A DNA stretch of 31,852 bases from a virus. The position numbers and the translations under genes were made by a program. Every line of letters begins with the position of its first letter. The stretch's first letter is position 1. Of the stretch, positions 1 to 31,852 are shown one piece after another. A model generated the notes under the pieces. That model did not search any database, was not told where the DNA came from, and worked only from the letters and a program-made list of their open reading frames with translations. Where the stretch lies: the IMG/VR virus record IMGVR_UViG_3300022752_003900, positions 1 through 31,852 of that record; one strand, written 5' to 3'.

Positions 1-1303
1 GTCCTTCTGGGCCTTGTGGTCCTGGATCTCCCTGTGGTCCCTGTGGTCCTTCTGGGCCTTGTGGTCCTGCAACTCCGCTGGGTCCTTCTGGTCCCTGTGG
101 TCCTGCAACTCCGCTGGGTCCCTGTGGTCCTTCTGGTCCCTGTGGTCCTGCGACTCCGCTGGGTCCCTGTGGTCCTGCGACTCCGCTGGGTCCCTGTGGT
201 CCAGTTGATCCAATTGAGCCGTTAGCTCCACTTGGTCCTGTTGGGCCGGATGGTCCTTGTGGTCCGGGCGAACCACCACCTCCTAATTGACTAACATACT
301 CAATAACGTAACTTTCTGTGGCTAAATTTGTAGCAGTAGTTGGGGCTGTGCCAGGATCTGCACCTACTACGAGAGTGTTATTGGTTAAATTTACAGATAT
401 AGGAACACCACCTATAAAGATTGTGCTGGTTCCTACATAAAGACTACGCCACTGGCTACTGGTTGAACCTAGATCATAGGTTAGATCTATTTGAGGTATT
501 AAATGCGTAGTATAGGCAGTTTCATTTATTCTCACAGTTCTATCAACTGCTGTAATTTGAAGACTTGATGTAGTGTAATCGCCAACATTAGAATATTTGT
601 TTGAATCAGCAAAAAAGTTGATGTCACCGTATAAGCCTATGTTTAACACACCACTAGGTGTTTCACCATGGATATAGTTTTGCCCTGCAATTAAACTTCC
701 GGCACTTTTGGTAGAATTTTGATGGCTGATATGCAACCCACCAGTATAATTGTCTTCAAACCTAATCACACTGGAACCATCATTATGTAAATTTCGGATA
801 GTAATGTTTAATTCATCTGGTGTGTCTTTTATAAGACTAAGGTCATCATATCCTTGATATACTCCGCCTACGATATCACCTAAAAAAGTTGCTGTATTTG
901 TAATAGTAATGTTGGCAAAGGTTACGCTGCCTGTGGTGTTGAGTTGGCTATTTTGATCTGTGGTCCAACTAGGTCCCTGAGGTCCCGTGGCGCCATTGAC
1001 ACCGCTGGGTCCTTGTGGACCAACTGAACCTTGTGGTCCCTGTGGTCCCTGTGGTCCCGCTACATTACTAACGCCACTAGGACCCTGGGGACCTTGCGGT
1101 CCTGTTACTCCCTGTGGTCCTGTAGCCCCCGAAGTCCCTTGAAGTCCACCATATGTTAATGAATTCCATGCTGTAGACCCATCGCCTATTTTAAAAAAAT
1201 TTGTGTCTATTTCTATTCCCATCTCGCCAGAAGCTAGAGTTGGATTGGCAGCAGTCCATTGTGAGGCTGTGCCTCGTCTAAATTGAAATTGAATATTTGG
1301 CAT
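1..1303 (-). CDS. Collagen-like phage tail-fibre/adhesin protein, 3' end cut off by the window
   Basis: The frame opens at ATG 1303 and stays open to base 1, so the C-terminus lies outside the window. The first 40 residues ([20 protein letters not shown] onward, then [21 protein letters not shown]) match the short N-terminal module common on phage fibres and related to the major tropism determinant N-terminal domain. A Gly-X-Y stretch rich in GPQGP follows, then about 190 residues of non-repetitive, probably beta-rich sequence, then a second long Gly-X-Y stretch built from GPQGPSGVA units that runs off the edge. This is a trimeric collagen-like fibre, probably on the virion surface. It begins 2 bp after the stop of the upstream fibre gene, with GAGGT nine bases before the ATG, so the two are probably co-translated. 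Structural role confident; exact fibre position in the virion unknown. Confidence 0.8.
64..205. repeat. Tandem repeats encoding GPQGPSGVA units
   Basis: Two perfect adjacent copies of a 27-bp unit lie at 146-172 and 173-199, with diverged copies between 64 and 145. Each copy codes for nine residues of the collagen-like fibre, so the repeat is in frame and copy-number change would alter fibre length without breaking the gene. Confidence 0.75.
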
Positions 1304-1305
1304 AA

Positions 1306-1764
1306 TTAAGTTACCTCACCGCAGTCAAATGCCGGTCCTACGAAATATGTGCTTGTAGGACTTCCTCCATCAAAAATAAATGGTACAACTGGACCAGTAG
1401 CACCAATTGGTCCTGTAGCACCAGTAGTACCTGTTGATCCCATAGCACCAGTAGAACCTGTTACGCCTGTGGCTCCTTGTGGTCCCTGTGGGCCAGTAGG
1501 CCCTGTAATTAACACCGTATTGGTCGTTGTGAACACAATCCGGTTGTTGTAGTCATCATAGCTGGCTATTAATCCAGTATGACTAGAATGAACGAATAGT
1601 GATTGTACCCTATCCTGAACCAGTTCTGTGACTTCACTGGCAGTGCTGCCTAAAAGAGTGGTTATTTCTTGAAAATTACGATTAATCTTAGTAAATGACG
1701 TGCGCAGACTGTCGCCATCACCAGAATTTGCACTTGTTCCTGTGTTTACATACTGAATCGCCAT
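1306..1764 (-). CDS. Short collagen-like phage structural protein
   Basis: This 152-aa protein opens with [20 protein letters not shown] followed by [14 protein letters not shown], a signature N-terminus of phage baseplate or fibre proteins in which a short beta segment precedes a coiled trimerisation helix. Residues of roughly 88-128 are Gly-X-Y repeats ([13 protein letters not shown] and similar), and a short tail rich in Phe, Pro and Gly follows. GAGGG lies nine bases before ATG 1764. The stop is 2 bp before the next fibre gene, so the two probably form one structural operon. A GCTAAATA box on the same strand (1785-1792) is a possible late promoter. It is probably a short fibre or an adaptor for the longer one; the partner is inferred only from adjacency. 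Confidence 0.75.
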
Positions 1765-1784
1765 GTAGATTGCCCTCGATCCAG

Positions 1785-1792
1785 TATTTAGC
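1785..1792 (-). promoter_or_regulatory. Possible T4-late-like promoter box upstream of the fibre operon
   Basis: GCTAAATA on the minus strand shares TAAATA with the T4 late consensus TATAAATA and leaves 20 bases to ATG 1764, enough for a short leader carrying the GAGGG ribosome site. Based on the motif alone. Confidence 0.35.
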
Positions 1793-1841
1793 GGTGTTTG
1801 AGTCTTTTTATAAGCCTAAATTACAGAAGTTTTTGAAGGCT

Positions 1842-1849
1842 AGTAAATA
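1842..1849 (+). promoter_or_regulatory. TAAATA box five bases before the HNH start codon
   Basis: AGTAAATA is followed by five bases and then ATG 1855. If it works as a T4-type late box, transcription would start at or next to the start codon, giving a leaderless message. No Shine-Dalgarno sequence is visible immediately before this start. Confidence 0.3.
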
Positions 1850-1854
1850 AATGT

Positions 1855-2364
1855 ATGGCCACGCTGATATTGAATGCTGATGCTAGTCCTGTATGTCTAG
1901 TGCCTCTTAGCACAATTTCTTGGCAAGAATCGATACGTTACCTAGTCAGTGACAAGGCCGCACCGCTAGAATGGTATGATAATTGGATTGTTAGATCTGC
2001 ACGTTGGTCTACTCGTGTGCCTGCTGTCATGCTGCTCAAAGAATACCAAAAAAAGAAATCTGGTATTAGATTCAGCAAGCCAAACGTTTTTTTACGAGAT
2101 GACTATCATTGCCAATATTGTGGCATATCGGTGAATAAAAAGACTGTGACCCTAGATCATGTGCTGCCCATTAGTCTTGGCGGGCGTACCTCTTGGGAAA
2201 ATTGTACTACAGCCTGCCACCAATGCAATTCTACCAAGGGAAATAAGAGTGGCATTGTACCAAAGACCAAACCTTGGAAACCTTCCTACTTTCAATTGGC
2301 AGAAAAGCGTAAACGACTCAAGTGGGATTTAGCCCATCCTAGCTGGGCGGACTATCTGTGCTAG
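1855..2364 (+). CDS. HNH endonuclease of the phage/bacterial CxxC type
   Basis: This 169-aa protein has the two-part architecture of a family common in T4-like phages. An N-terminal half begins with [20 protein letters not shown] and contains [13 protein letters not shown]-terminal HNH domain has CQYC at residues 86-89, the DH pair of the catalytic core at 101-102 ([11 protein letters not shown]), ENC at 115-117 and a second zinc-binding CHQC at 121-124 followed by N125. The family nicks or cuts DNA and may act in packaging, replication or homing; the target here is not evident. It is a lone plus-strand gene between divergent and convergent neighbours, and its stop overlaps the stop of the IF-1 gene by 3 bp. 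All metal-binding and catalytic residues are present. Confidence is high for the family, low for the exact role. Confidence 0.85.
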
Positions 2365-2579
2365 CGTTCTCTAAACACAATACGCCCTTTGCTCAGATCA
2401 TAAGGGCTCATTTCCATTTTGACCTTATCACCTGCTAAGATTTGTATTTTATTTTGGCGCATCTTGCCGCTGATATGTCCTAGTATAACTGGACCTTGAT
2501 TTATTTTTACCCTAAACATGGCATTGGGTAATACTTCTTGTACAACTCCTTCAATTGCTATCTGTTCTTCTTTTGGCAC
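2361..2579 (-). CDS. infA: Translation initiation factor IF-1, phage-encoded
   Basis: This 72-aa protein has the exact length of bacterial IF-1 and matches it along its whole length: [13 protein letters not shown], then [20 protein letters not shown], then [16 protein letters not shown]. The fold is a single S1/OB domain that binds the 30S A site with IF-2 and IF-3 during initiation. The start is GTG 2579, with GGAG ten bases upstream. The N-terminus [11 protein letters not shown] corresponds to MAKEDNIEMQG of E. coli, which supports this start. It follows the ligase and methyltransferase genes on the same strand. IF-1 is normally a chromosomal housekeeping gene, so a copy among fibre, ligase and HNH genes is unusual. 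It could bias host initiation toward phage messages, but that is inference. Confidence 0.93.
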
Positions 2580-2601
2580 TAACTAGATACTCCTAAATAC
2601 A

Positions 2602-2609
2602 TATTTAAG
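2602..2609 (-). promoter_or_regulatory. Possible late-like box upstream of IF-1
   Basis: CTTAAATA on the minus strand, 22 bases before GTG 2579, overlaps the end of the methyltransferase gene. It shares TAAATA with boxes upstream of other genes here and could give IF-1 its own transcript. Weak evidence by itself. Confidence 0.25.
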
Positions 2610-3246
2610 ACCTTCCACTTTGAATTGGACCATGTTTATATACCTTGCCCTTTTCAAACACCACTATGCTGTCATAGCAGGAAATACAGAATGTATCCTT
2701 CATAAGAGGATCTAGTGTAATATCTTGGCAATGTCTATAATTTAATTGATCTAGATAATTTTTAGTGCGATTCATAAAAGCAGTGTCTAGATCAAGTCCA
2801 CCTTCATAGTCAGTTCGATATGAACAGTGTAGATCTTCTATCATATACACACTATTCAAGTGCATTTTAGGATAAAAACATTCAAATGTTTGATAGATAT
2901 GCGATTGTTTGTGGCTACCATCATCTAAAACACAGTCGGGGTTACCAAATTCATCTATAAGACTTTGCAGGAAAATAGGGTCACTTTGATCACCTATTCT
3001 CACTTGGAAATAATCTGTTTGAAATCGTTTACAATCTGGATTAATATCTATACCAACCACAGTGGCCATTGTGCCAAAATACTTGCTCCAAAGAGGTCCA
3101 CTACCTCCTTCAAACACTCCAATTTCAAAGAAGGTCAAAGATTTATTTTTCCAGGAGGCAAAATGTTTGTCGTAGATCGGAAAGTGATGATTCCATCTAA
3201 GGCTTCTGCGTCCGGGATTGTCAAAGAAAATCTGCCAACTATTCAA
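2605..3246 (-). CDS. Class I SAM-dependent methyltransferase (CmcI/macrocin-O-methyltransferase-like)
   Basis: This 213-aa protein has a Rossmann methyltransferase core. The glycine-rich SAM loop is FFEIGVFEGGSG (residues 39-50), the acidic ribose-binding end of strand 2 is GIDINP (65-70), and a LDDGSH motif (107-112) is typical of the CmcI/MycE-like group that modifies sugars or small molecules; YMIEDLHCSY follows. The start is TTG 3246, within the TTGA overlap with the ligase stop, which suggests translational coupling. No closer ATG exists and the TTG start keeps the whole domain. The substrate is not evident; O-methylation of a sugar on a phage or host glycan is possible. Its neighbours (ligase, IF-1) are not informative. 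Confidence 0.75.
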   Translation of the reverse strand: MNSWQIFFDNPGRRSLRWNHHFPIYDKHFASWKNKSLTFFEIGVFEGGSGPLWSKYFGTMATVVGIDINPDCKRFQTDYFQVRIGDQSDPIFLQSLIDEFGNPDCVLDDGSHKQSHIYQTFECFYPKMHLNSVYMIEDLHCSYRTDYEGGLDLDTAFMNRTKNYLDQLNYRHCQDITLDPLMKDTFCISCYDSIVVFEKGKVYKHGPIQSGRS

Positions 3247-4556
3247 AGTTTCTCGCCCGCAGTAAATCCCCTAAACCTTAAAAACCTAGGAAAACGTAGA
3301 GAATAACTACCATCTTGATTCTGTGTAATAGCATCTGCACGGACTTCCACCACTTGACCAAATAGTCTATCACGCCCTAACCAAAATTCTTTACGATCAC
3401 AGTCACTAAAACCCGAGCCACAATTGACTCGGATCTGTCTATCGTCATCAATACCCTCTAGGACCAATGCACCCAGTCTGCCCGAATTGCGGCCAGTACC
3501 TTCTTCCACATCAGTTACCGCCAGAGAAACTTCAATGAAGGGTTTCTGTTTAAGCCAACTGACGGATCTTTTACATTCATATTGAGCTTCAGGATCCTTG
3601 ATCATAATACCTTCAAAACCACGATCTATAGCCTCTTGGTTATACTGTTTGAATTCAAGTTGACCTACATAGGTATCTAGGTCAATTTCCTCTTGTGTAA
3701 TAAGATCAATATTGCCTACTTTATCAAATATATCCTTAAAATCTTTGAGCAGTCTACTTCGACGGCGCTGTCCCATCACACTCTGTCCAAGCTTGAACTC
3801 GCTTAGGGGCAGAATATCAAATAGGCACAGCACAGCATCATTGGCCTGCACATTATCCTTACGATGTACCTGCTTCATCAGTGCTTGAAAACTGGTTGAT
3901 ACAATCTCACCATCTAGTACATAACTGCGTCCAAACTTGTGTATATACTTGGCCAGTCCATCTGTGATATGCCTAAAGTTTTCTAGAATTTTACCATTGC
4001 GACTGTATTGGGTAACAGTATTGTGTTCAATATCCACAATAGTAATGACTCTCACACCATCTAATTTAGGTTCAAGCAGCTTCTTACCTGTGATTTTCTT
4101 TTCGTGATTAGCACCGTCATGAGCCAGCATACAGTCAAATACAGGCACAGGTTCAATGTCAGTAAAGCCTTTGAGCACTTTGTTAACAGTTTTCTCACTG
4201 ATCCCACAGCGTAGGTCCTTGATAAGGATACGGCGATACCAATCGTTCCACTGTGATTGTGTGCTAGCGGACAGGGCAAACTCTATAGCATCACGGGCAT
4301 CATGCCCAGTAATTTGGCGGGTGCTAAGAAGGTTGAGCAATTCTTCGAATGCTTCCCAGGGTAGTCCTTGCCCATTGGGCCCGCCATGTGAGGGCACCTT
4401 CTTAACACCAAAGGTGATGTATGGACTTAAACACCACCTAAAGCCTGTAAACAATTCTTGATTATTTGCTTGTGCTTCTGCCTCAATAATTGCTTCTTTA
4501 TTAATACGACTATTGTGATCTTCTAGTATGCGGATAATGCTATCGCAATGACTCAT
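3243..4556 (-). CDS. ATP-dependent DNA ligase, T4 gp30-like
   Basis: This 437-aa protein joins nicks in DNA using ATP. The adenylated lysine is K164 in the motif EPKLDGVRV (KxDG). Later nucleotidyltransferase motifs are visible: YVLDGEIV (motif III), RGFEGIMIKDP (motif IV) and SWLKQKP (motif V). An OB domain then runs to the C-terminus (RVNCGSGFSD, FGQVVEVRADAI, RFPRFLRFR). The N-terminal helical part contains WYRRILIKDLRCGISEKTVNKV, which resembles the T4 gp30 region ending in DLRCG, so this is the T4-type replicative/repair ligase rather than the T7 type. T4 ligase is 487 aa, so this one is slightly shorter. It is the first gene of a minus-strand operon with its own sigma70-like promoter 25-60 bases upstream, suggesting early expression by host polymerase. 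Confidence 0.93.
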   Translation of the reverse strand: MSHCDSIIRILEDHNSRINKEAIIEAEAQANNQELFTGFRWCLSPYITFGVKKVPSHGGPNGQGLPWEAFEELLNLLSTRQITGHDARDAIEFALSASTQSQWNDWYRRILIKDLRCGISEKTVNKVLKGFTDIEPVPVFDCMLAHDGANHEKKITGKKLLEPKLDGVRVITIVDIEHNTVTQYSRNGKILENFRHITDGLAKYIHKFGRSYVLDGEIVSTSFQALMKQVHRKDNVQANDAVLCLFDILPLSEFKLGQSVMGQRRRSRLLKDFKDIFDKVGNIDLITQEEIDLDTYVGQLEFKQYNQEAIDRGFEGIMIKDPEAQYECKRSVSWLKQKPFIEVSLAVTDVEEGTGRNSGRLGALVLEGIDDDRQIRVNCGSGFSDCDRKEFWLGRDRLFGQVVEVRADAITQNQDGSYSLRFPRFLRFRGFTAGEKL

Positions 4557-4587
4557 AACTTTCTCGTAATTGGTTTATGACTATTTT

Positions 4588-4616
4588 AGTATACGGCCTT
4601 TTAGAGTTTTTGTCAA
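4588..4616 (-). promoter_or_regulatory. Sigma70-type promoter for the DNA ligase operon
   Basis: On the minus strand TTGACA (4611-4616) is separated by exactly 17 bases from TATACT (4588-4593). The start point would fall near 4581, giving a leader of about 25 bases with GAGAAAG before ATG 4556. This matches the host housekeeping consensus at 11 of 12 positions. Confidence 0.8.
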
Positions 4617-4632
4617 GTGTAAAATGTTCAAA

Positions 4633-4956
4633 TTACACACTGAAACTACTGCCGCATCCGCAGGTAGTTTGGGCATTGGGATTTTTTATGCTAAAATTAG
4701 CGCCTTCTAGATCGTCTTTGAAGTCAATTTCTGCGCCCTGCAAGTACTGCATACTCATGCTATCAACCAAAACTTTAAAATTGCCTATTGGAACTTCCCA
4801 ATCGTCCTCCGCCTGGTCTTCATCAAAGGTAAAACCATAACTGAAACCAGAGCAACCGCCGCCTTGAACGAAGGTCCTTAGTTTAAGATTAGGATTATTT
4901 TCTTCTTTAAGTAATTCTATAATCTTATATTGGGCAGGAGTTGTAATGTTTATCAT
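4633..4956 (-). CDS. erpA: A-type Fe-S carrier protein, ErpA-like
   Basis: This 107-aa protein of the HesB/IscA family matches ErpA best. It has [19 protein letters not shown] around the first cluster cysteine (C35) and ends [10 protein letters not shown] with the other two ligands at C99 and C101. The blocks [20 protein letters not shown] and [12 protein letters not shown] are the typical middle of ErpA. A-type carriers take [4Fe-4S] clusters from a scaffold to target enzymes; E. coli ErpA serves isoprenoid enzymes, among others. The gene diverges from iscU, with 48 bases between the two start codons. ATG 4956 is the only sensible start because the next Met is far inside the domain. The N-terminus lacks the short extension of many bacterial ErpA proteins but all three cysteines are intact. 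Confidence 0.93.
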
Positions 4957-4957
4957 G

Positions 4958-4987
4958 TTGATATTTATCTGGTAAATATGCTATACT
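4958..4987 (+). promoter_or_regulatory. Extended -10 sigma70-type promoter for the iscU operon
   Basis: TTGATA (4958-4963), an 18-base spacer and TATACT (4982-4987) preceded by TG (4979-4980) make a good extended -10 promoter. The transcript would begin near 4994, at the ribosome site AAGGAG, so the leader would be only about 11 bases. Confidence 0.6.
4962..4969 (-). promoter_or_regulatory. GATAAATA box five bases before the erpA start codon
   Basis: GATAAATA on the minus strand differs from the T4 late consensus TATAAATA at one position. Only five bases separate it from ATG 4956, so a T4-like late start would fall on the A of ATG. It overlaps the spacer of the divergent iscU promoter, so the two directions could compete. 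Confidence 0.4.
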
Positions 4988-5004
4988 TACAAAAAGGAGC
5001 TTGT

Positions 5005-5397
5005 ATGGCGTATTCAAAACAGGTTATTGATCACTATGAAAACCCCCGGAATGTAGGTTCATTTAGCAAAGATGATACCAGTGTTGGCACAGGTATGGTA
5101 GGTGCACCTGCTTGCGGGGATGTTATGAAATTACAAATAAAGGTAGATGACCAAACTGGTATCATCACTGATGCTCGCTTCAAGACGTACGGTTGTGGTT
5201 CGGCGATTGCAAGTAGTTCAATAGTTACAGAATGGGTCAAAGGAAAAACTCTAGACCAAGCTGGGTCAATCAAAAATACTCATATCGCTGAAGAATTGGC
5301 TCTCCCGCCGGTGAAGATACATTGCAGCATTTTGGCCGAAGATGCCATCCGTGCAGCCATCGCTGACTACAAACAAAAACATGATCTCGTTAACTGA
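5005..5397 (+). CDS. iscU: Fe-S cluster assembly scaffold IscU
   Basis: This 130-aa protein is nearly collinear with bacterial Isc[21 protein letters not shown], then [32 protein letters not shown] and [12 protein letters not shown]. The three cluster ligands are C37, C64 and C107, and the assisting aspartate is D39. The LPPVK motif (100-104) that HscA recognises is intact although no hscA is present here. IscU receives sulfur from IscS and iron, builds [2Fe-2S]/[4Fe-4S] clusters and passes them to carriers. The start is ATG 5005, with AAAAGGAG just upstream and an exact match to the IscU N-terminus; an upstream in-frame ATG at 4930 would overlap erpA and adds no homologous sequence. It leads the operon iscU-iscA-unknown-SGNH. 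No iscS, hscA, hscB or fdx lies in the window. Confidence 0.96.
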
Positions 5398-5707
5398 AAC
5401 AGCCGCAGAACGTGTTAAAGCCAACTTGGCTAAACGTGGTAAGGGATTAGGCATACGTGTAGGAGTAAAAACTACAGGATGTAGTGGCCTGGCCTATGTG
5501 CTAGAATATGTGGATAACCCAACATTGACTAGAGATCAGTTTGTCTATGATAGTTACGGTGTCAAAGTTTATGTAGACGGTAAAAGCCTTGTGTATGTTG
5601 ATGGGTTAGAAATGGATTGGGTCAAGCAAGGGCTCAATGAAGGCTTTGAATTTCGCAATCCTAACGAAAAAAATCGTTGTGGTTGTGGTGAAAGCTTCAA
5701 TGTATAG
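5381..5707 (+). CDS. iscA: A-type Fe-S assembly protein IscA
   Basis: This 108-aa protein matches IscA across its length: [20 protein letters not shown], then [18 protein letters not shown] with ligand C34, [11 protein letters not shown], and [12 protein letters not shown] before the terminal CGCGESFNV with ligands C100 and C102. It carries clusters or iron between IscU and target enzymes. It starts at ATG 5381, inside the last 17 bases of iscU, so the two are probably translationally coupled; an upstream in-frame ATG at 5342 only adds residues read from within iscU. IscA and ErpA in one short region give this genome two distinct carriers. The match to the IscA rather than the ErpA subgroup is clear from the CGCGESFNV ending and the RGKG segment. 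Confidence 0.95.
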
Positions 5708-6035
5708 ATCTTGGTCCCGAGCTGATACACAAACTTGGATCCGTCAGCTTGAAACTAGGATAGCAGACATAGATTACTATCTAGCTAAAAGTGTAAAGTG
5801 GTGCGAAGATAATAACGTATTAGAGGATGAACGAGTGTTTGCCTGTAGTATGCTAACCTGTATATGGGTCAGCAACATGCGTGATGAGCCCATTTCCTTA
5901 TATGAATTGCTAGAAATATTGGGATTAGAAGAGCTAGCTTCAGAAGATAAGATCTATAATTTGGATAGCAAATTAATTAATGTAGAACACGAAGAGTTGC
6001 TTCGCATTGCAAGTAATTTAGATATAAGGTTTTAA
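5700..6035 (+). CDS. Unknown 111-aa protein in the Fe-S operon
   Basis: I do not recognise this protein. It starts at ATG 5700, overlapping the iscA stop by 8 bp. It has an aromatic and charged N-terminus ([20 protein letters not shown]), an acidic, helix-rich middle ([19 protein letters not shown]) and an acidic C-terminal half ending [10 protein letters not shown]. It has two cysteines in the middle and one near residue 34, but no CxxC pair. It is not IscX (about 66 aa), HscB (no J-domain HPD motif) or ferredoxin. It is followed directly, with no gap, by the SGNH-like gene at 6036, so all four plus-strand genes are probably one transcript. The position suggests a link to Fe-S assembly or to using its product, but the sequence gives no direct evidence. 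A longer start at 5637 would lie wholly inside iscA and is less likely. Confidence 0.7.
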
Positions 6036-6701
6036 ATGATTACACATTTAATAACTAACGGATGTAGCTATACCTATTGCCAAAATTTAACGGATAGAGA
6101 AACAAACGGGTGGCCTTATCAGTTAGGAAAAAAACTAGGAATCCCAGTTATAAATTTAGCCAAACCCGGTTCTGGTAATGATTATATTTGCAGAAGCACA
6201 TACGAATATGTTTATCTAGAAATGCTACCTACGATCAAACCTTTATGGGTCATAGGATGGAGCCAATATTGGAGAAGGGAAGGCTGGTTCAATAAAAAAA
6301 ATGATTATGATGTAGTGATTCAAGCAAAATCTATTAAAGATATAACTAATTCTTATCAAAGATTAGTTCTAGAAGAATGGAATACAGAAGATCACGGAAG
6401 AAAAACTTTGCTTTTTAAAACACAGGTGAAAACTTTATTTGAGCTTAGGCAAGATTCTTATTTGATGATAGACATATGTTCACCTGATGAAGACTATTTC
6501 CCTGGTATAAAAGATACAGCTCTAGGAAGAAGATTACAACCTATGCTAGATTATGTTTACGACCATCGTCATTTAAATGGCATTTCTTCTGTTAGACATG
6601 GATTAAATACATTGCCTTGTGGGCATGATGATTTAGAATTCCATAATCGATTTTCTGAAATTCTACTTGGAAAGGTTAAAGAATTTTATTTGCCGTCGTA
6701 A
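6036..6701 (+). CDS. SGNH/GDSL-hydrolase-like protein (copy 1)
   Basis: This 221-aa protein opens with LITNGCSYTYCQNL, where the Ser follows Gly-Cys in place of Gly-Asp of classical GDSL enzymes. The Gly block INLAKPGSGNDYICRSTYEY carries the GxND/N element of block II/III, and the last block is probably PCGHDDLEFHNRF near the C-terminus. The family cleaves or transfers ester-linked groups, often acyl groups on sugars. Four relatives lie in the minus-strand cluster. Its ATG follows the preceding stop without a gap, so it belongs to the iscU operon and links Fe-S assembly with the SGNH/radical SAM cluster. Its end overlaps the convergent gene at 6686 by 16 bp. Catalysis is not proven, because the block V Asp-x-x-His spacing is atypical. 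Confidence 0.6.
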   Translation: MITHLITNGCSYTYCQNLTDRETNGWPYQLGKKLGIPVINLAKPGSGNDYICRSTYEYVYLEMLPTIKPLWVIGWSQYWRREGWFNKKNDYDVVIQAKSIKDITNSYQRLVLEEWNTEDHGRKTLLFKTQVKTLFELRQDSYLMIDICSPDEDYFPGIKDTALGRRLQPMLDYVYDHRHLNGISSVRHGLNTLPCGHDDLEFHNRFSEILLGKVKEFYLPS

Positions 6702-6934
6702 TCTTTTACATAACCGCCATGGATTTCGCTTTTCATACGCTTGCCCTTTAGCTTTACTCCAGATCCTTTCTTGCCCTGCTTACCTGTTCCCGCAGTATGA
6801 TCTGAATCATGCTTGAGCAACCCATGGCTAACACATTGGGCGTAACGTACATTGCTAAGGCGGCTATGCCCAACTGAGCATTGGCTTTGAGTAGGGGTAG
6901 CTAGCTTCTTTTCTAATAATTCTTCTATTCGCAT
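6686..6934 (-). CDS. Small basic protein of unknown function
   Basis: This 82-aa protein starts at ATG 6934 (MRIEELLEKKLATPTQSQ) and is rich in Lys, Gly and His: TAGTGKQGKKGSGVKLKGK, then MKSEIHGGYVKDY. The composition and an N-terminal MRIxELL helix look like small conserved phage proteins, but I cannot name a family. A longer start at 6997 would overlap the upstream membrane protein by 55 bases with a composition unlike the rest, so the shorter start is preferred. AATAAATA (6940-6947) lies five bases upstream. It is downstream of the holin-like gene in the same direction and its end overlaps the convergent SGNH gene. The basic tail may bind nucleic acid, which is inference. Confidence 0.6.
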   Translation of the reverse strand: MRIEELLEKKLATPTQSQCSVGHSRLSNVRYAQCVSHGLLKHDSDHTAGTGKQGKKGSGVKLKGKRMKSEIHGGYVKDYDGK

Positions 6935-6939
6935 TAATC

Positions 6940-6947
6940 TATTTATT
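6940..6947 (-). promoter_or_regulatory. AATAAATA box five bases before the 6934 start codon
   Basis: AATAAATA on the minus strand differs from TATAAATA at one base, overlaps the stop of the upstream gene, and sits five bases before ATG 6934. This is the same spacing as at erpA and the HNH gene. Confidence 0.35.
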
Positions 6948-7272
6948 TGAACAGTATCAAACTCATAATCACTGTTTGAGCACAAAATCCCATACATATG
7001 GTAGCAATGTTTAAAAAGTTGCGTTCAATTAGATTCTTAAAGAATAGGGTAATCAACCCACTATACACAAAGATCATAAGATCAACAGGAGGTAGCTTGT
7101 CATTCTGTGCCATAAGCACTGCCAACAGAGTAGGTAAACTGGCAAAATGTAAAAGTACAATAGTTAGCCATCCTAGTGTGTTAGCACTGAGCCTGGCTAA
7201 ATGATCTTTCAGGAATTCAAAGGCATTGGCAGGCAATTTAGCTATAAACTCTAAAACTTTAGCAATCATCAT
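6943..7272 (-). CDS. Small membrane protein, holin candidate
   Basis: This 109-aa protein has an amphipathic N-terminus (MMIAKVLEFIAKLPANAFEF) and three hydrophobic segments at about residues 33-54 (LGWLTIVLLHFASLPTLLAV), 62-78 and 86-108. There is no signal peptide cleavage site or enzyme motif. It lies directly downstream of the SleB-type lysin gene on the same strand, with six bases between them and AAGGAATT before the start. Size, three membrane helices and this neighbour fit a class I holin that would time membrane opening for lysis. No sequence motif proves it; an unrelated inner-membrane protein remains possible. Confidence 0.65.
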   Translation of the reverse strand: MMIAKVLEFIAKLPANAFEFLKDHLARLSANTLGWLTIVLLHFASLPTLLAVLMAQNDKLPPVDLMIFVYSGLITLFFKNLIERNFLNIATICMGFCAQTVIMSLILFK

Positions 7273-7278
7273 AATTCC

Positions 7279-7857
7279 TTATTTGTAAAATATGTGGCGC
7301 CCGATATGAGCCACCTTTTGACGTTTCCATCCAGGATTAATATAATCTGCGTGAAAGTAAAGAGCATGAGTTAGACTAGGTAACCTAAACCCTTCTAGCA
7401 AGACCTTTTTGGCTACTTCCATGCTTTCTTGATAAACGTCAGGGTGCTTAGGCCTAAAGTTAGAGCTATTATCGCACACCCAACTAAACTGACAAAGAGC
7501 CTTTTCATAGAATTGATTTTTTTGGTAGACAACTTTACAGATATCTCCAGGGAAATTACTGTTTTCAGCTCGATTAACTGTGACCTGTGCCACAGCAACC
7601 TTGCCTTCAAAGGGCTCTGCTCCTGCCTCGTGATAAATGTTTTTGGCCAAGCAACCAAGCTGGCGCTCTCTCATCTTAGCAGTAACATCGCTGGCCTCTA
7701 TAGTTTCCACCTTCATAATTCTGTGGTTTACAGCCCATGTTAATAGATTGACAGAAATATACAAACCCAGGCACATTAGCGGTACCATCATAGACCATAA
7801 TATAAATCTATGCTTCTTTTGGTTTGAATCATCCCTCTCTAGCGTAATTTCAGTCAT
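7279..7857 (-). CDS. SleB-family cell wall hydrolase with N-terminal membrane anchor (lysin)
   Basis: This 192-aa protein has a charged N-terminus, one hydrophobic segment at about residues 18-42 (WSMMVPLMCLGLYISVNLLT) and a SleB/Hydrolase_2 domain from about 67 to the end. The domain is clear from LAKNIYHEAGAEPFEGKVAV followed by AQVTVNRAENSNFPGDICKV and QFSWVCD. SleB-type enzymes cut the glycan strand of peptidoglycan. The anchor could be a signal-arrest-release or permanent signal anchor placing the domain in the periplasm. The ribosome site AAAAGGAGGT four bases before ATG 7857 is the strongest in the window, suggesting high expression. The next gene is a holin candidate, so this is probably the lysis cassette. 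It follows a terminator-like hairpin at 7917-7946 that separates it from the large upstream cluster. Confidence 0.88.
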   Translation of the reverse strand: MTEITLERDDSNQKKHRFILWSMMVPLMCLGLYISVNLLTWAVNHRIMKVETIEASDVTAKMRERQLGCLAKNIYHEAGAEPFEGKVAVAQVTVNRAENSNFPGDICKVVYQKNQFYEKALCQFSWVCDNSSNFRPKHPDVYQESMEVAKKVLLEGFRLPSLTHALYFHADYINPGWKRQKVAHIGRHIFYK

Positions 7858-7916
7858 TTAGACCTCCTTTTTCGTTAGCGGTAAGATTAGTTATACTACA
7901 AAGGGTTATTTTATAC

Positions 7917-7946
7917 TAAAAAGAGGGCAAAAACAAGCCTTTTTTA
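7917..7946. terminator. Bidirectional terminator-like hairpin at the end of the 20-kb cluster
   Basis: AGGGC (7924-7928) and GCCTT (7937-7941) can pair around an eight-base A-rich loop, flanked by A5 (7918-7922) and T6 (7940-7945), so both strands end in a T run. It lies just after the stop of the methyltransferase that closes the minus-strand cluster. The stem is short with one G-U pair, so strength is uncertain. Confidence 0.45.
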
Positions 7947-7948
7947 GA

Positions 7949-8506
7949 TTATTTTATGCCGATTACCATAAATCTTGTAAAAGACCATGTAGGATATTCA
8001 AAATCAATCTGACCTTTATATAGTACATCACTCAGGCTAAAGATGTGTTGGAATTCTTCAAGTGAATTACAATTGATAATATGATCGTCATGTTTCATAT
8101 TATTTCCTTGTAAAGCCACACAGGTACCTTTAGGAATTCTATGATACCAATCCATACTGTCAAAATGTTCTGTACTGGTGTTAATAATTAGATCAGGAAA
8201 ATCTTTTTTAAATGGCAAATTACAATTATGTGTAAAGGCTTTGAACTGCCATTCCTTAAATACCCAATTCTCGTTTATCATGTCTGCTACCTCTTCGCAA
8301 GCAGGATCTACATCTAAGCTATAAATTTTGCTTATACGAACTTTATTTCTAGATCTTAATAAGAAAGCAGTTAGGCCGTACCATCCACCATAGATCCAAA
8401 TAGTGTCTATTTGATCAAACAAATTTTCTAATTGCTCACATAACCAGAGCTTGCTGTCGATCTGACCGTTGCTTAAAGCATCTTTGTTAACAGGATAGTA
8501 GTTCAT
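7949..8506 (-). CDS. Class I SAM-dependent methyltransferase, phage type
   Basis: From ATG 8506 this is 185 aa. The SAM-binding loop is TIWIYGGWYGLTAFLL, strand 2 ends in the acidic IYSLDVDPACEEVA, and a later core strand reads PDLIINTSTEHFDSMDWYHR, followed by KGTCVALQGNNM. The pattern IYGGWYG with xLDVDP is a methyltransferase group I associate with marine and freshwater phages. The substrate is unknown. An upstream GTG at 8518 would add MYLT and lacks a better ribosome site, so the ATG giving MNYYPVNKDALS is preferred. It is the last gene of the minus-strand SGNH/radical SAM cluster, close behind an SGNH-like gene. Methylation of a sugar or of a processed product is a reasonable guess from context. 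Confidence 0.7.
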   Translation of the reverse strand: MNYYPVNKDALSNGQIDSKLWLCEQLENLFDQIDTIWIYGGWYGLTAFLLRSRNKVRISKIYSLDVDPACEEVADMINENWVFKEWQFKAFTHNCNLPFKKDFPDLIINTSTEHFDSMDWYHRIPKGTCVALQGNNMKHDDHIINCNSLEEFQHIFSLSDVLYKGQIDFEYPTWSFTRFMVIGIK

Positions 8507-8528
8507 GGTTAAATACACTTTTAATTAT

Positions 8529-9374
8529 TCAGGTCTTATTGCAAGAAATATAGAAATCTAAATATAGCTCTAGATTATCCTGTTTGTACATTACTATTTT
8601 ATCAAAGCAGGTAAAATTCATAATTTCTCTAGGCCATTCTGGAAATTTCATAGGTGATTTGTTTAAAATTTCAGTATGAATGGCGTTTCCTAATTCATAA
8701 ACATAAGGGTTAATGCCAAAATCTAAATGTGGTTGAATAATATTCTTTAATAGCCAGATAGTCATCTTTATAGACGGATGTCCGTCCGGATTTATGTTAC
8801 CTTGGTCGTTAACTTGGTAGGTTTCTACAATCCCTTCCTTAAGTGCTGTAGGCCAATAAGGTAAACTAAAATATTTTTCTTTAAGCTCTAATAATTTCAT
8901 ATGTTTAGGATAAGCTTCGATAGTGAAATTAACACCCCTAGGTAATTCTTCTGAATCGCGAAAGTTAAATAAATCAAACGCATCAAAAAAATTAAATTTT
9001 ATATTTTTTAATTTAAGGAGATCTATAATAGCGTTTATGTAATTAAATGTCTTATAGATAGAACCGTCGGGCAAAATATATTGATTTAAAACATCAAAAT
9101 CCTTGTGAAACGCTAAGTTTCCAGGAGTACTCCATTGAGTATGATCTAGGCAGCAGTCCATCCTATAAAAACTAGTCCACATCACCATTATATGATCTTT
9201 AGAATTAATTTCGAATTGTTTTAAATCATTAACAATGCTATGAAAAATAAATTCGTTTCCTGCGCCAGCTTGACCTCTGTTGTACACTATATCAAAGTTT
9301 TTTGTTAAAAACGAAGGCCAAGTGGGCCACAGGTAAGATGTAAAACTACATCCGTAGGTAAACAAACGTTTCAT
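8529..9374 (-). CDS. SGNH-like hydrolase (copy 2)
   Basis: This 281-aa protein starts MKRLFTYGCSFTSYLWPTW, with the block I Ser in GCSFT. A Gly/Asn block reads NRGQAGAGNEFIFHS (residues about 33-47), and block V is NINPDGHPSIKMT near residue 196, giving the Asp and His of an SGNH triad. The N-terminal 200 residues form the enzyme core and the C-terminal 80 are an unrecognised extension. The ATG overlaps the stop of the upstream B12-type radical SAM gene (ATGA), so the two are probably coupled. These enzymes usually act as esterases or acyltransferases on sugars. The presence of blocks I, III and V makes this one of the better candidates here for an active enzyme. Confidence 0.65.
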   Translation of the reverse strand: MKRLFTYGCSFTSYLWPTWPSFLTKNFDIVYNRGQAGAGNEFIFHSIVNDLKQFEINSKDHIMVMWTSFYRMDCCLDHTQWSTPGNLAFHKDFDVLNQYILPDGSIYKTFNYINAIIDLLKLKNIKFNFFDAFDLFNFRDSEELPRGVNFTIEAYPKHMKLLELKEKYFSLPYWPTALKEGIVETYQVNDQGNINPDGHPSIKMTIWLLKNIIQPHLDFGINPYVYELGNAIHTEILNKSPMKFPEWPREIMNFTCFDKIVMYKQDNLELYLDFYISCNKT

Positions 9375-11304
9375 AATTTAGTTATCCACGCCTTTCCAAA
9401 ATTACGGCGCCTTGCAAAAAATATTTGTTCACAGAACCGCTGTAAGCCCATTTTCTTATCTTCTGGAAATTCCAGCTCAATCTTAGCCATTGATGATATC
9501 TCTTCGTCATGCTGAACATATCCTAGTACATTATTATTAAGGGCAATTGTTTTAGGGTATTCATTAATCTTTTTATGATCTATAAGGAAGGTTCTTTGTA
9601 AAAGCATCAAATCATTTAGCAAATCCTTGTCAAGATTATATTTTGATAAGAATTTTTCTATAACATCAAAAACATGTGAGTGTTTATCTTCGCTATGAAG
9701 GTATATCATAGTACTGTGAATAAGGTTCCATCCGTGTATCTCAATACCTCGAACTAGCTCGTGATCAATCCTACCGTTTTGTGTCCAGTTTTTATAATGT
9801 TCTTCTATTCTATCTATTTCTTTTTTAAACCAATCATCGTTCTTAATAAAATCAAATAGGTCATTGTAAAATTCACTGTATGGTAAGTCATGTGCTTTAT
9901 GTAAATAACGGCTTATAAAATTAGTCATACCATTAATATGAAAAGTATTCATAAACCAGCTAAAGATTTGAGCTCTAATCATGTCCTCAAAAGGCATGTC
10001 TTTGGTAGATGTAATAACTTCGATACCTTCTTTAACTTCATGTTCATTGTAAGTGCCTACAAGATAGTCATAAACTATGGTGCTTTGAATTTTATATAAT
10101 TTCTTTTGTAAAAGATTCATTTCGGCATTTTCTAATAACTGTGCTTGGTAGACAGTGATACCGGTATGATTACCAGCTTCATATAGTTTATAAAAGTTTT
10201 GTTTCCATGTTTCTAAACTTTCACCGGGTAAGCCTAAAATTAATTCAGTATATAGAGGAATATTATATTCTTCACAAAGATCGAAAACTTCTTGTATCTT
10301 ATTAATCTCCAGATTTTTACGTTTAATAATTTCTAAAACATTATCATCCATGCTTTGTACGCTGAGATTTAATCCTATCTTAGCACCACCGTCATAGATT
10401 AATTTTTTAACAATATCAACAACTTCCTTCTTTTGGTTTTTAGCCCAAGCTATGGTATATGCTTTAGGATTTCCGTAAATTTTCTGGACCTCGATCAATT
10501 TATCCGCTATAAGGTTATCTCTTTCTGGAAATATGCCAAAATTAGCATCAGTTAGGCTAACGAAATCGCAGGCATTTTTACCGATCCATTCTAATTCTGC
10601 GTAAACTCTTTCTAAATTAAATTTCTTAACCTTGTTATAAGTCAAGCTACCCCAATCACAAAATGTACAAGCATATGGGCAACCTCTGTTAGTTTCTAAT
10701 GTAGCGTTCCACCGTACTTCAGGAAACTTCTTCATGAGTTTATCAAATATTTCTATTAGGTAAGGGCTCGGGATACTGTCTAGATCATCAATCCTTACTC
10801 CGTTTCCTGTATCAATAGTTTCTGTGTTATTGTTAACTAAAAGACCTGGTATATCCGTGTAATTATTAGCATTTTCTATATGCTTTTCTAATATTTTCCT
10901 AAAACTTATTTCCCCTTCCATTTTTACACAAATATCTATATAAGGAAACTTCTTGAAGAATTCTGGTTTCTCAATTGGGTATTCAGGACCGCCTACTACG
11001 ATAAAGATGTTAGGGTTTACTTTTTTTAACTCTCTTGCTAAAACATTATTATAATTACGATTCCACACATAGGTGCTAAATCCTACAATGGCGCAATCTT
11101 TAAGAAGATCTACCACCTGTTCAATTGGATCCCTTCTCCATACGAAATCACCTAATTCAAAATGTTCTACAATATGATCAAACTGCTGTACATAGCTCCA
11201 TAGTACAGCAGGGCTGTAGGGAAGGTAGTAAGCATTGAACTCCTTCGGTCCTTGCTGGAAGTTAGGATTTACAAAACTGACTTTTTTTTTAGATTAGATT
11301 GCAT
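9371..11304 (-). CDS. B12-binding-type radical SAM protein, frame broken at an A9 tract
   Basis: The readable frame from GTG 11116 gives 581 aa with CPYACTFC (C146, C150, C153) for the radical SAM [4Fe-4S] cluster and VVGGPEYP ahead of it from a cobalamin-binding-like Rossmann domain. The same frame continues upstream as VSFVNPNFQQGPKEFNAYYL and further domain sequence, but no start codon exists there: it runs back to the TAA of the preceding SGNH gene. A start is available at ATG 11304 (MQSNL) in another frame, and the two join if the nine A's at 11282-11290 are read as ten. The full protein would then be about 644 aa. Either RNA polymerase slippage on A9 joins them, or the run is one base short through sequencing error or mutation. 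Such proteins methylate unactivated carbon or do other radical chemistry; the substrate is unknown. Confidence 0.8.
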
Positions 11305-12172
11305 TGTTTTTGATAAATTGTGCTAATTCTTTACCAATTTCTTTATAGCCTTCTAGAGTGGGATGAGCACCTTCGCAATTGGTAAGATATTTAGTAGGCC
11401 AAGTATTTTTGCTATAAGGTTCATAAAACCCTCTCCAGTCTTGTTCTGGAATAAATCCATCTTTTCTTACTAACAGCTGAACGAATGCTTCATAGTCTAC
11501 AAAATTGTGTATATAATTATTCCAATTTACCTTGTCAAATAGTCCAGGCGCATACTGCTTAAACCACCCAACAAACCCTAAATCAGCATTACGGTGATTA
11601 AATGAATTAGCGAGAACAAACTTATAACCATGAGATTTTGCCCACATCTGTGCGTTTAAAACTGCGAATAAAGTATTCATGGCACAAAAAGATTCACTGT
11701 AAAGATCTAAAGCGTAGGCATCTTGTAGGCCTTTTAATTGCCCACTGTTCATAGGAAAGGGCCAAAGTGTCCAGTACTTGTAATGTTTGTAAATGTTGTT
11801 ACTGTAATAATCGTCTTGTTTATTTGTATTTAAAGGACTAGGGCTAATATAATCAAACCTTTCAACGCCTGACAGCATAAAAACAATAATGCCTGTGCTA
11901 TTATTCCAATCTATCTTGTCACAAAAGTAAAGTTGGGTGTAAGCAGCAGAGTTCCCTATACCCCTTATACCTAAATTTACAGACTCATGGTCTGAAAAAT
12001 GGTCCCTGGCTAATACGTTGACCCAACTGTTTTCATGTTCCATTTTTCTTAGATAGTAATCATCACGACCTCTAACTTGAACTCGACCGCCGTGATCTTC
12101 CCAGACCTTTTCAGAATATCCACCCTCACCCTGGGTCCAACTACAGCCTAACCCCACAATGTATTTCTTCAT
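11294..12172 (-). CDS. SGNH-like hydrolase (copy 3)
   Basis: This 292-aa protein begins MKKYIVGLGCSWTQGEGG, with the nucleophile Ser in GCSWT. A Gly/Asn block, VNLGIRGIGNSAAYTQLYF, follows near residue 65, and the C-terminal block NCEGAHPTLEGYKEIGKEL holds the probable catalytic His. These three blocks fit the SGNH family more clearly than copies 1 or 5. The ATG directly follows the TAA of a 32-aa ORF that itself starts with a GDS motif. The stop codon is in the same frame as the following radical SAM protein, and that gene's likely ATG lies inside this gene's last codons, so translation is probably coupled. An esterase or acyltransferase acting on a glycan is the best general guess. Confidence 0.7.
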   Translation of the reverse strand: MKKYIVGLGCSWTQGEGGYSEKVWEDHGGRVQVRGRDDYYLRKMEHENSWVNVLARDHFSDHESVNLGIRGIGNSAAYTQLYFCDKIDWNNSTGIIVFMLSGVERFDYISPSPLNTNKQDDYYSNNIYKHYKYWTLWPFPMNSGQLKGLQDAYALDLYSESFCAMNTLFAVLNAQMWAKSHGYKFVLANSFNHRNADLGFVGWFKQYAPGLFDKVNWNNYIHNFVDYEAFVQLLVRKDGFIPEQDWRGFYEPYSKNTWPTKYLTNCEGAHPTLEGYKEIGKELAQFIKNNAI

Positions 12173-12271
12173 TTAAAAATTTCCATAATGTTGGTCTAAC
12201 CTTTCGTCAAACTCAAACCATTCTAATTTACTAATATCAATATAACTATCACCGAAAAAGCCGATTTTCAT
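12173..12271 (-). pseudogene. 32-aa ORF carrying only an SGNH block I (GDS)
   Basis: The ORF starts at ATG 12271, inside the last 23 bases of the upstream SGNH gene, and ends at TAA 12173-12175, directly before the next ATG. It begins MKIGFFGDSYIDISK, a classical GDS block I with the preceding beta strand, but ends after 32 residues (FDERLDQHYGNF). This looks like the N-terminal stub of a lost SGNH gene. Its position in a gapless series suggests it is still translated, perhaps only to couple its neighbours. Confidence 0.5.
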
Positions 12272-13073
12272 TGTCGAATCCAATAATGTTTTCTAACATG
12301 TTAGCTACTCTTTTATGATATCCAGCACCAAAATGTCTTTGATCACGAGCCATATTTTCGGGCTCAAGATCTTCAGGTTCCGGGCTCACACAAAGATTTG
12401 TCCAACTATTTATTCCGATATCCATAGACCAAGAGTAGACAGGCACATCGGCAAGATGCCACGCCAATAAAGTAGATTGCATAGCGAGATAGACAACATA
12501 GGCAAATCTACCAGATTCAATTTCTTTTGCATAGTAATCAGCGTATATTGTTTTATCATTAGGTAAACATGTATGAAATATTTCTAAGCTACGAATTGAT
12601 ATTCTTGCATAGGACGGCCATTGTATTACAACAAATTTAGGTTTAACTGGGCTATTTTTTAAAAAGCAAAAAGAATTAAGATATACTAATTCGCAGCCCG
12701 ATCCTCCTTTACCTAAATTAAAGCAATCAATTCCTAAATTTTGTGATAATTGATTACACCATATTTCATCTTCCGCAATACCCACACCCTCTGTAAAACT
12801 ACACCCTAAAGATATAAAGAAATTATTTTGGTCTATGTCATTGAAATTTTTAGTTCTATATCCTAAGTAATTCATTTTATAGGACATTTTTTTATGCCGA
12901 TAGTGATAATTTAGACTAAAGTTTTTTAGAGACTCCATATAAGCATTTTTTTCTGCGTCCAATATAAAATCTACTTCCTGAGTTCCGTCATAATTTGGAT
13001 GGTCATTTATAACAAACGCTAGCCTTTTAAATTCAAAGGCATATGATGGGGTTAAAGTTTTCCGGCTATCCAT
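12249..13073 (-). CDS. SGNH-like hydrolase with an N-terminal extension (copy 4)
   Basis: This 274-aa protein has about 85 residues before the enzyme core, including LGYRTKNFNDIDQNNFF. Block I is then FISLGCSFTEGVGIAEDEIW, followed by DCFNLGKGGSGCELVYLNSF with the Gly block, a strand FVVIQWPSYAR, and the C-terminal ARDQRHFGAGYHKRVANM where the Asp and His of the triad probably lie. Most other copies begin directly at block I, so the extension is specific to this one. The ATG lies 22 bases inside the end of the GDP-mannose 3,5-epimerase gene. Next to a nucleotide-sugar enzyme, an acyl-ester reaction on a sugar is a reasonable but unproven role. Confidence 0.65.
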   Translation of the reverse strand: MDSRKTLTPSYAFEFKRLAFVINDHPNYDGTQEVDFILDAEKNAYMESLKNFSLNYHYRHKKMSYKMNYLGYRTKNFNDIDQNNFFISLGCSFTEGVGIAEDEIWCNQLSQNLGIDCFNLGKGGSGCELVYLNSFCFLKNSPVKPKFVVIQWPSYARISIRSLEIFHTCLPNDKTIYADYYAKEIESGRFAYVVYLAMQSTLLAWHLADVPVYSWSMDIGINSWTNLCVSPEPEDLEPENMARDQRHFGAGYHKRVANMLENIIGFDNENRLFR

Positions 13074-13999
13074 GCATATGTTTCCTTCAACCCTTTTTCT
13101 AAGTTTTCTTCAGGCGCCCATTGAAGGACTGATCTAATTAAATTGTTATCACTATTTCTACCCATAACGCCCATAGGGCCCGGTACATTGTTTATCGTTA
13201 TAAATTTACCTGCTATATCGGCTATCAATGTGGCAAGGTCATTTATGCTGATCATCCTCTCGCTACCTAGGTTCACAGGTTTATTATAAGAACTAGCCAC
13301 CAACCTATGAATACCTTCTATACATTGATCTATATATAAAAAACTTCGTGTTTGCGTACCTAATCCCCATATTTCAACTGAGTCAATCGCTTCTGCTACC
13401 TTACGGCATAAGGCAGCAGGTGCTTTCTCCCGTCCATTATTATATGCTCCATATGGTCCAAACACGTTATGAAAGCGAGCTATTCTAACATTAAGCCCAT
13501 AATTTCTAGCATATGCCATGTAGAGCCTTTCACTAAACAATTTTTCCCAGCCGTACTCGCTATCAGGATCTGCTGGATAAGCACTTGATTCTTCACAATT
13601 AGGATTATTTGGGTCTATTTGATTGCGTTCGGGATATATACATGCACTAGAACTATAAAAAACGTTTTTTACTCCTTTTTCAACCATAACACTGACTACA
13701 TTTAGATTTATCTGGGAGGAATTGTACATGATGTCGGCATCATTGTTACCCGTAAAGATAAACCCGGCACCGCCCATGTCTGCTGCTAATTGATAAACCT
13801 GAACAATATCTTCAGTTAGAACTGCTTGAACATTAGATTTAGATCTTAAATCTAATTTAAAAAACTTATCGGCCTTGGTTTCTGAATATTCGGGATATTT
13901 TAAATCTACACCTACAACATAGTATCCTCTTGCTTTTAAATCATTAACCAAGTGATTACCAATAAACCCTCCCGCTCCGCAAACTAACACTTTTTCCAT
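13052..13999 (-). CDS. GDP-mannose 3,5-epimerase-like short-chain dehydrogenase
   Basis: This 315-aa protein is an extended SDR with the NAD loop GAGGFIG (residues 8-14). Features particular to GDP-mannose 3,5-epimerase are present: AADMGGAGFI, SSSACIYPE with the catalytic cysteine at C120, EYGWEK with Y149 and K153, ARFHNVFGPYG, REKAPAALCRK and GRNSDNNLIR. The enzyme converts GDP-D-mannose to GDP-L-galactose (and GDP-L-gulose) and is best known from plants and some bacteria, at about 310-380 aa. Other nucleotide-sugar epimerases lack the ADMGG and SSACIYPE pair, so the assignment is fairly specific. It would supply an unusual sugar donor to the glycosyltransferase-like genes directly upstream on the same strand (14001-16446). 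Its ATG is one base after the stop of the previous gene. Confidence 0.85.
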   Translation of the reverse strand: MEKVLVCGAGGFIGNHLVNDLKARGYYVVGVDLKYPEYSETKADKFFKLDLRSKSNVQAVLTEDIVQVYQLAADMGGAGFIFTGNNDADIMYNSSQINLNVVSVMVEKGVKNVFYSSSACIYPERNQIDPNNPNCEESSAYPADPDSEYGWEKLFSERLYMAYARNYGLNVRIARFHNVFGPYGAYNNGREKAPAALCRKVAEAIDSVEIWGLGTQTRSFLYIDQCIEGIHRLVASSYNKPVNLGSERMISINDLATLIADIAGKFITINNVPGPMGVMGRNSDNNLIRSVLQWAPEENLEKGLKETYAWIAGKL

Positions 14000-14000
14000 T

Positions 14001-15155
14001 TTACCATCCTAATGTTTTCATATGGTTAACAAACTCTGGCTCAATTCCCTTTACCTCGTAATCAACATTTAATTTTTTATCAAACATGCCCTGAAGGCAT
14101 TTTGGAATAATTCTATACTTATCGAAAATAATATTAGTTAAAGCTAATTTATTTTTTATTAATTTAACCATAGCTCGATGACGCAAATCTTTCAACTGCC
14201 ATTGATTTAGTTCCATTAACCTTTTCACATTATCAATGATTCCTTCAACTCTGTCATCTACATTATCTAATAAGTCAAAATCATAATTAAACCACTCTGT
14301 GTAAAGCTCTAGATCATACTTTTCAACTAAATGATGATGGAAACCTTTAGGACCTAAAATCATAAATGGCTTAAATGCAAATAAGGATTTAAGCGTTTTT
14401 TCTGTTACAAAAAACTCATAAGGATCTGCTCGGCTTTCTGTTACAATGTCAAACCATGCTGTCATAAAGCTTCGAGGTAGATAATTTCCAGTTTGCTCCA
14501 ATGATGACCTATATTTGAAATCTGGTTCATCTCGTAAAATGGACCTATCATGATACTTCCAAGTTATAGTATCGTCATTGCTTTTATGCCAGTAGATGTG
14601 TGGATAAGCATATGTTACTATGCCTTTATCTAAAAGATTTTCTCTCACCAGCGCATCTACCATTTTGAGTCTATGTATTGAGGCCCTATGATTATAACAA
14701 GTAAAAAGTTTTGTAGGAGATTCTTCTGGTAGTAAAGGAGCTATATAGTTTATAATAGGGCATTTGCCAGCCATTATATTTTCAAAATGATCTCTATAAA
14801 AACCAAGCAAATACCCGTAATTTGCCTCTAGAGTAATTCTAGGATTTGGTGATTCTTGGCTATAGTCTGTGGTGATTACGGTACAATTTTTATTGTATTG
14901 ATTTAGGTATGAAATCAAAAAAGGATATACATTTTTAAATATTAACTTATGATCGCACTCTTGATGACAATCTATGATAATATGATCAGGATCAAAATCC
15001 TTAATTTCTTTAAAAAGCTGGAGTAACCTTTGAGGGAAAGACTGTTCTGTCATCCAACCTTGAACACTTCTGCCATATATGTGATAATATTTTACCATTT
15101 CATCTCCGTGTAGACCTGCGTCTTCATAAATTCCTACTTTATATATTTTGAGCAT
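14001..15155 (-). CDS. Putative glycosyltransferase, TEKTxK family (copy A)
   Basis: This 384-aa protein has a variable N-terminal half and a C-terminal half with FTCYNHRASIHRLKMVDAL, then FDIVTESRADPYEFFVTEKT, LKSLFAFKPFMILGPKGFHH and ELYTEWFNYDFD. The same order is seen in the adjacent 435-aa protein at 15139. The VTEKT...KPF...G motif resembles the nucleotide-sugar binding end of GT10 fucosyltransferases and exostosin-like proteins, and related proteins occur in marine phages. I cannot point to a certain catalytic base or metal site. It overlaps the neighbouring gene by 17 bases and is followed by the GDP-mannose 3,5-epimerase, so using that GDP-sugar as donor is plausible. Confidence 0.55.
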   Translation of the reverse strand: MLKIYKVGIYEDAGLHGDEMVKYYHIYGRSVQGWMTEQSFPQRLLQLFKEIKDFDPDHIIIDCHQECDHKLIFKNVYPFLISYLNQYNKNCTVITTDYSQESPNPRITLEANYGYLLGFYRDHFENIMAGKCPIINYIAPLLPEESPTKLFTCYNHRASIHRLKMVDALVRENLLDKGIVTYAYPHIYWHKSNDDTITWKYHDRSILRDEPDFKYRSSLEQTGNYLPRSFMTAWFDIVTESRADPYEFFVTEKTLKSLFAFKPFMILGPKGFHHHLVEKYDLELYTEWFNYDFDLLDNVDDRVEGIIDNVKRLMELNQWQLKDLRHRAMVKLIKNKLALTNIIFDKYRIIPKCLQGMFDKKLNVDYEVKGIEPEFVNHMKTLGW

Positions 15156-16446
15156 ATCGATTATAAAGTTGATTCCAAAACTGGCAGTTAAAATTGTTAG
15201 GGTATCTGGTTAGCAAAACATGATAGTTATGATCAACTATTTCTCTTGTTCTATTGAAAAAATCTTGTTTTCTTTCATGAGTCCATTCACTTATTTCTCT
15301 ACAGATTTCTCCTATCCTAATCAGCCTTTCGTCGTGATTATTAATGTCATCATAACTTTCATCCCAAAACTCACTGAATGTTTTATACCCCCATTTTTTA
15401 AGATAGCCTAATGATTTAGGAGCTCCTACAATAATAAATGGTTGCTTGTATTTTATAGGTTTAAAAGTTTTTTCAGTAGTAGATATTATTTCTGTATCAA
15501 AGTTAGTCTCTGTTACAATACTAACAAGGCATTGGTTATAAAAATATTGACTAACATAATTAGAATCCTGAACCATCAAATGTTCATCTGTTATCTTATC
15601 AAACTTAAGGGGCAACTTAGATTGTATATTATTAAGATCGTCTGTTGTTAATCCTATCTTTAGCGTAAATTGATGCCTTAACCTATCTATCCATCGGTCG
15701 GTTTTGTTATCTGGGCAGACATCGGGCATACTAAACAGGCTTTTATCTAACAAATTATGTTTATAAAATAATTGAATCAAATCAGTCCTATGATTTCTAA
15801 ATCTCCTATTAAAACTAATGAAATCATATTTTATATTTTCAAATTTAGGTAATTGGGGAATAGTCGAGGTAATTAGAGATTTGCTTAAATTCCACTCTAC
15901 CCATTCAAAATATATTACATTCATTCTATTATCTTCAGGGATGTTATTGTGGTCTGCCCATTGCTTGTACCATTCTTCAGCATTAGGGCATCCGGTTTGA
16001 TAAATGACCTTTCTATATGGAATTTGGTGATAGCTAAAATAATCATGTATAAATTTCAAATCTAAGCCTGTAATAAATGCCTCTACGGTATTTTCTATTA
16101 AAATGTATCCGTGAAAGTTTTTAATATAACTTAGCACCTCAGGTGTCATATATGACTGCTCTATCATACCATGTCCAGGTGTACACATAGTGCCTAAATG
16201 TTGTTTCCAAATATACAAATATTCATAGACAAACACATCAGTATAATGTAGTATTTTAGTTGGAGCAAACTCATAGCCTTTCATTTTAGAGAAGATTGAG
16301 GTTGTTACTTGAGGCACAACATAATTTCTCCAATCGTCTATTTTAACCCTATGGGTAGCATCTGCCAACTGTAATATATTAGGCGCATAATTGTTTATTA
16401 ACGGGCCTTTTGGACCCCACCAATCGTAAACTACTTTAATTTTCAT
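15139..16446 (-). CDS. Putative glycosyltransferase, TEKTxK family (copy B)
   Basis: This 435-aa paralogue of the 14001 protein has the corresponding blocks FISFNRRFRNHRTDLIQLFY, SIVTETNFDTEIISTTEKTF and KPIKYKQPFIIVGAPKSLGY, then KTFSEFWDESYDDINNHDER. The N-terminus (MKIKVVYDWWGPKGPLINNY) is different and longer, so acceptor binding may differ. It starts 11 bases inside the upstream SGNH gene and overlaps copy A by 17 bases. The two may act in sequence on one glycan. The family assignment rests on the C-terminal motif; the transfer reaction and sugar are inferred. Confidence 0.55.
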   Translation of the reverse strand: MKIKVVYDWWGPKGPLINNYAPNILQLADATHRVKIDDWRNYVVPQVTTSIFSKMKGYEFAPTKILHYTDVFVYEYLYIWKQHLGTMCTPGHGMIEQSYMTPEVLSYIKNFHGYILIENTVEAFITGLDLKFIHDYFSYHQIPYRKVIYQTGCPNAEEWYKQWADHNNIPEDNRMNVIYFEWVEWNLSKSLITSTIPQLPKFENIKYDFISFNRRFRNHRTDLIQLFYKHNLLDKSLFSMPDVCPDNKTDRWIDRLRHQFTLKIGLTTDDLNNIQSKLPLKFDKITDEHLMVQDSNYVSQYFYNQCLVSIVTETNFDTEIISTTEKTFKPIKYKQPFIIVGAPKSLGYLKKWGYKTFSEFWDESYDDINNHDERLIRIGEICREISEWTHERKQDFFNRTREIVDHNYHVLLTRYPNNFNCQFWNQLYNRYAQNI

Positions 16447-17185
16447 ACAGTTCTCTATAAAATTCTAATAATTCTAAGGCATACAGGCTATGAGGAACAT
16501 CTCCATGATGCCAATATTGTGCTCTAGGGTTTTTAAAATCCATGTTTTGATATTTCTCGTAAAAAGCAAGTGAATTGACACGCATTTTATAATAAAGGTG
16601 AGCAGGCAGTAATTTATCATAATAATCAAAATGATAATCTCCACTAAACATAAACATCGTATTACACATAAGATGCTTAATATTCTTGGATTTCAGATAA
16701 TAATGCGTCTGTAAAACAATATTTGCTGAAAGGATTTCTAAAAACACATCGTTATTTGCCATAAACTCGTGACATACTCTAACGATTCGTTTTTCATAAT
16801 CGTCAAAACCTGCCCATCCCGGGTTGACTCTAAAGAAATATTTAGAGAATTCTGATCTATAATCTGCATATAAATCTCTCTCAACACCGTCGGCCTTATA
16901 ATGCGGTACTGGAATTTCCATTCTAGAGCTTTCAGTCCACGCAATTAATACAACTAGATCATGCTCTTGCTCGTTATAAAATTTATCTACCCACTCTTGT
17001 ATTGTCCGAGAGATTGTGGCATTTGTACTACCAGCTGAAGCAATATTAATTGGGGTTCTACCTAAATGTACTGCTAGCAAATTGCCAAAGCTTCTTGCTC
17101 TGTTATAGGAGCTGTCCATGGTGCCGTCGATTTCAGCCCCAGCGGCATGCGAACATCCAGAAATTAGCATCAATTTACGTTTCAT
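16436..17185 (-). CDS. Divergent SGNH-like protein (copy 5)
   Basis: This 249-aa protein starts MKRKLMLISGCSHAAGAEID, with the GCS block I and His in place of the usual Thr/Tyr. The Gly block is INIASAGSTNATISRTIQEW, and LVVLIAWTESSRMEIPVPHY corresponds to the block with the strand VVxxW found in the other copies. The C-terminal HHGDVPHSLYALELLEFYRE may carry the His. It overlaps both neighbours by 11 bases, between the large B12-type radical SAM gene and glycosyltransferase copy B. It is more divergent than copies 2-4 and may have lost activity, but its length and core order are kept. Confidence 0.55.
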   Translation of the reverse strand: MKRKLMLISGCSHAAGAEIDGTMDSSYNRARSFGNLLAVHLGRTPINIASAGSTNATISRTIQEWVDKFYNEQEHDLVVLIAWTESSRMEIPVPHYKADGVERDLYADYRSEFSKYFFRVNPGWAGFDDYEKRIVRVCHEFMANNDVFLEILSANIVLQTHYYLKSKNIKHLMCNTMFMFSGDYHFDYYDKLLPAHLYYKMRVNSLAFYEKYQNMDFKNPRAQYWHHGDVPHSLYALELLEFYRELYEN

Positions 17186-19427
17186 TTTTTTTAAAACCTA
17201 TCTTATCTATAGGAATTGCAAACATCATTTCTTTTTCTGGAAGCTGCCCCGATGATTTAGTAGATACTTCAACCTTAAAATCTTGATAATTACTCCAATC
17301 ACCTGTTCCTTTATAATGATGTTTAAAAGAAAAATCTATAGTTTGATTAAGGAATAATTCTTCTTTAAGCAGATCTCCAAATTGTGTATTATCTCTTCCT
17401 GTATCAATGGACCAATTAGGTTTGGCTAATCTTCTTGCTCTAGTGGCGGTATTACTTTGTATTCTACTATAATCCTGTGCGTAAAACGGACCTTCGCGTT
17501 CTTTTTCTCTAGATTTATGGTCTTCATCTGGATTTCTCATATGTTGATTGAAATCATATTTAAAATCTGCCTGCCATTTTCCTTCATCATCAATAATAAA
17601 TTTAATGTCGGCTGTATAAAGACCGGGACCATACTGTGTGCCAAATTCCATTAAATCTATATCTGGATTAAATTTTATTTCAGCAAAATAGCCTCCCCTT
17701 GTTTTCCACAAAATCCTCAATAAAGGCCATATTTCATTTACTAGACTATCTGCAAACGGATTAATATTAGGCTTTATAATGTCATAATTAAATTTTTCAT
17801 AATCTACATAATTGGCTTTCTTTGGATTTAAAAACATTATGTTATAATGCCTGCCAGGAAGACTATCTCTGATTGGGTAACCAAATTTATGGTCACATAA
17901 TCCTAAAATCATATCAAGAAAAGTATAAAAAGACTTTACTCTTGTCATCACATGAGTTCCACCTTTTTTAAAATCTTTAGTAATCCAATGTCCGTGATAT
18001 TTGTGATACAACAAATTAAACTTATCAGGATTTTGTCCAACAATGGTTTCTGGTCCTAGCCCAAAACCTACCCCCGCTCCGACATTATTAATATTATTAT
18101 TTCTGTTTCGCCATAAAAATGTCATGCTATCCGCAAAGTCTTGCTTATCTTCTGTAGGGAAACCTATTATCCAATTAGTTGATGCCCAAATCCCTACCTC
18201 TTTACCATCCTTAAAATTTTGCTCCATTTCGGCAATTGTCACTCCTTTATCCATATCATCTAAAACTTTTTGGCTACCAGATTCAATTCCGTAATTAAGC
18301 ACGATACATCCGCCCTTTTTAAGGTCTTTAAAATATTCTAAATCCATTCGACCATCACATCTTGCGTATCCTGTCCAATGAATTTTTAATCCTTTAGCAT
18401 CCACAGCCTTGCAAAATGCTCTAAGTTCTTTTAGGTTGCCATTTACAAGACTATCTATAAACCATATTACATCAGTTCCTTTGTTGTAATACAGCCATTC
18501 TATTTCAGTAATTAAATCTACGGCCTGTCTTTGACGATATTTCCAAAAATGAGTTTCTTCACAAAAGGTACACTTGGCTGTACATCCTCTACTTATTTCA
18601 CTATTCACACCGTTTGGAATCTTATATTGGCTAAAGTCAATACTTTCATAATCGGGCATTGGTAGACCGTTGATGTTGATTCTTTGATCAACAGGTTGTG
18701 ATATATACTGCGGCTCTGAATGCTCTATTTTATTTTCAACTTCTTCTAAAATCTTTAACAACGCTAACTCTCCCTCGCCGTTAACCACATAATCATAGTA
18801 AGGTTGAATTTGGAACCAACTCTTTTGTACATTACTTCCGCCTACCGCAATTTTCAAATGGGGCATTCTACGCTTTAATTCTTGGCACATCCACTTTGTA
18901 GGTTCTTCGCTAATATAGTAAACACTAAAACCCACAATATCTGGGTTTATTTCTTCAATCTCATCACAGGCTTGTAAAAGTAAGGGCTCAAGGACAGGAT
19001 GGATAGTTTCCAAATAAGTATTTCCTAACCAGTGCCAACTACTAGTAGAGTCCCATAATCTAAATGGTAACATTTTCTTAGGATGCCATGCAGAAACAAA
19101 TTCATTATGAGCACGTATATTTAGATCTATAATCTTTGTTTCATATCCAGCGGTTTTAGCTATGCCGCTTAACCTAGCAAGGTTGAATGGAGGCATTTCT
19201 GGCGCCCATTCAGGACATAAAACTAATACAAGTTTAGTATTTCTTGTTTTATAATTAAGATATACTGGAGTCATGTTAGACTGTTGTACTTTTTTTGCAT
19301 AAGGCGCTATAGCATCCATCATTGATCGATGTCTAAGGTCTGCAACATCTTCGGTAGGCCTTTGCTTAGGCTTAAAGTTCGGATTTGCTAGGCTTCTTAA
19401 CGAATATTCCAATTTATTATTCCTCAA
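17175..19427 (-). CDS. Large B12-binding-type radical SAM protein
   Basis: This 750-aa protein has an N-terminal extension (1-60), a cobalamin-binding-like Rossmann domain (about 65-235, with VLVLCPEWAPEMPPFNLARL and VGFSVYYISEEPTKW then VGGSN), and a radical SAM domain whose cluster cysteines are C282, C286 and C289 in SRGCTAKCTFCEETHFW. A C-terminal 250-300 residues include RSFYTFLDMILGLCD-like sequence and a long charged tail, neither recognised. No DxHxxG motif is visible, which is common in this class. Typical class B methylases are 450-600 aa, so the tail is unusual. It is followed by an SGNH gene with an 11-base overlap and preceded by a SPASM-like radical SAM gene. Methylation of a carbon or phosphorus centre in a small molecule, lipid or peptide is the family precedent; the substrate is unknown. 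Confidence 0.85.
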   Translation of the reverse strand: MRNNKLEYSLRSLANPNFKPKQRPTEDVADLRHRSMMDAIAPYAKKVQQSNMTPVYLNYKTRNTKLVLVLCPEWAPEMPPFNLARLSGIAKTAGYETKIIDLNIRAHNEFVSAWHPKKMLPFRLWDSTSSWHWLGNTYLETIHPVLEPLLLQACDEIEEINPDIVGFSVYYISEEPTKWMCQELKRRMPHLKIAVGGSNVQKSWFQIQPYYDYVVNGEGELALLKILEEVENKIEHSEPQYISQPVDQRININGLPMPDYESIDFSQYKIPNGVNSEISRGCTAKCTFCEETHFWKYRQRQAVDLITEIEWLYYNKGTDVIWFIDSLVNGNLKELRAFCKAVDAKGLKIHWTGYARCDGRMDLEYFKDLKKGGCIVLNYGIESGSQKVLDDMDKGVTIAEMEQNFKDGKEVGIWASTNWIIGFPTEDKQDFADSMTFLWRNRNNNINNVGAGVGFGLGPETIVGQNPDKFNLLYHKYHGHWITKDFKKGGTHVMTRVKSFYTFLDMILGLCDHKFGYPIRDSLPGRHYNIMFLNPKKANYVDYEKFNYDIIKPNINPFADSLVNEIWPLLRILWKTRGGYFAEIKFNPDIDLMEFGTQYGPGLYTADIKFIIDDEGKWQADFKYDFNQHMRNPDEDHKSREKEREGPFYAQDYSRIQSNTATRARRLAKPNWSIDTGRDNTQFGDLLKEELFLNQTIDFSFKHHYKGTGDWSNYQDFKVEVSTKSSGQLPEKEMMFAIPIDKIGFKKNET

Positions 19428-20385
19428 CTAGTCTTTTAGGAATTAGAATATCAGTGCCGCAATGACAATGCTGTTTACGACAGATAACAGATCTAGGACC
19501 AATACCTTCAATATCTTCTAAAATATTGCCGGTATAACCTCCCTGTCCGCAACTTGCAAAGCTAACAGCACCGGCTGGATTTATAAAAATTGAATCTCCT
19601 ACATCACACTCCCATCCGCTAAAAAAATTTTGACGATTTATAATAACATCGTTGCTGTTAGTTGCTGATTTAGTCTTATCACTAAATCGAGATATACTAA
19701 TACAGGAATTTTCTCTTATTGGTTTAGGAACAGTAAAGTTCATGTCTACATTATGTTCTTGTAAAAACTTAATTTTATCATTATCTTTATATTCCCAAGG
19801 TCCTGCATTAATAGTCATCTCATCAAATAACGGCGTCCACTCTATAAAATAGTTAGGAAGCTTTATTTTCAGCGATTTACCAAAATCTACCACTTCCCAA
19901 AATCTTTCATCGTGCATCAACATCTTGCAACTTAAATAATTTACCTTATCGCATAAAAACATAGCATTTTCTGTATATTTCTTTTTGTTTGAAAATTCAA
20001 TATGAAAACTGGCCACAATGTCATCAAACAATTTATAATGTTCCTGCCACCACTTTAATGGACGACTAAGGTTTGTGTTAACTGCTAGAGTAGAAAGTGG
20101 TACTTCTTTTCTTAGCCATTCGCTTATAGGAACAAGATTATTCCACATAGTAGGTTCACCGCCACTGAAGAAAAATTTAAAATGTTTATAACCTTCGTCT
20201 TTATATCTATTAATTATCGTATCTAAATTCTGTAGATATAAACCTAAATTACCATTATTTTTTTCAGTACCGGACCAATTCCCCGGATTACAATAACTAC
20301 ATTTAAAGTTACAAAAATTATTAACTTGCCAAGTTACAGCAAGATATTTGTCTTTGGGATAAATTTCTATTAGCTTTTTGCCCAT
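19417..20385 (-). CDS. Radical SAM protein with SPASM-like C-terminal cysteines
   Basis: This 322-aa protein has the cluster motif CNFKCSYC at residues 25, 29 and 32, the SAM-binding FFFSGGEPTMW, and a C-terminal region with several cysteines (WECDVGDSIFINPAG, then FASCGQGGYTGN and ICRKQHCHCGTD) that would fit auxiliary Fe-S ligands of a SPASM or twitch domain. Such enzymes modify peptides, tRNA or small molecules. The start is ATG 20385, 16 bases inside the next radical SAM gene, and the stop overlaps the following B12-type gene by 11 bases. The auxiliary domain is C-terminal here, opposite to the order in the four genes upstream. Confidence 0.85.
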   Translation of the reverse strand: MGKKLIEIYPKDKYLAVTWQVNNFCNFKCSYCNPGNWSGTEKNNGNLGLYLQNLDTIINRYKDEGYKHFKFFFSGGEPTMWNNLVPISEWLRKEVPLSTLAVNTNLSRPLKWWQEHYKLFDDIVASFHIEFSNKKKYTENAMFLCDKVNYLSCKMLMHDERFWEVVDFGKSLKIKLPNYFIEWTPLFDEMTINAGPWEYKDNDKIKFLQEHNVDMNFTVPKPIRENSCISISRFSDKTKSATNSNDVIINRQNFFSGWECDVGDSIFINPAGAVSFASCGQGGYTGNILEDIEGIGPRSVICRKQHCHCGTDILIPKRLVEE

Positions 20386-21656
20386 TCATAAACCTCTTTT
20401 AATTCCGGAATAATATCTAATATATTTTCTTTTCTAATTTTATCTGTTTCCTCATTCGCTTTGATAAATTCCAAAATTCCTTCTTTGTTTGGTGATCCAG
20501 ATTGGATATTATAAACCACCATCTTAAATGCATTTTTTAAATCTCTATTAAATTCATATTTTTCAATAGATTGGTTCCATCTTTTTGTAACTTTATCTTT
20601 TACATGCTGTGGTAAAATTTGAACGTTTGCCCACCAAGGATAGGTTAATAAATTAAACCTTGCATTAGAATACCATCGAGGATTTTTAAAATCTAAAAGA
20701 CCTTCTGCAACTAGCTTATCAAAAAAATCTGGAAATAAAAAAACATTCCATATACTAATAGTAGGAGTAATTTGAAAATCTGCATGTGGTACCTGTTCTC
20801 TTAGTTTTTTAATATTGTCTACTATTTTATTCCATTTCGTACCTTTTCTGAGTAATTCAGCCTGCCTTCCTTCAGCATCAAGACTAGCCCAGATCTTTAT
20901 ATTAGGAAACTTTTTCCAAAGTTTAATAAGATCCCGATTTTTGTACTTCAAAACACTAAAATTGGTGGTGTATGTCAGCTCTACCTGTTCTGTGAGATGA
21001 TTTTCAATCCAATAATCTAAACATTCATAATGTTCCGGAGTTATGATAACCTCACCGCCTGCAAAGTACACTTCAGTAACATCTTTCAAATAAGGTTTTA
21101 ATTTTGTCATAAAAACTTGATCTTCATTGCTATTGACAACAATAGTTTTCATCCCAAAAAACTTTTCTAACTGCTCGTATCCCCATTTTTCTTTAACATA
21201 CTCTTCAGCCCATTGGCTAGAACATCCTGGACCACAGCTTCTGCATTTCATATTACAAAGATTACTAAACCTAACATCCATGTACTTCATTTTAAACTCG
21301 TCGATACTTCCGTCATCGTTCGTCTTTGAAATTATATCGAGATATTCAAATCCTCTCCTCTTGTTATGACTTTGACGCATGGTCCATGTGCCTAGTAATT
21401 CTAAATCATAACATCGTTTACATTCAGCACTGGGCTTATCGTCGAGCATGTCTCTACGTAGGCGCTTGAAGTCTACACCATTCATCATTTCGATGATAGA
21501 CTCGTCTTTCTTCAGATAGCCGACTGGCTTATCACTATCAGCTATACAGCAAGGCATAACTTTGCCGCTAGGCCAAGAATGGAAATGAACCCACGGTAAT
21601 ACACAAAAATGTTTGCCAGTTTTAAGCAATTCTTTAATTTTATCTTTTTCAATCAT
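20370..21656 (-). CDS. N-terminal-twitch radical SAM protein (copy 1)
   Basis: This 428-aa protein carries an auxiliary-cluster-like module before the radical SAM core: HFCVLPWVHFHSWPSGKV with C18, MPCC at 36-37, then ECKRCYD (C79, C82). The core begins with NLCNMKCRSCGPGCSSQWAE, ligands C134, C138 and C141, and later has VYFAGGEVIITPEHYE as the SAM-binding GGE. This module order matches a group I recall as twitch domain-containing radical SAM proteins with an N-terminal twitch. It overlaps its neighbours by 8 and 16 bases and is paralogous to the two following entries. Their true substrate has not been established to my knowledge. Confidence 0.88.
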   Translation of the reverse strand: MIEKDKIKELLKTGKHFCVLPWVHFHSWPSGKVMPCCIADSDKPVGYLKKDESIIEMMNGVDFKRLRRDMLDDKPSAECKRCYDLELLGTWTMRQSHNKRRGFEYLDIISKTNDDGSIDEFKMKYMDVRFSNLCNMKCRSCGPGCSSQWAEEYVKEKWGYEQLEKFFGMKTIVVNSNEDQVFMTKLKPYLKDVTEVYFAGGEVIITPEHYECLDYWIENHLTEQVELTYTTNFSVLKYKNRDLIKLWKKFPNIKIWASLDAEGRQAELLRKGTKWNKIVDNIKKLREQVPHADFQITPTISIWNVFLFPDFFDKLVAEGLLDFKNPRWYSNARFNLLTYPWWANVQILPQHVKDKVTKRWNQSIEKYEFNRDLKNAFKMVVYNIQSGSPNKEGILEFIKANEETDKIRKENILDIIPELKEVYEWAKS

Positions 21657-22890
21657 TTAATGTCTCTAACGAGGCAATCTCGGGGAAAGTTTTAAAAAAA
21701 TCTTCGTTCCTTATCCTATCCAAATATCGTGTGTGTTTGAAAAATTGGTCCTTGGCTTCGGCCCATGTATCTTTGGCACTGGCAAAATTTATAGCGTTAG
21801 TGAGCAACTCATTTAATTTTGGATGAGTTTCTCCATGAGAACTGATCAATTGCAGGTTTTTTTCTTTTGCTTGTTCTTTTAAAACCTTAGGCAAACTAGT
21901 AGCCGAATAGTATAAAGGATTAACTGCAAGGTACAGAGTTGTATGCCAGTCTCCGTCTCTAATCAATTTTTTATCCTTCATGTAAGTATAAAACTCAGTC
22001 AACGTAAGGTAATTAAAAAGACTGAATACAGTATTAATTTGAAAACTAACAAAATCAAGATTACGCAAGGTTATTAAGTTACTTTCTACTTCACCCCAAT
22101 TTGTACCATGACGTAGCCATTCCGCTCGTTCACCGTAGTGGTCGATTGAACAGCTTAATTCAATGCGCTTGAAATGTTTCCATAGTTTAAGAATATCATG
22201 GTTTTTATATTTCATGTTACTAGCATTAGTATTATATCTTAAAACTTTATCTGTCTTACCTCTGCGTATCATTTCTTCTAACATAATATAATGTTCGTCA
22301 GTGATTAATGGTTCGCCACCAGCAAAGTAAGCGATTTCGATATGATCAATGTGTTCTAGAACTTCCTCAATTAATGTACCTTTGCCGTCATCGGCTTGAA
22401 AAAGGATAGGAAACTTTTCTCTACCAGGTAGAAGACGTTCTTCTGCAGCCCATTGACTACTAAAATCAGATCCACAAGTCCTACATTTGAAGTTACAGAT
22501 ATTTCTAAAGCGAATATCAAAATATAGCATTTTAAATTCAGGTAAAGATCCATCCTTATTAGTGGTATTAACTAACTCGTCAAAGTGCTGACCAAAATTA
22601 TCAATTGAATACTTTCTAAAACTATGAGGGCCTGCTTCTTCGTGCTTATAACAAAAATTGCAATAGTCAGTCTTATCACCATTTAACATATTCAAACGAA
22701 GCTGTTTCATACTATCGCTATTAAAGGCCTGCTTTAGAGAACTATTTTTTACATTGGCAAATGTTCCATCGTAGCTGGTTGTACAACATGGATATATATC
22801 ACCAGTCGGAGTAACATTAAGATGCGTCCAAGGAAACATACAAAAAACTTTAGACTCTTTTAATAGATAATCTTTATTAAATTCAGTCAT
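21649..22890 (-). CDS. N-terminal-twitch radical SAM protein (copy 2)
   Basis: This 413-aa protein has the same layout as copy 1: FCMFPWTHLNVTPTGDIYPC (C17, C35, C36), YCNFCYKHEEAG (C77, C80), and radical SAM cysteines C132, C136 and C139 in NICNFKCRTCGSDFSSQWAA, followed by EIAYFAGGEPLITDEHYIML. The middle link HSFRKYSIDNFGQHFDELVN is shared with copy 3 but not with copy 1, so copies 2 and 3 are the closest pair. It overlaps both neighbours by 8 bases. Tandem duplication of whole genes followed by divergence is the simplest origin. Confidence 0.88.
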   Translation of the reverse strand: MTEFNKDYLLKESKVFCMFPWTHLNVTPTGDIYPCCTTSYDGTFANVKNSSLKQAFNSDSMKQLRLNMLNGDKTDYCNFCYKHEEAGPHSFRKYSIDNFGQHFDELVNTTNKDGSLPEFKMLYFDIRFRNICNFKCRTCGSDFSSQWAAEERLLPGREKFPILFQADDGKGTLIEEVLEHIDHIEIAYFAGGEPLITDEHYIMLEEMIRRGKTDKVLRYNTNASNMKYKNHDILKLWKHFKRIELSCSIDHYGERAEWLRHGTNWGEVESNLITLRNLDFVSFQINTVFSLFNYLTLTEFYTYMKDKKLIRDGDWHTTLYLAVNPLYYSATSLPKVLKEQAKEKNLQLISSHGETHPKLNELLTNAINFASAKDTWAEAKDQFFKHTRYLDRIRNEDFFKTFPEIASLETLND

Positions 22891-24163
22891 TATTTTCTTC
22901 TAACAAATTTGCTAGTTCAGGAAAAACTTTTGAAAAATTCTCATTTCTAATTTTATCTACTCTTATAGTCTCTCTTCTAAACTCTGCTTTTTGTTCTTCC
23001 CAGATACTAGAAGCGTCAATCCAGTTGATAGCACTGTTTATTTGATCTATATGAGCATTTTTAAAATTATTATCTATTAATAGTTGTTTCGTTCTTTCTA
23101 AGCTCTGCTTACCTTTATATTTATATTCTTTAGGTAACGCATGTGTGCTTAGATATTCTGGACTGCTCATAGGGTATAACATAAACACTCGGCTGTTACA
23201 AGAATATAATCTGTTTGTAATTAAATATTTGTAGAATTCGTCTATAGTTAAAAGATTGAATAAACTTAAAACCGTATTGATTTGTAAATGAATAAACTTT
23301 TGGTTTTGTACCAATTTGAAATTACTTTCGATAACATTCCATTCAGTGCCATGTCTAATGTATTCAGCACGTTTTCCAAAATGGTCAATACTGGCATAAA
23401 TGTCAATTTTATTCTTAAAATTTTTCCATAAATTTAAGATGTCTTTGTCTTTATACTTCAAATTACTTAGATTAGTGTTATATCTTAATTTAATATCAGT
23501 ACGATTACGACGAATCATTTCTTCCAAAAGAATATAGTGTTCTTCTGTAATTAACGGCTCACCACCGGCAAAGTAAGCAGCATCCATATAATCAATTTGT
23601 TCTATAACATCATATATTAATTGTTTATTCTTATTTTTTGGTAAAGGAGAAAAATGAATGGTCGGATGTTTATGCCTTTTATTTTCCTGCTCCCATTGAG
23701 AACTGTAATTCTGGTCGCAAGTTCTACATTTAAAGTTACAAATATTACTAACCCGCATATCGAAATAACGCATTCTAAATTCTTTTAGACTGCCATCATC
23801 ATTTGTCTGCTCAATCACTTCTTCATAATATTGACCAAAGTCTTTTATACTTGCATTTCTAAAACTTGATATTCCAGCATCTTCATGTTGGTAGCATATT
23901 TTACATTCTTTATTTCTTACCCCAGCAAGCATGTCTAGCCGAAGTTTTTTCATTTTTTCGCTATTAACAAGTTCTTTGAGATTAGAAGTCAAAGAACTTC
24001 CTACTCCATCGTCTGTAGTACAACTATTAGAGATACAACATGGTGCTGCTTTACCTGCAGGAATAGTATGTATATGTATCCATGGGAGTATACAAAAGGT
24101 ACCAGATACATTTTTTATATCTTTTAAATGGACTATCTTCCCTGGCACAACTTGCTGGCTCAT
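22883..24163 (-). CDS. N-terminal-twitch radical SAM protein (copy 3)
   Basis: From ATG 24163 (MSQQVVPGKIVHLKDIKNVS) the protein is 426 aa, with FCILPWIHIHTIPAGKAAPC (C24, C42, C43), CKICYQHEDAG and NICNFKCRTCDQNYSSQWEQ as the radical SAM site, then AAYFAGGEPLITEEHYILLE. An upstream in-frame ATG at 24247 would add 28 residues unlike the sister proteins and lying over a small ORF in another frame, so the inner start is preferred. There is no strong ribosome site before it; coupling to the upstream small ORFs is possible, since a TGATG and an ATGA overlap connect them. It is the closest paralogue of copy 2. Confidence 0.85.
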   Translation of the reverse strand: MSQQVVPGKIVHLKDIKNVSGTFCILPWIHIHTIPAGKAAPCCISNSCTTDDGVGSSLTSNLKELVNSEKMKKLRLDMLAGVRNKECKICYQHEDAGISSFRNASIKDFGQYYEEVIEQTNDDGSLKEFRMRYFDMRVSNICNFKCRTCDQNYSSQWEQENKRHKHPTIHFSPLPKNKNKQLIYDVIEQIDYMDAAYFAGGEPLITEEHYILLEEMIRRNRTDIKLRYNTNLSNLKYKDKDILNLWKNFKNKIDIYASIDHFGKRAEYIRHGTEWNVIESNFKLVQNQKFIHLQINTVLSLFNLLTIDEFYKYLITNRLYSCNSRVFMLYPMSSPEYLSTHALPKEYKYKGKQSLERTKQLLIDNNFKNAHIDQINSAINWIDASSIWEEQKAEFRRETIRVDKIRNENFSKVFPELANLLEENND

Positions 24164-24182
24164 TGTAAAAAACCAACTAACA

Positions 24183-24266
24183 TCAGTCTGGGTTCCAAAG
24201 CATGAATGGCAACTTCGGATTAAGTGCAATTTCATTAGGTACAACATTATTCACTTGTTTAATCAT
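24183..24266 (-). CDS. Possible 27-aa peptide ORF upstream of radical SAM copy 3
   Basis: ATG 24266 has AAAGG eight bases upstream and encodes 27 residues, starting MIKQVNNVVPNEIALNPKLP and ending in FMLWNPD, stop TGA 24183-24185. It is preceded by an exact T4-late box (24300-24307) and an 8-bp inverted repeat. It is rich in Asn and Pro, has no cysteine and has no obvious leader or core boundary. It might be a leader peptide for coupling, a small protein, or a radical SAM substrate. No homologue is recognised; translation itself is inferred from the ribosome site. Confidence 0.35.
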   Translation of the reverse strand: MIKQVNNVVPNEIALNPKLPFMLWNPD

Positions 24267-24278
24267 ATACTAACCTTT

Positions 24279-24315
24279 AAGTATGTATTTAATGAATTTT
24301 ATTTATAACATACTT
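24279..24315. repeat. 8-bp inverted repeat flanking a late-promoter box
   Basis: AAGTATGT (24279-24286) and ACATACTT (24308-24315) are a perfect inverted repeat separated by 21 bases, which contain TATAAATA on the minus strand. It could be an operator around the promoter or a weak hairpin; the A/T-rich arms make a strong terminator unlikely. Confidence 0.45.
24300..24307 (-). promoter_or_regulatory. Exact T4-type late promoter box inside the cluster
   Basis: TATAAATA on the minus strand is a perfect match to the T4 late consensus, in one of the few true gaps of the 20-kb cluster. It leaves 33 bases to ATG 24266, so a normal leader with the AAAGG ribosome site is possible. It could drive the radical SAM genes apart from the upstream glycosyltransferase. 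Confidence 0.55.
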
Positions 24316-24316
24316 T

Positions 24317-25696
24317 TTAACGCAATGACGCACATTCTTTAAAAAATTGTTTCATTTCAGGGAAAGTTTTAATAAAATTGGTATTACGTCTGTGATCAAG
24401 TTCGGTAAACCAATTAAAAAAATCATGTCTACCTTCTATAATTTTTGATTGGGAATAATTTGAAGATTCCATATATTTAACTACTCTACGAAACCTTTCA
24501 AATTCCACAATACTGAAACTATAAGGATCGTTGTCGTCAGTATGTTTTTCAATAAATTCTAATGCTTCGTGCATATAGGGCATGAATTCCTGTTTAGGCA
24601 AGATGTTCATATCATATTGTAAGGGCTCTTTGAGATAGGGTGTATCAAATCTTACCATCTGATATTGAGAACTCTTATTAAATTTATTATACTTTTTCCT
24701 CCATTTCAAAATCTGTTGAAGTAATTTTTGAAAGGTTGTAACAGAAAGAATATTAAACGTAATCATAAAACTTATTGGATATCCCACCTGTGTAAGATAT
24801 CTATCTATATTAGATTCCCAAAGCTCAAGATCCAATCCTGTTCTGATATACTCAGCTCTAGGTCCCCATGTATCTATACTAGTGAACAATTTAAAGGCTC
24901 TGATATTATCATTTTCAATAAGATGATTGACATTGGTAATGAATTTATCCACCAAGGCTGTTTTAACACCTAGGTTACTGTTAACATTGAGCTCTAATCT
25001 AGGAGCAGGATTATTTTTTAAATCGTCAAATAATCTCCAAGTGCTGGTATGCATGAGAGGTTCTCCGCCAGTGATACGTAAGATGGTTAGTTCATTTCTA
25101 AGATTAGGCCACCATTTCCACCATGCATCTACATACGGATTTGATTCCTCCCGTTCATATAGCTTAAACCAATCTATATCACATCGATGATTATTCACCG
25201 AGGTAACAGGACCATGCTCTCGAATTTCATTATAAAATCTACTACTGGCTTTGGGGTGACAATAACCGCATTTAAAATTACACTCATTTCCAAAACTTAT
25301 TTCGACATATTCAGGATTGACATCATTTTTAGCACTCCCTTTGGCAATTTTGAGTCTATCTGGCGTATAGATGGCTGCACTCTTAATATGCCTATCACTG
25401 ATATAATCCTTTCCCATATTTTCTATGTTCCAACAGTATCGGCATCCTGAAGTTTGAATACCTTTTTTCATCTCTTGACGTTCTACTTTTTTGTGCTCTG
25501 TATTATGCAGAGCACTGGGATTTAATTTTATCTCATCAATTTCAATCGCATGGGGAGCAGGATGATAACAACTATGATTTTCGCCAGTCTGTAAATACAA
25601 GGTAACATGAAACCATTTAGCCAAACAAAAAGTCGGACTAACGTTATTAATTAAAGGTATAACCTTTTGAATCCTTTGATGATCAGTATCACTCAT
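24317..25696 (-). CDS. Divergent N-terminal-twitch-like radical SAM protein (copy 4)
   Basis: This 459-aa protein keeps the family layout but with altered N-terminal ligands: TFCLAKWFHVTLYLQTGENH (C24), then HSCYHP with one Cys (C43) where the other copies have CC, and SGCRYCWNIENMG (C85, C88). The radical SAM site is NECNFKCGYCHPKASSRFYN with C139, C143 and C146, and LRITGGEPLMHTSTW binds SAM. CNFKCGYC is closer to classical radical SAM enzymes than the CRTC/CRSC of copies 1-3. The gene starts 8 bases inside the end of the repeat glycosyltransferase gene. The missing cysteine may mean a different or absent auxiliary cluster, so it may act on a different substrate. Confidence 0.8.
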   Translation of the reverse strand: MSDTDHQRIQKVIPLINNVSPTFCLAKWFHVTLYLQTGENHSCYHPAPHAIEIDEIKLNPSALHNTEHKKVERQEMKKGIQTSGCRYCWNIENMGKDYISDRHIKSAAIYTPDRLKIAKGSAKNDVNPEYVEISFGNECNFKCGYCHPKASSRFYNEIREHGPVTSVNNHRCDIDWFKLYEREESNPYVDAWWKWWPNLRNELTILRITGGEPLMHTSTWRLFDDLKNNPAPRLELNVNSNLGVKTALVDKFITNVNHLIENDNIRAFKLFTSIDTWGPRAEYIRTGLDLELWESNIDRYLTQVGYPISFMITFNILSVTTFQKLLQQILKWRKKYNKFNKSSQYQMVRFDTPYLKEPLQYDMNILPKQEFMPYMHEALEFIEKHTDDNDPYSFSIVEFERFRRVVKYMESSNYSQSKIIEGRHDFFNWFTELDHRRNTNFIKTFPEMKQFFKECASLR

Positions 25697-28070
25697 TCAC
25701 TAGTTCCTTAAATGTTTTTTCTAACCATGCTCTATCATTAATTTTGATTAACATAGACATATTATTTTTATGTTTTTTGAAAAATTCTCTGCCCTGTTCA
25801 ATCCCTAGGATGGCATATAATTTAAAACTGCTATCTTTACTAACCCAAGATGCAAGTTTTTTCTTTTCATTATTTTGGCAAAGTTTTACCGTTTCTCGAA
25901 AGGCGCTGCGCCAGGTGCTAAACTCATCTACATTAAATTTTGTAACATTACTTATTTTATTCATTACCTTAACACCTGCCCCTATTGTGGTGCTTAGATC
26001 CAAGCTAGTCCATTTATGCATTTTTAACATTGCTTGTCTGGGAAAAAGTTTAACACCTCCATAGCCATAGTTTAGATCATTAAATGGATTGGCACTGACC
26101 CAGATGTAGACATATTGTCGATCAAATAAATCTGGCGAAAAATCAAAATTCCAGTCATCCACTAACCATGCATCTCCATCTACCACATAGAACATATCAG
26201 TCTCTGCTATTTGGGCAGCAGCACGATGCGCTTCAAAAATTCCATCTACCCCATTAACTCGCTTGGCCCAGGGCGCTTTGGATTTTACTCTACGCCAGTG
26301 TAGGTCAGCATCCGGTTCGTGGTAGCTGATAAAAACAACATCTAGTCTAGTGGCAAGGTCTAGGTCAATATATCCCATATCCTTGACCTGCGTGGCATTA
26401 TCATCTAACTTGGCTCTTACAGCCCAGATTTTTTCATCGTTATTTTTAACATACCATTCATGAAGATATGTCCTATCGTAATAGGGTATTTGGTAATCCC
26501 ATTCTATACATAAATTTTTTATAGATCTATTCAGCTGAAGTTTGGTATGTGGCACACGTATACCTTTGGTTTTGTAACCTTTAGGATTCTTAGTATAGTC
26601 TATACGCATAGCTTCTATGCCATCTTCACCACAATATTCGGCATCTAACATATAGGAATGAGTATATACTAAATCATAATAGGGGACCACTAGGTCTATA
26701 TCTTTAAACTCCAACCCTTGACAAATTTCATTATAAATGACAGAAGGAATAGGAGTGACCGGCCCAGCAACTTTTGTGCCTTGGGTTTTTTTAGTATATC
26801 TAACCTTGGCTAGCCATATATCTTTTCCAACATTGTCAGTAAATTTTTTGTTCAACATGAACAAATGCTCAAAACCGAAGTCATAATATGGAACATCTAA
26901 GTCCAGTTCAACCTTGAGCTTGGGTAGATTTGGATTAAAGGTTATTCTAGGCTTAGGACTGAGATAACCTATAGTTTTTGTGCCTGTGACATAATCTGTA
27001 TACCTAGCCCGTATCACCCAAATTTCATAGTCTATGTTTCCACAGAATTTTCTATCAAGATACCAAAAATGTTCATAGCCTAGATCATAGTGTTTTACCA
27101 TATAGGTAAGGTCATAATCCATAGGAGGCAGATCTGGATTATATTCTAATACCAGTCGAGGACTAATTTCACCCATATATTTTTCAGCAGCCGTTTTCCC
27201 AGCAGCAGAAATTTTTACCAACCAAATCGGTTCCTCAAGGTCAGGTGTGAATTGTTTATCTAAATACCATACATGGCAATATTGTAAATCGTGCCAGGGT
27301 ATTTGATAATCCAGGTCAATTAGCAATTTAGGTAGGTCAGGGTTATAATCTATACGAAACTTAGGAGTAACGTAACCTTTGACTACCCAGTCACTGGGTT
27401 TACGATAAGTTGGTCTTATCCTTACTGCCCATATTTCATGATGTGGAGTATGCCTAGGATCCAAAAGATAGACATTTTCATCATGGCATTCCCAAAAGGC
27501 AGGTAAAATACGGTTGATATCATAGTTAATATCGGGTAAATCCTGATTGAATTCTATCTCCACACTGGGACAGATGTCTCCCATGTCCTTAACTTCAACT
27601 ATGTGGCCTTTGAGTGGTCTACAGGTATAGGCCCAAACCCTGTCTTTAAGAGGCGCGAATCTCTTATCAATATACCAGACTAATTCACACTTACTTTGAT
27701 ATGGATCTGGCTCAAAAATATTGATAGGATCATTGTCAAATGTCATTGTTCTATCTAAATCAGGATTTTTCCTCCATACCATTTTGGGTATTTCTATTTC
27801 TAATGTAAGATACCCTTTGCTGAAATTCCAATCTACGGGAAAAAATTTGGCTACCCATTCACCGTTGTGTGTATAGACAATACAGCGATCTTCGTCCGGT
27901 ATTTCTTCTATAAAATAAAAGGGCCTGCTGTCTTTGAGCCACGGATTTATGCCAACAAAAATCTCATCTTTTGGACCTAACTCAAATAGAGCCGTGTCAT
28001 AGTCTTCAACACTGTTGTTCCACGGAATTCGCTTGATCTGTTCAGGGTCAAGTTGATAGATTTCTTGCAT
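25689..28070 (-). CDS. Glycosyltransferase with seven N-terminal tandem repeats
   Basis: This 793-aa protein has an N-terminal segment, seven tandem repeats of 63-68 residues (about 102-566), and a C-terminal GT-A-like domain from about 575. A repeat unit reads roughly YxSPKxRIxFNPxLPK, a D/E-rich strand, IPYYDxxYxHxxYLDxKF, then IWxVRxxYT. The GT domain begins LDVVFISYHEPDADLHWRRV and has the metal-binding FYVVDGDAWLVDDW (DGD, 631-633), so it is probably a nucleotide-sugar-dependent transferase. The repeats may be a beta-rich binding or scaffold region. It is the first gene of the minus-strand cluster, so its promoter (28078-28106) may drive much of it. The sugar and acceptor are unknown. 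The GT call is based on the DGD motif and the strand before it. Confidence 0.65.
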   Translation of the reverse strand: MQEIYQLDPEQIKRIPWNNSVEDYDTALFELGPKDEIFVGINPWLKDSRPFYFIEEIPDEDRCIVYTHNGEWVAKFFPVDWNFSKGYLTLEIEIPKMVWRKNPDLDRTMTFDNDPINIFEPDPYQSKCELVWYIDKRFAPLKDRVWAYTCRPLKGHIVEVKDMGDICPSVEIEFNQDLPDINYDINRILPAFWECHDENVYLLDPRHTPHHEIWAVRIRPTYRKPSDWVVKGYVTPKFRIDYNPDLPKLLIDLDYQIPWHDLQYCHVWYLDKQFTPDLEEPIWLVKISAAGKTAAEKYMGEISPRLVLEYNPDLPPMDYDLTYMVKHYDLGYEHFWYLDRKFCGNIDYEIWVIRARYTDYVTGTKTIGYLSPKPRITFNPNLPKLKVELDLDVPYYDFGFEHLFMLNKKFTDNVGKDIWLAKVRYTKKTQGTKVAGPVTPIPSVIYNEICQGLEFKDIDLVVPYYDLVYTHSYMLDAEYCGEDGIEAMRIDYTKNPKGYKTKGIRVPHTKLQLNRSIKNLCIEWDYQIPYYDRTYLHEWYVKNNDEKIWAVRAKLDDNATQVKDMGYIDLDLATRLDVVFISYHEPDADLHWRRVKSKAPWAKRVNGVDGIFEAHRAAAQIAETDMFYVVDGDAWLVDDWNFDFSPDLFDRQYVYIWVSANPFNDLNYGYGGVKLFPRQAMLKMHKWTSLDLSTTIGAGVKVMNKISNVTKFNVDEFSTWRSAFRETVKLCQNNEKKKLASWVSKDSSFKLYAILGIEQGREFFKKHKNNMSMLIKINDRAWLEKTFKELVNE
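26373..27767. repeat. Seven in-frame repeats of about 68 codons
   Basis: At the protein level, units begin near residues 102, 165, 233, 301, 369, 437 and 504 and end near 566. The four internal intervals (233-504) are 68, 68, 68 and 67 residues, whereas the first and last units are shorter (63). Shared positions include NPDLP, IPYYD and a terminal KxxG. Repeats are diverged in DNA, so this is an old duplication series, not a recent tandem expansion. Confidence 0.8.
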
Positions 28071-28077
28071 AGCCTTA

Positions 28078-28106
28078 GTTATAATCTATGCTCACTTAAT
28101 TTGCAA
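28078..28106 (-). promoter_or_regulatory. Candidate sigma70-type promoter for the glycosyltransferase/radical SAM cluster
   Basis: On the minus strand TTGCAA (28101-28106), 17 bases, then TATAAC (28078-28083) lies directly upstream of ATG 28070. The transcription start would fall at or within a base or two of the ATG, so the message would have almost no leader. TTGCAA is a weak -35. Confidence 0.4.
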
Positions 28107-28145
28107 TATCTGACATCACATTTTATGTGTCGGACTACCTAGCAG

Positions 28146-28153
28146 CGTAAATA
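28146..28153 (+). promoter_or_regulatory. TAAATA box seven bases before the 28161 start codon
   Basis: CGTAAATA is followed by seven bases and ATG 28161, with no Shine-Dalgarno sequence between. It matches only the TAAATA half of the T4 late box. Confidence 0.25.
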
Positions 28154-28160
28154 TTCTGTT

Positions 28161-28919
28161 ATGATAAAATCCTATAAACATTCGGGTGCCTTTGGTGATC
28201 TTATCTATGGCCTAGCCCTGGTCAAATTATTTGGCGGGGGCGATTTTTATCTACACCTAGACCAAATCGACTGGATTGGTAAACACTATTACGGCTCAAA
28301 ACCCAACCCTATACATCAGGGTCGTCTAAGCCAAAGAGACTATGAATTCATGCAGAGTTTCATGCTTCACCAACCCTACATTACCAAGTTTGAGATCCTA
28401 CGGCCTAGTACCGAAATCACACATAACCTAGACAGGTTCAGGCCCTTGTTTGTGGGCCACCCTGGTAATTATGTGGATATCTATGCCCAGGCCTTTGGGA
28501 TAAGACAACCTGAAATCAGAGACACCATGCGGAATCTGCCCTGGCTCACTGTGAACACACCTAAGAGGGTAGCGGCCACTGTGATTAATCGCACTCATCG
28601 TTGGCTACCCCCGACCCTAGCCCCCGAGTGGGCCATGCCAGAATGGCAGCAGGACAGTGTGTTCATAGGACTAGAGGATGAATACGAGGACTTTAAAAAG
28701 GCCACAGGCCTAGACATACCCTGGCATCCCACAGAAACCATGTTGGACATGGCTGAATGCATCGCAGCCGCTGATCGATTTGTGGGCAATCAAAGCTCAG
28801 CCCTGGCTCTGGCCATAGGCCTGGGGGTAAAATTTCACTGTGAACGTAGAACAGACCTACCCATAGAGCGCAATGAATGCTACTTTCCCAATCATCCAAA
28901 TGGCAGCTATTTCGGTTGA
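28161..28919 (+). CDS. GT9-like (heptosyltransferase-like) protein A
   Basis: This 252-aa protein begins with MIKSYKHSGAFGDLIYGLAL, the GxGD-type N-terminal loop of glycosyltransferase family 9, and has the C-terminal nucleotide-sugar-binding region AADRFVGNQSSALALAIGLG. GT9 heptosyltransferases add sugars to lipopolysaccharide cores; phage relatives probably act on phage or host glycans. The middle is shortened relative to bacterial enzymes of about 320-350 aa. It diverges from the minus-strand cluster across 90 bases that hold promoter-like boxes and a short hairpin (CACATTTTATGTG). Local base composition is less AT-rich than in the cluster. Its stop overlaps the -35 box of the next promoter. 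Confidence 0.65.
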   Translation: MIKSYKHSGAFGDLIYGLALVKLFGGGDFYLHLDQIDWIGKHYYGSKPNPIHQGRLSQRDYEFMQSFMLHQPYITKFEILRPSTEITHNLDRFRPLFVGHPGNYVDIYAQAFGIRQPEIRDTMRNLPWLTVNTPKRVAATVINRTHRWLPPTLAPEWAMPEWQQDSVFIGLEDEYEDFKKATGLDIPWHPTETMLDMAECIAAADRFVGNQSSALALAIGLGVKFHCERRTDLPIERNECYFPNHPNGSYFG

Positions 28920-28944
28920 CAGGGTCAGTTTTTGACCATATAAT
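28916..28944 (+). promoter_or_regulatory. Perfect-consensus sigma70 promoter
   Basis: TTGACA (28916-28921), exactly 17 bases, TATAAT (28939-28944): all twelve consensus positions with optimal spacing. The start point would be near 28951, giving a 25-base leader with AGGAG before GTG 28976. It overlaps the stop codon of the upstream gene. This should be recognised strongly by host polymerase early in infection. Confidence 0.85.
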
Positions 28945-28975
28945 ATAACTACACTGACACAACTAGGAGATTGAC

Positions 28976-29125
28976 GTGTACAAGTATGCAATTTGGGTTC
29001 GTATCACGGCCTTTCAAACTGCCAATACCATTGTTTGGGCCAATAACGACTATGAAGCTAAGATGTTGGCAGAAGCTCAGTATGGTCAGGGCAATGTGCT
29101 CAACTATACTAGGGTAGATGACTAA
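28976..29125 (+). CDS. Small 49-aa phage protein
   Basis: GTG 28976 with AGGAG eight bases upstream opens a 49-aa frame that begins MYKYAIWVRITAFQTANTIV and ends GNVLNYTRVDD. The Ala-Glu-Ala-Gln-Tyr-Gly segment near residue 34 and the ending resemble a small conserved protein I associate with T4-like phages, of unknown function. It overlaps the downstream GT9-like gene by 8 bases. With a perfect promoter directly upstream, it is likely the first gene of an early transcript. I do not know its role. Confidence 0.7.
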   Translation: MYKYAIWVRITAFQTANTIVWANNDYEAKMLAEAQYGQGNVLNYTRVDD

Positions 29126-29879
29126 ACGACTGGGTATCATACAGAGTAGGGGCCTGGGCGATATCATAATCGCCCTACCCATAGCTCATCATTATCACGA
29201 ACAGGGCTGGCATGTTCATTGGCCCATTGCCGAACAGTTCATACCACATGTGGTAAGGCATGTGCCCTGGGTAAAATGGATACCATTAACAGTGGATTCA
29301 GGGCCTTATTTTTATGATACGCCCTACCAAAGACTGCTTAACTTTAACTGTGACGAAATTATCTGTCTTTATCAGAGTCTGACCAATCACCCAGAACTGC
29401 AGGCCAGACCAGAATTCCAAATCATGAAGTTTGACCAGATCAAGTATGCAGAAGCAGGCGTGCCATTCTTAGATAAATGGAGACTGGCAGACTGTGTTAC
29501 TAGAGACCACGAAGCAGAACAGGCCCTATACCAACGCCTGGTCAACCGGAACAGGCCCTATGTGGTGCTGCATTTAGAGGGTTCTGATCATAGAGCAGAA
29601 TTTGATCGAGCTATCATACCCCAAGATTACGACCAAATTGAAGTGACCGCGCACACAGACAGTGTGTTTGATTGGCTTACAGTATTGGAGGGTGCTGAAA
29701 TCTTGATCTGTGTGGACAGTGTGATAGCCAATCTAGCAGACCAATTCCAGATACCCAAAAAGGTGGAATCCTATTTTATTCCACGTAGTCATATCCAGCT
29801 TACCCCAGTGCTGAATGGTCCTTGGCGATGCCTAGAACCCAGCCCAGAAACTGCACAGCGTATTAGGATCTTTCGCTAG
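29118..29879 (+). CDS. GT9-like (heptosyltransferase-like) protein B
   Basis: This 253-aa protein starts MTKRLGIIQSRGLGDIIIAL, the GxGD loop of family 9, and has YVVLHLEGSDHRAEF near the donor-binding half and AEILICVDSVIANLADQFQI, the D-S/T-x-x-x-H/N-type element of the GT9 C-terminal domain. It resembles its neighbour at 28161 in length and plan, so both probably came from a common ancestor, though sequence identity looks low. It overlaps the 49-aa gene by 8 bases and is probably transcribed with it. The likely reaction is transfer of a sugar to a glycan or lipid; the donor is unknown. Its stop overlaps the convergent fibre gene by 3 bases. Confidence 0.65.
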   Translation: MTKRLGIIQSRGLGDIIIALPIAHHYHEQGWHVHWPIAEQFIPHVVRHVPWVKWIPLTVDSGPYFYDTPYQRLLNFNCDEIICLYQSLTNHPELQARPEFQIMKFDQIKYAEAGVPFLDKWRLADCVTRDHEAEQALYQRLVNRNRPYVVLHLEGSDHRAEFDRAIIPQDYDQIEVTAHTDSVFDWLTVLEGAEILICVDSVIANLADQFQIPKKVESYFIPRSHIQLTPVLNGPWRCLEPSPETAQRIRIFR

Positions 29880-30532
29880 TAGATAATCACAGCACCCGCT
29901 CGACCCCAATGCCCCCAGGGTAAAATCTTGTAAAGTTCTCTGGGCACCTGACCTGGGGCTGTCCATCCTGATCCTACAGTGACCGTGCCTAGGCTGCTGG
30001 TCATAGTGGTCTCTGTGCCTATAGAGATAAAAACTGTGTCCCCAGGCTCTACCAAGCATCCACTGGACCACATCATGCCTGGTCCCTGTTCATGATCAGC
30101 CTGCCCTGAACTGAATATGGAAAATCTGGCCCAGGTCATAGTGCCGGGCACCCGCCATGTATGAGAACCATCACCTGTAAACAGCTCAGCCTGGCCCGTT
30201 AAAGGACTGCTCTGTTGGGTCATGTCTAAAAAACGTGTCTGTCTATGGGCTATGACAAGATCTATTAGATACTGTGGTTCTGTATGGGGTCTGGGGGTCT
30301 GTAGCAAAAGATCTGCTTGATAACGTTGCTCCAGCCGTGAAGAAACTTGAGATTGATCTTGGTTCTGTGTATAACTGGGATGGAATACAGAAATAAACTG
30401 ATCCAATTGCTGACCTGTTATCCAGCCCTGGTCGTTTCTAGGGATCTTGATGTTGATTGAAGATTGATCTGACCATAGTACAGTCATGGTTTCTAGGCCT
30501 AGATTAAGGTCAATAATTTGATAATCATACAT
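29876..30532 (-). CDS. Virion/fibre-associated protein with C-terminal beta tail
   Basis: From ATG 30532 the protein is 218 aa. The N-terminal half (MYDYQIIDLNLGLETMTVLW, then GWITGQQLDQFISVFHPSYT) is unknown, and the C-terminal half (FTGDGSHTWRVPGTMTWARF, VEPGDTVFISIG, GSGWTAPGQ, RAGAVIIY) has the beta-rich ending seen on phage fibre and adhesin proteins. The chosen start follows GGTGGAG and overlaps the preceding stop (ATGTATGA); a longer start at 30733 lies inside the glycine-rich gene and is rejected. It is co-directional with that adhesin gene. A structural role is likely from context and composition, not from a family match. Confidence 0.6.
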   Translation of the reverse strand: MYDYQIIDLNLGLETMTVLWSDQSSINIKIPRNDQGWITGQQLDQFISVFHPSYTQNQDQSQVSSRLEQRYQADLLLQTPRPHTEPQYLIDLVIAHRQTRFLDMTQQSSPLTGQAELFTGDGSHTWRVPGTMTWARFSIFSSGQADHEQGPGMMWSSGCLVEPGDTVFISIGTETTMTSSLGTVTVGSGWTAPGQVPRELYKILPWGHWGRAGAVIIY

Positions 30533-31532
30533 AGATTTGAACTCCACCTTGAGCTCCATTTCCACCGAAATGTGTGACAGCCGGACTCCTTGATCGGAAT
30601 ACATAGGTAGCACCTCCACCTCCACCCATGCCCACATTGGCACCATTGGCACCATTGGCACCATCACCTGGGTTAGCACCACCATAGGCTGCACCACCGT
30701 TACCTGCTGCTCCATAGGTGAGATTACTGACACCAGTCAAAGAAATATTATCACCAATACCACCTTGGCCAATAGTTCCCGTTGCAGGACTGCCTGCGCC
30801 GCCACCGCCACCGCCAGTAACATGATCTACGTCCAAATCAGTGGCGATATTTCCTGCATACCCTGCTCCCCCGGGTTTGGCATAGAGTGTGCCCGGTGAT
30901 CTAAAATTAGTGGCGATACCGCTGTCTCCGCCTGTACCGTTGGTTAACGGAGCAGAATATCTAAATTTGCTGTTGAAATTACGGCCTCCAAGACCGCCCG
31001 TGGCACGACAGACCTTGTCAGCATTGTATCCAGATATATTCCAATCTACACTGGTTTCGTCCCCCGGACTGCCTGTATATACACCAAAGGATTCTGGATC
31101 ATATCCGGCAGAGCCTGCTCCGCCTGCACCAACAATTATAGTAATAGTTTGTCCAGGAACTACTGGATAGAGATCACTTATCTGTGCTGCCAGAGCACCG
31201 CCACCACCTCCACCTCCTGCAGCAGCTGAAAAGCCCCCTGGCTCTCCATTATAGCCGCTGCCAGCGATACTACCACCGCCTCCACCTCCTGCACCTATAC
31301 ATAGCACATTCATGAGCCCATCTGGCTTGTTGGCAGGTACGGTGAAATAATAGGTCCCTGGAGTTAGATAGGTATAGGTCTGCATGGTGTAGGCTGATAA
31401 ACCCAAGAAGTCTAACATACTGGTGGGCAAAGGATCTAATCCAGCAGCAGTTGACGCAGCCTGCAGGTTAGCAGCAGAAAACTCTGACTGTATTTGACTG
31501 AGCGTTATAGGAGGTGAACTGGGCAATGGCAT
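30525..31532 (-). CDS. Glycine-rich tail-tip adhesin (polyglycine type)
   Basis: This 335-aa protein has an N-terminal MPLPSSPPITLSQIQSEF, a common start of phage structural proteins, then SMLDFLGLSAYTMQTYTYLT and PGTYYFTVPANKPDGLMNVL. From residue 80 on it is dominated by runs of glycine (GAGGGGGGS, AGGGGGGGA, TGGGGGGAG, GMGGGGGAT) that resemble the polyglycine helix sandwich of gp38-type adhesins on T4-like phages, which bind host receptors. Aromatic and polar loops between the runs are likely contact surfaces. It precedes a co-directional fibre-like gene. The ATG 31532 has AATAAATA seven bases upstream. Receptor specificity cannot be predicted. Confidence 0.75.
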   Translation of the reverse strand: MPLPSSPPITLSQIQSEFSAANLQAASTAAGLDPLPTSMLDFLGLSAYTMQTYTYLTPGTYYFTVPANKPDGLMNVLCIGAGGGGGGSIAGSGYNGEPGGFSAAAGGGGGGGALAAQISDLYPVVPGQTITIIVGAGGAGSAGYDPESFGVYTGSPGDETSVDWNISGYNADKVCRATGGLGGRNFNSKFRYSAPLTNGTGGDSGIATNFRSPGTLYAKPGGAGYAGNIATDLDVDHVTGGGGGGAGSPATGTIGQGGIGDNISLTGVSNLTYGAAGNGGAAYGGANPGDGANGANGANVGMGGGGGATYVFRSRSPAVTHFGGNGAQGGVQIYV

Positions 31533-31539
31533 ACCTGTA

Positions 31540-31547
31540 TATTTATT
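31540..31547 (-). promoter_or_regulatory. AATAAATA box seven bases before the adhesin start codon
   Basis: AATAAATA on the minus strand, seven bases before ATG 31532, matches the T4 late box at seven of eight positions. A late-type start here would leave almost no leader. Confidence 0.4.
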
Positions 31548-31551
31548 GAGG

Positions 31552-31580
31552 TTGACAGACCAAGTATGAGATCATATACT
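31552..31580 (+). promoter_or_regulatory. Sigma70-type promoter for the putative lipoprotein
   Basis: TTGACA (31552-31557), exactly 17 bases, TATACT (31575-31580). The predicted start is near 31587, which is the A of the favoured ATG. It faces away from the adhesin gene, so this is a divergent pair of a host-type and a late-type signal. Confidence 0.7.
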
Positions 31581-31586
31581 GTATAT

Positions 31587-31784
31587 ATGCTGAGATTATT
31601 CGCCCTGCTAGTCATTTTGATCCTTAACACAGGCTGCGGCGATACGGGCTGTGAATACGAAGACTTTATACTGATAGAACGTGGCCCTAACAGGGAAATC
31701 GCCAACATGCTGGTGGTAACCAAACACTGTACTAGGGAACGCTGCCCAGGACTACCAGATAGAATCACTTGTAGAGTCAACTAA
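31587..31784 (+). CDS. Small putative lipoprotein
   Basis: From ATG 31587 the protein is 65 aa: MLRLFALLVILILNTGCGDT, a hydrophobic signal followed by LNTGC. The Cys sits at the right distance for a lipobox, but position -3 is Asn instead of the usual Leu/Val/Ile, so lipid attachment is uncertain. The mature part has four further cysteines (GCEYED, KHCTRERCPG, ITCRVN), compatible with two disulfides outside the cytoplasm. An ATG at 31566 would add seven residues and lies upstream of the promoter start. Small phage lipoproteins often mediate superinfection exclusion or coat the host surface, which is a guess here. The early-type promoter and separate position fit a host-modifying gene. Confidence 0.55.
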   Translation: MLRLFALLVILILNTGCGDTGCEYEDFILIERGPNREIANMLVVTKHCTRERCPGLPDRITCRVN

Positions 31785-31852
31785 AAACCCCGCTGTAGCT
31801 AATACACTATACAGTGAAAACCCCGCTGTAGAGGTCTGTGAAAAACACAGCG
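31784..31852. repeat. Direct repeat downstream of the lipoprotein gene
   Basis: The 15-bp sequence AAAACCCCGCTGTAG occurs at 31784-31798 and 31817-31831, 33 bases apart. After the second copy CTGTGAAAAACACAG can fold as a five-pair hairpin. The window ends within this element, so more copies may follow. Terminator or protein-binding repeat; not decided. Confidence 0.5.

Follow-up and report, generated by a model that had tools for sequence, protein, structure and literature searches.

An out-of-frame start in a cobalamin-binding radical SAM gene

The window analysed here, that is, the whole stretch of DNA under study, was a 31.9-kb record of an uncultivated virus. Its minus strand encoded a B12-binding radical SAM enzyme of the TokK/CysS/KedN5-like type, whose conserved frame occupied positions 9371-11281 with Val 11281 as the first codon. 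The first-pass annotation had described the gene as B12-type radical SAM, and domain searches bore this out. Namely, PF02310 at residues 55-131 and PF04055 at residues 198-361 each scored above the Pfam cut-off, and the location of the B12-binding domain N-terminal to the radical SAM domain, together with a CxxxCxxC motif, was that of class 1 cobalamin-dependent radical SAM enzymes. The three cysteines of the motif (C202, C206 and C209) were invariant in the 18 aligned proteins. The best solved relatives in the PDB were TokK (7kdx, E 5.9e-83) and CysS (9n1b, E 3.6e-48). The match to the NCBIfam KedN5 model (NF033712) had 249.8 bits (E 4.5e-74) and did not reach the curated cut-off of 700; judging by this score, the enzyme is a relative of the KedN5 subfamily and not a member of it. 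Similar to the cobalamin-dependent radical SAM C-methyltransferases of the TokK/CysS/KedN5 type, it had an N-terminal B12-binding domain and the CxxxCxxC cluster motif, and an invariant Trp74 was found at the place expected for Trp76 of TokK, which sits under the cobalt (PMC13331322). Unlike those enzymes, it was encoded by a phage and its start codon was out of frame.

The gene belonged to a phage operon (9371-28070) in which two B12-binding radical SAM enzymes were encoded together with several radical SAM/SPASM or twitch-domain proteins (19417-25696) and an epimerase. The second B12 radical SAM gene was called from TTG 19427; its relatives suggested TTG 19412 (window 19412-19427). The window also carried NifU-like and Fe-S-biosynthesis (PF01521) genes at 4930-5707, which possibly supply clusters to the radical SAM enzymes of the phage.

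The gene immediately upstream (11294-12172, minus strand) ended with a TAA at 11296-11294 and had no hit in a Pfam search. From its motifs GCSWTQG...HPTLEGY we take it to be a putative SGNH hydrolase. It was in the same reading frame as the radical SAM gene. Read-through of its TAA into that frame was considered, and nothing was found in its favour. The enzyme frame (VSFVNPNFQQGP, from 11281) had no ATG, GTG or TTG between this TAA and a GTG at 11116-11114, the first canonical start found by a start-codon scan. An ATG at 11304-11302, in an 11-nt overlap with the end of the upstream gene, was one base out of frame with respect to the otherwise intact radical SAM gene. Without a shift, this ATG opened an ORF of 11 codons (MQSNLKKKSVL*, 11269-11304) that ended at a stop codon at 11271-11269.

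The 23 nt from the ATG through the base preceding Val 11281 were ATGCAATCTAATCTAAAAAAAAA, and one base added anywhere between the ATG and 11281 joined the two frames. Several features were packed into this interval. A run of nine As on the minus strand (T9 on the plus strand) at 11282-11290 corresponded to three Lys codons (AAA AAA AAA) in the frame of the enzyme. Directly before it, at 11300-11291, was a perfect 5-bp tandem repeat (AATCT AATCT), whose origin by a duplication of five bases would produce the observed shift. Finally, an A_AAA_AAG heptamer at 11287-11281 was in the frame of ATG 11304, which is a classical motif of -1 ribosomal shifting in bacteria (PMC4066793). The first-pass annotation had reported the A9, the out-of-frame ATG reading MQSNL and the lack of any start upstream of GTG 11116 in a frame running into the preceding stop, and all of these were correct base for base. 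It had joined the frames by one A added to the run; this did restore the frame, and other insertion points worked equally well. Therefore, the A run was not the only possible site of the break. The tandem repeat had not been mentioned in that annotation.

The A9 was the sole homopolymer of nine or more in the window, and the base composition predicted about two. Thus, the run by itself was unremarkable, and what deserved attention was its position exactly inside the 23-nt interval. Tandem repeats of this kind occurred in 0.7-1.9% of the window stretches of this size, a figure computed after the site was seen.

Conservation of the start and of the N-terminus

In all 78 distinct relatives with a complete N-terminus, an in-frame start (76 ATG and 2 TTG) preceded the counterpart of Val 11281 by 3-7 codons. 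In the eight closest viral and genome loci that shared the upstream gene and carried the junction in full, the start preceded the end of the upstream stop codon by exactly 8 nt; ATG 11304 preceded it by 11 nt and was in the same phase. Overlaps of 8 or 11 nt recurred at several junctions of the operon, one of the 11-nt cases (TTG 19427) being doubtful. Since every relative started a few codons before this Val and an overlap of 11 nt fitted the operon, we conclude that ATG 11304 is the ancestral start. The earlier proposal of a true start at this ATG followed by a single break of the -1 type was thereby strengthened.

The codons between the break and GTG 11116 were under a constraint similar to that on the remainder of the gene. 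In comparison to one relative (L002), the 55 codons before the GTG had pN 0.115 and pS 0.98, and the rest of the gene had pN 0.181 and pS 0.87; pS was saturated in this pair, so no pN/pS ratio is given. Moreover, 17 residues invariant in the 18 aligned proteins were located before the GTG, and this conservation suggested that residues 1-55 are important for the fold. The gene aligned to its relatives over the full length with pN far below pS, as expected for a single lesion in an otherwise intact and constrained gene. Since the N-terminal codons were as constrained as the rest and contained the invariant residues, the loss of frame was likely to be either recent or not real.

These observations made it very improbable that translation begins at GTG 11116, or at a non-standard in-frame start, with the similarity further upstream being a relic. 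The GTG was the first canonical start in the frame. However, a protein made from it would lack the 17 invariant residues as well as the beginning of the B12-binding domain, it would leave a gap of 177 nt in an operon of overlapping genes, and the codons upstream of the GTG were still under purifying selection. Automatic gene callers will nevertheless begin the protein at this GTG and lose part of the B12-binding domain from the annotation.

The relatives were also A-rich near the start, with Lys codons and A runs of up to eight. A run of nine or more at the start of this gene was found in none of the 78 distinct relatives, and neither was a split frame. Thus, a conserved programmed site at this gene was not supported.

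The nearest relatives were about 70-74% identical in protein. Neither an exact-pattern DNA search spanning the junction nor tblastn-type scans with the enzyme and with a second gene of the operon retrieved a near-identical record of the same virus, though such a record may have been out of reach of these searches. A scan with the upstream protein had no matches. Among annotated phages, the nucleotide search was empty, and the protein search produced weak partial matches with about 26% identity. The sole match in the bacterial genome collection (L082) was a contig of 7.1 kb from the bin Bacillales bacterium UBA5632; it may be a mis-binned phage contig.

Origin of the frame break

A broken frame, a conserved start, an intact gene body, a tandem repeat and a slippery motif were all present at this site. 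We infer that the break was probably caused by a single indel right after the start codon, either real or introduced by assembly, and that slippage on the A9 or a -1 shift on A_AAA_AAG could leak through it. The indel could be a duplication of the 5-bp AATCT unit or a change of one A; a loss of one A and a 5-base duplication produce an identical shift. Removal of one AATCT copy would give MQSKKKV, with the ATG six codons before Val and within the 3-7 range of the relatives. Addition of one A would give MQSNLKKKV, with the ATG eight codons before Val and outside of this range. The repeat was rare and only the six-codon distance agreed with the relatives, so the sequence fitted a duplication somewhat better, and we leaned mildly toward it; the chance consideration for the start distance, like the figure for the repeat, was made after the site was seen. 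On the other hand, single-base indels in runs of 9-10 As are generally far more common than 5-bp duplications, and therefore the loss of an A was still quite possible. If the duplication was the lesion, then the A9 may be simply three intact Lys codons, akin to the Lys-rich starts of the relatives. Slippage, mutation and homopolymer error had previously been offered as the explanations, all tied to the A9. The frame break behind them was real in the record, but the A9 was not its only candidate site, and the AATCT duplication had to be added as a fourth candidate.

An assembly or sequencing error, with ATG 11304 in frame in the actual phage DNA and an ordinary gene behind it, was a serious contender with somewhat less than an even chance. 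It would agree with a gene body that was intact and under purifying selection, with the ordinary start in every relative and with the source of the window, a contig of an uncultivated virus; moreover, homopolymers are error-prone. No other long ORF of the window looked frameshifted in comparison to its relatives, however, and the tandem repeat offered a mutation that did not involve a homopolymer. Since such an error is one form of the single indel, the probabilities of the two overlap. The choice between mutation and assembly error was left undecided, as the records searched included none of the same species that could separate them.

Proposed expression of the enzyme

If the break is present in the phage DNA, then zero-frame translation from ATG 11304 would yield a peptide of 11 residues. 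For the full-length enzyme to be made, the mRNA would have to carry one A more (or two fewer), or the ribosome would have to shift by -1. RNA polymerase slipping on the A9 could produce a minority of mRNAs with a changed number of As, from which the full-length enzyme would be translated; alternatively, ribosomes could slip by -1 on A_AAA_AAG with the same outcome. The enzyme would then most likely be made at a reduced but non-zero level, and the phage would be running an enzyme on leaky slippage.

Many bacterial genomes have previously been reported to show selection against slippage at runs as long as nine As (PMC1088944). In a 2018 study, slippage by the E. coli RNA polymerase was weaker than that by the T7 RNA polymerase and favoured T runs (PMC6260861), so a modest yield would be expected here. 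The site resembled dnaX of Thermus thermophilus and the bacterial 9A/9T slippage genes (PMC1088944) in having nine As on the sense strand, where a changed number of As alters the frame. In those cases, the run lies within a gene that is expressed, and it is either conserved or experimentally shown, whereas in the window it was five codons after the start and was not shared by the relatives. Accordingly, of the features of programmed transcriptional slippage, a run of at least nine As at the frame junction (11282-11290) was present, and conservation was absent (0 of 78).

For ribosomal shifting, the heptamer at 11287-11281 had the X_XXY_YYZ form of a -1 programmed frameshift and was in phase, and, when stimulators are present, A_AAA_AAG ranks with the most efficient -1 motifs known from E. 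coli (PMC4066793). The heptamer and its phase were those of the A_AAA_AAG sites of IS elements and E. coli (PMC4066793). Unlike those sites, the window had neither a Shine-Dalgarno-like element nor a convincing hairpin nor conservation: reading of the upstream sequence did not reveal GAGG, GGAG or AGGA, and the downstream folding was ordinary (z -1.24). Shifting assisted by stimulators was rejected on these grounds.

A recurrent A run in related phages

Scanning of related loci for A runs revealed a repeated pattern outside the window. It was located where a UDP-glucose/GDP-mannose dehydrogenase-like gene ends (UGDH, identified by matches in Pfam and PHROG). A run of at least eight As was present at 15 of 82 distinct UGDH junctions. 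At eight of these 15, a second ORF of more than 360 codons (ORF-B) followed in the -1 frame and lacked a nearby start codon. Each of the eight junctions of this class had the run, and the class was absent among the 67 run-less junctions. The runs of A8-A10 were located at the end of the UGDH ORF in L105 and L108 (both 8809-8818), L115 (8879-8888), L095 (7862-7870), L103 (8798-8806) and L143 (8826-8833), and also in L249 and L251. The other run-bearing junctions included in-frame fusions of UGDH and ORF-B (L207, L273 and L234), a +1 arrangement (L193) and a -1 arrangement whose first ATG followed after about 50 nt (L204 and L262). The two ORFs were also fused in frame at 18 run-less junctions, and at most of the remaining UGDH junctions the second ORF had its own start.

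A scan of 434 A runs of at least seven inside ORFs, covering the first 2.1 Mb, yielded six broken frames that continued without a start; each of them was at this junction and in the -1 direction. When the run was mapped on the UGDH tree, about ten changes were needed, and at least four of them were forced by well-supported branches. Moreover, the ORF-B proteins of five run-bearing viruses were 31-47% identical to the first one, yet the run persisted. ORF-B had no match in Pfam, PHROG or PDB. These loci are also assemblies, but the recurrence at one junction in divergent viruses argued against assembly error. Thus, the A8-A10 run is likely a programmed slippage site recurring in divergent phages. 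The folds downstream of the junction were not consistently strong and runs were present in in-frame fusions as well, which favoured slippage of the RNA polymerase over ribosomal shifting. We found no report of transcriptional slippage in a phage UDP-glucose dehydrogenase in the open-licence literature, and the junction looks like an undescribed programmed site.

This pattern had a bearing on whether slippage in the window is programmed as well, with the A9 (RNA polymerase) or A_AAA_AAG (-1 ribosomal) acting as a selected switch that sets the amount of the enzyme. The exact -1 relation at the A9, the heptamer in the right frame and a downstream frame without a start codon would all fit such a switch. 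The eight distinct UGDH/ORF-B junctions with A8-A10 and a start-less -1 ORF indicated that the expression machinery of the related phages tolerates or uses such sites. The related loci and the window together had 1,423 distinct long ORFs, of which 28 had no start in the first 30 codons; those of the 28 that began at A8-A10 were all at the UGDH/ORF-B junction or in a broken copy of ORF-B (L253), with the window as the exception. In other words, almost every other start-less long ORF beginning at such a run in the 3.1 Mb of related phage DNA was an apparent programmed site. The window site had the outward form of the same device at a different gene, and for this reason we rated programmed use as unlikely rather than lower still. 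Against it were the lack of a run or a break at this gene in all 78 relatives, the missing Shine-Dalgarno-like stimulator with only ordinary downstream folding, and a zero-frame product of just 11 residues, which left no second product to balance. The missing conservation argues against a conserved switch but would be compatible with one confined to this virus. The narrower proposal, that the A9 is a selected switch for the B12 enzyme and a new use of the UGDH/ORF-B device of its relatives, was slightly more doubtful again.

Our readings of the window site and of the UGDH/ORF-B junction alike were drawn from sequence. On this basis, the junction was the stronger and more interesting lead, and a recurrent A8-A10 joining a UDP-glucose dehydrogenase to a start-less second protein matters more than the enzyme gene. 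A further run was seen at L072:7174-7183, where a nucleotidyltransferase-like ORF (…AEDLKKKTGVLGTSGCR) had A10 close to its end and the -1 frame offered a short alternative C-terminus.
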